Below are positions 1 through 64,000 of a DNA stretch of 64,000 bases, one piece after another. Source of the DNA: Streptomyces sp. NBC_00775 (lineage in GTDB: Bacteria > Actinomycetota > Actinomycetes > Streptomycetales > Streptomycetaceae); contig NZ_CP108938.1 of NCBI RefSeq assembly GCF_036347135.1, positions 9,672,001 through 9,736,000 on the forward strand, in the 5' to 3' direction. Position numbers and translations under genes: made by a program. Every line of letters starts with the position of its first letter. Positions within the stretch are counted from its first letter, which is position 1. Below the pieces are notes generated by a model that did no database searches, was not told the DNA's origin, and saw nothing but the letters and a program-made list of their open reading frames with translations.

Positions 1-128
1 TGTACGCCGACGGGGGAGCGGGCCGTACGACCGTGCTGTGTCTGCCACTGATCGCGGCCGCGCTCGTCGCGGGCTGGTACGGAGTGCGCCGCCGGGTCGC
101 CGGGATACGCGACGGGGCCGACGCGTGA
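1..128 (+). CDS. C-terminal end of a probable membrane protein (partial)
   Basis: The reading frame is open from the window edge to a TGA at 126-128. The visible 41 residues hold one hydrophobic stretch rich in Leu, Ala and Val, followed by an arginine-rich tail (GVRRRVAGIRDGADA), as expected for the last transmembrane helix and cytoplasmic end of a transporter or permease. The stop lies 8 nt before the asparaginase ATG, and an alternative GTG start of that gene overlaps it, so the two are probably co-transcribed. A role in amino-acid uptake is only suggested by the neighbours. Confidence 0.5.
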   Translation, partial: YADGGAGRTTVLCLPLIAAALVAGWYGVRRRVAGIRDGADA

Positions 129-136
129 ACCCGGCC

Positions 137-1159
137 ATGACGTACGGCAGTTCACTCGCCGCGGCCCCGGCGATCCGCGAACCCCTGCACGCCCCCGTCG
201 CCCATCTCGTACGCGGCGGTGTCATCGAAGGCATCCACTACGGCTCGGTGGTCGTGCTGGCCGCCGACGGCACCGTGGAACTCCAGATCGGCGACATCGA
301 GGCCGCCTTCTACCCGCGCTCGGCGCTCAAGCCCGTCCAGGCCGTGGCCATGCTGCGGGCCGGGCTCCCGCTCGACGGCGAACTGCTCTCGCTGACGGCG
401 GCCAGCCACTCCGGCGAGGAACGGCACCTGGCCGGAACCCGGCGGATCCTGGAACTCGCCGGGCTGCCGGAGGACCGGCTGCGCAACGTCCCGGACCTGC
501 CGTTCGACCCGGTCGTCCGCGAGACCTGGGTGCGCGAGGGGCGCCTGCCCTCCCAGCTCGCCCAGAACTGCTCCGGCAAGCACGCGGCCATGCTGTACAC
601 GGCCCACCTCAACGGCTGGTCCCTCGACGACTACCTCGACCCGGCGCACCCGCTCCAGCAGGCCATCGCCGAGATCGTCGAGGACCTCACCGGACAGGCC
701 ATCGCCCAGGTGAGCGTCGACGGCTGCGGCGCGCCCCTGTTCTCCCTCTCGCTGCACGGCCTCGCCCGCGCCGCCGCCCGGATCACCACCGCCGCGCCGG
801 GCACCCCCGAGGCGCGCGTCGCCGACGCGATGCGCGAGCACGCCGAGATGGCCTCCGGGTCCGGGCGCGACGTCGCCGCGCTGATGCGGGCCGTGCCGGG
901 GCTGCTCGCCAAGGACGGCTTCGAAGGCGTGCAGGTCGCTGCGCTGCCGGACGGTCGGGCCGTCGCCGTGAAGATTGCCGACGGGGCCGACCGGGCGCGG
1001 GTTCCGGTGGCCGCGGCGGCCCTTGCGCGGGCGGGCGTTGATCCAGCGGTGCTCGCCGAGTTCGCCGGCGCGCCGCTCCTCGGGGGCGGTGCGGTGGTCG
1101 GTCACATCCGCCCGGCCCGGGCGCTCGAACCGCTGCCGGCGCACGACGTGTGCGCCTGA
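137..1159 (+). CDS. Asparaginase (asparaginase II / PF06089 family)
   Basis: A 340-residue cytoplasmic enzyme of the actinobacterial asparaginase II family, expected to hydrolyse L-asparagine to aspartate and ammonia. Family-type segments are visible: VRGGVIEGIHYGS at about 25-37, YPRSALKPVQ at 59-68, SHSGEE at 90-95, NCSGKHAAML at 144-153 and a DGCGAP segment near 195. It is not the classical type I/II (AnsA/AnsB) fold. The ATG at 137 fits the family start; an in-frame GTG at 125 overlaps the upstream stop (GTGA) and is an alternative. The next gene consumes aspartate, so the pair would channel asparagine to fumarate and two ammonia. Confidence 0.88.
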   Translation: MTYGSSLAAAPAIREPLHAPVAHLVRGGVIEGIHYGSVVVLAADGTVELQIGDIEAAFYPRSALKPVQAVAMLRAGLPLDGELLSLTAASHSGEERHLAGTRRILELAGLPEDRLRNVPDLPFDPVVRETWVREGRLPSQLAQNCSGKHAAMLYTAHLNGWSLDDYLDPAHPLQQAIAEIVEDLTGQAIAQVSVDGCGAPLFSLSLHGLARAAARITTAAPGTPEARVADAMREHAEMASGSGRDVAALMRAVPGLLAKDGFEGVQVAALPDGRAVAVKIADGADRARVPVAAAALARAGVDPAVLAEFAGAPLLGGGAVVGHIRPARALEPLPAHDVCA

Positions 1160-1195
1160 GCGCCGCGCGACAAGGGCTGTGTGGCGGGTGCGGGT

Positions 1196-1232
1196 TCGTC
1201 GTGGCTGGTCGCGCAGTTCCCCGCGCCCCTTA
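1196..1232. repeat. Streptomyces-type dispersed intergenic element
   Basis: The asparaginase-aspA gap holds the string TGGTCGCGCAGTTCCCCGCG followed by CCCCTTA. From memory this is a short dispersed intergenic sequence seen many times in Streptomyces chromosomes. It has no ORF. The rest of the gap is C/T-rich on this strand up to a purine-rich ribosome site (GAAAGAGGA) ahead of aspA. Confidence 0.5.
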
Positions 1233-1320
1233 GGCCTGCTGCCTCTCGCCCTGCCTTTATGCCTCACCCCTCCCACCCTCACGTTTTCACCCTCACCCTC
1301 CGAAAGAGGACCGCCCAGCC

Positions 1321-2742
1321 ATGACCACCGTCGCAGCAGCGCACCGCAGCGAACACGATCTGCTCGGAGACCGCGACGTCCCCGCCGAGGCGTACTGGGG
1401 TATCCACACCCTGCGCGCCACGGAGAACTTCCCCATCACGGGCACCCCGATCTCCGCCTACCCGCATCTGATCGACGCCCTCGCCGCCGTCAAGGAGGCC
1501 GCCGCCCGCGCCAACGAGGAACTCGGCCTGCTGGAGCCCCGCAAGGCGGCCGCCCTCGTCGAGGCCTGCCGGGAGATCCGGGACGGCAGACTGCACGACC
1601 AGTTCGTCGTCGACGTCATCCAGGGCGGCGCGGGCACCTCGACGAACATGAACGCCAACGAGGTCGTCGCCAACCGGGCGTTGGAGCTGCTGGGCCACGA
1701 AAAGGGCCAGTACCAGTACCTGCACCCCAACGAGGACGTCAACCTCGGCCAGTCCACCAACGACGTCTACCCGACCGCCGTCAAGGTCGCCACCGTCTTC
1801 GCCGTGCGCGGGCTGCTCAAGGCGATGGCAGTGCTCCAGGACGCGTTCGCCGCCAAGGCCGTCGAGTTCCGTGACGTACTGAAGATGGGGCGCACCCAGC
1901 TCCAGGACGCGGTGCCGATGACGCTGGGGCAGGAGTTCTCGGCGTACGCGGTGATGCTGGACGAGGACCGCAGCCGGCTCGCCGAGGCCGTCGAGCTGAT
2001 CCACGAGATCAACCTCGGCGCCACCGCCATCGGCACCGGGCTCAACGCCCCCGCCGGATACGCCGAGTCGGTGCGCCGCCATCTCGCGGACATCACCGGG
2101 CTGCCGCTGGTCACCGCCGCCAACCTGGTGGAGGCGACCCAGGACTGCGGCGCCTTCGTGCAGATGTCGGGCGTGCTGAAGCGGATCGCGGTCAAGCTCT
2201 CCAAGAGCTGCAACGACCTGCGGCTGCTGTCCTCCGGGCCGCGCGCGGGCCTCAACGAGATCAACCTGCCGCCGGTGCAGGCGGGTTCGAGCATCATGCC
2301 CGGCAAGGTCAACCCGGTCATCCCCGAGGTCGTCAACCAGGTCGCCTTCGAGGTGATCGGCAACGACGTCACCATCACCATGGCGGCGGAGGCCGGCCAG
2401 CTCCAGCTCAACGCCTTCGAGCCGATCATCCTGCACTCCCTGTCCGAGAGCATCACGCACCTGCGGGCCGCCTGTCTGACCCTCGCCGAGCGGTGCGTCG
2501 CCGGGATCACCGCGAACACGGAGGTTCTGCGGGCGGCCGTGGAGAACTCCATCGGGCTGGTGACCGCGCTCAACCCGCACATCGGGTACACGGCGGCCAC
2601 CGACATTGCCAAGGAGGCCCTCGCCACCGGACGCGGCGTCGCCGAACTCGTCCTGGAGAAGGGCCTGTTGCCGGCCGAGCGCCTGGAGGCGCTGCTGCGG
2701 CCCGAGGTGCTCGCCGGCAGCGGCGCCCGGCTGGAGGTCTGA
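1321..2742 (+). CDS. aspA: Aspartate ammonia-lyase
   Basis: A 473-residue member of the fumarase/aspartase superfamily that deaminates L-aspartate to fumarate and ammonia. Signatures: TSTNMNANEV near residue 106, GQSTNDVYPT near 143 and the flexible catalytic loop GSSIMPGKVNPV near 322, whose serine is the general base. The N-terminal HRSEHDLLGDRDVP is typical of aspartase rather than fumarase. Length matches the family (about 470). The ATG follows a GAAAGAGGA ribosome site. It lies downstream of an asparaginase and upstream of a glutaminase, giving an amide/ammonia-releasing catabolic set. Confidence 0.95.
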   Translation: MTTVAAAHRSEHDLLGDRDVPAEAYWGIHTLRATENFPITGTPISAYPHLIDALAAVKEAAARANEELGLLEPRKAAALVEACREIRDGRLHDQFVVDVIQGGAGTSTNMNANEVVANRALELLGHEKGQYQYLHPNEDVNLGQSTNDVYPTAVKVATVFAVRGLLKAMAVLQDAFAAKAVEFRDVLKMGRTQLQDAVPMTLGQEFSAYAVMLDEDRSRLAEAVELIHEINLGATAIGTGLNAPAGYAESVRRHLADITGLPLVTAANLVEATQDCGAFVQMSGVLKRIAVKLSKSCNDLRLLSSGPRAGLNEINLPPVQAGSSIMPGKVNPVIPEVVNQVAFEVIGNDVTITMAAEAGQLQLNAFEPIILHSLSESITHLRAACLTLAERCVAGITANTEVLRAAVENSIGLVTALNPHIGYTAATDIAKEALATGRGVAELVLEKGLLPAERLEALLRPEVLAGSGARLEV

Positions 2743-2775
2743 GCCGATGAGCAGCGGGACCGGCCGGGCGGCACA

Positions 2776-3714
2776 ATGGTGATCATGCCCTACTCGTCGT
2801 CCTTGACCTTCCAGCCGGTCCTGGAGCGCATCGCCACCGAGATCGCGCAGACGCCGGGTCGCGGGCGGCCCGCCGACTACATCCCGGCGCTCGCCGCCCG
2901 CGACCCGCGCAGCTTCGGCATGGCCGTCGCGGAGCTGGACGGCACGGTGTACGGCGTGGGGGACTGGCAGCAGCCGTTCTCCACGCAGTCCATCACCAAG
3001 GTCTTCACCCTCGCCCTCGACCTGGCCCGCGAGGGCGACGAGCTGTGGGAGCACGTCGGCCGCGAGCCCTCCGGCAACCCCTTCAACTCGCTGGTCCAGC
3101 TGGAGTACGAGAACGGCATCCCGCGCAACCCGTTCATCAACGCGGGCGCCCTCGTCGTCACCGACCGCCTCCAGACCCAGACCGGCGACGCGGCGGGAGC
3201 ACTCCTCGACTTCCTGCGCGCCGAGAGCGGCAACCCCCGGCTGACCTTCGACGAGGACGTCGCCGCGTCGGAGGCCGCGCACGGCGACCGGAACGCCGCG
3301 CTTGGCCACTTCATGGCGTCCTACGGCAACATCGACAACCCGGTGCCGGCCCTCCTCGACCAGTACTTCCGCCAGTGCTCGATCGAGGCGTCCTGCGCCG
3401 ACCTCGCCCTCGCCACCGGCTTCCTGGCCCGGCACGGGGTCCGCGCCGACGGCTCCCGGCTGCTCACCCGCAGCCAGGCCAAACAGGTCAACGCCGTCAT
3501 GCTCACCTGCGGCACCTATGACGCGGCGGGCGACTTCGCCTACCGGGTCGGCCTGCCCGGCAAGAGCGGCGTCGGCGGCGGCATCATCGCGGTGGTACCG
3601 GGCCGCTGCACGCTGTGCGTCTGGAGCCCGGGCCTGGACGAGCGGGGCAACTCGGTGGCGGGCGTGGCGGCACTGGACCGCTTCACGACACTGACGGGCG
3701 TGTCCGTGTTCTGA
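2776..3714 (+). CDS. glsA: Glutaminase A
   Basis: A 312-residue serine-dependent, beta-lactamase-fold glutaminase converting L-glutamine to glutamate and ammonia. The catalytic SxxK pair is in STQSITK (SITK at 72-75), with the conserved YENG...RNPFINAGA block at about 114-126 and GKSGVGGG near the C-terminus. ATGs at 2776 and 2785 and a GTG at 2779 are all possible starts; the alignable domain begins after them, so the N-terminus is uncertain by three residues. It follows aspA by 33 nt in the same direction, so co-expression is likely. Confidence 0.93.
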   Translation: MVIMPYSSSLTFQPVLERIATEIAQTPGRGRPADYIPALAARDPRSFGMAVAELDGTVYGVGDWQQPFSTQSITKVFTLALDLAREGDELWEHVGREPSGNPFNSLVQLEYENGIPRNPFINAGALVVTDRLQTQTGDAAGALLDFLRAESGNPRLTFDEDVAASEAAHGDRNAALGHFMASYGNIDNPVPALLDQYFRQCSIEASCADLALATGFLARHGVRADGSRLLTRSQAKQVNAVMLTCGTYDAAGDFAYRVGLPGKSGVGGGIIAVVPGRCTLCVWSPGLDERGNSVAGVAALDRFTTLTGVSVF

Positions 3715-3738
3715 GAAGGGTGTCTGGAGCGCCCCTTC
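3715..3738 (+). terminator. Weak hairpin after glutaminase gene
   Basis: GAAGGG directly after the stop codon pairs with CCCTTC at 3733-3738 across a 12-nt loop, extendable by a wobble pair. It is a plausible but weak terminator with no T-run. The remaining gap to 3917 shows nothing else I recognise. Confidence 0.3.
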
Positions 3739-3917
3739 AGCCGCGCGGGCCGGTGACGCCATGCGGCTCCGCCGCGTGGGCGCGACCGGCCAGGAAGCAC
3801 CCGCACCCGGCAAACCACCCGCAGACCCCCGTCCGATTACACGGAGGCCATGAGACGGCCCCCGCCCGGAGGGCACCCCGTCGCTTTCCGGCCACCCACC
3901 CTTGACACGCTGGCCAA

Positions 3918-5312
3918 GTGTTGGCCAAGGCTCCCGTCGATCTCCGCCGCTGCCAGGCCCTGGGCCTGGCCGGTACCGCCTTCCTCGCCCTGGGCGGTGA
4001 GACGGCCGGGGCGCTGCCCATGCAGGACCTTCTCGCCCCCGAGTCCGGCCGTGCCGTACTCGGCCTGGTCGGCGTCTACTTCGGCGTCGTCCTGCTGATA
4101 GCCGCGTGGGCGCTGCTGGGCACCGTCGTACGGGGCCCCGAACCACCGACTCCCCGCTCCCTGCTGCTCGTTCTCGCCGTGTGGGCGGCGCCGCTGCTGC
4201 TCGCGCCGCCGCTGTTCAGCCGGGACGTGTACAGCTATCTCGCGCAGGGCGCCATGGTCGACGCGCACATCGACGTGTACGCGCACGGGCCCGCGCAGCT
4301 CGGCGGTCCGCTCGCCGACGAGGTGGCGCCGGTGTGGCAGCAGACGACGACGCCGTACGGCCCGGTCTTCCTCGCCGTCGCCTCGGCGCTGTCCGGACTC
4401 ACACGCGGGGAGATACCGGCCGGACTGCTCGGCATGCGCCTGGTCGCCCTGCTCGGCGTCGCCCTGATGGCGGCGGCGCTGCCCCGTCTCGCCCGGCACA
4501 GCGGCGCCGATCCGGCCGCCGCGCTGTGGCTGGGGGCGCTCAACCCCCTCGTCCTGCTGCACCTGGTGGCCGGTGCGCACAACGACGCCATCATGCTCGG
4601 TCTGCTCGGGGTCGGACTGGTGGCCGCGCGCGGCCGGTGGCACGTCCTGGGTGTCGTCCTCATCACCCTCGCCGCCCTGGTGAAGGCGCCCGCGGCGCTC
4701 GGCCTCCTCGCGGTGGTCGCGCTGCGCGGGCGCCGGGGGATGCTGAGGTCCGCCGTGACCACGACCGGGGTCGCCCTCGCCACGACGGTCGCGGCAACCG
4801 CCGCCACCGGTACGGGATACGGCTGGATCGCGGCCCTGAGGACCCCCGTCTCGCCGCACAACTGGTCGCCCACCAGCGTCCTCGGCCGCGCCACCGGCGC
4901 CTTGCTGGAGAAACTCGGCAGCGGCCTGGCACCCCTGGCGCTGCCCGTCTGGCACGCGGCGGGACTCGCGCTGACCGTGCTGGTGGTCCTGTTCATATGG
5001 CTGCGCCTGCGGCCCGGCCCGATCTACGCGCTGGGCCTGAGCCTGGCCGCCGTCGCCGTGTTCGGCCCGGCGATCCGGCCCTGGTACGCGCTGTGGGGCC
5101 TGTTCCTCATCGCGGCGGCGGCGCCGAGCGGTTCGGTACGCCACCGGGTCGCGGCCGCCAGCGCGGTGCTCGCGCTCGCCGTGCTGCCGAGCGGGGGACC
5201 GCCGGACGCCGAACAGGTGGTCCTGGCCGTCTCCGGCGGAGTACTCGCCCTCGTCGTGCTCTGGCACGCCCACCAGGCGGCGCAGGCACCGGTGCTCGGG
5301 CGGGCGGCATGA
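3918..5312 (+). CDS. mptB: Polyprenol-phosphate-mannose-dependent alpha-1,6-mannosyltransferase (MptB-like)
   Basis: A 464-residue integral membrane glycosyltransferase of the GT-C type with roughly a dozen hydrophobic segments. The first large loop carries FSRDVYSYLAQGAM near 97-110, followed by YAHGP and WQQTTTPYGPVFL, a pattern of actinobacterial MptB-like enzymes that use polyprenyl-phosphate mannose to extend lipoglycans. LNPLVLLHLVAGAHNDA near 210 is also family-typical. The start is a GTG at 3918. Its stop overlaps the next ATG (ATGA), so it is translationally coupled to a second glycosyltransferase. The substrate in this organism is inferred from family only. Confidence 0.82.
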   Translation: MLAKAPVDLRRCQALGLAGTAFLALGGETAGALPMQDLLAPESGRAVLGLVGVYFGVVLLIAAWALLGTVVRGPEPPTPRSLLLVLAVWAAPLLLAPPLFSRDVYSYLAQGAMVDAHIDVYAHGPAQLGGPLADEVAPVWQQTTTPYGPVFLAVASALSGLTRGEIPAGLLGMRLVALLGVALMAAALPRLARHSGADPAAALWLGALNPLVLLHLVAGAHNDAIMLGLLGVGLVAARGRWHVLGVVLITLAALVKAPAALGLLAVVALRGRRGMLRSAVTTTGVALATTVAATAATGTGYGWIAALRTPVSPHNWSPTSVLGRATGALLEKLGSGLAPLALPVWHAAGLALTVLVVLFIWLRLRPGPIYALGLSLAAVAVFGPAIRPWYALWGLFLIAAAAPSGSVRHRVAAASAVLALAVLPSGGPPDAEQVVLAVSGGVLALVVLWHAHQAAQAPVLGRAA

Positions 5313-6709
5313 GAAGACCGGGCGGCATGGGAAGACCGGGCAGCACCGATCGCCGGCGGTTGCTCTTCGTGCTCGGACTCGCCGTCGCCGTCGGCGTGTT
5401 CACCGCCACCGTTCCGCTGCTGCGCGACTGGTTCGACCTGCGCGTCTACTACGGGGCCGTCGACACCTGGGTCCACCACGGCGGCCGGATCTACGACTAC
5501 CGGGTGCCGGGGACGACGTACGGCTTCACCTATCCGCCCTTCGCGGCCCTCGGCATGCTGCCGATGGCGCTGGTCGGGCTGCGCACGGCCATCGCCGTCG
5601 GGCTGCTGCTCAACCTCGCCGCCCTCGGCGCGGTCGTGTGGGTCCTGGTCGGGCCCGCGCTGCGCCGCTACGGCTGGTTCGGTTTCGCCCTGGCGGGCTG
5701 TCTCCTGGCGCTCCTCGAACCGGTCCGTGACACCTTCAGCTTCGGCCAGGTGAACCTGCTGCTCCTGGCCCTCGTGCTGAGCGACGCGTGGCTGCTGTCC
5801 ACCGGCCGGGGCCGCCGGGCGGGCGTCGGCATCGGCCTGGCGGCGGCGGTCAAGCTCACCCCCGCGCTCTTCATCGGCCTGCTGCTGCTCGCCCGCCGCT
5901 GGCGCGCCGCCGGGGTCGCGACCGCCGTCGCCGCGGCGGCCACCGGGCTGGCCGCCTGGGCGGCACCGGGAGCCTCACGCTTCTACTGGACCGACGCGGT
6001 GTGGGACACGGCCCGCATCGGACAGCTCGGCTATGTCTCCAACCAGTCGTTGCAGGGCGTCCTGGCCAGGCTCGCGGCACCGGACGAACCGAGCAGGGCC
6101 ACCTGGGCGACGGCCGCCCTGCTGGTCCTGTGCGTGTGGGCGTGGCGGGCCTCCCGTGCCCTGGCCGACGAGGACTGGACGGCCGCGTTCGCCCTCACCG
6201 GGCTCGCCGCCTGCCTCGTCAGCCCGATCACCTGGGTGCACCATCTGGTCTGGCTGCTGCCGTCCTTCGCCGTGCTGCTGCACCGGGGCCGGCCGCGGAT
6301 CGTGGCCGCCTTGTACGTCGTGCTGTGCAGCAGCGTGGTGTGGCTGTGGTTCGACGACGCCTCCGGCCTCGACGGATTCCTCGGCAGCAACACGTATACG
6401 TGGATCACGCTCGGGCTGCTGCTGTGGCTGCCCGCCGGTCAGTCACGCGTGGGCCGTGTGCCCTTGAGCCGCAGGGCCAGGGCGACGCCGCCGGCGCCCA
6501 GGCCCGCTGCGCCCGCGATGACGGCGGCCTCGGACCAGCCGGCTCCGTCGCTCTCCGCCGGAGTCGCGGGCAGGGCTTCGGGTCCCGCGGCCGGTACCCG
6601 ACGCGTGTCGAGCAGCGTCCCGACGGGATCGACGTGCCCGGCCGCCCCGAAGCCCCAGTCGAGCAGCGAGCGCGCCTCCTCGTACACGGCGAACCCGCCG
6701 CCCTCCTGA
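5309..6709 (+). CDS. GT87-family (DUF2029) membrane glycosyltransferase with 3' end antisense to dacA-like gene
   Basis: An integral membrane protein of the GT87 / DUF2029 family (mannosyltransferase-like). Family features: RVYYGAVDTWVHHGGRIYDY near 46-65, TYGFTYPPFAALG near 70-82, FGQVNLLLLALVLSDAWL near 147-164, AAVKLTPALFIGLLLL near 180-195 and ITWVHHLVWLLPSF near 308-321. Recognisable membrane sequence ends near residue 377 (base 6439). The open frame then continues about 90 residues of Pro/Ala/Ser/Arg-rich sequence antisense to the convergent carboxypeptidase gene and stops at 6709, giving 466 residues where I expect about 380-420. It starts by ATGA overlap with the mptB-like gene. The tail may be a real extension or the result of a lost stop codon. 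Confidence 0.75.
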   Translation: MRRPGGMGRPGSTDRRRLLFVLGLAVAVGVFTATVPLLRDWFDLRVYYGAVDTWVHHGGRIYDYRVPGTTYGFTYPPFAALGMLPMALVGLRTAIAVGLLLNLAALGAVVWVLVGPALRRYGWFGFALAGCLLALLEPVRDTFSFGQVNLLLLALVLSDAWLLSTGRGRRAGVGIGLAAAVKLTPALFIGLLLLARRWRAAGVATAVAAAATGLAAWAAPGASRFYWTDAVWDTARIGQLGYVSNQSLQGVLARLAAPDEPSRATWATAALLVLCVWAWRASRALADEDWTAAFALTGLAACLVSPITWVHHLVWLLPSFAVLLHRGRPRIVAALYVVLCSSVVWLWFDDASGLDGFLGSNTYTWITLGLLLWLPAGQSRVGRVPLSRRARATPPAPRPAAPAMTAASDQPAPSLSAGVAGRASGPAAGTRRVSSSVPTGSTCPAAPKPQSSSERASSYTANPPPS

Positions 6710-7614
6710 GGGTTCATCACCGTGACGACAAGGGTGCGCCCGCCCCGCCGCGCGGCGGCGACGAGCGTGTTGCCCGCGTCGGAGGTGTAGCCGTTCTTGA
6801 CGCCGATCAGGCCCGGGTACGGCTCCACCCCGTCGGCGCCGGTCAGCAGCCGGTTGGTGTTGTGGATCTGGAACGCGTAGCCGTCGCCGGGGAACATGGC
6901 CTGGACGGTGGAGCAGTACCGCGCGAACTCCGGGTTGCGCAGTCCGGCCCGCCCGAAGACCGCCAGGTCGTACGCGGACGAGACCTGGCCGGGTGTGTCG
7001 TAGCCGTCGGGCGAGATGACGCGGGTGTCGAGGGCGCCCAGCGCACGGGCCTTGGCCTGCATCCGGGTGGCCGTGGTCTCCCAGCCGCCGTTCATCGCGG
7101 CCAGCACGTGCACGGCGTCGTTGCCGGAGTTGAGGAAGACACCGCGCCACAGGTCGGCCACGCGGTAGGTGCGCCCCTCGGCGACGCCCACCAGGCTGCT
7201 GCCGGGGCCGATGTCCTGGAGCTCCTCCTCCTTGACGGTGTGCCGGATGCCGCCGGGCAGTGCCGGGAGCGCCGTGAGTGCGAACAGGGTCTTGAGGGTG
7301 CTGGCGGGCGGCAGCCTGAGGTGCGCGTCGCGCGCGGCGAGCACATCGCCGGTGCGGGCGTCGGCCACCAGCCACGACAGCGCGGAGATGTCCTCGGGGA
7401 CCTCGGGCGCCCCGGCCCGGAGCCGTACCTGTGTCCCCGGCCGGTACAGCGGCGGCGGCTGCTGCGAGGCCGCGGGCCTCGGCGCGCCCGGGTCCGTGTG
7501 GGCCCGGGCGGCTGCCGGACTCGGCGCGAGGGCCAGCGCGCCCACCGCACAGACGATGGAACAGGACACGGCGGCGCGGGAGGCGATGGCGCTGGGTGAG
7601 AATCCGATGGTCAT
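6439..7614 (-). CDS. D-alanyl-D-alanine carboxypeptidase (penicillin-binding protein, S11 family)
   Basis: A 391-residue exported peptidase of the DacA type that trims the terminal D-Ala of peptidoglycan pentapeptides. A signal peptide with an Ala/Val-rich core spans about 10-36 (ending near PSPAAARA). Active-site motifs are in order: STLK at 105-108 (serine nucleophile and lysine), SGN at 163-165 and KNG at 273-275 in place of the textbook KTG. The C-terminus has a hydrophobic helix (IAGAAGLGAGGVALALRL) and a basic tail, so it is probably membrane-anchored. The last 271 nt overlap the tail of the convergent glycosyltransferase gene. Confidence 0.9.
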   Translation of the reverse strand: MTIGFSPSAIASRAAVSCSIVCAVGALALAPSPAAARAHTDPGAPRPAASQQPPPLYRPGTQVRLRAGAPEVPEDISALSWLVADARTGDVLAARDAHLRLPPASTLKTLFALTALPALPGGIRHTVKEEELQDIGPGSSLVGVAEGRTYRVADLWRGVFLNSGNDAVHVLAAMNGGWETTATRMQAKARALGALDTRVISPDGYDTPGQVSSAYDLAVFGRAGLRNPEFARYCSTVQAMFPGDGYAFQIHNTNRLLTGADGVEPYPGLIGVKNGYTSDAGNTLVAAARRGGRTLVVTVMNPQEGGGFAVYEEARSLLDWGFGAAGHVDPVGTLLDTRRVPAAGPEALPATPAESDGAGWSEAAVIAGAAGLGAGGVALALRLKGTRPTRD

Positions 7615-7703
7615 TCCGCCAACGTAGGAAGGGAGTCGCCGTACGCCGGGGTGCCAGGGCCGAGCGGCCGGATCGAGTACCCGGATGCCGCACGCGAGGC
7701 AGG

Positions 7704-8846
7704 TCAGGCGACCGGCAGGGTCGGCTGGACCTGGCGGAGGAAGGCCGCGTTGTCCGGGGTGGCGCGCATCCGCTCCAGGAGTGTTTCGAGGCCGGCCTGG
7801 CCGTCCCGCGTCTGCAGGGCGCGCCGCAGTCCTCGCATGGCCGTCAACTCGGCGGCGGGCAGCAGGAGTTCCTCGCGGCGGGTACCGGACGGGGTGATGT
7901 CGACGGCCGGGAACACGCGTCGTGAGGCGAGGGTCCGGTCGAGGCGGAGCTCCATGTTGCCGGTGCTCTTCAGCTCCTCGAAGAAGTAGTCGTCGGCGCG
8001 GGAGCCGGTCTCCACCAGGGCGGTGGCGAGGATGGTGAGCGAGCCGCCCTCCTCGGCGAGGCGCGCGGCGCCGAAGAACTTCTTGGGGCCGTGCACGGCG
8101 GCGGCGTCGACGCCGCCGCTGAGGGTGCGGCCACCGGAGGCCGCCGCGTTGTTGTGCGCCCGGCACAGCCGGGTGAGCGAGTCCATCAGGATGACCACGT
8201 CCTCGCCCTGCTCGACGAGCCGCTTGGCGCGCTCGATGACGAGCTCGGCGAGGGCGATGTGCTGCTTGGGCGTCTTGTCGAAGGTCGAGGCGAAGACCTC
8301 TCCCCGGACGGAGCGCCGCATGTCGGTCACTTCTTCGGGCCGCTCGTCGAGCAGCACCACCATCAGGTGGCATTCGGGATGGTTGCCCGCGACGGCGGCG
8401 GCGATCTGCTGGAGCAGCACCGTCTTGCCGGTCTTGGGCGGGGCGACGATCAGGCCACGCTGGCCCTTGCCGACCGGCGAGAGCAGGTCGACGACGCGCC
8501 CGGCCAGACCGCTCGCCGGGTGTTCCAGGCGAAGCCGGTCGCGGGGGTGCAGCGGGGTCAGGTCGCGGAAGTGCGGGCGGCCGCGCAGCTCTTGGGGCGT
8601 ACGGCCGTTGATCCGCTCGACCTCGGCGAGCGCGCGAGGTCCGCCGCGTACGCCTTCGACGGTGTCGCCCTTGCGCAGGCCGTAACGGCGGATCAGCGCG
8701 GCGGAGACCTGGACGTCGTTCGGCGTCGGCAGGCAGCTCTCGGAGCGCAGGTACCCCTTCCCGTTGCCGTCGATGTCGAGGACACCGGTGGCGACCTGGG
8801 CCTGGGGCTGCTGCTGTACAGGGGGGTGTTCGAGTGTGGTGGTCAT
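7704..8846 (-). CDS. rho: Short transcription termination factor Rho paralogue
   Basis: A 380-residue hexameric RNA-dependent ATPase of the Rho family. It has the cold-shock-like primary RNA-binding domain (about 20-75), Walker A APPKTGKT at 135-142, Walker B DVVILMD at 216-222, the Q-loop region around TLSGGVDAAAVHGPKKFFGAAR and the ALVETGSRADD segment. It lacks the N-terminal helical Rho domain and the long Arg/Asp-rich insertion found in the main Streptomyces Rho (over 600 residues), so it is probably a second copy. The start at 8846 is supported by AAAGGA upstream; an in-frame ATG at 8876 is less likely. It is monocistronic and its role is unknown. Confidence 0.88.
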   Translation of the reverse strand: MTTTLEHPPVQQQPQAQVATGVLDIDGNGKGYLRSESCLPTPNDVQVSAALIRRYGLRKGDTVEGVRGGPRALAEVERINGRTPQELRGRPHFRDLTPLHPRDRLRLEHPASGLAGRVVDLLSPVGKGQRGLIVAPPKTGKTVLLQQIAAAVAGNHPECHLMVVLLDERPEEVTDMRRSVRGEVFASTFDKTPKQHIALAELVIERAKRLVEQGEDVVILMDSLTRLCRAHNNAAASGGRTLSGGVDAAAVHGPKKFFGAARLAEEGGSLTILATALVETGSRADDYFFEELKSTGNMELRLDRTLASRRVFPAVDITPSGTRREELLLPAAELTAMRGLRRALQTRDGQAGLETLLERMRATPDNAAFLRQVQPTLPVA

Positions 8847-9147
8847 GAGGGGGGGTCCTTTCGAGGACGGATTCATGAGGTCATGAGGAAGGGAGGGGAG
8901 GTGCCGGTGGAGGCGGCGTGCTCACGCGTCCGTACGGCGGGGAGACAACACCTCGGGTACGGCGGACGGAAAGAACTGCCCGTGGCCGCGCTCAAGAGGT
9001 GGTGCTGAGAAGCTGGTCCGCCGGTCGAAAAACAACGGGCGTTTCAGCGATAAGAAAGGGAACTGGCACCGGCGCCCGAGACGGGGCGTACACAAGTGCT
9101 GATCGCACTGTACCACCCGGTGGCGGGGTCCCGCTGTGATCTGTGAC
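8847..9147. other. Gene-free stretch upstream of the short rho gene
   Basis: About 300 nt without a convincing gene. It is less G+C-rich than its surroundings near 9028-9062 (GAAAAACAACGGGCGTTTCA and GATAAGAAAGGGAACTGG). Read on the minus strand this is the leader of the rho paralogue; Rho genes are often autoregulated in their leaders, but I see no clear attenuator hairpin here. Confidence 0.4.
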
Positions 9148-9978
9148 TCAGCGGCCCGCGAGGAGGCCGTACAGCAGGGGAATGCGCGGCTCGGTCTCCG
9201 GCAGGCGCCACCACCCGGACGGGGTACGGGTCATCTGCGGCCACCGGGGCCAGGGAAGCTCGTCGCTCTCCCGCAGTCGCCGGATGCCGAGCCCCGCTCC
9301 TACCAACGCGTTGACGACCTCGTCCATTCCATGCATCCACTCGAAGCTGTCGGTGGCACCCTGCACGGCCGGACCGTCGGTGTAGGTGTATGTCGCGTCC
9401 CGGTGGACGGCGTCCCGACCGCCCAAGTAGTCGTGGCGCAGCAGCAGTTCACCTCCCTCGCCCTCGGCGGGCTTGGGGCCGAGCGAGTTGAGCAGCGGGT
9501 GGAACTCGACCAGGTACAACCGCCCGCCCGGACGCAGGAGCTGGGCGATGACGGCGGCCCAGCGCTCCAGGTCGGGCAGATAGCACAGGGCGCCCTTGCC
9601 GGTGTAGATGACGTCGAACCGCCGCCCGCCCAGGGCCTCGACGGCGTCGTACACATTGGCCTGTACGTAGGTGATGCCGGCGCCCGCGCGTGCCGCGATG
9701 CCGGCCGCTGCGGCCACGGACGCCTCGGAGATGTCGAGGCCGACGGCGCGGGCGCCGCGCTCGGCGAAGGCGATCGTCTCGGTGCCGAGGTGACACTGGA
9801 GATGGAGCACGTCGAGGCCCGCGAGTTCACCGAGGTCCTCCCACTCGAAGGCGGCGAACCAGCGGGACGGATCGAGTTTCCCGTGCAGCCCGTAGAACCG
9901 GCTGGCGAGATGGACGGGGGTGCGCGCATCCCAGTTGGCCTGGTTGGCCCGCATCATCCGCTCGTGCTCGTCGGTCAT
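9148..9978 (-). CDS. Class I SAM-dependent methyltransferase
   Basis: A 276-residue cytosolic methyltransferase. The SAM-binding motif I region is LDVLHLQCHLGTETIAFAERG (about 55-75), followed by the acidic VGLDIS loop, FDVIYTGKGALCYLPD near 128-143 and LRPGGRLYLVEFHP near 155-168. The N-terminus (NQANWDARTPVHLASRFYGL) is typical of a common actinobacterial family of unknown substrate. ATG 9978 is chosen; an ATG at 9987 (MVP-) is also possible. It is divergent from the MDR gene at 10082, with about 100 nt between them. Confidence 0.85.
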   Translation of the reverse strand: MTDEHERMMRANQANWDARTPVHLASRFYGLHGKLDPSRWFAAFEWEDLGELAGLDVLHLQCHLGTETIAFAERGARAVGLDISEASVAAAAGIAARAGAGITYVQANVYDAVEALGGRRFDVIYTGKGALCYLPDLERWAAVIAQLLRPGGRLYLVEFHPLLNSLGPKPAEGEGGELLLRHDYLGGRDAVHRDATYTYTDGPAVQGATDSFEWMHGMDEVVNALVGAGLGIRRLRESDELPWPRWPQMTRTPSGWWRLPETEPRIPLLYGLLAGR

Positions 9979-10081
9979 GGGGACCATCCAACCGTGCGCG
10001 GCGGGGGAGCGGCGGGAAGAACTCCGGATCGGCGGGAGTTGGTGCGTGTCGAGCCGCCGACCACGAGAGAAGGTACCTCTC

Positions 10082-11002
10082 ATGCGCGCACTGATCGTCG
10101 ACCCCACGGCACCCGGAAGGCTGCGCCTGGGCGAAGCCCCCGATCCCGTACCGGGCCCCGCCCAGGTCCTGGTGGAGGTCCGGCACACCTCACTCAACGC
10201 CGCCGAGCTCTTCTTCGCGGAGCGTGCCCAGCCCGGCGAGGTCATCGGCTTCGACGCGGCCGGTGTCGTCGTGACCGCCGCGGCGGACGGCAGCGGACCC
10301 GCCGTCGGCAGCCGGGTGGTGGGCTTCGCCGACGGTGGCGGCTTCGGCGCGCTGCGCGCCATGGACGTCGCGGACGTGGCCGTGGTGCCCGACGCCGTCG
10401 ACCTGGGCGAGGCGGCCACACTGCCGGTCGCCGCCGGCACGGCCCTGCGGGCGCTGGAACAGGCGGGACCGCTGCTGGGCCGCAGGGTGCTGGTGACGGG
10501 GGCGTCCGGCGGCGTCGGCGGGTTCGCCGTGGAGCTCGCGGCGCTCGGCGGCGCGTACGTCATCGCGGTCGCCGGTTCCGAGGAGAGCGCCCGGGGGCTC
10601 ACCGACCTCGGCGCGCACGAGATCGCGATCGGCCCCGCCGGTCCGACGGAACCGGTCGACGTGGTGATCGACACCGTGGGCGGCGACCAACTGATCGCGT
10701 CCTACACCCTGTTGGCCCCCGGCGGCACCCTGCAAAGCGTGGGCTGGGCCTCCGGCCACGAAGCCACCCTGCCCGTCGGATCCACCCTGGGCAGCCCCGT
10801 CCCGAAGGCCATCGTCTCCGTCTACAACGGCGGCGGACTCACCGATCGCCAGGCCCAGTTGAGCAGACTGCTCACCCTCGTCGCGGCGGGGAGGCTGCGC
10901 GTCCCGGTCGGCTGGCGCGGACCGTGGGGCAAGATCGCGGACGCGGTGGAGGCGCTGGGGAGCCGCCGGTTGCGGGGGAAGGCGGTGCTGGACGTGGGCT
11001 GA
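10082..11002 (+). CDS. Zinc-independent MDR-family quinone/NADPH oxidoreductase
   Basis: A 306-residue medium-chain dehydrogenase/reductase without the catalytic zinc ligands, as in quinone oxidoreductases. The N-terminal GroES-like domain has VEVRHTSLNAAELFF and GFDAAGVV; the Rossmann domain has VLVTGASGGVGGFAVELAAL at about 138-157 for NAD(P)H. ATG 10082 follows GAGAGAAGG. It is divergent from a methyltransferase and convergent with the MmyB-type regulator at 11062. It may reduce quinones or enones; the substrate cannot be read from sequence. Confidence 0.85.
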   Translation: MRALIVDPTAPGRLRLGEAPDPVPGPAQVLVEVRHTSLNAAELFFAERAQPGEVIGFDAAGVVVTAAADGSGPAVGSRVVGFADGGGFGALRAMDVADVAVVPDAVDLGEAATLPVAAGTALRALEQAGPLLGRRVLVTGASGGVGGFAVELAALGGAYVIAVAGSEESARGLTDLGAHEIAIGPAGPTEPVDVVIDTVGGDQLIASYTLLAPGGTLQSVGWASGHEATLPVGSTLGSPVPKAIVSVYNGGGLTDRQAQLSRLLTLVAAGRLRVPVGWRGPWGKIADAVEALGSRRLRGKAVLDVG

Positions 11003-11061
11003 GGCGGCGTCCGACGCCGTGCGGCACCTCGCATGTGCCGCCGGTCCCGGGCAGCGGACGA

Positions 11062-11931
11062 TCAGTTGGTGGTGGGGCGGGTGGGCTCGTGGCTGCCGGC
11101 GGCCCAGGAGGCGAGGAAACGCAGCCCTTCGTGGGTGGGTGTGCCAGGCGCCGCGGTCCAGACGACGAGCTGCTGGTCGGGGTCGGTGCTGCAGGTGAGG
11201 GTGTCCCATTCGAGGACGAGGGTCCCGGCGATGGGATGGTTCAGCGTCTTGGTGCCGACGGTGCGGGCGGCCACGTGGTGAGCGGCCCACCAGCGCCGGA
11301 AGTCCGGGTCCCGCTCGGAGAGCTCGTTGACAAGGCTGGTGAGCCGTGCGGAGCCGGCGTTGTGCGCCGCTTCCATGCGCAGTTGGGCCACCGCGATACG
11401 GGCCGTGCTCTCCCAGTCCGCGTAGAGCTCGCGCAGGGCGGGGCTGAAGACCATCAGGGCGTAGTTGCGGTCCTTCTCCGGGATCTGCCCGAAGTCGCCG
11501 ACCAGGGCGGCGGCCAGCGGATTCCACGCCAGCACATCCATGTGGCGGCCCAGGACCATGGCGGGGATGGAACCGAGGTCGTCGAGCAGCCGCCGCAACT
11601 GCGGCTGGACCGTCTGCACGCCTTGCGTGCGCGGCCGGGCGGGTTCCTTCCCGGCCAGCTCGAACATGTAGCCGCGCTGGTCCTCGTCCAGGTCCAGGAC
11701 ACGGGCGATGGCGTTCAGTACCGGCTCGGACGCCTGAATGCGGCCCTGCTCCAGGCGGGTGTAGTAGTCGGTGCTGATCGCGGCCAGCATGGCCACTTCC
11801 TCCCGGCGCAGGCCCGGCACCCGCCGTGCGGCCCCGCCGGGCAGCCCCACGGAACGGGGGCTGAGCTCCGCGCGCCGGGCCTTGAGAAACTCCCCCAGCT
11901 CACTGGGTGCGTTGCGCGTCATGGCAGCCAT
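11062..11931 (-). CDS. XRE-type regulator with MmyB-like (MLTR) ligand-binding domain, copy 1
   Basis: A 289-residue DNA-binding protein. An N-terminal helix-turn-helix (about 8-80) contains VPGLRREEVAMLAAISTDYY and RLEQGR. The C-terminal MmyB-like ligand-binding domain (about 110-285) has MDVLAWNPLAAALVGDF, HHVAARTVGTKTLNHP and LVLEWDTLTCSTDPDQQLVV. Proteins of this family usually sit beside, and are thought to control, short-chain or other dehydrogenases. An in-frame ATG at 11922 is an alternative start. It is tandem with and strongly similar to the next gene (11977-12849), so the pair is a recent duplication. Confidence 0.88.
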   Translation of the reverse strand: MAAMTRNAPSELGEFLKARRAELSPRSVGLPGGAARRVPGLRREEVAMLAAISTDYYTRLEQGRIQASEPVLNAIARVLDLDEDQRGYMFELAGKEPARPRTQGVQTVQPQLRRLLDDLGSIPAMVLGRHMDVLAWNPLAAALVGDFGQIPEKDRNYALMVFSPALRELYADWESTARIAVAQLRMEAAHNAGSARLTSLVNELSERDPDFRRWWAAHHVAARTVGTKTLNHPIAGTLVLEWDTLTCSTDPDQQLVVWTAAPGTPTHEGLRFLASWAAGSHEPTRPTTN

Positions 11932-11976
11932 TTTCGCAGGAGCCGGCCACCGGGGAAGGGCGGAGGCGGTGCCGGC

Positions 11977-12849
11977 TCAGCCGGCGGTGCGGTGCGCGGC
12001 CGGCCGGCGGTCGCTCGTGGCCCAGGAGGAGAGGAAGCGCAGGCCCTCGTACGAGGGCGTGCCGGGCTCCGCGGTCCAGATGACGAGCTGCTGGTCGGGG
12101 TCGGTGCTGCAGGTGAGGGTGTCCCAGTCGAGGACGAGTTCGCCCGCGACCGGGTGGTTGAGCGTCTTGGTGCCCACCGTGCGGGCCGCCACATGGTGGG
12201 CTCCCCACCACTGCCGGAAGTGGGCGTCCTGTACCGACAGCTCGCCGACGAGGGCGGTCAGCCGGGGATCGTCGGGATACCGCGCGGCTTCCCTGCGCAG
12301 CTTGGCGACCGTGCCCCGGGCGACGCCTTCCCAGTCCGCGTACAGCGACTTCATCGCGGGATCGGTGAAGAGCAGCCGGACATAGTTCCGCTTCTTCTCC
12401 GGGATGTTCCCGAAATCGGTGACCAGGGCGGCGGCCAAAGGATTCCACGCCAGAATGTCGTCACGGCGGCCCAGAACCATTCCGGGGGTGGCCGTGAGAT
12501 CGTCGAGCAGCCGCTGCAATTGCGGCTGGACTTTCTGCACGGAACGCCTGCGCGGCCGTTCCGCTTCCTTTCCGGCCAGCTCGAACAGATAGTCCCGCTG
12601 ATCGTCACCCAGGTGCAGTACACGGGCGATGGTGGCCAGCACGGGCGCGGACGGCCGCATGCGGCCCTGCTCCACGCGGGTGTAGTAGTCGGTGCTGATG
12701 GCGGCGAGCAGGGCGACCTCCTCGCGGCGCAGCCCGGACACCCGCCGGGGGCCGCCGGTCTCGGGCAGGCCGACCGTGCGGGGGCTGAGCTCGGCACGCC
12801 GGGCCTTGAGGAATTCCCCCAGTTCGTTGAGGTGCGCGTCGCTCGTCAT
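11977..12849 (-). CDS. XRE-type regulator with MmyB-like (MLTR) ligand-binding domain, copy 2
   Basis: A 290-residue paralogue of the adjacent regulator with the same two-domain plan: HTH around VSGLRREEVALLAAISTDYY and VEQGR, then a ligand domain with DDILAWNPLAAALVTDF, HHVAARTVGTKTLNHP and STDPDQQLVIW. The C-terminal third is nearly identical to copy 1, while linker segments differ. It is divergent from a cupin/ADH pair, whose 249-nt promoter region carries a perfect 16-bp palindrome, so those genes are its likeliest targets. ATG 12849 is the only good start. Confidence 0.88.
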   Translation of the reverse strand: MTSDAHLNELGEFLKARRAELSPRTVGLPETGGPRRVSGLRREEVALLAAISTDYYTRVEQGRMRPSAPVLATIARVLHLGDDQRDYLFELAGKEAERPRRRSVQKVQPQLQRLLDDLTATPGMVLGRRDDILAWNPLAAALVTDFGNIPEKKRNYVRLLFTDPAMKSLYADWEGVARGTVAKLRREAARYPDDPRLTALVGELSVQDAHFRQWWGAHHVAARTVGTKTLNHPVAGELVLDWDTLTCSTDPDQQLVIWTAEPGTPSYEGLRFLSSWATSDRRPAAHRTAG

Positions 12850-12885
12850 GCCGCCAGTCTGGCACCACCTCTCCGTCCTGTGAGG

Positions 12886-12901
12886 GGGAGAGTTCTCTCC
12901 C
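12886..12901. promoter_or_regulatory. Palindrome GGGAGAGTTCTCTCCC, candidate operator
   Basis: Two perfect 7-bp arms separated by TT lie 36 nt upstream of the regulator start at 12849, in the divergent region shared with the cupin gene. A related TTCTCCCGGGA and a TTCTCCTC follow within 40 nt. Position and symmetry suit an operator for the MmyB-type regulator; binding is inferred. Confidence 0.45.
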
Positions 12902-13098
12902 TGGATGTTCTTCTCCCGGGATGGAATTCTCCTCTTTGCGGGATCGCGCGACGGTGGCAATGTCGGTGACGCGGCCGGTGGCGTGAACGGTCCACGAAAG
13001 GCACTCGGCCGAACAGGCGTGACTGCTTTCCGCACGTGTTCCGGCATTCCCCCGGCACCCGCGTCGCAGCACGTCACAGAAGAGAAAGACAGAGACCC

Positions 13099-13506
13099 AT
13101 GGAACTGTTGAAGCCGCCCCCGACCATGAAGCTGCCCGCCGACTGGTTCACCGGTGACGCGTACGCCGATGTCATCTACCGGGGCCAGGAGCCCTCCCGG
13201 GCCCGGGCGAACATGGTCCGCTTCACGCCCGGTGCCCGCACCGCCTGGCACTCCCACGGCCTGGGCCAGACCCTCTACATCGTCGAAGGCATCGCCCTCA
13301 TCCAGTCCCGCGGCGGCGACATCCTCGAAGCCCACCCCGGCGACGTCATCCACACACCCGCGGGTGAGGAGCACTGGCACGGCGCCGCCCCCGACCAGTT
13401 CATGAACCACATCGCCCTGTGGGAAGGCGACGACGTCAACTGGCTCGAACACGTCACCGACGCGGACTACGGCGGCAAGCGCGTCAGCACCCGCACCCGC
13501 CCCTGA
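13099..13506 (+). CDS. Small cupin-domain protein
   Basis: A 135-residue single cupin, expected to be a metal-binding beta-barrel. The metal motif is WHSHGLGQTLYIVEG (His51, His53, Gln57) with a second His pair at 92 and 94 (EEHWHG). The sequence resembles cupins annotated as carboxymuconolactone-type or hydroxynitrile-lyase-like proteins found beside oxidoreductases. It is followed after 26 nt by a zinc alcohol dehydrogenase in the same direction, so the two probably form an operon under the divergent regulator. Confidence 0.85.
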   Translation: MELLKPPPTMKLPADWFTGDAYADVIYRGQEPSRARANMVRFTPGARTAWHSHGLGQTLYIVEGIALIQSRGGDILEAHPGDVIHTPAGEEHWHGAAPDQFMNHIALWEGDDVNWLEHVTDADYGGKRVSTRTRP

Positions 13507-13532
13507 GCCCCCTCACGAGCTGAGACACCACC

Positions 13533-14549
13533 ATGCGCGCAACGATCATCCACAAGCCCGGCGACATCCGTATCGAGGACGTCCCCGAGCCGAAGATCCT
13601 CAGGCCCACCGACGCGATCATCCGCACCGCCGCCACCTGCGTCTGCGGCTCCGACCTGTGGGACTACCGCGGTATCAACCCCGTGGACGAGCCCCACCCG
13701 ATGGGCCACGAGTACGTCGGCGTCGTCGAGGAGGTCGGCGGCGAGGTCACCTCCGTCAGGCCGGGGCAGTTCGTCGTCGGCTCGTTCGCCACCTCGGACA
13801 ACACCTGTCCGAACTGCCGCAACGGCTACCAGTCCTCGTGTGTGCACCGGGAGTTCATGAGCACCTGCCAGGCCGAGTACATCCGTGTCCCGACGGCCGA
13901 CGGCACCCTGGTCGCCACCCCCGACCAGCCGGCCGACGACCTGATCCCCAGCCTGCTGACGCTGTCCGACGTCATGGGCACCGGCTGGTACGCGGCCGTC
14001 GCCGCCGAGGTCGAGCCCGGCTCCACGGTGGTCGTCGTCGGTGACGGCGCGGTCGGCCTGTCCGGGGTCATCGCCGCCAGGGAACTGGGCGCCGAACGCA
14101 TCATCGCGATGAGCCGCCACGCGTCGCGGCAGAAGCTCGCGGCCGAGTTCGGTGCCACCGACATCGTCACCGAACGCGGCGACGAGGGCATCGCCCGCGT
14201 CAAGGAACTCACGGGTGGTATCGGTGCCGACTCCGTCCTGGAGTGCGTCGGCACCCAGGAGTCCATGCTCCAGGCGCTGCGTTCCACCCGCCCCGGCGGC
14301 AACGTCGGTTTCGTCGGCGTCCCGCACGGCGTGGCCGTCGACGGCCAGGAACTGTTCTTCTCCCACGTCGGCCTGCGGGGCGGCCCGGCGCCCGTGCGCC
14401 GCTTCCTGCCCGACCTCATCGACCGGGTCCTGGACGGCCGTATCAACCCCGGCAAGGTCTTCGACCTGACGCTCCCCCTCGACGAGGTCGCCGAGGGCTA
14501 TCGCGCCATGGACGAACGCCGCGCCGTCAAGGCACTGTTGCGCCCCTGA
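13533..14549 (+). CDS. Zinc-dependent alcohol dehydrogenase
   Basis: A 338-residue MDR enzyme with both zinc sites. Catalytic zinc ligands appear as [13 protein letters not shown] and MGHEYVG (GHE near 57-59); structural zinc cysteines are in DNTCPNCRNGYQSSC near 90-104. The coenzyme fold has [17 protein letters not shown] at about 168-184. It is closely similar to the ADH at 17688-18722, including SDLW, LLTLSDV and the P-G-x-V-F-D-x-T-x-x-L-D-(D/E) segment near the C-terminus, so this island contains two diverged copies. Confidence 0.9.
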   Translation: MRATIIHKPGDIRIEDVPEPKILRPTDAIIRTAATCVCGSDLWDYRGINPVDEPHPMGHEYVGVVEEVGGEVTSVRPGQFVVGSFATSDNTCPNCRNGYQSSCVHREFMSTCQAEYIRVPTADGTLVATPDQPADDLIPSLLTLSDVMGTGWYAAVAAEVEPGSTVVVVGDGAVGLSGVIAARELGAERIIAMSRHASRQKLAAEFGATDIVTERGDEGIARVKELTGGIGADSVLECVGTQESMLQALRSTRPGGNVGFVGVPHGVAVDGQELFFSHVGLRGGPAPVRRFLPDLIDRVLDGRINPGKVFDLTLPLDEVAEGYRAMDERRAVKALLRP

Positions 14550-14616
14550 ACGCCCCGCGCACAAAGGCCGGGCCCGTGGGCCCGCAGGCCCGCGCGCCCG
14601 GCCCAGGAAGCCGCCC

Positions 14617-14696
14617 TGACCTGCGGAAGAGGCACGTGGGGGCCTCGCCGCACCCCGGAACAGCGCTCCCCGGCACAGCGCGGTCTGCCCGGAGGC
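14617..14696 (+). repeat. Duplicated upstream element, copy A
   Basis: About 80 nt that aligns with 16485-16563. The best core (14650-14689) reads GCACCCCGGAACA, two mismatched bases, then GCTCCCCGGCACAGCGCGGT and CTGCC, identical in both copies except those two positions. A flanking TGACCTG..GCGG..AGGC.CGTGGGG block is also shared. It lies about 140 nt upstream of the SDR gene at 14834. The rest of the 14550-14833 gap holds no gene I can support. Confidence 0.7.
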
Positions 14697-14833
14697 GGCT
14701 GCGCGGAGCAGCCAGGCTTCCAGTCCGGGTTCCTGCACGGCATGCGTGTCAGCCGGGCGCTCTCGTCCGTGCTGCCGGCACGACGGGTACCGTCAGCCAG
14801 AGGTCACCCGGACCCGCACGACCCGGAGGGAAC

Positions 14834-15499
14834 ATGACCACCATCGCCGTCATCGGAGCGGGACCCGGTCTCGGAGCCGCCGTCGCCCGGCGGTTCGGCC
14901 GCGAGGGGTACGACGTCGCGCTCATCTCCCGCGACCGGGAACGGGCCGATGCCCTCGCCGCCGACGTGACCGGGGAGGGCATCTCGGCGCGTGGTTTCGC
15001 CGCCGACGTACGCGATCCGAAGGCCCTCGAAGCAGCCCTGGACGCGGCGACCGCCACCCTGGGCCCGATCGAGGTTCTGCAGTACAGCCCGGTCCCGCAC
15101 CGGGACTTCATGCGGCCCGTCCTGGAGACCGGCCCCGCCGACCTGGTGGGCCCGATCGAGTTCTCCGTCTACGGGCCGGTCGCCGCCGTACGGCAGGTGC
15201 TGCCCGGTATGCGCGCGCTCGGCCGCGGCACCATCCTCTTCGTCAACGGCGGTACCGCCGTGGTTCCGCACCCCGAGCGCGCCGGTACGTCGATCGCCTT
15301 CGCCGCCGAGAGTGCGTACGGCCATCTGCTGCACGACACGCTCGCCGCCGACGGCATCCACGTCGCGCAGCTCATCATCCCCGGCGCGATCATTCCCGGT
15401 CACCCGAGGAAGGACCCGGCCGTGCTCGCGGACACCCTGTGGAGCATGCACCAGGACCGGCACGGGTTCCGGCACTTCGCCGACGACCTCGACAGCTGA
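14834..15499 (+). CDS. SDR-family NAD(P)-binding protein
   Basis: A 221-residue Rossmann-fold protein with an atypical nucleotide motif VIGAGPGLGAAVARRFGREG (about 5-24). The usual SDR active-site Tyr-x3-Lys is not intact: the corresponding segment reads ESAYGHLLH, where Lys is missing. Such proteins occur beside MmyB-like regulators in actinomycetes. The start ATG follows GGAGGGAAC. A long perfect palindrome follows its stop codon and terminates it against the convergent regulator gene. Enzyme activity is uncertain. Confidence 0.8.
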   Translation: MTTIAVIGAGPGLGAAVARRFGREGYDVALISRDRERADALAADVTGEGISARGFAADVRDPKALEAALDAATATLGPIEVLQYSPVPHRDFMRPVLETGPADLVGPIEFSVYGPVAAVRQVLPGMRALGRGTILFVNGGTAVVPHPERAGTSIAFAAESAYGHLLHDTLAADGIHVAQLIIPGAIIPGHPRKDPAVLADTLWSMHQDRHGFRHFADDLDS

Positions 15500-15502
15500 C
15501 CC

Positions 15503-15552
15503 CCTCGGCCCCGTCCTTCTGACGCCCAGGCGTCAGAAGGACGGGGCCGAGG
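15503..15552. terminator. Perfect 24-bp-arm palindrome, bidirectional terminator
   Basis: Arms 15503-15526 and 15529-15552 are exact reverse complements with only CA between them. The left arm starts CCTCGGCCCCGTCC. It begins 4 nt after the SDR stop, and its right arm encodes the last residues and stop codon of the convergent regulator (stop at 15533). It would form a very stable hairpin in either transcript; no T-run is present, as is usual in Streptomyces. Confidence 0.85.
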
Positions 15553-16462
15553 CGCCGCTCGGGGCGGAAGCCGACGGACTATCGCTCGGCACCCGCCGGT
15601 GCGGGGCGTTCTCGGGCGCCAGCATGTCGAGCAGGACGATCGCGTCGTACTCGGCGGTGCCCGGTTCGGCGTAGTAGGTGATCAGGCGGTGGCCGGGGGT
15701 GCCCTCCAGCTCCATCGACTGGTAGCCGAGGGTGAGGTCGCCGACCTCGGGGTGGTGGAACGTCTTGCGGCCGTGGGCGCTCCCCTTGACGTCGTAGCGC
15801 TCCCACAGACGCGCGAACTCCGGGCTTTTCAGAAGGAGTTCACCGGCCAGCCGGGCCAGGTCGGGGGCGTCCGGGTCGGTGCCCGCCAGGGCGCGCAGCC
15901 GGGCGACGCAGCCGCGGATCTGGTGGTCCCAGTCGTGGAACAGCTCACGGGCCGCCGGGTGGAGGAAGACGTAGCGCGCGATGTTGCGCTGACTGAGCGG
16001 CCAGTCCTCCATACCGGGGAGCAGGCGGAGCCCGGCGGGGTTCCAGGCCAGCAGGTCGTTGGTGCGGCTGACCATATGCGAGGGACCAGGCCGCAGGCTC
16101 TCCAGCAGGAGTCTGACGCCGGGCCGTACGGTACGGCTGGGCGCGGCCGGCGGTTCGGGCGCGCGCCGGGCGGCGAGGGCGGCCAGGCTGCGCAGGTGCT
16201 CGTGCTCGGTCTCCTCCAGCAGGAGGGCGCGGGCCAGGGCGTCGACCACGGACGGGCTCGGGCGGGTCTCCCTGCCACGCTCCAGACGGACGTAGTAGTC
16301 GATGCTGATCCCGGCCAGGGTGGCCAGTTCCTCACGGCGCAGCCCGGGCGTACGGCGCAGGCCGGCGCCGGCTCGCAGGCCGGCCTCCTCGGGGGTCACC
16401 CGGGCCCGGCGGGCGCGCAGGAAGCGCCCCATCTCGGTGCCGTTCTGCTGCTCACTCTTCAT
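15533..16462 (-). CDS. XRE-type regulator with MmyB-like (MLTR) ligand-binding domain, copy 3
   Basis: A 309-residue regulator with N-terminal HTH (about 9-80: TPGLRREELATLAGISIDYY, RLERGRETRPS) and MmyB-like ligand domain (TNDLLAWNPAGLRLLPG, HGRKTFHHPEVGDLTLGYQS). It is more distant from the two tandem copies at 11-12.8 kb than they are from each other. ATG 16462 is chosen by alignment. It is divergent from an aldo/keto reductase with the duplicated element (copy B) in the 173-nt gap, so that enzyme is its likeliest target. Its 3' end is built into a palindromic terminator. Confidence 0.87.
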   Translation of the reverse strand: MKSEQQNGTEMGRFLRARRARVTPEEAGLRAGAGLRRTPGLRREELATLAGISIDYYVRLERGRETRPSPSVVDALARALLLEETEHEHLRSLAALAARRAPEPPAAPSRTVRPGVRLLLESLRPGPSHMVSRTNDLLAWNPAGLRLLPGMEDWPLSQRNIARYVFLHPAARELFHDWDHQIRGCVARLRALAGTDPDAPDLARLAGELLLKSPEFARLWERYDVKGSAHGRKTFHHPEVGDLTLGYQSMELEGTPGHRLITYYAEPGTAEYDAIVLLDMLAPENAPHRRVPSDSPSASAPSGASAPSF

Positions 16463-16484
16463 GGCTTCCAGTGTGGCGGCGCCG

Positions 16485-16563
16485 TGACCTGTGCGGCAGG
16501 CGCGTGGGGCCCTGTCGCACCCCGGAACACGGCTCCCCGGCACAGCGCGGTCTGCCACGCGGC
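16485..16563 (+). repeat. Duplicated upstream element, copy B
   Basis: Matches copy A at 14617-14696; the 40-nt core is 16517-16556 with two mismatches. It sits in the divergent gap between the regulator (start 16462) and the aldo/keto reductase (start 16636). Shared placement upstream of oxidoreductase genes argues for a conserved promoter/operator or a relic of segmental duplication. Confidence 0.7.
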
Positions 16564-16635
16564 GAGCCCGGCGGCGAGGGTTGGTGCCGTGGGAGATCTC
16601 TTCCCCACAGATCCGAGAACGTACGGAGCACCACC

Positions 16636-17625
<990 letters not shown>

Positions 17626-17687
17626 CGTCCCCGCCGGGCAGGCATCCGTCAACTCCCTGTTGAGCAAAGCAAGATCGGAGAATTCCC

Positions 17688-18722
17688 ATGCGGGCAACCT
17701 TGATCTACGGTGCCGGTGACGTGCGCGTGGAGGAGGTGCCGGACCCGAAGATCCAGCACCCCACCGACGCCGTCGTACGCGTCCTGCGCTCCTGTGTCTG
17801 CGGCAGCGACCTGTGGCCGTACGGATCGATGCCGGCCTCGGAGCACGGCGGCCGCATCGGTCACGAGTTCCTCGGCGTCGTCGAGGACATCGGCTCGGAC
17901 GTGTCCGGGCTGAAGTCCGGCGACCTGGTCGTCGCGCCGTTCGTGTGGTCGGACAACACCTGCGACTTCTGCCGCGAAGGCCTGCACACCGCCTGCCGGC
18001 ACGGCGGCCTGTGGGCGCGCGACGGCGTGGACGGCGGCCAGGGCGAGGCGGTCCGCGTCCCGCAGGCCCAGGGCACGCTGGTGAAGCTGCCCGTCGCCGA
18101 GGACTCCGCCCTGCTGCCCTCGCTGCTGACGCTGTCGGACGTGTTCTGCACCGGGCACCACTGTGCGGTGACGGCCGGAGTGAATCCCCGTACGACGGTC
18201 ACGGTGGTCGGCGACGGTGCGGTCGGGCTGTCGGCGGTGCTGGCCGCCAGGCGCCTCGGCGCCGAACGGATCATCCTGATGGGCCGGCACAAGGACCGTA
18301 CCGATCTCGGCCTCGACTTCGGCGCCACCGAGGTCGTCGCCGAGCGCGGCGAGGAGGGCATCGAGCGCGTTCGCGAGCTGACCGGCGGCGACGGTACCCA
18401 CGCCGTGCTGGAGTGCGTCGGCACCCTGCCCGCCCTGGAGATGTCGCTCGGCGTGGGCCGCGCCGGCGGTACCGTCAGCCGGGTCGGCGCGCCGCAGTAC
18501 GGTGAAGTGCCGCTGGGCTTCCCGGAGTTCATGAACAACATCACCCTCACCGGCGGCGTGGCACCGGCCCGCGCCTACATCGGGGAACTCCTCCCCGACA
18601 TCCTGGAGGGCCGCGTCGAGCCGGGCCGGGTGTTCGACCGCACCGTGAGCCTGGACGACATACCGCAGGGCTATCGGGCGATGGTCGGCCGCGAGGCGCT
18701 GAAGGTTCTCATCCAGCCCTGA
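17688..18722 (+). CDS. Zinc-dependent alcohol dehydrogenase (second copy)
   Basis: A 344-residue paralogue of the ADH at 13533-14549. Catalytic zinc motif [13 protein letters not shown] and [10 protein letters not shown]; structural zinc cysteines in [15 protein letters not shown]; nucleotide site [20 protein letters not shown] near 171-190. It lies after the aldo/keto reductase in the same direction. The two ADHs flank an SDR and regulator, consistent with an ancestral regulator-dehydrogenase block having been copied and diverged. The substrate is not evident. Confidence 0.9.
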
Positions 18723-18947
18723 CCGCACCCCCCGTAGTCGCGAACGGCCGCATCCGGGCGGGCGCTGGCGACAAGGAAGTCACCCTCGTGGACACCGGTG
18801 GTGAGCGCGATGATGCGGCCGAGGCCGCGTACCGTGCGAAATGTGGACATTATTCCGCGCGTGTCACCAGGGCCATCACCGGTCCCGAGGTGAGATCCAC
18901 CGCGACGCGGATCGTCCCGAACCGACCAAGCCCCCTACCCCCAACGG

Positions 18948-18971
18948 CAGTTCCACCAGCAGTTCCACCAG
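18948..18971 (+). repeat. 12-bp tandem repeat CAGTTCCACCAG x2
   Basis: Two exact copies of CAGTTCCACCAG end 20 nt before the next start codon, within a 269-nt gap. Upstream at about 18838-18856 is a relatively A+T-rich patch with ATGTGGACAT (4-bp arms ATGT/ACAT), which could be part of a promoter. No gene is seen in the gap. Confidence 0.45.
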
Positions 18972-18991
18972 AAACACAGGACCGGAGAACC

Positions 18992-20035
18992 ATGCTCACC
19001 GTCAACGCCTATGCCGCGACCTCCGCGACCGAACCGCTCACCCCGACCACCGTCGAGCGCCGCGATGTCGGCCCGCACGACGTCCTCATCGAGATCAAGT
19101 ACTGCGGCATCTGCCACTCCGACCTCCACAACGTCCGTGGCGAATGGGGCCCGGCGACCTACCCCCTGGTCCCCGGTCACGAGATCGCCGGCATCGTCAC
19201 CGAGGTCGGCTCCGAGGTGACCCGGCACGCCGTCGGTGACCGGGTCGGCGTCGGCTGCATGGTCGACTCCTGCCGCGAGTGTGTCAACTGCCGCAAGGGC
19301 GACGAGCAGTACTGCCTCAAGGGCAACACCCTCACCTACGGCTCGATCGACAAGGACGGCACGCTGACTCAGGGGGGTTACTCCACCCATGTCGTGGTGA
19401 CCGAGGACTTCGTCGTCAACATCCCCGAGGGAATCGGCCTCGACGAGGCGGCCCCGCTGATGTGCGCGGGCATCACGACCTACTCGCCGCTGCGCCGCTG
19501 GGGCGCGGGTCCCGGCAAGCAGGTCGCCGTCATCGGCCTCGGCGGACTCGGCCACATGGCCGTGAAGATCGCCCACGCGATGGGCGCCGAGGTGACCGTC
19601 CTGTCCCAGTCGCTGAAGAAGATGGACGACGGCCTGCGGCTGGGCGCCGACCACTACTACGCCACCAGTGACCCGGCCACCTTCGAGCAGTTGGGCGGCA
19701 CCTTCGACCTGATCGTGAACACGGTCAGCGCGAAGCTCGACCTCGACGCCTACCTCGGGCTGCTGGCGGTGGGCGGCGCCATGGTCAACGTCGGCGCTCC
19801 CGCCGAACCGCTCTCCCTCAGCGTGTTCTCGCTCATCATGCAGGGCCGTTCGTACGCCGGTTCGCTGATCGGCGGCATCCGCGAGACCCAGGAGATGCTG
19901 AATTTCTGCGGCGACCACGGCATCGGCGCGGAGGTCGAGGTCATCGCGGCCGACAAGATCAACGAGGCGTACGAGCGTGTCGTCGCCTCCGACGTGCGCT
20001 ACCGCTTCGTGATCGACACCGCGACGCTGGCCTGA
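18992..20035 (+). CDS. NAD(P)-dependent alcohol dehydrogenase, cinnamyl-alcohol dehydrogenase type
   Basis: A 347-residue class of zinc ADH like YahK/AdhC (broad aldehyde reductases). Catalytic zinc ligands: [17 protein letters not shown] near 36-52 and GHE; structural zinc: [17 protein letters not shown] near 90-106. The coenzyme fold is [21 protein letters not shown] near 178-198. ATG 18992 follows an ACCGGAG ribosome site. A strong hairpin follows the gene. It probably clears aldehydes such as formaldehyde-, furfural- or lignin-derived species; that is inferred from relatives. Confidence 0.92.
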
Positions 20036-20057
20036 CCATGGCCGGCTCCGGCTGAGA

Positions 20058-20098
20058 CCACCCCGTACGAGGCGCCCCCGACCCCTCGTGCGGGGTGG
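20058..20098 (+). terminator. Hairpin terminator after ADH
   Basis: CCACCCCGTACGAGG (20058-20072) pairs with CCTCGTGCGGGGTGG (20084-20098) over 15 bp with one G.T wobble and an 11-nt loop. It falls between the ADH stop and the antiporter start. Confidence 0.75.
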
Positions 20099-20131
20099 AC
20101 CTACAACGCCCGCTTGACCAGGAGAAACACC

Positions 20132-21718
20132 ATGCTCGCACTCGAACTCGTCGTGGTCCTCGGCGTGGCGGTGCTGGTGGGCAACGCCGTCGGGCAGCGC
20201 TTCCGCATCGCCCCGCCCGTCCTGCTGCTCGTCGTCGGCGCGCTGCTGGGGTTCGTCCCGGCGCTGCGTGAGGCGCATCTGCCGCCGGAGGTGGTGCTGC
20301 TGCTCTTCCTGCCGGTGCTCCTGTACTGGGAGAGTCTCACCACCTCCCTGCGCGAGATCCGCAGCAATCTGCGCGGCATCGTGCTGCTGAGCACCACGCT
20401 GGTGATCGGCACCGCCGGAGCCGTCGCGGCGGTGGCGCACGCCCTGGGGCTCGGGTGGGGACCGGCGTGGGTGCTCGGCGCGGCGGTCGCGCCCACCGAC
20501 GCCACCGCCGTAGGGGTGCTCGCGAAGGCGCTGCCGCGCCGCAACGTGACCCTGCTGCGCGCCGAGAGCCTGGTCAACGACGGCACAGCACTGGTCATCT
20601 ACGGCCTCGCCGTCGGCATCACCGTCGGCGAGGAGCACCTGAGCGCGCTGCACGTGGGCGGACTGTTCCTGCTCGCGTACGGCGGCGGCGCCGCGGCCGG
20701 CGTGGTGACCGCCTGGTTCGGTATCCGGGTGCGTCGCGTCTTCGACGATCCGCTGCTCGGCAACGTGGCCACGATCCTCACCCCCTTCACCGCCTATCTG
20801 CTGGCCGAGCTGATCCACGCCTCCGGTGTGCTCGCCGTCGTGGTGGCCGGGCTGATCATGAGCCAGGCGGGGCCGCGCATGGTGGGGGCCGCCACCCGCC
20901 GCCAGGCGGAGGAGTCCTGGTCACTGGCGACGTTTCTGCTCAACGGCTCCCTGTTCGTCCTCGTGGGCGTGGAGGCGCAGTCGGCCGTCCGCGGTCTGAC
21001 CGGCACCGGCCTCACCCACGCCCTGATCGCCGTCGGGGCCGTGTCGGTGGTGGTCGTCGCGGTGCGCTTCGCCTTCCTGTTCACCGTTCCGTACCTGATC
21101 CGCCTCCTGGACCGCCGCCCGGAGCAGCGGCTGCGCCGCATGGGCTACCGCGGCCGGGTGGTCAGCTCGATGGCGGGCTTCCGGGGCGCGGTGTCGCTCG
21201 CCGTGGCGCTCTCGGTGCCGATGACGCTCGACTCGGGCGAACCGTTCCCCGACCGCGACACGATCGTGTTCGTGACGTCAGGGGTCATCGTCGTCACGCT
21301 GGTGGTGCAGGGCCTGCTGCTGCCGGGCGTGGTGCGCTGGGCCCGGCTGCCCCGCGACACCTCCGTCCAGGAGGAGCGCCTCCTCGCCGAGACCACCGCC
21401 ACGGAGGAAGCGCTCAAGGCGCTGCCGGAGCTCGCGGCCGACCTCCACGTCGCCCCGGAAGTCGTCGCACGCATGCGGCACGAGTACGAGACCCACCTGC
21501 TCGTGGTCCGCGCCGGCGGAGGCGAGGCCGACGACGAGGAGGTGCTGCGCCACGACCGCCACTACACCGCTCTCCGCCTCGCCCTGCTCACCCACAAACG
21601 CGCCACCGTGCTCCGGCTCCGCGACGAACTCCGCATCGACGACACCGTGCTGCGCCAGGTCCAGAGGCAACTCGACATCGAGGAGGTACGCCTGGCCCGG
21701 CGCGAGACGGTCGAGTGA
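20132..21718 (+). CDS. Na+/H+ antiporter (CPA1 family)
   Basis: A 528-residue membrane exchanger. About 12 hydrophobic helices fill residues 1-415, with the transport core APTDATAVGVL, RAESLVNDGTALVIYGLAVG and RGAVSLAVALSVP. The last 110 residues form a charged helical cytoplasmic tail (EERLLAETTATEEALKALPE and EVLRHDRHYTALRLALL), common in actinobacterial NhaP/CPA1 relatives. ATG 20132 is used because AGGAG precedes it; an in-frame TTG at 20114 is less likely. Its neighbours do not show which cation is moved. Confidence 0.9.
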   Translation: MLALELVVVLGVAVLVGNAVGQRFRIAPPVLLLVVGALLGFVPALREAHLPPEVVLLLFLPVLLYWESLTTSLREIRSNLRGIVLLSTTLVIGTAGAVAAVAHALGLGWGPAWVLGAAVAPTDATAVGVLAKALPRRNVTLLRAESLVNDGTALVIYGLAVGITVGEEHLSALHVGGLFLLAYGGGAAAGVVTAWFGIRVRRVFDDPLLGNVATILTPFTAYLLAELIHASGVLAVVVAGLIMSQAGPRMVGAATRRQAEESWSLATFLLNGSLFVLVGVEAQSAVRGLTGTGLTHALIAVGAVSVVVVAVRFAFLFTVPYLIRLLDRRPEQRLRRMGYRGRVVSSMAGFRGAVSLAVALSVPMTLDSGEPFPDRDTIVFVTSGVIVVTLVVQGLLLPGVVRWARLPRDTSVQEERLLAETTATEEALKALPELAADLHVAPEVVARMRHEYETHLLVVRAGGGEADDEEVLRHDRHYTALRLALLTHKRATVLRLRDELRIDDTVLRQVQRQLDIEEVRLARRETVE

Positions 21719-21820
21719 TCGGCGTCCGAACGGGCCTTCCGGCGTGTTCGATTGACCCTGCGGGGCGGGCAGAATCATCCGTCGTACGGATCGACTCGGC
21801 ACCCCCGTCAGGAGAACCCG

Positions 21821-23074
21821 GTGGACACCTCACCCGTCACCCCGCACCGCATGGACCCCGCAGGCGGCTGCCCGCACGCCGACAACGCGCGGCTGCTCGC
21901 GCGGGGTGCCGTCGCGCCGGTGGTGCTGCCCGGTGAGGTGGAGGGCATGGCGGTGCTCGGGCACGACGCGCTGAAGGAGTTCCTCGCGCACCCCGATGTC
22001 GCCAAGGGGGCCCGGCACTTCACCGCACTGAGCGAGGGGCGGATAGCGGCCGGGTGGCCGTTGCTGACCTTCGCCACCGTGCGGGGGATGACGACCGCCG
22101 ACGGCGACGACCACCGGCGGCTGCGGTCCCTGGTGAGCAAGGCGTTCACCGCGCGCAGGGTCGAGGAACTGCGGCCCTGGATCGAGGAGTTGACGGAAGG
22201 ACTGCTCGACGGCCTGCACCGGGCGGCGGAGGAGGCGGGCGGAGTCGCCGATCTGCGCGGGCACTTCGCGCTGCCGCTGCCGATGGGCGTCATCGGCGAG
22301 CTGCTCGGAGTCGACGCCGAATACCGCGACCGGCTGCACCAGCTGTCGAACCAGGTGGTTGCCACCGACATCGGCCCGGAGCAGGCCGTCGCCGCGAACC
22401 GTGAGCTGGTGGCCGTACTGGGCGCCGTGGCCGCCGCGCGGGCCGAGGAACCCGGCACCGACCTCACCAGCGCGCTGATCGCCGCCCGCGACGAGGAGGG
22501 CGACCGGCTCAGCCAGGAGGAACTCATCGGCACCCTGGTGCTGATGATCATCGCCGGGCACGAGACCACGCTGAACCTCATCACCAACGCCGTACGGGCG
22601 TTGTGCGGCCACCGGGATCAGCTGGACCTGGTCACCAAGGGCGAGGCGAGCTGGGCGGACGTGGTCGAGGAGACACTGCGCTGGGACGCGCCCGTCAGCT
22701 ACTTCCCGTTCCGGTATCCGGTGCGGGACCTGACCCTCGACGGCACCGTGATCCCCCAGGGCACACCGGTCCTCGCGGGCTATTCAGCCGCCGGGCGCGA
22801 CCGGGCCGCGCACGGACCGGACGCCGACCGCTTCGACGTCACACGCCCCGGCAGGACCGGCGCCGCCCGGCACCTCTCCCTCGGGCACGGCGCCCACTAC
22901 TGCCTCGGCGCCCCGCTGGCACGCCTGGAGGCCACCATCGCCCTGGAGCGGCTGTTCACCCGCTTCCCCGGCCTCGAACTCGCCCTCCCCGAGGCGGAAC
23001 TCTCCCGCCACTCCAGCTTCGTGGGCAACAGTGTGCGAGCGCTTCCGGTGCGGCCGGGGACCTCCCGCGGCTGA
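21821..23074 (+). CDS. Cytochrome P450
   Basis: A 417-residue bacterial class I monooxygenase. Key sites: oxygen-binding I-helix LMIIAGHETTLN near 240-251, ExxR in EETLRWD near 284, and the heme pocket SLGHGAHYCLGAPLARLEA with the cysteine ligand near 361. The GTG start at 21821 follows CAGGAGAACCC; the first residues (MDTSPVTPHRMDPAGGCPHADN) look like those of Streptomyces biosynthetic P450s. No ferredoxin gene is adjacent. It is followed by an SDR-VOC-MFS operon, so it may act on the same small molecule. Confidence 0.93.
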   Translation: MDTSPVTPHRMDPAGGCPHADNARLLARGAVAPVVLPGEVEGMAVLGHDALKEFLAHPDVAKGARHFTALSEGRIAAGWPLLTFATVRGMTTADGDDHRRLRSLVSKAFTARRVEELRPWIEELTEGLLDGLHRAAEEAGGVADLRGHFALPLPMGVIGELLGVDAEYRDRLHQLSNQVVATDIGPEQAVAANRELVAVLGAVAAARAEEPGTDLTSALIAARDEEGDRLSQEELIGTLVLMIIAGHETTLNLITNAVRALCGHRDQLDLVTKGEASWADVVEETLRWDAPVSYFPFRYPVRDLTLDGTVIPQGTPVLAGYSAAGRDRAAHGPDADRFDVTRPGRTGAARHLSLGHGAHYCLGAPLARLEATIALERLFTRFPGLELALPEAELSRHSSFVGNSVRALPVRPGTSRG

Positions 23075-23201
23075 CCCCGCGCATACCAGCCATACGACAC
23101 CGCGATGGCCCTGAGCTGACCCTTTTCTTGTTCTCGCCAAACGCCGTACCTACGCTTCCACCACCGCACACCGGCGGCACTGGACAAGGGACACGGCAAT
23201 C

Positions 23202-23972
23202 ATGGGTCGACTGGCCGGAAAAATCGCTTTCATCAGCGGGACGGGGGCTGGAATAGGGCGGGCAGCGGCTCAGATATTCGCTGCGGAAGGCGCCACCGTA
23301 TTCGGCTGCGACATCGACTCCGACGCCGCCGCCGAAACGGTGGAACTCGTCGAGAAGGCCGGCGGAGTCATGCAGTCCCTCGCGCCGGTGGACCTCTCCA
23401 CCGAAGCGGGCGCACGGGAGTGGATCGACGCGGGGATCGCCGCGTTCGGCGGGATCGACATCCTCTACAACAACGCCTCCGCCCTGCGGAACGGGCCGTT
23501 CGAGACCATGCCGGCCGAGGACTGGTACTTCACCATCAAGAATGAGCTCGACATCCCGTACTTCTGTACGCAGGCGGCCTGGCCGCATCTGATCGCCCGC
23601 GGCGGCGGAGCCGTCCTCAATGTCGCCTCGGTGGCCGCCGTGCGGGGCGCCCCCTTCATGCCGATGGTGCCGCACGGTGCCGCCAAGGGCGGGGTGCTGG
23701 CGATGAGCATGCACCTGTGCGCGGCCGGCGCCCCGCACCACATCCGCGTCAACACCGTCGCCCCCGGCATGACCCGGACGTCCGCCACCGCGCCCTTCCT
23801 CGACGACCCGAACGGTCCGAAGGCGCAGCTGGAGGCGCGGATCCCGGTCGGACGCGTGGGGCAGCCCGAGGACATCGCGCGGGCCGCGGCCTTCCTCTGC
23901 TCCGACGAGGCCGCGTTCGTCAACGGCGCCAACCTGATGGTCGACGGCGGCGACAGCGCGATGGCGGGCTGA
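23202..23972 (+). CDS. SDR-family oxidoreductase with His in place of the catalytic Tyr
   Basis: A 256-residue Rossmann enzyme: cofactor loop SGTGAGIGRAA at 12-22, NNAS at 90-93, Ser143, and a C-terminal VNGANLMVDGG. The catalytic Tyr-x3-Lys is replaced by His158-GAA-Lys162 (MVPHGAAKGG), so standard dehydrogenase chemistry may be altered or lost. It heads a tight operon with a VOC protein (6 nt away) and an MFS exporter. The first codons are unusually A/T-rich (AAAATCGCTTTCATCAG), perhaps for initiation. Confidence 0.85.
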   Translation: MGRLAGKIAFISGTGAGIGRAAAQIFAAEGATVFGCDIDSDAAAETVELVEKAGGVMQSLAPVDLSTEAGAREWIDAGIAAFGGIDILYNNASALRNGPFETMPAEDWYFTIKNELDIPYFCTQAAWPHLIARGGGAVLNVASVAAVRGAPFMPMVPHGAAKGGVLAMSMHLCAAGAPHHIRVNTVAPGMTRTSATAPFLDDPNGPKAQLEARIPVGRVGQPEDIARAAAFLCSDEAAFVNGANLMVDGGDSAMAG

Positions 23973-23978
23973 GCGCGG

Positions 23979-24392
23979 GTGAACACACGACTCGACCACG
24001 TGGGCGTCAACGTACGCGACCTGCCCGCGCTCACCGCCTGGTACAAGGACGCCTTCGGACTGAAGACCGTCTTCGAGTTCACCCTCGAAGGGCCCGGCCT
24101 CAGCGCCGTCGTCCTGGAGCATCCGCACGGCTGGCGCATCGAACTCCTCGCCAGGACCGGATCCACGCCCGGGCTCCGGGCGCCGGACCCGCTGACCGCC
24201 GCCCTCACCGAGGGATACGGGCACTTCGCGGTCACCACCCCCGAACTCGCCCCCGTCTACGCGGCCCTGGTGGCCCACGGAGCGGGCGAAGCCATGCCGC
24301 CGGGGCCGTCCCCCGAGGCGGGCATCCGCATGGCCTGGGTCACCGACCCCGAGGGAAATCTCATCGAGCTCATAGAGAAAAACGCAGAGTGA
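23979..24392 (+). CDS. VOC-family (glyoxalase/bleomycin-resistance fold) protein
   Basis: A 137-residue vicinal-oxygen-chelate protein starting with GTG (MNTRLDHVGVNVRDLPALTA). Metal-ligand candidates are His7, Glu in VVLEHPHGWRIELL and the C-terminal Glu in DPEGNLIELIEK. This fold serves as a lyase, isomerase, dioxygenase or drug-binding resistance protein. Lying between an SDR and an MFS efflux pump, a resistance or tailoring role for a small molecule is possible but not shown. Confidence 0.85.
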   Translation: MNTRLDHVGVNVRDLPALTAWYKDAFGLKTVFEFTLEGPGLSAVVLEHPHGWRIELLARTGSTPGLRAPDPLTAALTEGYGHFAVTTPELAPVYAALVAHGAGEAMPPGPSPEAGIRMAWVTDPEGNLIELIEKNAE

Positions 24393-24403
24393 GGGCACGC
24401 ACG

Positions 24404-25948
24404 ATGACGGATTCGAAAACCTTGAACTCCCTGAAAAGACTGGACGTCGGAACACTCATAGCCTGTTGTCTCGCGGTGGCGGCGGCACAGTTGTGTATCA
24501 CCGTTCCTTCGCCCATCAATGGAGAAATCACAGCCGCTTTCGGGGCATCCGGTTCCCAGGTGGCCTGGGTGACCTCCGCCTTTATTCTTCCCACCGCAAT
24601 TCTTGAGCTGAATTTCGGTGTGGTGGGAGACCTCTTCGGCCGCAAGCGCCTGCTGGTGCTCGGCGGCCTGGTCCTCGCGCTCGGTGAGCTCCTCAACGCC
24701 ACCTCGCAGAACATCACCATGATGTGGGTCGGTCAGGCCCTCGCCGGCGTCGGTGCCGCCGCGCTCTTCCCCAGCTCCCTCGCCGTCATCGCGGCGGCCA
24801 CACCCGACGGGAAGGACCGCGCCAAGGCGGTCTCCACATGGGCGCTCAGCATCTCCATCGCCTCCGCGGTGGGGCCCCTGTCCTCGGGCGTGCTCGCCAC
24901 GGTCGCCGACTTCCGCTGGGCGTTCGTGCCGCCGGTGGTCCTCGGACTGGTGGTCGCGGTCACGAGCTGGAAGCTGGTCACCGACTCCAAGGCCCCCGAG
25001 GGCCGCAGCCTGGACTGGCCGGGCCAGATCACCATCGCCGTCGGCCTCACCGCCCTGCTCTGGGGCATCATCGAGGGCGGCGAACGCGGATGGAGCAGCG
25101 CGCCGATCGTGGGCTCGCTGTCCCTCGCGGCGGTGGCGCTCGTCGGATTCATCGTCGCTGAGACCCGCTCCGCCTCGCCCATGTTCAACCTGGACCTGCT
25201 GAAGATCCCGTCGTTCGCCGCGGCCGCCGTCGTCGCGCTGGCCGGTATGTTCGGCTTCATCGGCACCGCGTACTGCGTCTCGATCCGGCTCGGCGTGGTG
25301 ATGCACCAGAGCGCACTGCGTTCCAGCATGCCGTTCGTGATCCTCCAGCTGATCCCGCTGCTGCTGGCGCCGGTGCTGAGCAAGATGCTCACCCGCGTCG
25401 ACGCCCGCTGGCTCCTGATGGGCGGCCTGCTGCCGATGGCCGCCGGACAGTTCTGGATCGCCGCGCTCCCCATCACCACGACGTCCCTCGCGGCCTTCAT
25501 CGGCCCGGTGCTGCTGCTCGGTATCGGCTTCATCTGCGTGGTGTCCTCGCTGACCTCGGCGGCCGTGAACGCCGTACCGATCGAGATGACCGGTATGGCC
25601 AGCGGTGCCACCAGCCTGGTCCGCGAGTTCGGCCAGGGCCTCGGCCCCGCCGTGATCAGCACCATCGCGATGAGCGCCGCGTCCTCGGCCCTGGTGGGCA
25701 AGCTCAGCGGCCCGGACGCGGGCATGGAGGCGGCGGCCGGGCCCCTCGCGGTCGTCAACGCGGGCAGCGCTCAGGCCAAGGCGGCCGCCCAGACCGCGCT
25801 CGGCCACGGCATGGCCCTCGGCGTCCTGATCTGCGGCTGCGCCTCCCTGCTGGGCGCGGCGGTCACCCTGCTGCTGGTGCGCAAGAACACCGCCCGCGCG
25901 ACGGTCGGCGCCACCGGTGAGACGGCGGTGCAGGCGGCGTCCGCGTAG
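24404..25948 (+). CDS. MFS multidrug-type transporter (DHA2-like, 14 TM)
   Basis: A 514-residue proton-coupled efflux protein with about 14 hydrophobic helices. Motif A appears as GVVGDLFGRKRLLVLGGLVL after helix 2, and a motif C-like ASAVGPLSSGVLA in helix 5. The first 60 codons use many A/T-ending codons unlike the rest, possibly for initiation or from recent transfer. It starts 11 nt after the VOC stop and is followed by a strong terminator, so it closes the SDR-VOC-MFS operon. The substrate is probably an organic cation or antibiotic-like molecule. Confidence 0.9.
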   Translation: MTDSKTLNSLKRLDVGTLIACCLAVAAAQLCITVPSPINGEITAAFGASGSQVAWVTSAFILPTAILELNFGVVGDLFGRKRLLVLGGLVLALGELLNATSQNITMMWVGQALAGVGAAALFPSSLAVIAAATPDGKDRAKAVSTWALSISIASAVGPLSSGVLATVADFRWAFVPPVVLGLVVAVTSWKLVTDSKAPEGRSLDWPGQITIAVGLTALLWGIIEGGERGWSSAPIVGSLSLAAVALVGFIVAETRSASPMFNLDLLKIPSFAAAAVVALAGMFGFIGTAYCVSIRLGVVMHQSALRSSMPFVILQLIPLLLAPVLSKMLTRVDARWLLMGGLLPMAAGQFWIAALPITTTSLAAFIGPVLLLGIGFICVVSSLTSAAVNAVPIEMTGMASGATSLVREFGQGLGPAVISTIAMSAASSALVGKLSGPDAGMEAAAGPLAVVNAGSAQAKAAAQTALGHGMALGVLICGCASLLGAAVTLLLVRKNTARATVGATGETAVQAASA

Positions 25949-25966
25949 CACGCGACACCCACGCGA

Positions 25967-26006
25967 ACGCGAAGGGGCCGGGGCTGATGCTCCGGCCCCT
26001 TCGCGT
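25967..26006 (+). terminator. Strong hairpin terminator
   Basis: ACGCGAAGGGGCCGG (25967-25981) is an exact reverse complement of CCGGCCCCTTCGCGT (25992-26006), with a 10-nt loop. It ends the MFS operon and insulates the ECF42 locus. Confidence 0.85.
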
Positions 26007-26044
26007 GCTCCCGGCCTCCCGCACGCGAAAAACATTTCGAGGCC

Positions 26045-26071
26045 TGTCGAATCGGCGTGACCCCGTTCGTC
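26045..26071 (+). promoter_or_regulatory. ECF42-type promoter, site 1 (TGTCGA-N17-CGTC)
   Basis: TGTCGA at 26045-26050 and CGTC at 26068-26071 are separated by 17 nt and lie 38 nt before the first DGPF gene. This agrees with the TGTCGA / CG(A/T)C type motif I recall being reported for ECF42 sigma factors. A near copy with the same spacing occurs at 28433-28459. Autoregulation by the sigma factor at 27191 is the natural reading. Confidence 0.7.
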
Positions 26072-26109
26072 GGTGCGGTGTAGGAAGCTCAAGAGCACCG
26101 GGAGGAACC

Positions 26110-26856
26110 ATGAAGTACATGCTGCTGGTCTGCGGCGACGACACCGCCGACGCCTCGGGCATGGCACCCGTCGAACCCTGGGTCGAGGAGCTGGGCGCCG
26201 AGCGCGGCGTACGGCTGCACGGGCACCGGCTGCGGCTCCCCGCCGACGCGGTCACCGTGCGGGTGCGCGACGGTGAGGTGCTGCGCACCGACGGGCCGTT
26301 CGCGGAGACGAAGGAGTACGTCGCCGGCTACGACATCCTCGAGTGCGACAGCCTGGAGGAAGCCGTCGAGGCGGCCGCCAAGCATCCCGTGGCGTCCATC
26401 GGGGCCATGGAGGTGCGCGCGTTCTGGGACGACGAGGACACCGAGGGGGAGATCCGCCGGCTCGACGCGGAGCTGACCGCCGCCGCCCGCGAGCACGACA
26501 TCGACCGGGCGATGGCCTGCTACGCCCCTGACGTCGAGGTCTTCCACCCCGTGAGTGGTCTCGAACAGCGCGGGATCGACGCCCTGCGCAAGGCGGAGGA
26601 GTGGTGGTGGGCGTCGCTCGTCGGACCCGTGGAGCGCGAAGTACTCGACTTCCGCGTCCGGGTCGACGAGAGCGTCGCGTTCAGCCACGCGCTCGTACGG
26701 ATGCGGGCCACGCTCACCGGCGGCGACTCACTGGACACCACGGCGCGGGTGACCACCGGTTACCGGGCCGCCGGCGACAAGTGGCAGATCGTCCACCAGC
26801 ACACCTCGGTCCCGTTCGACGCCGGAATCCAGGGAAACCCGGAGGGCCAGTCATGA
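26110..26856 (+). CDS. DGPF (YCII-like) protein fused to an NTF2/SnoaL-like domain
   Basis: A 248-residue two-domain protein. Residues 1-105 are a YCII/DGPF domain (MKYMLLVCGD start, DGPFAETKEYVAGYDI near 61-76). Residues 115-240 match an NTF2/SnoaL-like fold (AREHDIDRAMACYAPDVEVF, ARVTTGYRAAGDKWQIVHQH). DGPF proteins are the standard partners of ECF42 sigma factors, but their biochemical role is unknown; fusion to a SnoaL-type pocket suggests small-molecule binding. The start is preceded by GGGAGGAACC. It overlaps the second DGPF gene by ATGA. Confidence 0.88.
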   Translation: MKYMLLVCGDDTADASGMAPVEPWVEELGAERGVRLHGHRLRLPADAVTVRVRDGEVLRTDGPFAETKEYVAGYDILECDSLEEAVEAAAKHPVASIGAMEVRAFWDDEDTEGEIRRLDAELTAAAREHDIDRAMACYAPDVEVFHPVSGLEQRGIDALRKAEEWWWASLVGPVEREVLDFRVRVDESVAFSHALVRMRATLTGGDSLDTTARVTTGYRAAGDKWQIVHQHTSVPFDAGIQGNPEGQS

Positions 26857-27194
26857 AGTACGTGTTCTTCATCTGCGCCCCCGTCGGCGGCGAGGAGCTC
26901 AGCCCGGAGGAGATCGCCGACGACCCCCGCTTCACCTCGTACATCGACGAGGTCCGCGGCCGCGACGTGGTGAAGGGCGGCGCGCGACTGCGGCCGGCCA
27001 CCGACGCCACCACCGTGCGCGTCCAGGGCGACGAAGTCCTGCTCAGCGACGGTCCGTTCGTGGAGTCCAAGGAGTATGTCGCGGGCTTCGACATCATCGA
27101 GGTCGCCGACCTCGACGAGGCCATCGCGCTCGCGTCCCGGCACCCGGCGGCGCTGGGCGGCGGCTCGGTGGAGGTGCGGCCGGTCTGGGAGTGA
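26853..27194 (+). CDS. DGPF (YCII-like) protein
   Basis: A 113-residue single-domain YCII protein: MKYVFFICAP start and DGPFVESKEYVAGFDIIE near 67-84, the signature that names the DGPF group. It starts by ATGA overlap with the fused paralogue and its TGA overlaps the GTG of the sigma factor gene, so the three genes are translationally coupled. In other actinomycetes such proteins are produced under ECF42 control; a function as modulator of the sigma factor or as an enzyme remains open. Confidence 0.9.
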   Translation: MKYVFFICAPVGGEELSPEEIADDPRFTSYIDEVRGRDVVKGGARLRPATDATTVRVQGDEVLLSDGPFVESKEYVAGFDIIEVADLDEAIALASRHPAALGGGSVEVRPVWE

Positions 27195-28447
27195 ACGACG
27201 ACGGCGTCGAGGAGGCGGTCGACGCCGCCTTCCGCGAGGAATGGGGCCAGGTCGTCGCCACCCTGATCCGGGTGACCGGCGACTGGGACCTCGCCGAGGA
27301 GTGCGCGCAGGACGCCTTCGCCCAGGCACTCGCCCGGTGGCGGCGCGACGGAGTACCGCGCCGCCCCGGCGCCTGGCTGACCACGACCGCCCGCAACCGC
27401 GCTCTCGACGTGCTGCGCCGGGAGGCGGTCGGGGCGGCGAAACTGCGGGAGGTGGCGGTGCTGGCGCGGGACGAGGGGCCGTACGACCCGGAGTACGACG
27501 GCGACGACAGCGGGGTCCAGGACGACCGGCTGCGGCTGATCTTCACCTGCTGCCATCCCGCGCTGCCCATCGAGGCCAGGGTCGCGCTGACCCTGCGCAC
27601 CCTCGCCGGGCTGAGCACACCCGAGATTGCCCGGGCCTTCCTCGTCCCCGAGGCGACGATGGCGCAGCGCCTGGTGCGTGCCAAGCGGAAGATCCGCAAC
27701 GCCGGCATCCCGTACCGCGTACCGCCCGCGCATCTGCTGCCCGAGCGCACGACGGGTGTGCTCGGCGTGGTCTACCTCCTCTTCAACGAGGGGTACGCGG
27801 CCACGTCAGGCGCCGACCTGGTGCGGACGAACCTGTGCGCGGAGGCGATCCGGCTGGCCCGCGTCCTGGCCCGCCTGATGCCCGACGAGCCCGAAGCGCT
27901 GGGTCTGCTCGCACTGTTGCTGCTGCACGACGCCCGGCGCGGCACACGGGTCGACGCGGCGGGCGAACTGGTGACGCTGGAGGACCAGGACCGTACGGCC
28001 TGGGACAAGGCAGCCGTCGACGAGGGCGCCGCCCTGCTGGAGACCGCCCTGCGCCGCGGGCGTCCGGGCCCGTACCAGATCCAGGCCGCCATCGCCGCCT
28101 GCCACACCACCGCCGAGACGGCCGAGGACACGGACTGGGCCGACATCGCGGCGCTGTACGGCGAGCTGGAGCGCTTCGTGCCGTCCGCCGTGGTGCGCCT
28201 CAACCGGGCGGTCGCCGTGGGCATGGCCGAGGGCCCGGAAGCGGGGCTGGCGAGGGTGGCGGAGCTGGAGGCGGAGGGCGAGCTGGACGACTACCACCTA
28301 CTGCCCGCCACGCGCGCGGACCTGCTGCGGCGTGCCGGGCGCTTGGTGGAGGCAGCGCAGGCGTACGCCAGGGCGCTGGAACTGGTGGAGAACGACGCCG
28401 AGCGACGCTTTCTGGAGAAACGGCTGGCGGAGTGTCGATCGGCGTAG
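27191..28447 (+). CDS. ECF42-group RNA polymerase sigma factor with C-terminal TPR-like extension
   Basis: A 418-residue extracytoplasmic-function sigma factor. Sigma-2 spans about 10-80 (GDWDLAEECAQDAFAQALAR, RRPGAWLTTTARNRALDVLR), sigma-4 about 115-185 (LTLRTLAGLSTPEIARAFLV, AQRLVRAKRKI). The remaining 220 residues are a helical TPR-like extension (GVVYLLFNEGYAA, LNRAVAVGMAEGPEAGLA, FLEKRLAECRSA) typical of ECF42, in which it is thought to replace an anti-sigma factor. The gene starts with GTG (GTGA overlap). Its last codons contain a second promoter of its own type. Confidence 0.92.
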   Translation: MNDDGVEEAVDAAFREEWGQVVATLIRVTGDWDLAEECAQDAFAQALARWRRDGVPRRPGAWLTTTARNRALDVLRREAVGAAKLREVAVLARDEGPYDPEYDGDDSGVQDDRLRLIFTCCHPALPIEARVALTLRTLAGLSTPEIARAFLVPEATMAQRLVRAKRKIRNAGIPYRVPPAHLLPERTTGVLGVVYLLFNEGYAATSGADLVRTNLCAEAIRLARVLARLMPDEPEALGLLALLLLHDARRGTRVDAAGELVTLEDQDRTAWDKAAVDEGAALLETALRRGRPGPYQIQAAIAACHTTAETAEDTDWADIAALYGELERFVPSAVVRLNRAVAVGMAEGPEAGLARVAELEAEGELDDYHLLPATRADLLRRAGRLVEAAQAYARALELVENDAERRFLEKRLAECRSA

Positions 28448-28459
28448 GGGCCGCTCGTC
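28433..28459 (+). promoter_or_regulatory. ECF42-type promoter, site 2, inside the 3' end of the sigma gene
   Basis: TGTCGA (28433-28438) and CGTC (28456-28459) again have a 17-nt spacer. The -35 element is written by the sigma factor's final Cys-Arg codons and the site continues past the stop codon. Site 1 and site 2 also share (A)TCGGCGT after the -35 and CGTCGGTG.GGTG around the -10. Site 2 lies 37 nt before the start of a 60-codon ORF, almost the same leader length as site 1. Confidence 0.65.
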
Positions 28460-28496
28460 GGTGGGGTGAAAGCACCTCACGACACCGGAGGCTCCC

Positions 28497-28679
28497 ATGA
28501 CCACCCTCGTGCCCACGCACCGCACCCGCACGTTCCTCGCCCTGCTGCCTCCCCGGCTCCGGAGGCCGATGCGCCGGACACCCGCCGCCCCGCCCGAGTC
28601 GGTACCGCACGGGCCGGCGGCCGGTGACGGACCGGGCGCCCCGGACGTCTGGCTCGCGGGCCTGCGCCTGGGAGGCTGA
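28497..28679 (+). CDS. Small Arg/Pro-rich protein, candidate ECF42 target
   Basis: A 60-residue ORF that begins with ATG after CCGGAGGCTCCC. The protein opens MTTLVPTHRTRTFLALLPPR and is rich in Arg, Pro and Ala, with predicted pI far above 10; no domain is recognised. It has its own promoter matching that of the sigma operon, 37 nt upstream, and a proper ribosome site. It may be a small regulatory or interaction partner of the sigma factor. I cannot rule out that the transcript is a regulatory RNA instead. Confidence 0.6.
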   Translation: MTTLVPTHRTRTFLALLPPRLRRPMRRTPAAPPESVPHGPAAGDGPGAPDVWLAGLRLGG

Positions 28680-28719
28680 CCGATGAGCGCCACCGTCACC
28701 GCTTCCGGCCCCCGCGCGG

Positions 28720-29490
28720 TCACTGCGAGTCGAGCGCGTTCGTGATCGCCTTCACCCCGCCGTGCGCCGAGTAGCCGCCGTCCACGGTGATCTCGGCGCC
28801 GTTCACATACGACGCCTCGTCCGAGAGGAGGTACACGACCAACGGGGCGACCTCGTCGCAGCTGCCGGGGCGGCCCTGCGGAGTCATCGAGAGGTGCGCC
28901 TGGGTGAAGACGGGGTTCGCGGTGGCCATCAGCGGGGTCTCGATGTAGCCGGGGTGGATCACGTTCGTACGGATGCCACGGGGCGCCAGCTCCAGGGCGG
29001 CCACCTTGGACAGGCCGCGCAACGCCCATTTGCTGGCCGTGTACGCGACCGCGTGATGGGCGGTGAGGCCCGCGACCGAACCGACGTTGACGATGGAGGA
29101 GCCCTTGTCCATCAGGGGGGCGAGGGCCTGGATGCCGAGCATCGGGCCGGTGGTGTTCACGGCGAACGCCCGGTTCCAGTCGGCGAGCTCGACCGATCCG
29201 AGGCGGGCGCGCATGGGGATTCCGGCGTTGTTGACGAGGCCGTGCACCTCGGAGAGCGACGCCGCGAGCGTCGCCCAGTCGTCCGGGGACGACACGTCCA
29301 GGTGCTGGTAGCGCACGTCGAGGCCGTCGGCGCGAAGTGAGGCGGCCAGCTTCTCGCCCGGTTCGTCGAGGACGTCCGTCGCCACGACCGAGGCGCCCTC
29401 CCGGGCCGCGGCCGCCACCTCGACGGCCCCCTGGCCCTGCGCGGCTCCGGTGATGACGACGGTGCGACCGGCCAGGCGCGTGCGGCTCAC
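28720..29490 (-). CDS. SDR oxidoreductase, 3-alpha/20-beta-hydroxysteroid dehydrogenase-like
   Basis: A 256-residue classical SDR: ITGAAQGQGAVEVAAAAREG (about 13-32) binds NAD(H), VNNAG at 86-90, Ser in VGSVAGL and catalytic YTASK near 150-154, with NGAEITVDGG at the end. The GQGA variant of the glycine motif is seen in hydroxysteroid/xylitol-type SDRs. It is 42 nt downstream of the LysR gene in the same direction and may belong to the catabolic cluster. A TGCGGG-TT-CCCGCA palindrome lies in the gap between them. Confidence 0.88.
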   Translation of the reverse strand: MSRTRLAGRTVVITGAAQGQGAVEVAAAAREGASVVATDVLDEPGEKLAASLRADGLDVRYQHLDVSSPDDWATLAASLSEVHGLVNNAGIPMRARLGSVELADWNRAFAVNTTGPMLGIQALAPLMDKGSSIVNVGSVAGLTAHHAVAYTASKWALRGLSKVAALELAPRGIRTNVIHPGYIETPLMATANPVFTQAHLSMTPQGRPGSCDEVAPLVVYLLSDEASYVNGAEITVDGGYSAHGGVKAITNALDSQ

Positions 29491-29532
29491 GGCTTCCTCC
29501 AGGGGGTACGGGATGCGGGTTCCCGCACCACG

Positions 29533-30546
29533 CTAGGAAGCCGGGGCCAGCTCCGGAAACGCACGTTCCTCATGGCTGGCATCCACGTCGGCGATCTCGA
29601 CCGACTCCGCCGGCGCGGCCGCGTCGAGCGTGGGTGCGGGTTCGTCGAGCGAGACGCCCACCTTGCGCACGGTCTCCCGCAGCCATCGGTGCGCGGGATC
29701 GGCGTGCCGGTTGTGGTGCCAGTACATGGCCTCCACCAGGGGTACGTCGGGGAAGGGCGCCGGCACGGTCACACAGCGGGCGAAGCCCTCGTACCGCTGG
29801 GCGAGGCGCTCCGGCACCATCGCCACCAGGTCCGTGCCGCCCACCAGGAACGGCAGCACGCTGAAGCCCGGCGCGCTGACCTGCACCTTCGGCACGATGC
29901 CGAGGGTCTCCAGCTGGCGGTCGGCGGGGGTGAGGCTCTTGCCGAAGGCCGACGCGGCATGCGGCAGCTCGGCCAGATCGCGCAGCGTGAGCCGGCCGTC
30001 GACCAGGCGCGGATTGTCGGGGTCGACGATGCACACGAAGCGGTCGTGCATCACGGCCTCGCTGATCCCGGGCAGCCGGTAGCCGAGCGGCACCACCATC
30101 AGGTCGTGGCAGCGCAGATGCGTCTCGCTCTCGGGCTGCCCGTGCACCAGGGGATGGAAGTCGATGCGGACGCCGGGCGCCTCACGGGCGATGACGCGCA
30201 GCAGCGGCTCCACGAACACCGTCATCACGTAGTCCGACATCACGACGGAGAAGCGCTGCCTGCTGCGCCGCGGGTCGAAGCTGCGGGTCAGCGACATCGC
30301 CTCCTCGGCCTTGTAGAGGGAGGCCTGGACGACCGGCAGGAGCCGCTCCGCGAGCGGGGTGAGCTCGTACTCGCGGCCCACGCGCACCAGCAGCTCGTCG
30401 TTGAAGTGCCGCCGCAGCCGGGCCAGCGAGCCGCTCATCGCGGACTGGCTGGTGGAGAGCCGGACACCGGCGTGCGTGACGTTCTTCTCCTCCAGCAGTG
30501 CTTCCAGCGCCACCAGAAGATTGAGATCTATCGCTCCGAGACCCAC
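29533..30546 (-). CDS. LysR-family transcriptional regulator
   Basis: A 337-residue regulator with an N-terminal winged HTH (LNLLVALEALLEEKNVTHAG, LSTSQSAMSGSLARLRRHF, about 8-70) and a type 2 periplasmic-binding-like effector domain (about 95-300) closest to the NodD/LinR-NahR group, which respond to aromatic compounds. The GTG start (GLGAIDLNLL) follows GGAAGGGGA. It borders ring-cleavage type genes in two directions and is the natural candidate to control them; the inducer would be an aromatic intermediate. Confidence 0.88.
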   Translation of the reverse strand: MGLGAIDLNLLVALEALLEEKNVTHAGVRLSTSQSAMSGSLARLRRHFNDELLVRVGREYELTPLAERLLPVVQASLYKAEEAMSLTRSFDPRRSRQRFSVVMSDYVMTVFVEPLLRVIAREAPGVRIDFHPLVHGQPESETHLRCHDLMVVPLGYRLPGISEAVMHDRFVCIVDPDNPRLVDGRLTLRDLAELPHAASAFGKSLTPADRQLETLGIVPKVQVSAPGFSVLPFLVGGTDLVAMVPERLAQRYEGFARCVTVPAPFPDVPLVEAMYWHHNRHADPAHRWLRETVRKVGVSLDEPAPTLDAAAPAESVEIADVDASHEERAFPELAPAS

Positions 30547-30736
30547 GGGTGTCCCCTTCCGGCCACGTCCTTGAAGCATCGGTGAAACGCGAGCGTAATG
30601 ACGCGTTCCCCGGCGAGGAAGGCCTGTAAGAGAAAACTCACAAAGACCAATGACACCCATCGGACCAGCGAATACACGCATGCCGAAGGGCCCGCGCGGA
30701 CACAGCTCCCGCACGGGCTCGGCACAGCTCTGCGTG

Positions 30737-31693
30737 CTACGGCCTCGGTGTCCGCCCCCGCTTGCGGGCGCGGGGCAGATACACGTCCGTACGCCCGGGG
30801 ACGATGCGATTGGAGAGGCTGCCGAGACGTTCCACGGTCAGCGTCACCTCGTCGCCGGGCTTCAGCGGCGGGGGAGTGCGCTCCCCGACACGGCCCCAGA
30901 ACTCGGCGAGCGCACCCCAGCCGCAGGTGCCCGAGCCGAGGATGTCGCCGGGACGCACCCAGGCGTCGCGGGCGGCGTACGCGGTCATCTCCTCGAAGGT
31001 CCAGGAGACGTTCGCCAGGGTGTCGCGGCCGATCAGCTCGCCATTGAGGGTGACGGTCATCTCCAGGTCGAGGAAGCCGTCCGGGTCGCGCCGGTCCGCC
31101 ACCTCGTCGGCGGTGACCAGGAAGGGGCCGAGGGTGTTGGCGAAGTCCTTGCCCTTGGAGAAGCCGAGGCCGAGGTTCTTCTCCGGCTTCTGCAGATCGC
31201 GGGCCGACCAGTCGTTGAAGACGAGGTAGCCGACGATGTGCTCGCGGGCCTCCTCGGGGGTGAGGTCCCGGCCCGGACGGCCGATGACCGCGCCCACCTC
31301 CAGCTCGAAGTCGAGCACCGAGCAGCCGGCCGGAATCGGCACGTCGTCGTGCGCGCCGTACGCCGCGTGCGGATTGGTGAAGTAGAAGTTCGGCGCCCGG
31401 TACCACTCCTCGGGCACGTGCTCCAGGCCGTCCAGCGACTTGGCGACGCCCTCGATGTGCGCCTCGAAGCCGACGAAGTCCCGGATGGACGGGGGCTTCA
31501 ACGGCGGCAGCAGCTGCACCTGATCAACCGTCAAATCGCTGTCTGCGGCCAGCGCTTCGGAGCCGGCATGCTGGAGCGCCTCCTGCTCGATGAGCTCCAG
31601 CACCGTCACCCCCTCGGGCAGCGGATGGATGATCCCGTCCCGGACGACCCCGGCGCGCTCCACGCCCTCGTACGCGTATGTCGTGAACCGCAT
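30737..31693 (-). CDS. Fumarylacetoacetate hydrolase-family protein (1)
   Basis: A 318-residue FAH-fold enzyme. The metal-binding acidic pair is in LDFELEVGAVIGRPG near 134-148 and a downstream Asp in YLVFNDWSARDLQ. Family members hydrolyse C-C bonds of fumarylacetoacetate or acylpyruvates, or hydrate/decarboxylate meta-cleavage products. It lies 3 nt downstream of the frameshifted FAD oxidase in a minus-strand operon. A second FAH paralogue is on the other arm at 36775. Confidence 0.9.
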   Translation of the reverse strand: MRFTTYAYEGVERAGVVRDGIIHPLPEGVTVLELIEQEALQHAGSEALAADSDLTVDQVQLLPPLKPPSIRDFVGFEAHIEGVAKSLDGLEHVPEEWYRAPNFYFTNPHAAYGAHDDVPIPAGCSVLDFELEVGAVIGRPGRDLTPEEAREHIVGYLVFNDWSARDLQKPEKNLGLGFSKGKDFANTLGPFLVTADEVADRRDPDGFLDLEMTVTLNGELIGRDTLANVSWTFEEMTAYAARDAWVRPGDILGSGTCGWGALAEFWGRVGERTPPPLKPGDEVTLTVERLGSLSNRIVPGRTDVYLPRARKRGRTPRP

Positions 31694-31696
31694 GAC

Positions 31697-33066
31697 TCAC
31701 TGCTCCCAGTGGTTGGTGTTGGTGACGGAGCCCGCGCTCAGATATCCCGCGAACAGGCCCTTGGGGTCGCGCATGGCCCGTATCTCCTGGAGCTGCTCCC
31801 ACTGCTCGTCGCCCATGAACTTCAGCTGCCGGACGGTGAAGTCGGAGTCCCCGAGGTACTGACCGGCGGTGACCGGCTGCATCGCGGCCATCGCCTCGTC
31901 GAGCCAGCCGCGCAGCTCGGCGTCCCGCCCGGGCTCGTCGTGGATGACGTACGTCGCGCAGTAGATCTCCGACTGCAACGAGAAGGCCATGTCGGGGAGT
32001 TCGCGCAGCGGGGCCATCGAGAACCAGATGGTGAAGGTCTGCCGGGTCGGCTGTTCGGTGAACGCCTTGCGGATCGCCGGGACGACCTCGCCGGCGGTCC
32101 CGGTGAGCCAGGCGTTGTCGACGAGGTAGCGGTGGCCCTCGGGGTTGGCGGCCCGCTGGCCCTGGAGCTGCTCGGCCAGTGTGGTCGGCTGTGCCTCGAT
32201 CCGGAACAGCGCCCGGTCCGCGTACGGATTGGCGTGCAGCGGGGCCAGCGCCTCGGCGGCCTGCTCGGGTGTGTCGGTCATCGACACGCCCGTGACCAGC
32301 AGCACCGGCCCGTCACCGTCGGGCGGGGTCTGCGTCAGCGCGACGATCTCCACCAGGTCGGAGACCGTGTGGTGCATGCCGTGCAGCCAGGTCATGACCT
32401 CGTCGAAGAGGCCGAGCGGGTACGCGTGCACGGTGTGCGCCAGATGCTTGGGCAGCGGGCGCGTACGCAGGTGGAAACGGGTGACCACCCCGAAGAAGCC
32501 CGGCCCGGCACCCCGTGCCGCCCAGAACAGATCGCTGTGGTGCGTCTCGTCCGCGTGGACCAGCTCGCCCTCGGCGGTGACGATGTCGAGGGCGACGATG
32601 TTCTCGGCCGCCCAGCCCCAGCCACGCGCGTTCCAGCCCTGTCCGCCCTGGAGCAGAAAGCCGCCGATGCCGACGGACGGACAGTGCCCGCCGTTGAAGA
32701 ACCGGCCGAACGTGCCCAGATACGGGTTGAGTTCGTCGCCGCCCTTCACGCTGGTGGTGGCCGTCACGATCTCGGTCGTCTCGTCGTACGACAGCTCGTG
32801 GAAACCCCCGAGATCGATGAGCAGCGCCTCTTCGCGCACCGACCAGGCCGCCCAGCTGTGCCCTCCGGAGCGGACGGCGACCTGCCAGCCGCGCTCGATC
32901 GCGAGCCGCACCCCTTCGGCGACGTCCTGCTCGCAGACGGCCTTCAGGACGGCCGCGGGTGAACGGTCCGACGGGCGGCGGGCGTTGAAGACCCGCCCGA
33001 AGCACGCCTCCTCGTAATCCTCGTCACCGGGAAGTGGAGGGTGCCGGAGAAACGGTTGTCGTGCAT
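31697..33066 (-). pseudogene. FAD-linked oxidase (BBE/6-hydroxynicotine oxidase type) with apparent 1-nt frameshift
   Basis: Residues encoded from 32999 down to 31697 form an almost full flavoprotein: FNARRPSDRS, VRSGGHSWAAWSVRE (FAD-histidyl type loop), GRFFNGGHCPSVGIGGFLLQ, and a C-terminal BBE motif GYLSAGSVTNTNHWEQ. The natural N-terminus MHDNRFSGTLHFP starts at 33066 but in another frame; the frames would join with one more G in the CCCGG at 33027-33032, giving HFPGDEDYEEACFGRVFNAR. The downstream frame has no start codon between its upstream stop and residue 40. Either the gene is recently broken or there is a base-call error. Confidence 0.75.
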
Positions 33067-33077
33067 GGGCTGCTCAC

Positions 33078-34046
33078 TCACTTGATCGCGATCGGGTTGA
33101 CGGGGGCGCCCACCGCACCGGTCACCGGCAGGGGCGCCGCGACCAGCAGGAACTCGTAGACACCGCCCGCCGCGCAGTCTTCGGCCAGCTCCTCCAGGTC
33201 CCACATCTCACCCAGCGGGAGGCCCATGTTGGGGATCGCGATCTGGTGCAGTGGAGACATGGCGGGCTGGGGGAACTCGTAGGGCCGCACCTCAAGTCCC
33301 CACGTGTCGGAGGCGATCGCCGCGATCTCGGTGCGGTGCAGCCAGCCCAGCGTGGTGAAGGAGAGGCCGGGGGCGTCGCCGGCGGCGTACCCGCCCCAGT
33401 CGCCCAGCCGCCGCACCCGGCCGAGCTGGCCCGTGCGGATCAGGACCAGGTCTCCGCGTCGTACGGACGAGGTCGCGCCCTGCGCCTCGATCGTGGCCCG
33501 CAGATGCTCCTCCAGGATGGGGAAGCCGTCCGGGAGTTCGCCGTGTTCGTCGCCGACCGCACGGCCCACGTCGAGCAGCACACCGCGCCCGGTGAAGGCG
33601 TCCTTCATGTGCTCGATGCCGGTGACCGAGTCGCCGTTGCCGTTGACGATGGTGCACGGACGGCCGTTCCACGCCTGCTTGTTGTCGTAGATGTGACCCA
33701 GGCCGTCCCACTGCGTGGAAGCCTGGAGCGGCATCACGATGTGGTCGTCGGCGCCGCCGAAGCCGTGCGGGAAGCCCTGCGTTCCGGCGGCCGCGTCCGA
33801 GCCGGTGTCCTTCATGTAGTGGACGGGGTTGATCCGGCCGCGGAAACCACGCTGCGGGCCGTCCTCGTTGAACTCCTGGGAGAGCGAGAACGACCGGCCG
33901 CGGCGGACCAGGCTCGCCGCGTGCGCCCGTATCGCGTCGTCGATGAAATTGAGCGTGCCCAGCACGTCGTCCTCGCCCCAGCGACCCCAGTTGCGGTACG
34001 CGGAACGGGCCTTGGCGAGCTCCTCCTCGATGGGACCGAGGCTCAT
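33078..34046 (-). CDS. Cyclase-family protein (PF04199, kynurenine formamidase-like)
   Basis: A 322-residue metal-dependent hydrolase-fold protein. The segment MPLQASTQWDGLGHIYD near 104-120 corresponds to the metal site that in kynurenine formamidase reads HxGTHxDxxxH; here only Asp and the last His are retained, a known variant in larger cyclase proteins. GRGVLLDVG and RRGDLVLIRTGQLG are also family-typical. It overlaps the amidohydrolase stop by ATGA, so the two are coupled. Likely it opens or closes a ring/lactone or amide in the pathway. Confidence 0.85.
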   Translation of the reverse strand: MSLGPIEEELAKARSAYRNWGRWGEDDVLGTLNFIDDAIRAHAASLVRRGRSFSLSQEFNEDGPQRGFRGRINPVHYMKDTGSDAAAGTQGFPHGFGGADDHIVMPLQASTQWDGLGHIYDNKQAWNGRPCTIVNGNGDSVTGIEHMKDAFTGRGVLLDVGRAVGDEHGELPDGFPILEEHLRATIEAQGATSSVRRGDLVLIRTGQLGRVRRLGDWGGYAAGDAPGLSFTTLGWLHRTEIAAIASDTWGLEVRPYEFPQPAMSPLHQIAIPNMGLPLGEMWDLEELAEDCAAGGVYEFLLVAAPLPVTGAVGAPVNPIAIK

Positions 34047-35047
34047 CGGGTACGTCCTTTCATCAGCAGGTCCAGAGCGTTGCCCCCGGCGACGGCGGCA
34101 CGGTCGGCGGCCGGCAGTCCGGCGGCGTCCAGCCGGGCCACCGGATCGTCGACGCCCATGTCGAAGGGGAAGTCCGTGCCGAGGACCACCCGGTCCGCGC
34201 CGACCTCCTCGACCAGATGGCGCAGGGCGCGCGGGGTGTAGACGAGCGCGTCGAACCACATCCGCCGCAGATACGCGCTCGGCGGTTCGGCACAGCCGCG
34301 CGCGTCCTCGCGCGCGTGCCAGGCATGGTCGGAGCGGCCGATGTACGTCGGCAGATAGCCGCCGCCGTGCGCCGCGACCAGCTTCAGGCGCGGGAAGCGG
34401 TCCAGGACGCCGGTGAAGATGAGGTGCGACAGCGCCACCGTCGTCTCGACGGGCTGACCGACCGTGTTGCCGAGGTAGTGGGTGGCAAGGCGCTCCCCGA
34501 GCGAACAGCCCCAGGGGTGCACGAACACGACCGCGCCCAGCTCCTCGGCCTTCTCCCACACCGGATCGTGCGCCGGGTCGGCCAGCTCCCGGCCGTCCAC
34601 GGTCGTCGACACGCTGATGCCGTACAGGCCGTACTCGGTGACCGCCTTGTCCAGCAGGGCGACCGCGAGGTCGGGATGCTGGAGCGGAACCGTGCCCAGG
34701 CCGTACAGCCGCTCGGGCGCCTGGGCGCAGTGCGCGGTCACCGCCTCGTTGACGGTGCGTGCCAGGCGTACGGCGAGATCCGCGTCCGCCCAGTAGTGGT
34801 GCATCGGCATCGGGCCGACCACCTGGATGTCGACGCCCATCGCGTCCAGGTCGGCGAGCCGGGCCTCGACGTCCGTCAACTTGGGTGCCAGGCACTGGAG
34901 TTGGGCACGGTTGACGGCCAGTGACGCGGGGGAGTGGGCCCGCTGTTCGGCGGCCAGTTCGGCGGCGAGGCCGGGGGCTCCCGCGCACAGGGCGTCGGCG
35001 GCGGGGACGGCGAGATGGCCGTGGAAGTCGACCACAGGCGTGCTCAT
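34043..35047 (-). CDS. Amidohydrolase (ACMSD/gamma-resorcylate decarboxylase-like)
   Basis: A 334-residue TIM-barrel enzyme of the amidohydrolase 2 family. Metal ligands: VDFHGH (His9, His11), FVHPWG (His177), AHGGGY and GTDFPFD (Asp near 290). Relatives are 2-amino-3-carboxymuconate-6-semialdehyde decarboxylase and resorcylate decarboxylases, which remove CO2 from aromatic acids or ring-cleavage products. It starts by ATGA overlap with the monooxygenase stop and ends by ATGA overlap with the cyclase, so it is the centre of a coupled operon. Confidence 0.88.
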   Translation of the reverse strand: MSTPVVDFHGHLAVPAADALCAGAPGLAAELAAEQRAHSPASLAVNRAQLQCLAPKLTDVEARLADLDAMGVDIQVVGPMPMHHYWADADLAVRLARTVNEAVTAHCAQAPERLYGLGTVPLQHPDLAVALLDKAVTEYGLYGISVSTTVDGRELADPAHDPVWEKAEELGAVVFVHPWGCSLGERLATHYLGNTVGQPVETTVALSHLIFTGVLDRFPRLKLVAAHGGGYLPTYIGRSDHAWHAREDARGCAEPPSAYLRRMWFDALVYTPRALRHLVEEVGADRVVLGTDFPFDMGVDDPVARLDAAGLPAADRAAVAGGNALDLLMKGRTR

Positions 35048-36168
35048 GCCGCCGCCGTCAGGTAGTCGAGCGTCTCCGACATGATCCGGCCGGGGTCGGC
35101 GCCGGGCGTGCCCGGGTGGATCTCCCAGTCGGCGAGGCGCAGCGAGTTCTCCAGCACGATCCGCACCCGGGGCAGCCGGCGCGCCATGAACGTGTCGAGC
35201 GCCCGGTCGAGCGGCTCCTCGCCGGTGACCAGCTCGGCGAGCACCACCGCGTCCTCCGCGCACATCGCCGCGCCCTGCGCGATCAGCGGCGGGCACGCGT
35301 GCGCCGCGTCGCCGATGATCACCGTACGGCCGCGGTGCCAGGGTTCGTCGACGAGGATCGCCTCGATCCACCGGTAGTCGACCGTGGTGTCGTCGGGCAG
35401 CGAGGCGAGGATCTTGCCCCAGGTGCCCCCGTATCCGGCGCCGCGCTCGCGCAGCAGCGACAGGGGGACGCGCGGGCCGATCAGCGAGGCGTCCAGGTTC
35501 TCGTCGAGGAGGTACGCGTAGCACTGGTCGGACGAGATGGGGCTGTACCCGGCCTTGAAGCGCGGGCCGCCGTAGTACACCTCCGCGCAGTCCATCTCGG
35601 CCGGGCGCTCCGCGACCACCCGGAAGATCGACATGCCGACCGGACGGGGCTTGGTGGTGATCCCGATCATCGCGCGCATCTTCGAGTTGATGCCGTCCGC
35701 GCCCACGACCAGGTCGTAGCGTCCGCTGGAGCCGTCGGTGAACGTGACATCCACGTGGTCGGCGGACTCGTCGAGCTTCTCGACGCTCAGCCCGAGGCGC
35801 ACACGGACCCCGTGCGCGTACACCGCGTCGCACAGCGCGTCCTGGAGGTCCGAGCGCAGCGCGCCCGCCGTCGACGGAAGATCGGGGCCTCCGGTGTGCG
35901 GGGTGGACAGCTCGGTGATCAGCTCGCCGTCGGCCCGGCGCAGCCGCATCCGGTCGAAGGGGACGGCCCGGGCGAGCACCCGGTCCAGTACGCCCACGGA
36001 GCGCAGCGCCTTGAGGGCGTTGCCCTGGACGGTGATGCCGTGGCCCACACCGAACCACTGGGGCGAAATCTCGGCGAGCTCGACCTCGGCGCCGCGCTGG
36101 GCGAGCGCGAGAGACAGCACGCTTCCGGTGATGCCGCCACCGACGACGAGCACCTTTTGTACGGGCAT
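35044..36168 (-). CDS. FAD-dependent aromatic-ring monooxygenase
   Basis: A 374-residue flavoprotein hydroxylase of the PHBH/salicylate hydroxylase type. The dinucleotide fold VLVVGGGITGSVLSLALAQRG spans 6-26, DGINSKMR (DG motif) lies near 163-170 and the FAD ribityl motif GDAAHACPPLIAQGAAMCAED near 287-307. It probably uses NAD(P)H and O2 to hydroxylate an aromatic acid. It starts the minus-strand operon after a small ABM protein, 41 nt downstream. Confidence 0.9.
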   Translation of the reverse strand: MPVQKVLVVGGGITGSVLSLALAQRGAEVELAEISPQWFGVGHGITVQGNALKALRSVGVLDRVLARAVPFDRMRLRRADGELITELSTPHTGGPDLPSTAGALRSDLQDALCDAVYAHGVRVRLGLSVEKLDESADHVDVTFTDGSSGRYDLVVGADGINSKMRAMIGITTKPRPVGMSIFRVVAERPAEMDCAEVYYGGPRFKAGYSPISSDQCYAYLLDENLDASLIGPRVPLSLLRERGAGYGGTWGKILASLPDDTTVDYRWIEAILVDEPWHRGRTVIIGDAAHACPPLIAQGAAMCAEDAVVLAELVTGEEPLDRALDTFMARRLPRVRIVLENSLRLADWEIHPGTPGADPGRIMSETLDYLTAAA

Positions 36169-36209
36169 GAGCGATCCTTGCGAACGTAGAAGAGAGACGA
36201 GTGGTGCGG

Positions 36210-36515
36210 TCAGCCGGCGAAGCGGGCGCCGAGCTCCCGGTAGTGCTCGACGGCGGGCGGCTCGGCGAAGAACGGGCCGACCAGGGACCGCCACCGCTGG
36301 AAACGCTCCGACTCGCGGAACCCCACGGTGTGGGCCTCGACGGACTCCCAGCCGACCAGCAGCACAAACGTCCGCGGCCGTTCCACGCAGCGCAGCAGCT
36401 CGGCCCAGCGGAAGCCGTCGGCCTCGGCCAGCACCTCGCGCGCCTTCTCGAAGACGGCCTCGAAGTCCTCCTCACGACCGGCCTCGACGGTCAGCTCGGC
36501 ATGCTCGACGATCAC
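36210..36515 (-). CDS. Antibiotic biosynthesis monooxygenase (ABM)-domain protein
   Basis: A 101-residue dimeric alpha/beta-barrel protein of the ABM superfamily: VIVEHAELTVEAGREEDFEA start, CVERPRTFVLLVGWESVEAH, FRESERFQRWRSLVGPFF. Such proteins oxidise aromatic substrates without cofactor or act as accessory factors. The GTG start at 36515 follows GAGGAGCGA. It is the first gene of the minus arm, directly beside the divergent promoter. Confidence 0.85.
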   Translation of the reverse strand: MIVEHAELTVEAGREEDFEAVFEKAREVLAEADGFRWAELLRCVERPRTFVLLVGWESVEAHTVGFRESERFQRWRSLVGPFFAEPPAVEHYRELGARFAG

Positions 36516-36774
36516 ACTCGCTCCTCGGTTCGGTGGGGTGCTCCGAGCCTGCTTGGGCGATCGATGCAGGGTCAACGGATCGAGGCATCGGCAAGGGGGA
36601 CGTCATCCATCCCGTACGACGATGGGCCGCTGATCACAGGGCTCGCGGGGCCTTGATGCCAGGCATCGCGGATCGCTATTTCCGCCGCACCCCCTGCGCT
36701 GCCTAGCGTCGAGGGCAAGCCACCCGTTCCCGCACCACGGTGGCAAGCCACCCCGCCGTACGAGGAGACCGCCC
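36516..36774. promoter_or_regulatory. Divergent control region of the catabolic cluster
   Basis: A 259-nt gap between the two arms. It contains a perfect palindrome GATGCC-A-GGCATC (36655-36667) and related GGCATCGGC and CGATGCAGG half-sites near 36565-36595. A similar GCATCGGTG lies near 30580 upstream of the LysR gene. This suits a LysR-type site controlling both arms and itself, although the exact T-N11-A pattern was not established. Confidence 0.5.
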
Positions 36775-37740
36775 GTGCCAGACCGACTTCCCTCCCACGC
36801 CGGACCATTCGCCCTCGGCACGTTCGGGGACGACTCCCGGGTCTTCCCGGGCCTGGTCGTCGGGTCCCTGGTGCGCGACCTGTCCGACCTCGCCCTGTCC
36901 GTGCGCGCCGTGATCGAGGACTGGGACGACCTCTTCCCGCGTCTGACGGAGCTGTCCCAGGAAGCCTCCTCGACCTGGTACGACCTCGCCGGTCTGCGCA
37001 TCCTCGCGCCCCTCGAGCCCGGCCAGATCCTGCAGAGCGGCGCCAACTACCGCAAGCACGTCGTGGACCTGGTGGCCGCCGAGAAGGAGAGTGTGCACGG
37101 TGCCACGCCCGAGGAGGCACGCGCCGACGCCGAGAAGATGATGGACGAGCGGATCCGCAGCGGAGTGCCGTACGTCTTCCTCGGCTCGCCGCGCGCCATC
37201 TGCGGACCCTACGACGACATCGTGCTGCCCGAGCAGGGCGAACAGCACGACTGGGAGCTCGAACTCGCCCTCGTCATCGGCAAGCCGGGCAGGAACATCC
37301 CCGCCGAGGAGGCGATGCGGTACGTCGCCGCGTACACCATCTGCAACGACCTCACCACCCGCGACCGGCTCTACCGGCCCGACCTGAAGGCCATCGGCAC
37401 CGACTGGTTCACCGCCAAGAACGCCGACACCTTCCTGCCGACCGGCCCCTTCCTCGTACCGGCCGCCTTCGTCGGCGACCCCTCGGACGTACGGATCACC
37501 CTGCGCCACAACGGAGTTGTCCGCCAGGACGAGTCCACCAAGGACATGATCTTCGACATTCCCCGGCTCATCGCCTACGTCTCCTCGACCACCACCCTGC
37601 GCCCCGGCGACCTGCTGCTCACCGGTTCCCCGGCGGGCAACGGCGCGCACTGGGGCGTCTTCCTCAAGCCCGGGGACGTCATGGAGTCGGAGATCACGGG
37701 CCTCGGCCACCAGCGCAACACCGTCAGGAGCGGACAGTGA
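36775..37740 (+). CDS. Fumarylacetoacetate hydrolase-family protein (2)
   Basis: A 321-residue FAH-fold enzyme with a GTG start after CGAGGAGACC. The acidic metal ligands are in WELELALVIGKPG near 159-171 and YTICNDLTTRD; TGSPAGNGAHWGVFLKPGD at the C-terminus is family-typical. It opens the plus arm, and its TGA overlaps the GTG of the extradiol dioxygenase gene (GTGA), so the dioxygenase product may be its substrate. It is only moderately similar to the FAH protein on the other arm. Confidence 0.9.
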   Translation: MPDRLPSHAGPFALGTFGDDSRVFPGLVVGSLVRDLSDLALSVRAVIEDWDDLFPRLTELSQEASSTWYDLAGLRILAPLEPGQILQSGANYRKHVVDLVAAEKESVHGATPEEARADAEKMMDERIRSGVPYVFLGSPRAICGPYDDIVLPEQGEQHDWELELALVIGKPGRNIPAEEAMRYVAAYTICNDLTTRDRLYRPDLKAIGTDWFTAKNADTFLPTGPFLVPAAFVGDPSDVRITLRHNGVVRQDESTKDMIFDIPRLIAYVSSTTTLRPGDLLLTGSPAGNGAHWGVFLKPGDVMESEITGLGHQRNTVRSGQ

Positions 37741-38675
37741 CCACCTTCCAGCCCATCACCCATCTGCGCCATGTCGACCTGGCCGTACCGGACTTCGACA
37801 GGCAGCGCGCCTTCTATGGCACCACCTGGGGCCTGACCGAGGTCGCGAACGACAGTGGTATCGCGTTCTTCGCCGCCGAGGGCAGTCCCGAGCAGTACAT
37901 CGTCCGTATCCGCAAGGACGAGCGGAAGCGGATGGACCTGGTCGCGTTCGGTGCCGTGTCACCGGCCGCCGTGGACGAGCTGCATGTGCGGCTCGGCCAC
38001 GCCGGGGTTCAACTCATCAATGAACCAGGGGTGTTGGACACCCCGGGCGGCGGCTACGGCTTCCGCTTCTTCGATCCGGACGGCCGGGTCGTGGAGGTCT
38101 CGGCGGACGTCGAGACCCGCGTTCACCGCAAGATCGAGGAGCGCGAGGCGATCCCCGTCCGCCTCTCGCACTGCGTGGTCAACTCCCAGGACCCGGAAGG
38201 GCTGCGGGACTTCTACGTCGAGCACCTCGGCTTCCGGCTCACGGACACCCTGTACTCGACGCACATGGGCGACCTCATGTACTTCCTGCGGTGCAGCCCG
38301 CTCCACCACTCCTTCGCCATTGCACGCGGACCCCATGTCTCGCTGCACCACGCCTCGTTCGAGATGCGCGGTGTCGAGGAGTACATGCGTGGCACCGGGC
38401 GGGCGCTGCGTGCCGGGACCCGGCTGACCTGGGGTCCGGGACGCCACCTCGCGGGCGACAACACCTTCGCGTACTTCCACGACCCGCACGGCAACACCGT
38501 CGAGTACACGACCGAACTCGCCGTCCTCGAAGAGGACTTGTGGCACCCGGGCCGCCACGACGTGGACGACCCGATCACCCAGGACCAGTGGGGCACCGCC
38601 GACCCGATGAGCGAGTCGGTCGCCAAGGAGCAGTTCAACGACCCCGACGTGCTCTTCGACGCGCCTCCCGTCTAA
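37737..38675 (+). CDS. Extradiol ring-cleavage dioxygenase (type I, two VOC domains)
   Basis: A 312-residue protein of two VOC modules. The C-terminal, active module has the iron-binding 2-His-1-carboxylate set: His145 (LSHCVVNS), His204 or 205 (VSLHHASFEM) and Glu256 (HGNTVEYTTE), as in 2,3-dihydroxybiphenyl and catechol 2,3-dioxygenases. It should open a catechol-like ring next to the hydroxyls. The N-terminal module (about 5-125) is non-catalytic. Coupling to an FAH hydrolase supports a meta-cleavage pathway. Confidence 0.88.
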   Translation: MTTFQPITHLRHVDLAVPDFDRQRAFYGTTWGLTEVANDSGIAFFAAEGSPEQYIVRIRKDERKRMDLVAFGAVSPAAVDELHVRLGHAGVQLINEPGVLDTPGGGYGFRFFDPDGRVVEVSADVETRVHRKIEEREAIPVRLSHCVVNSQDPEGLRDFYVEHLGFRLTDTLYSTHMGDLMYFLRCSPLHHSFAIARGPHVSLHHASFEMRGVEEYMRGTGRALRAGTRLTWGPGRHLAGDNTFAYFHDPHGNTVEYTTELAVLEEDLWHPGRHDVDDPITQDQWGTADPMSESVAKEQFNDPDVLFDAPPV

Positions 38676-38719
38676 CCGCGCTCCCACTCAGCCCAACCAC
38701 CCTCAGAAAGGCCGCAGTT

Positions 38720-40021
38720 GTGGCAACGATCCTGAAGAATGCCGTCCCCAAGGCGGAGGTCACCGCCTCGCTGGACCAGGTGCGCGAGACCGTGTCGGGT
38801 GTCATCGCCGACATCCGCGAGCGCGGCGACGACGCCGTACGCGCGTACTCCGAGAAGTTCGACAAGTGGAGCCCCGACTCCTTCCGGCTGTCCGACGAGG
38901 ACATCGAGAAGATCGTCGCGTCGGTCCCGCAGCAGGTCATCGACGACATCCGCTTCGTCCAGGACCAGGTGCGCTCCTTCGCCCGCCACCAGTTCGCCTC
39001 CATGGGCGAGTTCGAGGTGGAGACCCTGCCGGGCGTCCGGCTCGGCCAGAAGCACATCCCGGTGCAGGCGGCGGGCGCGTACATCCCCGGCGGCCGCTAC
39101 CCGCTCACCGCCTCCGCGCACATGACCATCGTGACGGCGAAGGTCGCGGGCGTGCCGCGCGTCGTCGCCTGCACGCCGCCGATCCGCGGCGAGATACCGG
39201 CGGCCACCGTCGCCGCCGCGCACCTCGCGGGCGCGGACGAGATCTGGCTGCTCGGCGGGGTGCAGGCGGTCGCCGCGATGTCCGTCGGCACCGACACCAT
39301 GCAGCCGGTGAACCTGATCGCCGGGCCCGGCAACGCGTACGTCGCCGAGGCGAAGCGGCAGCTCTTCGGCGAGATCGGCATCGACCTGTTCGCCGGCCCG
39401 ACCGAGATCCTGGTCCTCGCGGACGACGACGCCGACCCCTTCGTCTGCGCCGTCGACCTGCTCTCCCAGGCCGAGCACGGCCCCGACTCGCCGGCCGTGC
39501 TCATCACCACCTCGCGCGAGGTCGCCGAGAAGACGATCGCGGAGGTCGAGCGGATCCTCCCCGGCATGCCCACCCGTGACTTCGCCGGGCCCGCCTGGCG
39601 CGACCACGGACAGGTCCATGTCGTCGACACGCTCGACGAGATGTACGCGCTCGCCGACGAGTTCGCCTTCGAGCACGTGGAGGTGCTGACCGCCGAGCCG
39701 CGGCTGGCGCTGGAGAAGATGACCCAGTACGGCGCCCTGTTCCTCGGCGAGGGCACCTGTGTGTCCTTCGGCGACAAGGTCATCGGCACCAACCATGTGC
39801 TGCCGACCCGAGGTGCCGCCCGCTACACCGGCGGCCTGTGGGTGGGGAAGTACCTCAAGACGGTGACGTACCAGGAGGTCACCGACACCGGTTCGCAGGC
39901 CCTGATCGGCCGGCTGTGCGGGCGCGCCTCGCGCGTCGAGCTGTTCGAGGGGCACGCCCGCTCGGGAGACGTACGGGCCGCGAAGGCCGCGGGCGACGAG
40001 CTGCCCTGGAACGGCGCATGA
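38720..40021 (+). CDS. Histidinol dehydrogenase-like NAD-dependent dehydrogenase (catabolic paralogue)
   Basis: A 433-residue HisD-family enzyme outside any histidine operon. The zinc-site Gln and His occur in DLLSQAEHGPDS, the Glu-His acid/base pair in DEFAFEHVEVLT, GTNHVLPTRGAARYTGG replaces the canonical GxNHVLPT block, and a C-terminal His is in FEGHARSG. HisD-like paralogues such as sulfopropanediol dehydrogenase oxidise a primary alcohol through an aldehyde to the acid. Here it could oxidise a hydroxymethyl side chain. The GTG start at 38720 follows GAAAGGCC. Its stop overlaps the next ATG. Confidence 0.87.
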   Translation: MATILKNAVPKAEVTASLDQVRETVSGVIADIRERGDDAVRAYSEKFDKWSPDSFRLSDEDIEKIVASVPQQVIDDIRFVQDQVRSFARHQFASMGEFEVETLPGVRLGQKHIPVQAAGAYIPGGRYPLTASAHMTIVTAKVAGVPRVVACTPPIRGEIPAATVAAAHLAGADEIWLLGGVQAVAAMSVGTDTMQPVNLIAGPGNAYVAEAKRQLFGEIGIDLFAGPTEILVLADDDADPFVCAVDLLSQAEHGPDSPAVLITTSREVAEKTIAEVERILPGMPTRDFAGPAWRDHGQVHVVDTLDEMYALADEFAFEHVEVLTAEPRLALEKMTQYGALFLGEGTCVSFGDKVIGTNHVLPTRGAARYTGGLWVGKYLKTVTYQEVTDTGSQALIGRLCGRASRVELFEGHARSGDVRAAKAAGDELPWNGA

Positions 40022-40788
40022 CGCTGCGCGGGCGTACGGCGCTGATCACGGGCGGCGGCGGACCGCTGGGGCGGGCCTTCGCGCTCGCCCTGGCGGGAGC
40101 CGGCGCCCGGGTGATCCTCGTGGGCCGGAGCGAACAGGCCCTCGCCGACGCGGCGACCCGGGTGGTCAAGGAGGGCGGCCGGGCCCGGACGGCGGTGTGC
40201 GACGTCTCCGATCCGGACTCGGTGCGGGCCCTGGCTGCGGAACTCGCCGACGAGGACGTGTCGTTGCTCGTCAACAACGCCGGCGTCGCGGGCCCGGTGA
40301 AGCCGCTCACGGACATCGAACCGGACGAGTGGGACGACGTGTTCGCGGCCAACGTACGCGGCGTCTACCTGCTGTGCCGCGCCTTCCTGCCGCCGATGAT
40401 CGCGGCCGGGCGCGGAGACATCGTCAACATCGCCTCCGTGAGCGGCAAACGGCCCCTGCTCAACCGGACCCCGTACACCGCCTCCAAGATGGCACTGCTC
40501 GGCCTGACCCGGACACTCGCGGGAGAGGTCGGACCCCACGGCGTGTCCGTCAACTCCCTTTCCCCGGGCCCGGTTCGGGGTCCGCGCATGGACCGCAACT
40601 TCCGCCTGACGGCCGAACTCACCGGCACCACCGTGCAGGACGCCGAGCGGGACTTCGCCTCGCGCGCCGCCCTGAACCGGCTGGTGGAGGAGGACGAGGT
40701 CGCCCGCGCGCTGGTGGCGATGCTCGCCATGCCGGGGCTGTGCGGGGCGGACATCGACCTGTCGGCGGGGATGATCGCCCCGGCGTAG
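40018..40788 (+). CDS. SDR-family dehydrogenase
   Basis: A 256-residue classical SDR: ITGGGGPLGRAFALALAGAG at 10-29, NNAGVAG near 94-100, Ser in IASVSGK and catalytic YTASK near 159-163. It is coupled to the HisD-like gene by ATGA overlap and ends the plus arm before a hairpin terminator. Its likely role is a carbonyl/alcohol interconversion in the same pathway. Confidence 0.88.
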   Translation: MTLRGRTALITGGGGPLGRAFALALAGAGARVILVGRSEQALADAATRVVKEGGRARTAVCDVSDPDSVRALAAELADEDVSLLVNNAGVAGPVKPLTDIEPDEWDDVFAANVRGVYLLCRAFLPPMIAAGRGDIVNIASVSGKRPLLNRTPYTASKMALLGLTRTLAGEVGPHGVSVNSLSPGPVRGPRMDRNFRLTAELTGTTVQDAERDFASRAALNRLVEEDEVARALVAMLAMPGLCGADIDLSAGMIAPA

Positions 40789-40805
40789 TTCCCCAGTGCC
40801 GCTGA

Positions 40806-40843
40806 ACGACGAGGTGGACGGCTCAGGCCGCCCGCCTCGTCGT
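40806..40843 (+). terminator. Hairpin terminator after the plus arm
   Basis: ACGACGAGG (40806-40814) pairs with CCTCGTCGT (40835-40843), with a smaller inner GGC/GCC pairing. The remaining gap to 41083 shows no gene; it must hold the promoter of the secreted beta-helix protein, and a GAGGCATCGGG string near 40910 resembles the half-sites of the catabolic control region. Confidence 0.65.
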
Positions 40844-41083
40844 CGTGCGTGCCCGCCGGCACGCGCTGTGGCGACTCTGTGTGACCGCCATGAAGTGGGC
40901 TGCGTGATCCGAGGCATCGGGCTCCGGTATGCGTGTGTACGGCGCCTATTCCCTGGTGTGCGGGGCTGATTCACTCCGTCGTGCGCACCTCCGGTGCCTC
41001 CGCCCGAGCCGTCCCCGTGGTCATTTCGACGGCCGGCCGGTCACGCTGCGCGATGGCGCACTCATTCCCTGGGAAGGCACGCA

Positions 41084-42988
41084 ATGACGCTGATCACCCG
41101 ACGCTCGTTCCTTATCGCCGGTACGGCCACGGCTGGAGCCCTGCTGGTTCCGGCGGCCTCCGCCACCGCCGCGCCCTCGGCGTCCACCAAGAACAAGATC
41201 TCCGTGGGAGCCGACGAGACGTACGAGCTCTCCACGACGACCCGGGTGAGCGAGCTGTCCATCGCCGAAGGCGGAAAGATCGCCGCGCCCGACGGCTACA
41301 GCGTCACGCTGACCGTCGACGGAGTGGAGACCGGCCAGCTGCTGACCGAGACGGGCGGCACGGACACCCTGATCTCGGCCGGAACCTACCGGGGCGACGT
41401 CGTACTCACCGTGGCCGAGGCCAACGAAGTGACCTACCAGACCCTCACCTTCCCCTTCCGGCAGGCCGTGTACGTGGACGCCGACGGTGTCGCGACCGCG
41501 AAGTCGGTCCTCGCAGGTGTGCTCGGCGGAAAGCTCACCAACACCCTCGCCAAGAACATCTCCATCACCTCGACCGGCGAGTGCTTCGACGGCGTCTTCG
41601 TGCAGGACGCCGACTACACGCTCACCGGCCCCACCATCTCCCTCACGGGCAACGGCCGTTGCGACTTCGCCGGATACGGCGCCGCCGTCGTCGGCGACGG
41701 ATCGGCGACCAAGCTGGTCCTGGACGGCGCGCGCATCGCGACCAAGGGGGTCGTGCGCACCGGCGTCATCTCCAACAACGGTGCGAACGTGATCGTCAAG
41801 AACTCCGCCGTCCGCGCCCGCAACGGCGTACTGCCCAGCGACTACCAGGCCACCGTCGAGACCCCGTACATGGAGTCGGTGCCGTGGATGCTCGGCCTCG
41901 ACGGCAATGTGCGCGCCACCAACCTCATCGGCAAGAGCAGCCGAGCCACCTACCTCAACTCGTCGGTCTTCTCGGAGACTTGGGGCGCCCTCTCGGTCGA
42001 GGGCGGCAGCGGTCTGAAGCTGACCGCGATCAACAGCCATGTCGGCAACACCGGGGAGTACGGCTACGGCACCTACGCCATCGGCGACGCGACCGTGCGG
42101 GTGCTCGGCTCGCAGTTCGACGTCGGCAGCTACGCGACCATCATCGCGGGCCCCGCGGCGTCCGTGCATTACGGCGACAGCACCCGCGACGCGGTCGCCG
42201 CGCTCAACACCGAGCTGGAACTCGGTCTGAGCAACGCCGAGTTGGCGGCCCTCCCGGTCCGGAGCACGACCGTGAACTCGGGTCACTTCGGCTATATGTT
42301 CTTCGGCGCCGGCACCCTGAAGCTCGACGGCGGCACGGTCATCAACTCCGAGAAGTCGACCTTCCTCAACAAGGGCCAGCAGACCACGATCACCGTGGAC
42401 GGCTCGCAGGGCGCCCGGCTCAACCCGCGCAACGGCATCGTCCTGCAGATGATCGAGCTGGACGACCCGGGCCCGGTGAATGTCAACGGCAAGATGATGA
42501 ACGTCGGCGTCTACACCGAGCCCACGGACGACCCGGCCAAGGACTCCACCTTCGACACGACCACGGTCCACACGGCCGACGGAGCCGCCACCTTCACCTC
42601 CATCGCCCTGAAGGGTGACTTCTACAACGGCATGCGCAAGGGCAAGAACATGGTCCTGACCTTCGAGGACTCCACCGTCCAGGGAGCCATCTCGGCGACG
42701 AAGGCCAAGCACCACGTCTCCTCGATCGACTCCTCGACCTTCTACGAGCTGGGCGAGGTCACCAACACCGTCCAGGCGGCCGTCAACAACGGCGTGATCG
42801 TGCAGCTGAACAGCGGCTCGGCCTGGACGGTGACCGGCATCTCGTACCTGACCAAGCTGACCGTGGCCTCCGGCGCGGCGGTGAAGGCGCCGCGCGGCCA
42901 GTCCGTGACCATGACGGTCGACGGCACCGCGACGGCGATCGCGGCGGGCGGCAGCTACTCCGGTGCGATCGTGCTGACGGTGAGCTAG
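41084..42988 (+). CDS. Secreted right-handed beta-helix protein (twin-arginine type signal)
   Basis: A 634-residue exported protein. The N-terminus MTLITRRSFLIAGTATAGAL has twin arginines, a hydrophobic core and an AxA-like site near 28-31 (ATAA), suggesting Tat or Sec export. The rest is rich in short Gly/Asn/Thr/Val strands with repeated patterns such as LTGPTISLTGNG, VVRTGVISNNGANVIVKNSA and SKLTVASGAAVKAPRGQSV, as in parallel beta-helices of polysaccharide-active or surface proteins. The two ends share a G-x-x-V-x-(A/S)-P-x-G-x-S-V-T-x-T-V-D-G segment. No enzymatic motif is recognised. It is next to a GH13 gene. Confidence 0.8.
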   Translation: MTLITRRSFLIAGTATAGALLVPAASATAAPSASTKNKISVGADETYELSTTTRVSELSIAEGGKIAAPDGYSVTLTVDGVETGQLLTETGGTDTLISAGTYRGDVVLTVAEANEVTYQTLTFPFRQAVYVDADGVATAKSVLAGVLGGKLTNTLAKNISITSTGECFDGVFVQDADYTLTGPTISLTGNGRCDFAGYGAAVVGDGSATKLVLDGARIATKGVVRTGVISNNGANVIVKNSAVRARNGVLPSDYQATVETPYMESVPWMLGLDGNVRATNLIGKSSRATYLNSSVFSETWGALSVEGGSGLKLTAINSHVGNTGEYGYGTYAIGDATVRVLGSQFDVGSYATIIAGPAASVHYGDSTRDAVAALNTELELGLSNAELAALPVRSTTVNSGHFGYMFFGAGTLKLDGGTVINSEKSTFLNKGQQTTITVDGSQGARLNPRNGIVLQMIELDDPGPVNVNGKMMNVGVYTEPTDDPAKDSTFDTTTVHTADGAATFTSIALKGDFYNGMRKGKNMVLTFEDSTVQGAISATKAKHHVSSIDSSTFYELGEVTNTVQAAVNNGVIVQLNSGSAWTVTGISYLTKLTVASGAAVKAPRGQSVTMTVDGTATAIAAGGSYSGAIVLTVS

Positions 42989-44580
42989 TCCGCGGACCGG
43001 AGGTCGAAGATCCCGTACGCGAATCCGCCCGCGGTGATCGTCGCGCCCTCGATGTGGACGCCGGAGGCCTCCAGGGCCCCGGCGTCCCGGGCGCCGTCGA
43101 CGTCGTGACTCGCCGCATCCCGCCGCGGGTTGACGACCACGAGGTACCGCCCGCCCCGCACGTACACGAACGGGTACCCGGCGTGCAGTACCTCCACCGA
43201 GCCGCCCGGGCCCAGCTCGGGTGTGCTGGTGCGGAGCGCGATCAGGCGGCGTACGTGATGCAGGAGGGAGGTGTCGTCGGCGAGTTGGGCGGCGACCGTC
43301 GGGCGCTCCGGGGAAGGATCGAGGGGGAGGTAGAGGCGGTCGGACGGGGCAGTGGAGAAACCGGCGCCCGGGCTGTCGTCCCACTGCATGGGGGTGCGGG
43401 AGCCCGCGCGGTTGTAGCGGGGGCCGAGGACGCTGCCCTCCTTGTCGGGCAGGCCCGGGACGTAGCGCATGCCGATCTCGTCGCCGTAGTAGATCGCCGG
43501 AAGGGTCGGCCAGGTGAGCTGGAAGGCGAAGGCGGCGGGGAGTTGGCCGGCCGTGCGGGGGCCGCAGTTGAGGCGGGAGAAGTCGTGGTTGGCGGTGGGC
43601 AGGGAGATGAAGCCGCTGTCGCCGAGGGCTGCGGCGGCCTGCTCCCAGGTCTTGAGGAAGGGGCGGGGCGAGCCCTTACCGTCCGGGTCGAAGAAGCAGT
43701 CGAGCGGGTCCCAGGCCTCGTTGACCGTGCCCTCGGAGTTGCTCCACAGCGAGCGCAGGGCGAGGCCGTCCGTGGGGCCGCCGAACTGGAGGAAGAAGTC
43801 CGCGTGGAAGCCCGCGCGGACGGACACCTCGGGCTCGCCCCACTCCGAGAGCAGCACCGCGTCCGGATGCGCGCCGTCCAGCCAGTGGCGCAACTCCCTC
43901 CAGACCCTGGCGGTTTCCGTCTTGCCGGGGTCGTCCTTCACGAGCGACGCGGCCATGTCGACGCGGAAACCGGACAGGCCGAGGCCCAGCCAGTGGTCCA
44001 TGACCGCGCGCAGGGCCGCCCGGTTGGCGCGCGGGCCTTCCGCGTCGACCGGGTGGCGCCAGGGCTCGGCCGGATTCTCGCGCGCGTAGCCGAAGTTGAG
44101 GGCGGGCTGGAAGGCGAAGAAGTTCGGGAGGTACGCGCCCGGACGGGTCCCGGGGGAGGGGACGAAACCGTCGGGGGTGCCCTCGGGCGCCCAGATGTAC
44201 CGGTCGTCGGCCGGATCGCCGGCCGCGGCCTTGAACCACGGGTGCTCGTCGGAGGTGTGACCCGCCACGAGGTCCAGCAGTACGCGGATGCCGCGGCGGC
44301 CCGCTTCGTCGACCAGCCTGGCGAGCTCGTCGTTCGAGCCGTAGCGGGGCGCGGCGCTCAGGTAGTCGCGGACGTCGTACCCGGCGTCGCGGAACGGTGA
44401 GGCGAAACAGGGGTTGAGCCACACGGTGTTGACGCCCAGCCACGCGAGGTGGTCGAGGCGCTCGGCGATCCCGTTGAAGTCGCCGATGCCGTCGCCGTTC
44501 GAGTCGGCGAACGACTGCGGGTAGATCTGGTAGAAGACGGCGTCGGCCAGCCATGCGGGGGCGGGACGGAACGAGGTCAT
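42985..44580 (-). CDS. Alpha-amylase family glycosidase (GH13)
   Basis: A 531-residue cytosolic TIM-barrel glycosidase. GH13 regions in order: DADAVFYQIYPQSFADSNGDG near 12-30 (shortened here), nucleophile Asp in GFRVDMAAS near 206, acid/base Glu in LLSEWGEP near 245 and transition-state Asp in TANHDFSR near 330. There is no signal peptide. It resembles oligo-1,6-glucosidase or trehalose-related enzymes. ATG 44580 is preferred over an upstream ATG at 44592. Its stop overlaps the convergent beta-helix gene by 4 nt. Confidence 0.9.
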   Translation of the reverse strand: MTSFRPAPAWLADAVFYQIYPQSFADSNGDGIGDFNGIAERLDHLAWLGVNTVWLNPCFASPFRDAGYDVRDYLSAAPRYGSNDELARLVDEAGRRGIRVLLDLVAGHTSDEHPWFKAAAGDPADDRYIWAPEGTPDGFVPSPGTRPGAYLPNFFAFQPALNFGYARENPAEPWRHPVDAEGPRANRAALRAVMDHWLGLGLSGFRVDMAASLVKDDPGKTETARVWRELRHWLDGAHPDAVLLSEWGEPEVSVRAGFHADFFLQFGGPTDGLALRSLWSNSEGTVNEAWDPLDCFFDPDGKGSPRPFLKTWEQAAAALGDSGFISLPTANHDFSRLNCGPRTAGQLPAAFAFQLTWPTLPAIYYGDEIGMRYVPGLPDKEGSVLGPRYNRAGSRTPMQWDDSPGAGFSTAPSDRLYLPLDPSPERPTVAAQLADDTSLLHHVRRLIALRTSTPELGPGGSVEVLHAGYPFVYVRGGRYLVVVNPRRDAASHDVDGARDAGALEASGVHIEGATITAGGFAYGIFDLRSAD

Positions 44581-44634
44581 GCGGGGGACCATAGATCAGC
44601 CCGTACGGCGCCCGCTGCCCCTAAGCTGAAGGCG

Positions 44635-45402
44635 ATGTTCACCCCGCAAGGTCCCACCCTCCGGGAGCTGGCAGTCCAGGCCCTTTCGTCCGTCGAACAC
44701 GGCTACGACCTGCTGGCGCCGAAGTTCGACCACACACCGTTCCGGACACCGGAGTCGATCCTCGACGCGGTGGGAGGAGCGCTGCGGCCCATGGGGCCGT
44801 TCGAGAGCGGGCTCGATCTGTGCTGCGGCACAGGGGCGGGCATGGACGTCCTGGCGACGCTGTGCCGGGAGAGCGTCACCGGGGTCGACATCAGTGCCGG
44901 GATGCTGACGGTCGGGCGTGAGCGGTTGCCTGCCGGCGACCCGCCGTCCGTCATTGGGGAGCCCGGCCCGTCGGTCGCCTGGGTGCGCGGCGACGCCCGC
45001 GCCCTCCCCTTCGGCCGCGTGTTCGACCTGGTCGTGAGCTTCGGCGCCTTCGGGCACTTCCTGCCGCGTGAGCTGCTGGGCCTGTTCGCCCAGGTCCACT
45101 CCGTGCTGCGCCCCGGCGGGCGTTTCGCGTTCCCGGTCACGGCCCCGCCCCGGCCGAGCTCGCCCTGGTACTGGGCCCTGCTGGGTTTCGACGCGGCGAT
45201 GCGGGTGCGCAATGTCCTCTGGCGTCCGCCGTTCGTCATGTACTACCGGGCGTTCCGCCTGGGCGACGTACAGCGGGAGCTGGCATGGGCCGGCTTCGCG
45301 GTGGAGCTCCACGCCCTGCCCGAGTTCGGGTATCGGCGGGACGGCAGCCCGCGATGCCGGATGGTCGTGGCCACGCGGAGCGGTGGCGCGACGCCCGTCT
45401 AG
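44635..45402 (+). CDS. Class I SAM-dependent methyltransferase
   Basis: A 255-residue methyltransferase: motif I LDLCCGTGAGMDVLATLCRE near 61-80, VTGVDIS acidic loop, GDARALPFGRVFDLVVSFGA near 121-140 and LRPGGRFAFPV. It resembles ubiquinone/menaquinone C-methyltransferase-like proteins of unknown substrate. It is divergent from the GH13 gene across a 54-nt gap. Confidence 0.85.
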   Translation: MFTPQGPTLRELAVQALSSVEHGYDLLAPKFDHTPFRTPESILDAVGGALRPMGPFESGLDLCCGTGAGMDVLATLCRESVTGVDISAGMLTVGRERLPAGDPPSVIGEPGPSVAWVRGDARALPFGRVFDLVVSFGAFGHFLPRELLGLFAQVHSVLRPGGRFAFPVTAPPRPSSPWYWALLGFDAAMRVRNVLWRPPFVMYYRAFRLGDVQRELAWAGFAVELHALPEFGYRRDGSPRCRMVVATRSGGATPV

Positions 45403-45448
45403 GAACTCCAGGTCCATCTGTCGGGGGCAGACCTGCCCGGGCGAGCAT

Positions 45449-45476
45449 TTGTTTTTCCAACTCACAGAGTTATGGT
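45449..45476 (+). promoter_or_regulatory. Sigma-70-like promoter with internal palindrome
   Basis: TTGTTT (45449-45454) and TATGGT (45471-45476) are separated by 16 nt and lie in an A+T-rich island unlike its surroundings. Within it is the palindrome AACTC-ACA-GAGTT (45459-45471), followed by a second similar block CAAACTGACTGGGTT. A repressor bound here would occlude RNA polymerase. The promoter would serve the SDR gene at 45541. No regulator gene is adjacent. Confidence 0.6.
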
Positions 45477-45540
45477 AAGTCTGATTTTCAAACTGACTGG
45501 GTTGGTGGCGGCCGCCTTCACGCCCGTAACAGGAGACCTC

Positions 45541-46233
45541 ATGAACATCACCGGAGCCACCGCGCTCGTCACCGGCGCCAACCGTGGACTGGGGCGCGCC
45601 TTCGCGCTCGCGCTCCTGGAGCGGGGCGCGCACACCGTGTACGCGGCCGCCCGCGACCCGAGGACCGTGACCGACCCTGGCCTCACGCCCATTGAGCTGG
45701 ACATCACCGACCCGGCCGCCGTCGCCGCGGCCGCGGAGCGGTGCGCGGACACCGGCCTCCTCATCAACAACGCCGGTATCGTGCGCGGCGGTTCGCTCCT
45801 CACCGCCGAATCGCTCGACGGAGCGCGTGCCGAGCTGGAGACGAACCTCTTCGGCACGCTCGCCATGAGCCGCGCCTTCGCCCCCGTGCTCGCCAAGAAC
45901 GGCGGCGGCGCCCTGGTCAACATGCTCTCCGTGCTGTCGTGGCACACGATCCCGGGCATCGGCGCGTACGGCGTGTCCAAGGCGGCCGCGTGGTCGATGA
46001 CGAACGCGATCCGCGAAGAGCTGCGCGAGCAGGGCACGTTGACGGTGGGCGTGCACGCCGCGTTCATCGACACGGACATGGCGGCCACGGTCGACGGGCC
46101 GAAGATCAGCGCCGCCGACGTCGCCCGCCAGGTCCTCGACGCCGTCGAGGCCGGCCGCGAGGAAGTGCTCGCCGACGACATCACCCGCCAGGTCAAGGCC
46201 GCGCTGTCCGGCGGGGTGCCCGATGGCGTCTGA
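45541..46233 (+). CDS. SDR-family oxidoreductase
   Basis: A 230-residue classical SDR: VTGANRGLGRAFALALLERG at 9-28, NNAGIVRGG near 76-84, Ser in NMLSVLSW and catalytic YGVSK near 142-146. Enzymes of this subgroup are widespread in Streptomyces, commonly under TetR or HxlR repressors. ATG 45541 follows AACAGGAGACCTC. The gene has its own promoter with an operator-like palindrome, so it is likely induced by a small molecule. Confidence 0.88.
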   Translation: MNITGATALVTGANRGLGRAFALALLERGAHTVYAAARDPRTVTDPGLTPIELDITDPAAVAAAAERCADTGLLINNAGIVRGGSLLTAESLDGARAELETNLFGTLAMSRAFAPVLAKNGGGALVNMLSVLSWHTIPGIGAYGVSKAAAWSMTNAIREELREQGTLTVGVHAAFIDTDMAATVDGPKISAADVARQVLDAVEAGREEVLADDITRQVKAALSGGVPDGV

Positions 46234-46453
46234 TCTGCGCGGCACGGCGACCGGGCCGCGACTCGCCGTCTCGGCGTGGTCACTGCGCGGTACCACGGTC
46301 GCCTCACGGTTCGCCGGGGAGCGCTGAGCGTGAGAGCGCTGCGCCTCCGTGGATGTCCCGTTCCGCCCGACGGCCCAGCCGCGCTCGCCGCTGCCCACCT
46401 GCCGACATAGCGTCGCAATCAAGACGTCTTCGCAGGTGAATCGAGGAACCGAG

Positions 46454-46735
46454 ATGGCCGTTTTGGTGCACAACCAGGGTGCCGACTGGAACAAGGAGCT
46501 CTACAACACGATCTTCGACCGGGTGATCCCGGACCGTACGAATCCACCCAGCGGGCTCATCGCCCACTTCGGCACGCCCCGGGTGGCAGGCGGCTGGCAG
46601 GTCGTCGACGTATGGGAGTCGGAAGATGCGTACCGGCGTTTCGCGGAAGAGGTGATCTTCCCCGCCGCGCAGGAGCTCGGGACGCCGCCGTTCGAGACGA
46701 CGCTGGTCGAGATCCACAACTCCCTGATCGTTTGA
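46454..46735 (+). CDS. Small conserved protein of unknown function (ABM/dimeric barrel-like)
   Basis: A 93-residue protein: MAVLVHNQGADWNKELYNTI, GLIAHFGTPRVAGGWQVVDV and a VWESEDAYRRFAEEVIFPAA helix. The strand-helix pattern resembles small dimeric alpha/beta-barrel proteins; no catalytic residue is known. The TGA at 46733-46735 is directly followed by the right end of an IS200/IS605-type element, so the last codons may have been set by that insertion. Confidence 0.75.
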   Translation: MAVLVHNQGADWNKELYNTIFDRVIPDRTNPPSGLIAHFGTPRVAGGWQVVDVWESEDAYRRFAEEVIFPAAQELGTPPFETTLVEIHNSLIV

Positions 46736-46741
46736 CTTGCT

Positions 46742-46761
46742 CCTCGGGCTGAAGCTCGAGG
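46742..46761 (-). repeat. Right-end subterminal hairpin of the IS element
   Basis: CCTCGGGC-TGAA-GCTCGAGG forms an 8-bp stem with one G.T pair. On the minus strand it follows the tnpB 3' end as in other IS605-type right ends, where the same stretch also encodes the 3' part of the TnpB guide RNA. Confidence 0.6.
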
Positions 46762-46791
46762 ATTCTGGCCTTCTCGTCCGTTGCTGTGCCG

Positions 46792-47888
46792 CTACGCGGC
46801 ACGGGGTTCGGGAGAGAATCCGTGGCTTCCTGTTTCGTCGCGCTGTGCCGGGACGAGTCCTGGTCTGACCTGCGCTCCACAGGCTGCAACCGCCAGTCCG
46901 GCGGCCGTTTTGACGTTCTTCGCGGCGTTGTGGTCGCGGTCATGGACCGCACCGCAGGCGGTGCAGGTCCATGACCGTACGTGCAGGGGCTTGGGTCCGT
47001 CCTTGGCACCGCAGGCCGAGCAGACCTGGCTGGTGGGCTCGAACCGGCCGGTCTTGACCAGGGTCCGGCCGTACCGGGCCGCCTTGTACTCCAGCATGGT
47101 CACGAACTGCGCCCATCCGGCGGCGTGGACACTCTTGGCCAGTCTGGTGCGCGCGAGTCCCCTGACTGCCAGGTCTTCCACGCCGATCGCTTGGTTGTCG
47201 CGGTTCAGTTTCGTGGAGAGCTGGTGGTGGAACTCCCGGCGGGCGTCAGCCACCGTTGCGTGGGCGCGGGCGACTTTGAGGCGGGCCTTCTCGCGATTCT
47301 TGCTGCCTTTCTGTTTGCGGGACAGCTCCCGCTGGGCCTTCTTGAGTTTCTTCTCCGCGCGGCGCAGGAACCGCGGGGAGTCGATCTTCGTGCCGTCGGA
47401 CAGGACGGCGAAGTGGGTGAGCCCCAGGTCGATGCCGATGGTCTGGTCGGACTCGGGCATCCGGGTGGCGTCGGCGGCCGGGTCGGTGTCGATGACGAAC
47501 GGGGCGAAGTACCGCCCGGCCGCGTCCTTGATCACGGTGACCGAGGAGGGCTGGGTGGGCAGGGTGCGTGACCACTTCACCCGCACCGGGCCGACCTTGG
47601 GAAGGTTCAGCCGCCCGGAATCGGTGATCGACCAGCGGGCGTTGGCCGTGAAGCGGATCGACTGTCGGTTGTCCTTGCGGGACTTGAAGCGGGGCGCACC
47701 CATCTTCGCGCCCTGGCGCTCACCCTTGAGGGAGGCGAAGAAGTTCCTGTAGGCGGCCTCGACATCGCGCAGCGCCTGCTGGCGCGCACGGCGTCGTTGA
47801 ACACGACGCGGGCGCACCCGAACGCCTGGGCCAGCGCAGTGCGTTGGGCGGTGTCCGGGTACAGGCGGAAGCCGTACCGAAGCTGCAT
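46792..47888 (-). pseudogene. tnpB: tnpB (RNA-guided endonuclease TnpB), internally deleted and out of frame
   Basis: The start MQLRYGFRLYPDTAQRTAL is intact from 47888 and reads through VVFNDAVRA to about 47781. There the frame changes and continues as QQALRDVEAAYRNFFASLKG to the stop at 46792. Normal TnpB proteins have some 40-60 extra residues between these blocks, so an out-of-frame deletion has removed part of the N-terminal lobe. The RuvC side remains complete: Asp in TIGIDLGLTHF, Glu in AIGVEDLAVRG, Asp in DRDHNAAKN and the CSACG...CTACG zinc ribbon. It is probably inactive as a full nuclease. Confidence 0.85.
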
Positions 47889-47958
47889 GACAGCCACGCT
47901 AGACACTTGGGTTACCAGCGGGATGTAGAAGATCAGAACTGGCCGACACTGTATTTGC

Positions 47959-48030
47959 GTGACACATGTGCACTTGATCTTCGTGACCAAGCTCCGGCAC
48001 AAGGTGTTCACCCATACTCGGCCCGTGTGA
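47959..48030 (+). pseudogene. tnpA remnant (Y1/HUH transposase N-terminus)
   Basis: The 23-residue frame VTHVHLIFVTKLRHKVFT followed by HTRPV and a stop matches the beginning of IS200-type TnpA (xxHLVFVTKYRRxVFT). Everything after VFT, including the HUH motif and catalytic Tyr, is missing. It is oriented away from tnpB, as in IS605. Confidence 0.7.
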
Positions 48031-48221
48031 GCACCGCCCGGCTCCGCCGCGACCAGCCATCGCGGCGCTCCGCGCCATGGTGGTGAACACGCGGCATCCG
48101 GCTCCGCCGGACCAGAATCCGCGACGCTCCGCGTCGCCACCATCAGACTCGCTTCACCGCCGGCCTGAAGACCGGAGCACTGCGAATGAATCCTGGTAGC
48201 GGGAGCCCGGAGAGGGAAGGT

Positions 48222-48250
48222 CTTCCCCCGGCCTGAGGGCTCGGGGGAAG
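48222..48250. repeat. Left-end hairpin of the IS element
   Basis: CTTCCCCCG (48222-48230) and CGGGGGAAG (48242-48250) are perfect complements with an 11-nt loop. A competing hairpin GGGAAG-GT-CTTCCC (48214-48227) shares the left arm. Confidence 0.6.
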
Positions 48251-48266
48251 GCTGTGTGAGCGGACG

Positions 48267-48636
48267 TCAGCCGGTCGCTGCCGCCGCCGACTTGCCAAGC
48301 TTCGTGACCAGGTCGGGGTGCGAAATCATCGCCACATGCGAGGAGTTCACTTCGACGGTGTGCAAGCCAGCGCGCTGGGCCTCGAACCGCTCCAGGGCGG
48401 ATGCGATGGCCCTGTCACCGGTCGCCACCAGGCCCAGGACGGGACGGTCCGCCAAGCGGCCGCCCAGGCCGTGTCCCCGAACGCGGAGGCGCGCTGACCG
48501 GGCGTTGGGACACCGCCATCACCGACGTCGTCGACCGGGGGAGATGGGCCGCGAAGACATCGTGGAACTTGTCCGCGTCGATGGCCGGGCCAGTACCACC
48601 GGCGCCGTCCGGCAGCCGGTGACGGCGCTGACTCAT
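48267..48636 (-). pseudogene. Alpha/beta hydrolase remnant with deletion and two frameshifts
   Basis: From ATG 48636 the frame gives MSQRRHRLPDGAGGTGPAID, then DADKFHDVFAAHLPRSTTSV and SQRPVSA. It continues in a second frame as AFGDTAWAAAWRTVPSWA and in a third as LVATGDRAIASALERFEAQR to HTVEVNSSHVAMISHPDLV, stop at 48267. Together they are the C-terminal half of a hydrolase common in Streptomyces (substrate unknown); the N-terminal half, including the nucleophile elbow, has been lost right after the start codon. Confidence 0.8.
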
Positions 48637-48682
48637 GAAGCCTCCTGCCTCATGAACTCTCCTGTCTCATGAACTCGCCTTT
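48632..48682 (-). repeat. 17-bp triplicated start-site leader with two coupled mini-ORFs
   Basis: Three tandem 17-nt units (48632-48648, 48649-48665, 48666-48682) each read, on the minus strand, purine-rich sequence then TTCATGAG. The period is not a multiple of three. The first ATG (48670) encodes MRQESS and the second (48653) MRQEAS; each TGA overlaps the next ATG (ATGA), and the third ATG (48636) is the start of the hydrolase remnant. It looks like slippage duplication of one ribosome-site/start unit. Confidence 0.75.
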
Positions 48683-48725
48683 CTCGTCCGGTCGTTGAGC
48701 GTGCCGTCGCCCGCTCACCGCACAC

Positions 48726-49547
48726 TCATCCGCGGATGAAGTCCAGCAGATCGGCGTTGAAGGCCTGCTCGAACTCGCCCACCAGGCCGTGCGGAGCGCC
48801 CGGGTACACCTTGAGCGTGGCGTCCTTGACGAGCTGGGCCGTCTTCAGGGCCGCGGCGGCGATCGGCACGATCTGGTCGTCGTCACCGTGCGCGACGAGC
48901 GTCGGCACGTCGATACGGGCCAGGTCCTCGGTGAAGTCGGTCTCCGAGAACTGCTTGATGCAGTCGTACGCGCCCTTGAGCCCGACCTGCATGCTCCACA
49001 GCCAGAACGCCCGGCGTACGCCCTCGGACTCGGTGGCGCCGGGGCGGTTGTACCCGTAGAAGGCCTCGCTGAGGTCCCAGTAGAACTGCGAACGGTCCGC
49101 CTCGACGCCGGCCCGGATGCCGTCGAAGGCGTCGATGGGCGTGCCCTCCGGGTTCGCGTCCGTCTTCAGCATCAGTGGTGGGACCGCTCCCAGCAGGACC
49201 GCCTTGGCGACCCGCGCGGTGCCGTGCCGGCCGATGTAGCGGGCCACCTCGCCGCCGCCGGTCGAGTGGCCCACCAGAATCACGTCGCTGAGGTTGAGCG
49301 TCTCGATGAGCTCGGCCAGGTCGTCGGCGTACTGGTCCATGTGGTTGCCCTGCCACGGCTGCCCGGAGCGGCCGTGCCCCCGCCGGTCGTGCGCGACGGC
49401 CCGGAAGCCGTTCTCGGCGACCAGCCTCATCTGCCCGTCCCACGCGTCGCCGTTGAGCGGCCAGCCGTGGCTGAAGACGACGGGCTGCCCGCTGCCCCAG
49501 TCCTTGTAGAAGATGTCCGTGCCGTCGGAAGTGGTGAACGTGCTCAT
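48726..49547 (-). CDS. Alpha/beta hydrolase, non-heme chloroperoxidase-like
   Basis: A 273-residue hydrolase/haloperoxidase-fold protein. The oxyanion region [12 protein letters not shown] lies near 28-39, the nucleophile elbow GHSTGGGE near 95-102 (Ser97), Asp in [11 protein letters not shown] near 222 and His in YPGAPHGLV near 250. It is close to cofactor-free bromo/chloroperoxidases of Streptomyces. ATG 49547 follows AAAGGGAACACCC. It may be co-transcribed with the hydrolase at 49607. Confidence 0.9.
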
Positions 49548-49606
49548 GGGTGTTCCCTTTCGAGAGATCCTGCGAAGCGGCGTGCGGGCGCCGTACGGCC
49601 GGTGGG

Positions 49607-50440
49607 TCAGACGAAGCGGCGGACGAACTCCAGTGCCGTGTCGGCGACCTCCTGCCAGCCGTGGTCGATGGTCAGCGCGTGCCCGCGGTCCATGATCTCC
49701 ACGATCTCGGTGACGCCGGGATTGCGCAGCTGCTTCTTGAAGGAGGCGTTGGTGATCGCCGGGGGCACGGTGTGGTCCTTCTCGCCCGAGATGAGCAGCA
49801 GAGGGCCGCGGTCCGGGTTCTCGGTGTCGACCTTCGCCTCGGTCCAGGGATTGAAGTTCGCGGTGGCGGCCTGGAAGAGCGGCGCGCCCGGCGCGGGCAC
49901 CGCGAAGGTGTCGTACAGCTCCTTGGCCTCCTCCTCGCTGACCGCGTTCGCGAAGCCGTACCGGAACTGGTCGTAGGTGAGCGGGACGGCCCGGTGCCGG
50001 TTGGCCGGGTTGCCCAGGACGGGTGCGGCGGAGCGCAGGGACGAGATCGGCAGGGGCAGGACGCCCCGGAACGGCGCCGGGTCGATCGCCACCGAGGCGG
50101 CGGACCGCCCGCGTCCGGCCAGAATCTGGGTGAGGAGTCCGCCGAAGGAGTGACCGACCACGGCGGGCTTCTTCTCCAGCCCGCCGATGAGCCCCTCCAG
50201 GTGGTCGGCGACCTGCCCGACCGTCTTGCCGGCGAGTACCTCCGGATGGGCGTTGGCCTCCTCGACCGTGTCGGGGTCGTCGGGCCAGGACAGCGCGACC
50301 GGTGCGTATCCGGCCTGCTCGAAGTGCGCGGCCCACCGGTCCCAGCTGCTCGGCAGCAGCCACAGACCGTGGACGAAGACGACCGGGGCGCGCCCGGTGG
50401 CGTTGGCTCGCTCGATCTGTTGTGCGTCGTTGGTGGTCAT
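49607..50440 (-). CDS. Alpha/beta hydrolase
   Basis: A 277-residue serine hydrolase: [12 protein letters not shown] near 22-33, nucleophile elbow [12 protein letters not shown] with Ser near 97, Asp in [12 protein letters not shown] and His in [10 protein letters not shown] near 260. It resembles lipase/esterase-like proteins in actinomycetes with unknown substrates. It is followed 59 nt later by the chloroperoxidase-like hydrolase in the same direction. Confidence 0.88.
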
Positions 50441-50491
50441 GTCTCGACGCTAGACGCGAACGGCGCCCCTGGGACCGGTCGAATGACTGCA

Positions 50492-51052
50492 TTACCGCCC
50501 CGGACGGGTATGTGCTGACGTCATAGTCCCCTCCTTTCCCGTGCGCCTCAGAGAGTCCAGCGCGTCGCGCAGCGCGGAGCGCGAGGTGATGCCCAGCTTG
50601 GGGAAGATCCGGTACAGGTGGGCGCCCACCGTCCGTGGTGACGGATAGAGCCTGGCGCCGATCTCCTTGTTGCTCAGGCCCGAGGCGGCCAGCCGGGCGA
50701 CTTCGAGCTGCTGCGCGGTCAGCGGGGCCCCGGCGCCGTCCGGCGTGCGTTCCGTGGTGACTCCGGCGGCGCGTCGCAGCTCGGGCCGACCGTCGCCGGG
50801 CCGCCGCCGGCGCCGGTGCAGGGCGCCGAAGGCCGGCCGGACCCGCGCGTGGTCGAAGGGCCACCGCTCGACACCCGGCAGCGCCGGCGCCGCCTCGACC
50901 AGTGCCATCGCCGACAGGGCCAGATGCAGCCCGCTGTCGCGCGGGTGCGCCCACTGCTCGACCGCTGTGCCGTACGCGCGGGTGCGCTCGTCGTCCCCGC
51001 GCGCGGCGGCGATCCACCCCAGAGAGCACGGCAGATCCACCCTGGCCTCACC
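50492..51052 (-). pseudogene. LuxR-family (LAL-type) regulator, C-terminal fragment
   Basis: The C-terminus is a good Lux[62 protein letters not shown]. Before it are shortened pieces of a TPR-like region ([40 protein letters not shown]), with segments missing compared with full 900-residue LAL regulators. No ATPase domain remains. Its 5' side runs directly into an oppositely oriented AraC fragment, so this is a rearrangement remnant, although the HTH part could still be made. Confidence 0.7.
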
Positions 51053-51068
51053 CGTTGGCCGCACCCGC

Positions 51069-51183
51069 ACCATCGGCTCGGTCGCCCGCGCCTGGGGATT
51101 CACCGACTCCAGCCAGTTCACGCGCTGCTTCAAGGAGGCGTACGGGGTGACACCGCAGGAGTGGCGCAGGGCTCTGCAGCGTC
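51069..51183 (+). pseudogene. AraC-family regulator, C-terminal HTH fragment
   Basis: The frame TIGSVARAWGFTDSSQFTRC, FKEAYGVTPQEWRRALQ is the second HTH of an AraC-type activator, normally at the very end of a 300-residue protein. No effector domain is upstream, where an antisense LuxR fragment lies instead. Its end overlaps the last codons of the convergent ATPase gene. It is a relic marking a junction. Confidence 0.75.
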
Positions 51184-53248
51184 ACACCGGGTCCGGCGCC
51201 CCGCCCAGCGCCAGCGTCACCGCCGCGTCCGGCCCCAACTCGTGTCCCTCGCGCACCGCTTCGGTGAAACGGGCGTTGCCGAGGGCCGCGCGGAGCCGGC
51301 GTACGTACTCCCTGCGGAAGACGGTCGTCTCGGAGTTGCCGAGCCGGGGGAGCCCGGCCGCGTACCAGAGGCGTCTGCTGACGCCGAGGAGCTGCGCGGC
51401 GAGCAGCGGCTCACCCCGGCACGCCTGCGCGGCCACCAGCAAGTCCGTGACCGCGGCGGCACCGAGCCGATCGTGCACGCGCCACTTCGCGGCCAGCGCC
51501 TCGCGCCCGGTACGCAGCGCCTCGTCCGGGCGGCCCAGGCCGATGCCGGAGAGCGAGACGAAGAAGTCTCCCCAGGCCCGCATCCACAGCTCCCCGCGTT
51601 TCGCGCAGTCCGCGCGCAGCCGCTCCGCCACCACCGCACACCGCTCGAAGGCGCCCTGGCCGGCCAGCAGATACGCCTGTACGGCGAGCGTCAGCAACTG
51701 GTAGAACTCCGCGCCTCCGCCACCCCCGGGCCACTGCGGAGCGCTCCCGTACAGCACCGCCGACCGCGCCGACTCCCCGCGCACCGCCAGGCTCGCGCCG
51801 GTCAACGGCAGTGCTGGTACCGGTAGTTGGCGTTCCTCGGCCAGCCACACATAAGCGGCGCTCACGGACTCCGCGGCGTCCAGGTCGTCGGGTACGACGG
51901 TGACCAGGCGATGCGTCCAGATGGCGAGCGTGTGCTCCGGGCCGAGGCCGTGGGTCCGGCGCAGCGCCCGCTCCAGATAGCCGCGCCCCTCCTCGGTGAA
52001 GCCGCAGGCGAACCAGAAGTACCAGAGCGTGCCCGCGAGTTCGAGCGCGGTCTCCGGCTCCGCCGCCGTCAGGCACTCCTCCATCGCGAGCCGCACATTC
52101 GCGTGCTCCGCGGTGAGCCGCTCGGCCCACATCCGCTGGCCGGGGCCGAGCCACTCGGCCTCGCCCTGCCGGGCGGTCCAGCGGAAGTAGTCGCGATGGC
52201 GGCGGCGTACCGCCTCCTCCTCGCCGAGGCCGCCGAGCCACTCGGCGCCGAACGAACGGACCGTGTCGAGCATCCGGTAGCGGACGGCCGCGCCGTCGCC
52301 CTCGCGGGTCACGATCGACTTCTCGGTGAGCGAGGCGAGCAGCGCGAGGATCTCCTCGGCGTCCAACGGGCCGCCGTGGCAGACGAATTCGGCGGCCTCC
52401 ACGTCCCAGCCGCCCGCGAACACCGAAAGGCGTGCCCACAGCAGCCGCTCCAGCGGGGTGCACAGCTCATGGCTCCAGCCGATCGCCGTACGCAGCGTCT
52501 GATGACGGGCCAGCCGTGGCCTGGCGGGTGAGACGAGCAGGTCGAAGCGCGAGTCGAGTCCCTCCAAGAGCCGGTCGAGGGGGAAACCGCGTAGCCGGAC
52601 CGCGGCGAGCTCCAGGGCCAGCGGAATCCCGTCGAGGCGGGCGCAGACGGCGGCCACACCCGCCCGGTTGGCGTCGGTCAGCGTGAACGACGGCACGGCC
52701 GCCGAGGCGCGCGCCGCGAACAGCGCCACCGCGTCGTCCCATTCGCCGAGCGGCAGCGGTGCCACCGTCAGCAGGTGCTCGCCGGGCACGCCCAGCGGCT
52801 GCCGGCTGGTGGCCAGCACACGCAACTCCGGTACGTGTCCGAGGAGTTCCTGCACCACGCGCGCGCACTCGTCGAGTACGTGCTCGCAGGTGTCGAGGAG
52901 CAGGAGCGGCGGGGCCCCGGCGAGATGCTCGCAGAGCCCCTCCAGAAGCGGCCGCAGGGTCTGCTCGGTCAGCCGGGTCGCCTGCGCCACGGCATTGGTG
53001 AGCAGATCCGGGTTCCGCAGCTCCGACAGCTCCACGAGCCACATCCCGCCCGGGAACGCCCGGCGTGCGGCATGCGCGGCCCTGACTGCGAGCCGTGACT
53101 TGCCGACACCTCCGGGGCCAGTGAGCGTGACGAGGCGGGTGTGACCCAACAGGCCTGATATTTCCGCCAGTTCGGCCGTGCGCCCGATGAAGACGTTGGC
53201 CTCGGCGGGCAGATTGCCGGACCTGCCGTTACGCACTGAGGCCGCCAT
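51182..53248 (-). CDS. AfsR/LuxR-like NB-ARC ATPase regulator lacking a DNA-binding domain
   Basis: A 688-residue STAND-type ATPase: Walker [18 protein letters not shown] near 41-57, Walker [15 protein letters not shown] near 113-126, [13 protein letters not shown] sensor near 145-157, and TPR-like helices from about 360 on ([28 protein letters not shown]). Relatives often carry an N-terminal SARP or C-terminal LuxR HTH; neither is present here. It is divergent from a MEDS-domain gene across 117 nt. The role is presumably signalling. Confidence 0.85.
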
Positions 53249-53365
53249 CGTTCCCCCTCACCGGACCCGATGGCGGTCACCATAACCCCCTCACGCGGCC
53301 GCCGCTTCCGGCGTAGCGTGGAAGCGTCCCGGCACACCGAGTGGCGACCTTGGGGGGTGCGGGGG

Positions 53366-54277
53366 ATGGAAGCCGTACCGGCGCTGCGAGCCGTCGGGCA
53401 GATGCGTCCCGGAGACCATCTGCTGCTCGGCTACGACACGGACGAGGAGCGCGAGACCGTACTCGCCGCGTTCCTCCTCGACGGACTGGCCAGCGGGCAG
53501 CGCGGGCTGGTGCTGACGCCGGGGGACATTCCGGCGGGCCTGGCCCTGTCCTTCCTGGAGGCGTACGGCTGCCCCGTGGACGAGGAGGTCGCGGTGGGCA
53601 GGCTGGCGGTCGACCCGCAGCTGGCCACCCCCGAGGGGCTGTGGGACCTGGACGAGGTGATCCGCCGGGAGGCCCGGCGCGCGGTCGCCGACGGCTTCCT
53701 CGGTCTGCGCGTCAGCATGGAGGTGTTGTGCGGCCGGGCGGGCAAGAGCCTCAAGACGCTGCACGACAGCGAGCTCCTCCTCGACCCCGTCTTCGCCTCT
53801 CTGCCCGTGCTCGGCGTCTGCCAGTACGACCGGCGCGTCTTCGACGAGGAGGAGCTGATCCCGCTCGACGTACTGCACCATGGCAGGGTCGCCGCCGACC
53901 TCGTCTGGCACGACGAACTGCTCTCCATCACCCGCACTTTCGCACCACCCGGACTGGCACTCGCCGGGGAGATCGACGACACGAACGTCACCGCCGTCGC
54001 CCGCGCCCTGCACGCCGAGACGGCCCGCGCCCGCGGCCGCACCGCGAACGGTGTCCGCACCCGGCTGGACCTGCGCGACCTGCGTTTCGTCGACGTCGGC
54101 GCGCTGCGTCTGCTGGTCTTCTCGGCCCTCGGCCTGTACGCGGCGGGCGGCACCCTCGTCCTGCACGGCGTCGCCCCGCACGTCCAGCGGGTGATGCGGG
54201 TGACCGGCTGGGACCGGGTGCCCGGCCTGCGGATCGAACAAGGAGACCGAGAAGCACGAGGAGAGCCCCCGCCATGA
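53366..54277 (+). CDS. MEDS-STAS protein (anti-sigma antagonist type)
   Basis: A 303-residue two-domain protein. Residues about 8-190 form a MEDS sensory domain ([48 protein letters not shown]); residues about 200-295 form a STAS-like domain ([40 protein letters not shown]). STAS proteins are antagonists of anti-sigma kinases, and the next gene encodes a MEDS-kinase fusion overlapping by ATGA, so they are a likely partner pair. MEDS domains are thought to sense hydrocarbon derivatives or cofactors. Confidence 0.85.
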
Positions 54278-55257
54278 CCCGCACCGGGTTCGTCCACCAG
54301 GCGCTCTGCTACGGCTCGGACGACGAATTCCTCGAAGGAACCCTGGAGTTCGCCCGCGACGGCCTGGCCGCGGGCGACGCCGTCCTCGCCGTCGTCAAGA
54401 ACCACAACATCGCCCTCCTCGAACAGGCCCTCGGCAGCCGCTCCGGCGACGTCCAGTTCGTCGACGCCGACGACTGGTACGGCTATCCGTCCCGCACCCT
54501 GGGGCAGTACCACGCGTACTGCGCGGACCACGGCGGGGACCGCCGCGTCCGCGTCATCGGCGAACCGGTCTGGGCGGGCCGCACGGACTTCGAGGCACGC
54601 GAGTGGATGCGCTACGAATCGCTGCTCAATGTCGCCTTCGCGCACTCCGCCCACTGGATCCTGTGCCCCTACGACACCCGCACACTCCCCGCCGACGTCC
54701 TGCGCACCGCGACCCGCACCCACCCCGAACTCGCCCTCGGCGCCCGCATATCGGCTCCCAGCGGACGCTACGCCGACCCGGCCGACTTCTACGCCGAATG
54801 CGACGCCGCCCTCCCGGCGGATCCGTTGCCCGAGGGCTGCGACGACTGCGACGACATCCGCTTCGCACGCGGCCGGTCGGCGGCCGTGCGTGGTGCCCTC
54901 GCCGCGTACGCCCGCCGTTCGGGGATGCCCGAGCAGCGGACGCACGACATGGTGGCGGCGGTGCACGAGGTACTGGTCAACGCGGTGCGGTTCGGCGGCG
55001 GTGGCGGTGTGCTGCGGCTGCGCAGGGACCCCGACTACGTGATCTGCGAGGTTGCCGACGGCGGTGCGCGCAACTGGGCGATGCCCGCGCGGTTCCCCGG
55101 CCATCTGCCGCCCGATGCGCGGGCCGTGGGCGGCCACGGGATGTGGGTGGTACGGCAGTTGAGCGATCTCGTCGCCGAGGACCTCGGGCCCACGGGATCC
55201 ACCGTACGCATGTACTTCCGTCGCCCCGGTGAGTTCATCCGGCCGCCGGCAGTGTGA
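54274..55257 (+). CDS. MEDS-HATPase protein (anti-sigma factor kinase type)
   Basis: A 327-residue protein with an N-terminal MEDS domain (about 5-165: [35 protein letters not shown]) and a C-terminal GHKL ATPase of the RsbW type (about 195-320: [17 protein letters not shown] with the N-box Asn, [20 protein letters not shown]). Such kinases bind sigma or STAS partners. It starts by ATGA overlap with the MEDS-STAS gene and ends 23 nt inside the convergent GntR gene. Confidence 0.87.
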
Positions 55258-55960
55258 ACTCATAGACCAGGGCATCCTGTTGGGCGTCCACCATGAGGTC
55301 GGTGATCTCCAGGGGCCGGTCGTACTGGTCGTGCACGCGCCGGGTGACCCGTACGGACTGCGGCAGCCGGGTGATCGAGTCCCGGTGGTACAGGGTCAGC
55401 CCCGCCTTGCGCATCCAGTCGTAGGCCCGCCGCAGCTGCGCCGACGCGGTGCCGTCCGCGCGGTCGCGGTAGCGGGCCAGCTCCTCGACCTCGGTCACCG
55501 CGACCGTGGAGAAGGACGTCACGGCGGTGCGCAGTCCGGTGCCGTCCGCCGCGGCCGACTCATAGCGGTGGACCAGCGTCGGTCGGCGCGGCGCGAGTCC
55601 CAGGGCCTGCGCGTGTTCCGGCGAGGGAGCCTCCCAGTTCACGGTGGTGCGTTGGACGGCGCACGGTTCGGTGGTGTGCGCCCCGACGGGGAAGTCGAGG
55701 GACGGGACGTGCTCGGCGGTGGTGCCGGGCAGGGTGGCGTGGCTGCCGCGCCGGTCGGTGGAGACCAGACCGCCGCGCCGCAGCATCTGCAGCGCCTGCC
55801 GTACGGTCTCGCGGCTCACTCCGAACCGGGTGGCCAACTCCCGCTCTCCCGGCAGGCGTTCACCGGGCGGAATCGACCCGTCGCGCAGGTCGCCGAGCAG
55901 CTGGGTGGCGATCCGCGAGTAACGGGGCTCGTGGTCGGATGGATGGGTGGTGCGGGCCAT
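55235..55960 (-). CDS. GntR-family regulator (HutC subfamily)
   Basis: A 241-residue repressor: winged HTH at 12-75 (QLLGDLRDGSIPPGERLPGE, RELATRFGVSRETVRQALQM) and a UTRA effector domain at about 90-235 (VVHRYESAAADG-like and [20 protein letters not shown]). A dre-like site TTGGTCTAAACCAC lies 65 nt upstream of its start, consistent with autoregulation or control by the global HutC regulator DasR. The neighbours do not show its effector. Confidence 0.88.
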   Translation of the reverse strand: MARTTHPSDHEPRYSRIATQLLGDLRDGSIPPGERLPGERELATRFGVSRETVRQALQMLRRGGLVSTDRRGSHATLPGTTAEHVPSLDFPVGAHTTEPCAVQRTTVNWEAPSPEHAQALGLAPRRPTLVHRYESAAADGTGLRTAVTSFSTVAVTEVEELARYRDRADGTASAQLRRAYDWMRKAGLTLYHRDSITRLPQSVRVTRRVHDQYDRPLEITDLMVDAQQDALVYEFTLPAAG

Positions 55961-56024
55961 GTCCGCGCCTCCTGCGTGGTGACAAGACGTAGCCGTGCGG
56001 GCTCATTGCGGCACCACATCTAGC

Positions 56025-56040
56025 ATTGGTCTAAACCACC
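56025..56040. promoter_or_regulatory. dre-like operator (HutC/DasR type)
   Basis: ATTGGTCTAAACCACC contains the 12-bp near-palindrome TGGTCT/AAACCA with one mismatch to TGGTCTAGACCA. It matches 13 of 16 positions of the DasR-responsive element ACTGGTCTAGACCACT as I remember it. It lies upstream of the GntR gene and downstream of the serine hydrolase gene. Confidence 0.6.
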
Positions 56041-56104
56041 AGGAAAGAGTGTCCGGGCACTTCGGCCGATTTCAGCCCACACCCTCCGTGCGGTGCGGGA
56101 GCGC

Positions 56105-57271
56105 TCAGAGCGCGCCGTACAGGGCGTCGACGAGCGCCATCTTCCTTGGGTCGTCGGCGATGTGCGGGCCCATGCGGTTCATGACGTAGCCCAGCGAGAC
56201 GCCCGCCTCGGGGTCGGCGAGACCACAGGAGCCGCCGAAGCCGTCGTGTCCGAAAGCCCTCGGGTTGGGACCGTAGGACCCGTTGGGCCCGCTCAGCCAC
56301 AGGCCGAGCCCGACCTCCGTCTCGTGCTCGAACCCGGCGCCCAGCACCAGGTCACGGCAGCTGCCCTGCCCCTCGCGCACCCGCTCGGCGGCCTCCGGCG
56401 AGAGCACCTGCCGGGAACCGTACGAACCGCGCCGGGCGAAGATCCCGTACAGCGCGGCGACCGCGCGGGCCGTCCCATGACCGTTGGCGGCCGGGATCTC
56501 GGCGGCCCGCCACTGCGGCGTGTTCGCCTCGTTGGCTCCCACCGGCGGGTTGGTGAGCGCGGCCAGCGCGGCGGGCGCCAACTGGGCGAAGATCGCCGCC
56601 TGTTCGCTGCTCGGCGCGGCCGGCGGATGCACCAGCTCGGCCGCGCGGTCCGTCTCCTTCTCCGGCAGCCCGATCGTGAAGCCGATCCCGAGCGGCCCGG
56701 TCACCTCCCGCTCCAGGAACTCCCCGGGCAGCAGCCCCGAAACCCGCCGCACCACCTCGCCGACCAGGTGACCGAACGTCAGCGCGTGATAGCCGGACCG
56801 CGTACCCGGCTCCCACCAGGGCTCCTGGGCGGCGAGACGATCCACGGTCAGCTCCCAGTCGCACAGCTCGGCGAACGTGTGCGGCTCACGGAGCCCTGAC
56901 AGCCCCGCCCGGTGCGACAGCAGATGCCGTACCAGGACGTTCTCCTTGCCCGCAGCCGCGAACTCCGGCCAGTACACGGCCACCGGGGCGTCGAAGTCGA
57001 GCAGCCCCCGATCGGCCAGGATGTGCGCGCACAGCGACGTCGGTCCCTTCGACGTCGACCACACGTTGACCAGCGTCTCCCGCTCCCAGGTGCGGGTGCG
57101 CGCCGCGTCGGCCCAGCCGCCCCACAGATCCACCACGGTCTCCCCGCCGAGCGTGACCGTCACGGCCGCGCCCAGTTCACCGCGGTCGCGGAAGTTCTCC
57201 TCGAACGCGACGCGCACCGCCGAGAAATGCGCGTCGCAGTGGCCTTGAACATCAGGCGCGTGCTGGGACAT
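56105..57271 (-). CDS. Serine hydrolase, beta-lactamase fold (class C/esterase EstB type)
   Basis: A 388-residue cytosolic hydrolase. The catalytic SxxK is STSK near 71-74 in VNVWSTSKGPTSL; a Tyr-x-x motif follows in SGYHALTFG near 168-176; FGHDGFGGSCGLADP near the C-terminus is family-typical. There is no signal peptide. Relatives act as esterases or peptidases. ATG 57271 follows GGAGGTCCC. It is in the same direction as genes from 57417 onward but separated by a hairpin. Confidence 0.9.
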   Translation of the reverse strand: MSQHAPDVQGHCDAHFSAVRVAFEENFRDRGELGAAVTVTLGGETVVDLWGGWADAARTRTWERETLVNVWSTSKGPTSLCAHILADRGLLDFDAPVAVYWPEFAAAGKENVLVRHLLSHRAGLSGLREPHTFAELCDWELTVDRLAAQEPWWEPGTRSGYHALTFGHLVGEVVRRVSGLLPGEFLEREVTGPLGIGFTIGLPEKETDRAAELVHPPAAPSSEQAAIFAQLAPAALAALTNPPVGANEANTPQWRAAEIPAANGHGTARAVAALYGIFARRGSYGSRQVLSPEAAERVREGQGSCRDLVLGAGFEHETEVGLGLWLSGPNGSYGPNPRAFGHDGFGGSCGLADPEAGVSLGYVMNRMGPHIADDPRKMALVDALYGAL

Positions 57272-57376
57272 GGGACCTCCGTCATACGTCCGCGGGCCGA
57301 CCTGGAAGGGTCCGGGCCCGTCGAACGTACCGACTGGTCGGACTGGAGGGAAGCCGCAGGACACCACCTCGTCGTC

Positions 57377-57407
57377 GCTGCCCGCCGTCAGGGGGGCGGC
57401 GGGCAGC
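57377..57407 (-). terminator. Hairpin terminator
   Basis: GCTGCCCGCCG (57377-57387) and CGGCGGGCAGC (57397-57407) are perfect complements over 11 bp with a 9-nt loop. It lies just after the stop codon (57417) of the minus-strand NTF2-like gene. Confidence 0.75.
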
Positions 57408-57416
57408 GGCGCGCGC

Positions 57417-57821
57417 CTAGATGAGGAAGAGAGAGCCGGTCGGCTCCTGATGGCCCGTGATGGTGTGCCAGTAGTCACGGGTCTCCACGGCCAGACCCTC
57501 CGCGTCGAAGCGCACGAAGACGCAGCCCGCCAGTGTCGACGGCTGTCCGTCCTCCTCCGCGAGGACGCGGAACTCGGCGACCGCCAGACCATCCTGTCCG
57601 ACGATCGGTTCGGAGAACCGAACGTCGGTCGTGTGCTCGGCCGCGAAGGACCACCGTATATACGCGGCGAGTTCGTCCGGGCCCCGGTGCGGCTCGCGGA
57701 ACGGCATGGAACGGTGGACGCAGTCGGCGGCGTACAACTCCAGGATCGCGTCGACGTCGTGGGCCGCCCAGGACCGTTCCCACACCCGGACGAAGCGCCG
57801 CGCCGCCTGAGCCGTGTCCAT
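57417..57821 (-). CDS. NTF2-like / SnoaL-like small protein
   Basis: A 134-residue alpha+beta-barrel protein: WERSWAAHDVDAILELYAAD, MPFREPHRGPDELAAYIRWS, EFRVLAEEDGQPSTLAGCVF. The pattern DVDAILELYAADCVH with a Trp/His-lined cavity is typical of the NTF2-like superfamily (isomerases, dehydratases or binding proteins). It is 8 nt downstream of an acetylxylan esterase-like gene, so it is probably part of that operon. Function unknown. Confidence 0.85.
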   Translation of the reverse strand: MDTAQAARRFVRVWERSWAAHDVDAILELYAADCVHRSMPFREPHRGPDELAAYIRWSFAAEHTTDVRFSEPIVGQDGLAVAEFRVLAEEDGQPSTLAGCVFVRFDAEGLAVETRDYWHTITGHQEPTGSLFLI

Positions 57822-57829
57822 CGCGGGCC

Positions 57830-58798
57830 TCAGAGGTGCGAGGGCAGCCAGCGGAGCTGGGCCGCCTCTTGGTAGGGGCCGCCGCCCTCGTGGTCGTTGA
57901 AGTCGTACACCTCGATCTTCTTGTCGTCGTGGGCCCACGCGTTGAACGCGGCGAAGACCGAGGAGGGCGGGCAGGTCTGGTCCTCCAGGCCCACCGAGAA
58001 GAGGGCGGGCGCCCGGCCGCGTGCCGCGAAGTGCACGCCGTCGAAGTAGGAGAGCGTGCGCAGGATGTCGGCGGTGTGCCCGCGGTGGGTCTTGAGGTAG
58101 TTCCCGATCTCCCGGTACGGAGAGCGGTCCGTGATGGTCGTCGAGCGGGGGAAGTCGCACAGGAACGGCACGTCCGGCACGATCGCGGCCAGATCGGGGA
58201 CCAGGCCGCCCACCGCGATGGTGATGCCGCCGCCCTGGCTCCCGCCGAGGGCCGCGACGCGAGCCGCGTCGACCAGCGGATGCGAGCGGGCCGCCTCCAC
58301 CGCGCGCACCGCGTCCGTGAACACCCGGCGGTAGTAGTAGTTCTCGGGAGCGTCGACACCGCGGGTCATGTAGCCGGGGAACGCGGGCCCGCTGCCCACC
58401 GGGTCCGGGGTCTCGCCGCCACCGCCCCAGGCGCTGCCCTGGCCGCGCGTGTCCATGACGAAGTGCGCGAAGCCCGCCGAGGCCCACAGCAGATGTGTGT
58501 GCGGAAGGCCGCGACCGCCGCCGTACCCGACGAACTCGACGACCGTGGGCAGGGGCGAGTTGGCCCAGGCCGGCACCGTCAGCCAGCCCTTGATGGGGTG
58601 CCCGCCGAATCCGGCGAAGGTGACGTCGTAGACCTTGAGGGTCTTGAGGGCTGTCTCGACCGGCTCGAAGCGGGCGTCGAGCTCGTGCTCACGGGCCCCC
58701 TGGAGTGTCTTGGCCCAGAAGGCGTCGAAGTCCTCGGGCTCGGCGGACGCGCTGCGGTAGTCGCGGAGTTCGTCGAGGGGGAGGTCGAACAGGGCCAT
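57830..58798 (-). CDS. Acetylxylan esterase / cephalosporin-C deacetylase-like hydrolase (CE7)
   Basis: A 322-residue alpha/beta hydrolase of the AXE1 family, which removes acetyl groups from xylo-oligosaccharides and cephalosporin C. Hallmarks: RGQGSA near 118-123, nucleophile GGSQGGG near 185-191, Asp in VGLEDQTCPPS near 275 and HEGGG near 303. No signal peptide, so it acts in the cytosol on imported oligomers. ATG 58798 follows AAGGTGGTCC. It is transcribed with the NTF2-like gene. Confidence 0.9.
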   Translation of the reverse strand: MALFDLPLDELRDYRSASAEPEDFDAFWAKTLQGAREHELDARFEPVETALKTLKVYDVTFAGFGGHPIKGWLTVPAWANSPLPTVVEFVGYGGGRGLPHTHLLWASAGFAHFVMDTRGQGSAWGGGGETPDPVGSGPAFPGYMTRGVDAPENYYYRRVFTDAVRAVEAARSHPLVDAARVAALGGSQGGGITIAVGGLVPDLAAIVPDVPFLCDFPRSTTITDRSPYREIGNYLKTHRGHTADILRTLSYFDGVHFAARGRAPALFSVGLEDQTCPPSSVFAAFNAWAHDDKKIEVYDFNDHEGGGPYQEAAQLRWLPSHL

Positions 58799-58949
58799 GA
58801 AGGACCACCTTTGACATCAGGGGTGCGGATGATCACACCGTACGTGTGCCATCGGAGGGCCGCCAAGCCTTGGCCACCGTCCGTTCTCCGCCCTCGGCGC
58901 TTCGACCCGGTGCTTCAACTCGGCGCTGCCACGGCATCGTTCAGCGGCC

Positions 58950-59781
58950 TCAGCCGAAGCGCTCGATGCGGATCCGGTCCACGGGCTGGCCCGCCTCCAC
59001 CAGCAACCGGGAGACGTGCTCCGCGAACCCGTTGGAGCCGCACACATAGGCCTCCCACCCACCGGGAGGCTGCTCGGCCAGGAGCGGTGCCACATGTGCG
59101 GCCGCCATGCGTCCGACCGGCACACCGTCCGGCGCGCCGCGCGTGAAGACGGGTGTGGTCTCCTCGCCGTACTCCCGCGCGTAGATGAGTGCTTCGGAGG
59201 TGCGGGCGGAGACGAGCAGCCGCAGCGGCACGTCCAGATCCCGTGCGCGGTGGTGGCGCAGCATCGACATCAGCGGGACGACACCGGAGCCGGCGCCGAT
59301 GAGCAGCGCGGGCCGGTCGCCGGGCCAGGCGAAGAAGCCGCTGAGCGGCCCGCGCACCTCGACCGAGTCGCCGGGCCTGGCCACGGTGTGGAACCAGCCG
59401 GAGACCTCGCCGCCCTCGACATGGTCAAGGGTCAGCTCGATGTGGCCGGCGTCGTCGGGCGGTGACGCGATGGAGTAGTGGCGCTGCGCCAGATACCCGT
59501 CCTCGGCCCTCAGCCGCAGCATCAGATGCTGCCCCGGCAGATGCCCCGTCCAGTGCGGGACCGCGAACCGGAAGGTGGCCGCGTGCGGCGTCTCCCGGCG
59601 GATCTCGGTGAGCGTGGCCGTCTGCCAGGTGGCCGCGGCGCGGTTGCTCACGGCGATCCGCCCGGGCACGGCGAACCGCGTGGGCGGCACGAAGGTCTCG
59701 GTCATCGTCCCCATCACCGGAGTTGTCTCCGTCACCGCGCTTGTCGCGGTCACCGGAACTGGCTGCGTCACCGAAGTCGTC

Positions 59782-59789
<8 letters not shown>
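58950..59789 (-). CDS. Ferredoxin/flavodoxin-reductase-type FAD/NAD(P) oxidoreductase
   Basis: A 279-residue flavoprotein. After a low-complexity N-terminus (residues 1-30) come the FAD motif RHYSIASPPDD near 105-115, GPLSGFFAW, the nucleotide site LLIGAGSGVVPLMSMLRHHR near 163-182 and a C-terminal YVCGSNGFAEHVSRLL. It should pass electrons from NAD(P)H to the molybdoenzyme encoded just upstream, with which it overlaps by 8 nt. The N-terminal 24 residues are four degenerate hexapeptide repeats. The GTG start at 59789 overlaps the upstream TGA. Confidence 0.88.
59713..59784 (-). repeat. 18-bp tandem repeat, four units, coding for hexapeptides
   Basis: Four consecutive 18-nt units (59713-59730, 59731-59748, 59749-59766, 59767-59784), each beginning (A/G)TCACCG on the plus strand and partly conserved after it. 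On the minus strand they encode VTETTS-like hexapeptides (TETTSV, TQPVPV, TATSAV, TETTPV) at the N-terminus of the reductase. A fifth partial GTCACCGGAG follows at 59785. Confidence 0.75.
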
Positions 59790-60387
<598 letters not shown>

Positions 60388-60694
60388 AGGGGTGGTGCCT
60401 CCAGGGCCGCCGGGGGACGGCGGCCCGCGGATCGAACGTGATCAGTGCCCGCACATGCGTCCGTGATCAGCGCATACGCGTACATCAGTACTTACGCGTT
60501 CAACCGTACGCGGTGGTGGACCGTGCTCCGCGCCCGGGCGGGGGCCCCGATCATTGCGGACGTATGAACTCTCCAGGGGCCGGGGAATAGCCACGCCGCG
60601 ATCTTCCTTGCCGCTGATACCGGATCCGGTGGCCCCTACAACCGGTGACGGTGGCCCTTGCGCCCGGTGACAGCGAAGGAGAGTGAGGGAGCAG
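60388..60694. promoter_or_regulatory. Divergent gap with CGTGATCA direct repeats
   Basis: A 307-nt gap between the molybdoenzyme and a quinone-reductase gene. CGTGATCA occurs at 60437-60444 and again at 60462-60469, 25 nt apart (about 2.4 helical turns). Two ACGCGT sites follow near 60475-60500 in a relatively A+T-rich patch with TACATCAGTACTTACG. These are candidate operator and promoter elements. No small gene is evident. Confidence 0.45.
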
Positions 60695-61615
60695 ATGCCC
60701 AAGGCGTACGTCTTCACGCGGTACGGCGGCCCGGAGACCGAGGCCCTGGCGGAGCTGGACCGCCCCGGCCCGGGACCCGGCCAGCTCCTCGTCGCGGTGC
60801 GCGCCGCCGGTGTGAACCCCGTCGACTGGAAGCAGCGGACGGGCTATCGCCGCCCGGGCGGCGACGAGCGCGAGCTGCCCGCCGTGTTCGGCAACGAGGT
60901 CGCGGGGGTCGTCGAGGAGGTCGGCGCCGACGTGACCGGCTTCACCGCAGGGGACGAGGTCTTCGGCAACCCGGTGGCCGGCGGCTACGCCGAGTACGCC
61001 CTGCTTCCCGTCTCCGTCACCGCGCACAAGCCCGCCGGGCTGTCGTTCACGGACGCCGCGGCCCTGCCCGTCGCGGCGGCGACCGCGTACGACGGAATCC
61101 GCCAGCTCGACCTGCCCACCGGCGCGACCGTGCTGATCACCGGCGCGGGCGGCGGAGTCGGTGTCGCCGCCACGCAGATCGCACGCGCCTTCGGGCTGCG
61201 CGTCGTCGGGGTCGCGAACGACGGCAAGAAGGACTTCGTCGAGTCGCTCGGAGCCGTGCACGTCCCGTCGGGGCCCGGCCTGGAGGAGCGGGTGCGCGCG
61301 GCGGCGCCGGACGGGGTGGACGCCGTGTTCGACCTGGTCGGGGGCGAGGTCCTGGAAGCCGCGGCGACGCTGCTGACCGACCGTACGAAGCTGATCACCG
61401 GCGCCGACCGGGAGACGGTCGCGCGGCTCGGAGGCGTACCCGTGGCACGGGCCCGCACCGCCGCCGTGCTCGACGAGGTGGCGAAACTCGTGGTGGACGG
61501 CGAGCTGCGGCCGTTCGTGACACGGACCTTCCCGCTCGACCTGGCCGGTGAGGCGCTGCGCACCGTCGAGGACGGTCATGCGCGCGGCAAGATCGTGATC
61601 GAGGTGTCCGCATGA
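60695..61615 (+). CDS. NADPH:quinone reductase-type MDR oxidoreductase
   Basis: A 306-residue zinc-free MDR protein: VRAAGVNPVDWKQRTG near 36-51, FGNEVAGVVEEVG, and nucleotide site VLITGAGGGVGVAATQIARA near 145-164. The start at ATG 60695 is preferred (AGGGAG just upstream); an in-frame GTG at 60683 is possible but sits too close to its AAGGAG. Its stop overlaps the acetyltransferase ATG (ATGA). Confidence 0.88.
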   Translation: MPKAYVFTRYGGPETEALAELDRPGPGPGQLLVAVRAAGVNPVDWKQRTGYRRPGGDERELPAVFGNEVAGVVEEVGADVTGFTAGDEVFGNPVAGGYAEYALLPVSVTAHKPAGLSFTDAAALPVAAATAYDGIRQLDLPTGATVLITGAGGGVGVAATQIARAFGLRVVGVANDGKKDFVESLGAVHVPSGPGLEERVRAAAPDGVDAVFDLVGGEVLEAAATLLTDRTKLITGADRETVARLGGVPVARARTAAVLDEVAKLVVDGELRPFVTRTFPLDLAGEALRTVEDGHARGKIVIEVSA

Positions 61616-62325
61616 CCGCGCACCCGCTGGACAACCCCGCGCTCGGTTCGCTGACCGGCCCGCACGCCCACTTCGCCGAGCGCCGCGGCAACGTCCTGCG
61701 CTACCCCGTGGACGTATCGCCGTGGCTCGCGTTGCCGGACGAGCCGGACACCGACGACTGGGCGGACCTGGCGGCCCTCGTGGGCCCGGGAGGCGAGGCA
61801 CCCCTGGCCGGATTCAACGGGCGGACGCCGGACGGCTGGGAGGTGACCTTCCAGTTGGAGGGCGTCCAGCTCGTCGACGACGGGATCGCCGCGGCACCGG
61901 ACGCCGAGGCCGTGCGGCTCGGCCCCGCCGACGTACCCGCGATGCTGGACCTGGTCGAGCGGACCAGGCCCGGCCCCTTCCTGCCGCGCACCGTCGAGCT
62001 CGGCACCTATCTCGGGATCCGCCGGAACGGCGCCCTGATCGCCATGGCGGGGGAGCGGCTGCACCCGCCGGGATGGACCGAGATCAGCGCGGTCTGCACC
62101 GACCCCGGCTTCCGCGGCGAGGGCCTGGCCACCCGGCTGATCCTGGCCGTCGCGCACGGCATCCGCGAGCGCGGCGAGACACCCTTCCTGCACACCGCGG
62201 CGGGCAACACCAACGCCATCCGCCTCTATGAATCCCTCGGCTTCCGGCTGCGCCGCACCACCCGCTTCATGGCGGCACGCGTGCCCGAGCACCTGGGCGA
62301 CGAGCGGATCGTGGGAGCCCGGTGA
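61612..62325 (+). CDS. GNAT-family N-acetyltransferase
   Basis: A 237-residue acetyltransferase. The C-terminal GNAT core has the acetyl-CoA loop VCTDPGFRGEGLATRLILAV near 159-178 and NTNAIRLYESLGF near 200-212. The N-terminal 90 residues resemble the DUF-type extension of FR47-like proteins. It is coupled to the MDR gene and convergent with the MarR gene. Substrate unknown. Confidence 0.9.
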   Translation: MTAHPLDNPALGSLTGPHAHFAERRGNVLRYPVDVSPWLALPDEPDTDDWADLAALVGPGGEAPLAGFNGRTPDGWEVTFQLEGVQLVDDGIAAAPDAEAVRLGPADVPAMLDLVERTRPGPFLPRTVELGTYLGIRRNGALIAMAGERLHPPGWTEISAVCTDPGFRGEGLATRLILAVAHGIRERGETPFLHTAAGNTNAIRLYESLGFRLRRTTRFMAARVPEHLGDERIVGAR

Positions 62326-62377
62326 CGCCGAGGACCGCGGTGATCGCGGGCGTGGCCGACGGCGGCGGAGGCGCGTG

Positions 62378-62929
62378 TCAGCTCGTGGACGCCTTCGTGA
62401 CCGGGCCGTCCTGCGAAGCCGTGGTGTTGTAGCGCAGCAGGTACGAGGCGAAGCGTGCGAGATCCTCCTCGGACCAGCCCATGAGCCGCTCCCGGAACGC
62501 CGCGCGGCGGCTCCGGGTCACCTGGGCGAGGATCTCCGTGCCCGCCTCCGTCAGATGCAGCACCTGCACCCGGTGGTCCTCGGGGTCGAGCCGCCGTTCG
62601 ATGAGCCCGGCCCGCTCGAGCGCGGTCACCTGACGGCTCACGGTGGACTTGTCCAGCGCGTAGTGCGAGGCCAGATCGGTGGCGCGGCAGCCGCCGCTCT
62701 CCTCCAGATGGCCGAGCAGGGTGTACGAGACCAGGGACAGCTCGGGATGCATGCGCCCCGCCGAGGCACGGGCCCGCCGGGCGAAGACGGTCATCTCGCG
62801 CTGAATGGTCTCGACGGCCAGGTCGGCGGCCGACGTGCCGACGGTGACATCGGCGGCCGTCGTGCCCGCCGTGTCACCGGCCTTCCCGGCCGTGACAACG
62901 GTCTCATCGGACTCTTCGGATGCCTTCAC
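62378..62929 (-). CDS. MarR-family transcriptional regulator
   Basis: A 183-residue winged-helix repressor. After a Thr/Ala-rich, probably disordered N-terminus (residues 1-42) the MarR domain has CRATDLASHYALDKSTVSRQ near 88-107, the wing ERRLDPEDHRVQVLHLTEAG near 116-135. The GTG start at 62929 follows GGAGGGAGGTCCC. A GTTGTA-TAG-TACAAC palindrome lies 22 nt upstream, in the gap with the divergent membrane-protein gene, so it likely represses itself and that gene. Confidence 0.9.
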   Translation of the reverse strand: MKASEESDETVVTAGKAGDTAGTTAADVTVGTSAADLAVETIQREMTVFARRARASAGRMHPELSLVSYTLLGHLEESGGCRATDLASHYALDKSTVSRQVTALERAGLIERRLDPEDHRVQVLHLTEAGTEILAQVTRSRRAAFRERLMGWSEEDLARFASYLLRYNTTASQDGPVTKASTS

Positions 62930-62950
62930 GGGACCTCCCTCCACTCTCTG

Positions 62951-62965
62951 GTTGTATAGTACAAC
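62951..62965. promoter_or_regulatory. MarR-type operator GTTGTATAGTACAAC
   Basis: Perfect 6-bp arms GTTGTA/TACAAC around TAG, in the 74-nt divergent gap. A second looser copy GTTGTATATGCCAAC follows at about 62976-62990. The A+T-rich palindrome is typical of MarR binding sites and would overlap both promoters. Confidence 0.7.
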
Positions 62966-63003
62966 TTGATAGAGAGTTGTATATGCCAACCAATGGAGGA
63001 CCC

Positions 63004-64000
63004 GTGGACACCGGCCTGCGCTCCCCGGCCCTGCGCCATGTGCTCACGCACCTGGTCACCCCGCTGCTGATGTGTCTCGGCATGGGGCTGGCCTACATGG
63101 GCGCGTTCGTGACGCCGGAGCCGAACCACCTGCCCGTCGCCGTCGTCGGCACCGGACCCGAGACGAAGGTGTTCGCCCAGACGGTCAAGGACGAGGCGGG
63201 GGACAAGCTCGACGTACGGACCGTCGCGAGCCGCACCGAAGCGGTGGACCTGCTCAAGTCCCGTGACATCACGGGCGCTTATGTGCTGAGCGCGAAGACG
63301 CCGGAGCTGGTCGTCGCCACCGCCGCGTCCGACATGGGTGCCACGGCCGTCGAGAAGGTCTTCACACCGGTCGCCGGCCAGCAGGGAGTGCCCCTGAAGG
63401 TCACCGATGTGGCCCCGCCGGTCTCCGACGACCCCACGGGCCAGGGCCTGTTCTTCCTGCTGATCGCGTTGAGCATCGGCTCGTACGCGTCCGTCGCCGC
63501 ACTCGGTGCCGCGGGTGCGGGCCTGCCCCTGCGGATACGCGCACTGCTCGCCGTGGGCGTCTCCGCGGTCGTGAGCGTCATCGGCGCCGCCCTCGCCGGG
63601 CCCGTCTTCCATCTCGCGCACCACGATCTCGCGAGTGTGTGGGCGATGAGCTGGCTCTACTCCGCGGGCATCCTCTTCATCGGCGTCGGACTCCACACGT
63701 TCCTCAAGCGATGGACCACGCTCGCGATGATGGTGCTCTTCGTGATGCTCAACTTCACCAGCTCCGGAGGCCTGTTCCGGCCGGAGCTCCAGAACGGCTT
63801 CTTCGGCACCCTGCACGCCTTCTGGAACGGCGCCGGGTTCGTCGAGGGCATCCGCAGCCTCCTCTACTTCGACCGTGACGGGCTGTCCGGCAACGTGGGC
63901 ACGCTGGTCGCCTGGCTGGTGATCGGCCTGCTGGTCACGGCCGTCGCCGGTGCCGTCGAGCGTGCGCGCGCCCGTCGCGCCGTACGGGAAGAGCCTGTCC
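63004..64000 (+). CDS. Membrane protein of the YhgE/Pip or DUF3533-like ABC-2 type (partial at window end)
   Basis: An open frame from GTG 63004 (after ATGGAGGACCC) to the window edge, at least 332 residues. A first transmembrane helix (VTPLLMCLGMGLAYMGAFV) precedes an extracytoplasmic domain of about 100 residues (LPVAVVGTGPETKVFAQTV, LLKSRDITGAYVLS). Then come several helices (GLFFLLIALSIGSYASVAAL, LTMMVLF-like, TLVAWLVIGLLVTAVAGAVE). This plan fits YhgE/Pip/ABC-2-like exporters. It is divergent from a MarR repressor with a shared operator, as expected for inducible efflux. Confidence 0.75.
   Translation, partial: MDTGLRSPALRHVLTHLVTPLLMCLGMGLAYMGAFVTPEPNHLPVAVVGTGPETKVFAQTVKDEAGDKLDVRTVASRTEAVDLLKSRDITGAYVLSAKTPELVVATAASDMGATAVEKVFTPVAGQQGVPLKVTDVAPPVSDDPTGQGLFFLLIALSIGSYASVAALGAAGAGLPLRIRALLAVGVSAVVSVIGAALAGPVFHLAHHDLASVWAMSWLYSAGILFIGVGLHTFLKRWTTLAMMVLFVMLNFTSSGGLFRPELQNGFFGTLHAFWNGAGFVEGIRSLLYFDRDGLSGNVGTLVAWLVIGLLVTAVAGAVERARARRAVREEPV

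Follow-up and report, generated by a model that had tools for sequence, protein, structure and literature searches.

We analyzed a 64,000-nucleotide stretch of the Streptomyces sp. NBC_00775 genome, hereafter the window, in which an earlier note had marked two matching ECF42-type promoters. The open reading frame list and Pfam placed an ECF sigma factor gene and DGPF/YCII genes in one operon (Table 1), in agreement with the note, which had read two DGPF proteins and then an ECF42-type sigma factor behind the first site. By Pfam, the sigma protein contains sigma-70 regions 2 and 4 and a C-terminal TPR/DUF6596 extension. For the modelled orthologues (Table 1), TPR structures were the top fold matches; among them were peptide-bound TPR domains, matched generically as TPR proteins. 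DGPF genes also neighbour the ECF42 sigma genes of S. venezuelae.

Table 1. Features of the P1-P2 locus in the window (position 1 is the first letter of the window)
Feature	Positions	Strand	Basis or detail
Promoter P1	26045..26080	+	-35 TGTCGA 26045-26050, -10 CGTC 26068-26071, extension GGTGCGGTG
DGPF protein 1, fusion of YCII-related and SnoaL-like domains	26110..26856	+	Pfam PF03795, PF13474
DGPF protein 2, YCII-related domain	26853..27194	+	Pfam PF03795
ECF42-type sigma factor, C-terminal extension DUF6596/TPR-like	27191..28447	+	Pfam PF04542, PF08281, PF20239; two orthologue models show a TPR-like fold
Putative promoter P2	28433..28468	+	-35 TGTCGA 28433-28438 in last sigma codons, -10 CGTC 28456-28459 past stop, extension GGTGGGGTG
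Shine-Dalgarno GGAGG of small ORF	28487..28491	+	Sequence
Small ORF, 60 aa, net charge +5	28497..28679	+	Sequence; ORF comparison with relatives
Codons for PDVWLAGLRLGG, the conserved last 12 residues of small ORF	28641..28676	+	Family comparison
GGGAGG in last small-ORF codons	28670..28675	+	Sequence; comparison with pump-bearing relatives
Short-chain dehydrogenase gene, convergent, adjoining the P2 unit	28720..29490	-	Pfam PF13561

The ECF42 proteins of S. venezuelae (Sven_0747, Sven_4377 and Sven_7131) and P. putida (ECF-10) have a C-terminal extension that is rich in TPRs and about 200 residues long. A 2022 review (PMC8999054, accessible part) gives the binding partner of this extension as unidentified. 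Unlike what we found in the window, the accessible part of that review contains no mention of a small-protein gene preceded by a second promoter at the 3' end of the sigma gene. In S. meliloti, the ECF42 factor RpoE10 is encoded behind a YCII-related gene and has no identifiable anti-sigma factor, and an ECF42-type promoter precedes its target operon SMc01149-SMc01148, numbered next to rpoE10 (PMC6180224, accessible part). Table 1 of that paper lists RpoE10 target promoters of the TGTCGA/G ... CGTC type, the type that also stands before the DGPF-sigma operon of the window. The S. meliloti system differs in that its RpoE10 targets have hydrophobic-ligand and glyoxalase-like domains and, in the accessible text, its own operon was not raised by RpoE10.

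Two sites of one promoter type

Both sites were found where the earlier note had put them, at 26045-26071 (P1) and 28433-28459 (P2), with the start codons at 26110 and 28497 lying 38 and 37 nt downstream, respectively. The description of P2 as embedded in the end of the sigma gene was correct for the -35 element, whose TGTCGA forms Cys-Arg codons, but not for the -10 element, which lies outside the gene; the spacer spans the sigma stop codon at 28445-28447. Of the flanking bases described as shared, the GGTG.GGTG after the -10 was kept across relatives at both promoters, but only the first bases of the TCGGCGT beside the -35 proved general. Among sites with a 17-nt spacer, the exact CGTCGGTG.GGTG was present at 33 of 46 P1 sites and 28 of 34 P2 sites. 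The window P2 reads CTCGTC, where most relatives read TTCGTC. We looked for a sigma-70 promoter and for a hairpin-plus-T terminator between 28300 and 29000 and found neither.

The short motif alone is weak against chance. The window has two copies where shuffling gave 0.8 on average, and 20 of 100 shuffles reached that count; genome-wide there were 36 copies, compared with 19 of the reversed control. The extended motif TGTCGA-N17-CGTCGGTGNGGTG, scanned for with the 17-nt spacer only, is strong against chance. Without mismatches it matched only P1 and P2 in the 11.1-Mb genome, and the runner-up was one site with two mismatches; up to three mismatches gave 29 genome sites versus 19 reversed-control sites.

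Conservation of P2 and the small ORF

The small basic ORF with a ribosome site that the note had described behind P2 was confirmed (Table 1). The note had made its proposal depend, among other things, on conservation of the site and ORF in relatives, and the proposal passed this check. P2 was present in 31 of the 50 genomes found via the sigma gene, and 23 of these 50 had an intact small ORF behind it (27 had no intact ORF). Among all 54 loci read, 35 had P2; four of the 54 (L051, L053, L057 and L073) came in solely via the ORF pattern, the other 50 forming the unbiased set, and a partial sigma match in G024 was left out. L057 was scored as having P2 and an intact ORF despite its mostly deleted sigma gene. 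All 27 intact small ORFs among the 54 loci have P2, and two small-ORF remnants occur without it (L031 and L074). In 19 relatives with sigma factors 57-67% identical (L094-L111 and L114; 16 of other genera and three Streptomyces), neither P2 nor the ORF was found by the patterns used, and the window genome's own paralogues (L002-L005) had no ORF with the small-ORF C-terminus by the pattern used. The tree built in this analysis was weak, with good support on 16 of 50 inner branches.

Of 38 loci with an intact non-coding -10 element, 37 had TGT-CGA at the 3' end of the sigma gene, compared to 6 of 18 loci without the -10, and three further loci had no Cys codon there. Both codons are rare, TGT accounting for 9.3% of Cys codons and CGA for 1.8% of Arg codons. 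This comparison covered 59 loci, namely the 54 and five more; L134 was left out, as were L128 and L131, whose contigs equal those of L018 and L032 in length.

The small ORF belongs to a family of 133 protein clusters in Streptomyces, whose members combine a variable Arg-rich front with a nearly fixed C-terminus, PDVWLAGLRLGG. Trp was found at -9 in 118 of 120 members, and the distance from the motif to the stop was likewise constant in 118 of 120; most variation fell on the last two residues and on -6. Over the 27 loci, pN/pS of the C-terminal 12 codons was 0.19, versus more than 3.5 in both other frames. In aligned close relatives it was 0.66-1.15 in the front part and 0-0.39 in the C-terminus; in the 27-locus analysis, by comparison, the codons immediately before the motif were compared without alignment. 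The C-terminal codons are under purifying selection, the front under little or none. The small basic protein gene of the earlier note is conserved, but the part that is kept is the C-terminal dozen residues and not the Arg/Pro-rich part.

NCBIfam, searched with the window protein, returned no family, nor did Pfam with 21 small-ORF members, where the one match had an E-value of 0.39. The similar C-terminus of L058, used as a query, matched that one protein only. A literature search, with most subscription papers outside its reach, recognised no paper as being on the small ORF, and the accessible parts of PMC9205884 and PMC11256431, on the PepX peptide, had no bearing on it. We ruled out the small ORF as a relic of the pump or sigma gene by its own reading frame and the selection on it. 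A ubiquitin-like tail, considered for the C-terminal -GG, was dropped because the final position varies among G, S, C, R and N.

Together, the comparisons support P2 as a promoter and the small ORF as a gene. They also support a wider picture in which, in many Streptomyces, the end of the sigma gene overlaps a further promoter, of the type the sigma factor itself uses, leading to a tiny undescribed protein with a nearly fixed C-terminal dozen. A coincidental match at P2, with no real gene behind it, would fit how common the short motif alone is, but we consider it extremely improbable and rejected a chance origin of P2, given the uniqueness of the extended motif to P1 and P2, the recurrence in relatives with a conserved non-coding -10, the linked rare codons and the codon selection in one frame.

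An efflux pump behind the small ORF in relatives

A DHA2-type efflux pump follows the small ORF in 10 of the 27 loci with an intact ORF; with the first residue of the L040 pump as reference, the intervening gap is -10 to 45 nt. All 10 pump loci had a purine run (GGAGG, GGGAG, AGGAG or GGGGG) at the end of the ORF, versus 4 of 17 others, and in pump-bearing relatives this run can be the ribosome site for the pump gene. In the window, no pump lies behind the small ORF, only a 20-codon ORF (28683-28745) that may be a relic; a pump remnant behind the small ORF was looked for there and not detected. The next gene is convergent, with no regulated gene directly downstream on the same strand. A close pump copy elsewhere was absent in 17 of 17 pump-less genomes, with three of three controls positive and up to 80 candidates scored per genome. 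P2 probably served the small ORF and the efflux pump originally, the pump being gone here.

The main specific rival reading is that the small ORF is a regulatory leader that sets the expression of the pump. Its nascent C-terminus would stall the ribosome at or near the stop, or translation of the two would be coupled, and pump-less loci such as the window would be relics. Besides the position of the pump and the purine run, the fixed motif-to-stop distance fits this reading, together with the variation in the last two residues and at -6. This pattern is somewhat like that of an arrest peptide in which the residues needed for stalling are found 7-11 residues away from the stall site (PMC10987492, accessible part). 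Known arrest peptides (SecM, the RQH family and CruR) are short ORFs with a conserved C-terminal motif before a functional gene (PMC10987492 and PMC9426467, accessible parts). The small ORF resembles them in its length and conserved C-terminal residues but differs in having no RAPP/RAGP motif and, at many loci, no downstream gene. Constraint was also tightest in pump loci, the motif being slightly looser in pump-less ones (pN/pS 0.13 versus 0.23). Against the leader, 14 loci with no same-strand gene close behind the small ORF retain the selected motif (pN/pS 0.20 over its first 10 codons), and three loci (L029, L039 and L040) have the pump behind P2 with the small ORF deleted or shortened.

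We compared three pump-less pairs, L027/L067, L041/L088 and L050/L057, chosen because the neighbours of L022/L073 differ and L034 differs from L027; shared downstream neighbours suggest that pump loss preceded the split of each pair. Non-synonymous differences fell on 3 of 64 sites in the first 10 motif codons versus 54 of 220 in the front (Fisher 1.7e-4), and synonymous sites were alike in motif and front (0.33). These pairs support selection on the motif persisting in pump-less loci. We regard the leader reading as unlikely, if still worth weighing.

Possible roles of the small protein

We lean slightly towards P2 as a real second promoter of the ECF42-type sigma factor, with a small basic protein that acts in trans through its C-terminus and a pump that was lost here. 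The sigma factor would turn on its own operon via P1 and would also drive a separate short transcript via P2, from the end of its own gene. Translation of this transcript would give the small protein, whose last 10-12 residues would carry the activity while the Arg-rich front served as a tolerant tether. The ancestral order would have been P2, small ORF and DHA2-type efflux pump, and loss of the pump would have left the ORF as a one-gene unit.

TPR domains often hold C-terminal peptides. For this reason, and because the partner of the TPR-like extension was given as unidentified, we tentatively place that extension of the sigma factor itself first among possible partners, though as an identification it is rather unlikely. 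It is more doubtful still that the small protein is a ligand whose fixed C-terminal peptide docks in the TPR groove of the sigma factor and sets its activity. If true, the wiring of TPR-peptide switches would have moved to a sigma factor, giving an anti-sigma (or co-sigma) device that lacks an anti-sigma domain. With its fixed C-terminal peptide and its place behind a promoter of the sigma factor's type, the small protein is a concrete candidate partner for the extension, and with any other partner it would represent a well-conserved family that has no functional name in any of its 120 listed database entries.

The feedback on the sigma factor that the earlier note had suggested has so far gained no support. 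AlphaFold models of sigma-ORF chains split only by the sigma stop gave the ORF pLDDT values of 29-55 (L022) and 32-44 (L051), with few alignment rows covering the ORF and, for L022, 25 of 29 added small-ORF rows misaligned; neither model placed the small ORF confidently on the sigma factor, a result that does not settle the question. The TPR region was no less conserved without the ORF (mean deviation 0.0859 in 26 loci with it and 0.0851 in 24 without), and sites compared singly gave no clear position, the largest difference having a shuffle p of 0.07. The lack of an intact small ORF in 27 of the 50 sigma-bearing genomes also speaks against it. Nor does the small ORF strictly follow the sigma gene. 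It persists intact in two genomes that have no intact orthologue of this gene: G314 (L054) has lost the sigma gene and the -35, and G049 (L057) retains only sigma residues about 288-418. Finding the second such genome led us to rate the sigma-partner step, the TPR-ligand reading and our overall explanation lower. At L134 an intact small ORF lies by a frameshifted sigma gene, where the frameshift may be a sequencing error; at L048 and L064 the sigma gene is lost and the small ORF broken. The sigma proteins of L021 and L076, of one clade, end in LAELRLGG and LAGLRPGG; these ends look like deletion scars, and we left their bearing on a natural peptide-sigma fusion undecided.

The small protein could also be a propeptide, along the lines of PlcR-PapR, in which PlcR controls papR, or of Rap-Phr. 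Its C-terminal segment would be released and captured by the sigma factor's TPR domain, and the pump could serve for export. In the RRNPP systems PlcR-PapR and Rap-Phr, a TPR regulator has a neighbouring small gene with an active C-terminus (PMC9765709, accessible part). The likeness is that our small gene adjoins a protein with a TPR-like domain, behind that regulator's own promoter type, and that its conserved segment is the extreme C-terminus. PlcR-PapR and Rap-Phr structures were also among the fold matches, but only by belonging to the large TPR class. Unlike RRNPP, the receptor would be a sigma factor, the motif stays nearly invariant across species, and no secretion signal was found, with 0 of 120 fronts exceeding a mean hydrophobicity of 1.8 over 12 residues in a simple hydrophobicity test. 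The pump is frequently absent, and the lack of confident docking in the L022 and L051 models counts here too. We consider a peptide signal very unlikely.

P2 could also be real and its product an accessory stress-response effector with no regulatory role, a possibility on the unlikely side against which nothing specific speaks; the NCBIfam and Pfam searches above gave no family for the small ORF. It would fit a small ORF that is dispensable and in places outlives the sigma gene, and it would fit other lineages, in which unrelated genes lie behind a like second promoter: DUF899-like (L112 and L113), TIGR03086 (L135, E 1.4e-34) and hydrolase-like (L136). In several lineages, such sigma factors have a second promoter near the end of their own gene, before differing genes.

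Two promoters at the sigma factor locus

In the window, the promoter P1 precedes a DGPF protein gene (YCII and SnoaL-like fusion), a second DGPF protein gene (YCII) and the gene of an ECF42-type sigma factor with a DUF6596/TPR-like extension, downstream of which lie a 60-codon ORF and a convergent short-chain dehydrogenase gene. The two promoter sites described in the earlier note, the second (P2) at the 3' end of the sigma gene, and their distances to the start codons were checked on the window sequence and are correct. The short motif TGTCGA-N17-CG(A/T)C occurred twice in the window as compared to 0.8 expected, and 36 times genome-wide as compared to 19 for the reversed pattern; by itself it is too weak for a promoter claim, while the extended motif is strong enough. 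TGTCGA-N17-CGTCGGTGNGGTG had two perfect matches in the 11.1-Mb genome, exactly P1 and P2, and no match with one mismatch was found in that genome. At this strictness and with a 17-nt spacer, the sigma factor appears to have no targets outside the locus. The GGTG.GGTG element 3' of the -10, at the likely start-site region, was kept at both promoters in most loci and could act as a discriminator or bind a second protein.

Features discussed, with positions in the window or in the locus named
Feature	Sequence	Position	Strand	Length
P1	window	26045-26080		
GGTG.GGTG at P1	window	26068-26080		
Sigma gene	window	27191..28447	+	
P2	window	28433-28468		
GGTG.GGTG at P2	window	28456-28468		
Small ORF	window	28497..28679	+	60 aa
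Arg/Pro-rich ORF	L058	1399-1536		45 aa
Second promoter, Actinophytocola oryzae	L135	about 5217-5277		
Second promoter, A. xanthii	L136	about 5370-5433		

We read 54 loci with the sigma factor, 50 of them found through the sigma gene (the unbiased set) and four only through a pattern for the ORF. P2 with a 16-18 nt spacer was present in 35 of the 54, starting exactly 12 nt 5' of the sigma stop codon in 32 of these; among the unbiased 50, 31 had P2 and 23 had an intact small ORF. The consensus of the sites with a 17-nt spacer (46 P1 and 34 P2 sites, at least 60% at each position) had a -35 of TGTCGAT and a -10 of TTCGTCGGTGGGGTG, and extended well beyond the -10. In the sigma gene the -35 of P2 is read as a pair of codons, for Cys and Arg. 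This pair was TGT-CGA in 37 of 38 loci in which the non-coding -10 was intact, as compared to 6 of 18 without the -10 (three more loci had no Cys codon there). Since TGT-CGA tracks an intact -10, though in the rest of these sigma genes TGT makes up only 9.3% of Cys codons and CGA 1.8% of Arg codons, the coding bases seem to be under selection for the promoter.

A small gene family and a neighboring efflux pump

An intact ORF followed P2 in 27 of the 35 P2 loci, with its start 36-42 nt 3' of the -10 in 21 of these 27. A profile of 21 ORF products matched 133 protein clusters, 120 of which are listed; those 120 are named hypothetical or uncharacterized protein, the organisms named are Streptomyces, and the members (35-103 aa, net charge 0 to +10, mean +5) have little in common except the last 12 residues. 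Pro -12, Trp -9, Leu -8, Ala -7, Arg -4 and Leu -3 were found in 118 of the 120. In the 27 loci the codons of this C-terminal motif vary at synonymous positions (pN/pS 0.19, as compared to >3.5 in the other two frames), and in aligned close relatives pN/pS was 0-0.39 for the C-terminus versus 0.66-1.15 for the variable, Arg-rich front part. A pattern for the C-terminal codons hit 28 places in 392 genomes and the reversed control none. Of these places 24 lay at the sigma gene or its remains, including two scars (L065, L066) and one locus with the sigma gene mostly deleted (L057); the other four were two decayed loci (L048, L064), L054, where the ORF is intact and the sigma gene gone, and L058, in a different context. 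By these comparisons, the small ORF represents a genuine gene family. The ORF in L058 ends in WPSLWLAALRLRG and follows an acetyltransferase-like gene; this sigma gene is absent there, and the ORF had a single database match.

A DHA2-type efflux pump gene stood behind the ORF in 10 of the 27 loci (78-85% identity to the L040 pump; gap of -10 to 45 nt by alignment); against NCBIfam TIGR00711 it scored E 8e-60, below the family cut-off. Three further loci (L029, L039, L040) had the pump behind P2 with the ORF deleted or shortened. No pump lies behind the ORF in the window, and a search of the 17 pump-less genomes, the window's included, turned up no close copy at another place (controls 3/3 found). 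Six locus states placed on a weakly supported sigma tree (53 rows) required 21 changes, between the minimum of 5 and the 29.7 of shuffles, so losses were numerous and in part common to relatives. In the simplest history an ancestor of the clade would have had P2, ORF and pump in that order, and several separate losses of the pump and of the ORF would have followed.

The chief specific rival reading is that the small ORF encoded a leader peptide of the pump that was since lost. A purine run in the last ORF codons fit to serve as the pump ribosome site was seen in 10/10 pump loci versus 4/17 pump-less loci, and the last two codons read G[G/S] in 10/10 versus 10/17 (Fisher 0.026), a loosening expected if they had doubled as that ribosome site. 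The whole motif was also somewhat looser in pump-less loci (pN/pS 0.23 versus 0.13), and therefore a tie to the pump may still hold. In 14 of the 17 pump-less loci no same-strand gene was found close behind the ORF (in L001 and L085 the next open stretch does not begin until 377 and 323 nt downstream); the other three had a methyltransferase-like frame. In those 14, the first ten motif codons gave a pN/pS of 0.20. Across three pump-less pairs, each of which appears to share the loss of the pump, 3/64 non-synonymous sites of those codons differed versus 54/220 of the front part (Fisher 1.7e-4), and synonymous sites showed no such contrast. The ORF thus seems to matter even without the pump. That its product is a plain effector is about as likely as the leader peptide.

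Candidate partner of the small protein

The earlier note had proposed a second ECF42-type promoter with a small gene behind it, which the comparison supports; its further suggestion of feedback on the sigma factor fared unfavourably in the tests that were run. A C-terminally fixed peptide and a TPR domain are compatible on general grounds, and fold matches included peptide-bound TPR structures, the TPR matches being generic. In both of two chains modelled with AlphaFold, each with a single stop codon between its sigma and ORF segments, most of the sigma segment came out with confidence but the ORF segment did not (pLDDT 29-55 and 32-44). No extra change was found in the TPR region of sigma factors without the ORF. 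The ORF was intact in two genomes (G314, G049) without an intact orthologous sigma gene and next to a frameshifted one in L134, and broken in two loci with a decayed one (L048, L064). A 2022 review notes that no partner of the ECF42 extension has yet been identified (PMC8999054). We regard the sigma factor as the first single candidate partner of the small protein, albeit an unlikely one.

In L057 (genome G049) what remains of the sigma gene, residues about 288-418, appears to be fused to the first DGPF gene, with P2 and ORF intact; in L134 the sigma gene is frameshifted with P2 and small ORF intact, which could be a sequencing error. The sigma factors of L021 and L076 end in LAELRLGG and LAGLRPGG, respectively, which looks like the outcome of a deletion that fused the end of the small ORF onto the sigma gene.

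Second promoters in other lineages

Two other Streptomyces (L112, L113; sigma 67-69% identical) carried TGTCGA-N17-CGTCGGTGGGGTGACAG 27 and 40 nt past the sigma stop codon; the gene that follows we take to be DUF899-like, and the L112 protein had no NCBIfam match. Actinophytocola oryzae has a site 1 nt past the sigma stop codon and ahead of a gene for a TIGR03086 protein, and in A. xanthii the close form GGTCGA precedes a hydrolase-like gene. When a loose pattern was applied near the 3' end of the sigma gene, 7 of 80 named loci matched, and five of the seven were the two Actinophytocola species, an apparent chance match (L194) and Streptomyces already counted or alike; a second promoter is therefore not general. 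In Sinorhizobium meliloti, RpoE10 reportedly raises SMc01149-SMc01148, an operon with such a promoter, and does not raise its own operon (PMC6180224). Given this case and the other lineages, the kind of second promoter is already known; the new part is the small protein and the overlap of its promoter with the sigma gene. The window's genome holds four more sigma genes of the same type (L002, L003, L004 and L005; 48-59% identical), and in L003 and L005 TGTCGA-N17-CG(A/T)C stands before the upstream gene, by eye of DGPF type.
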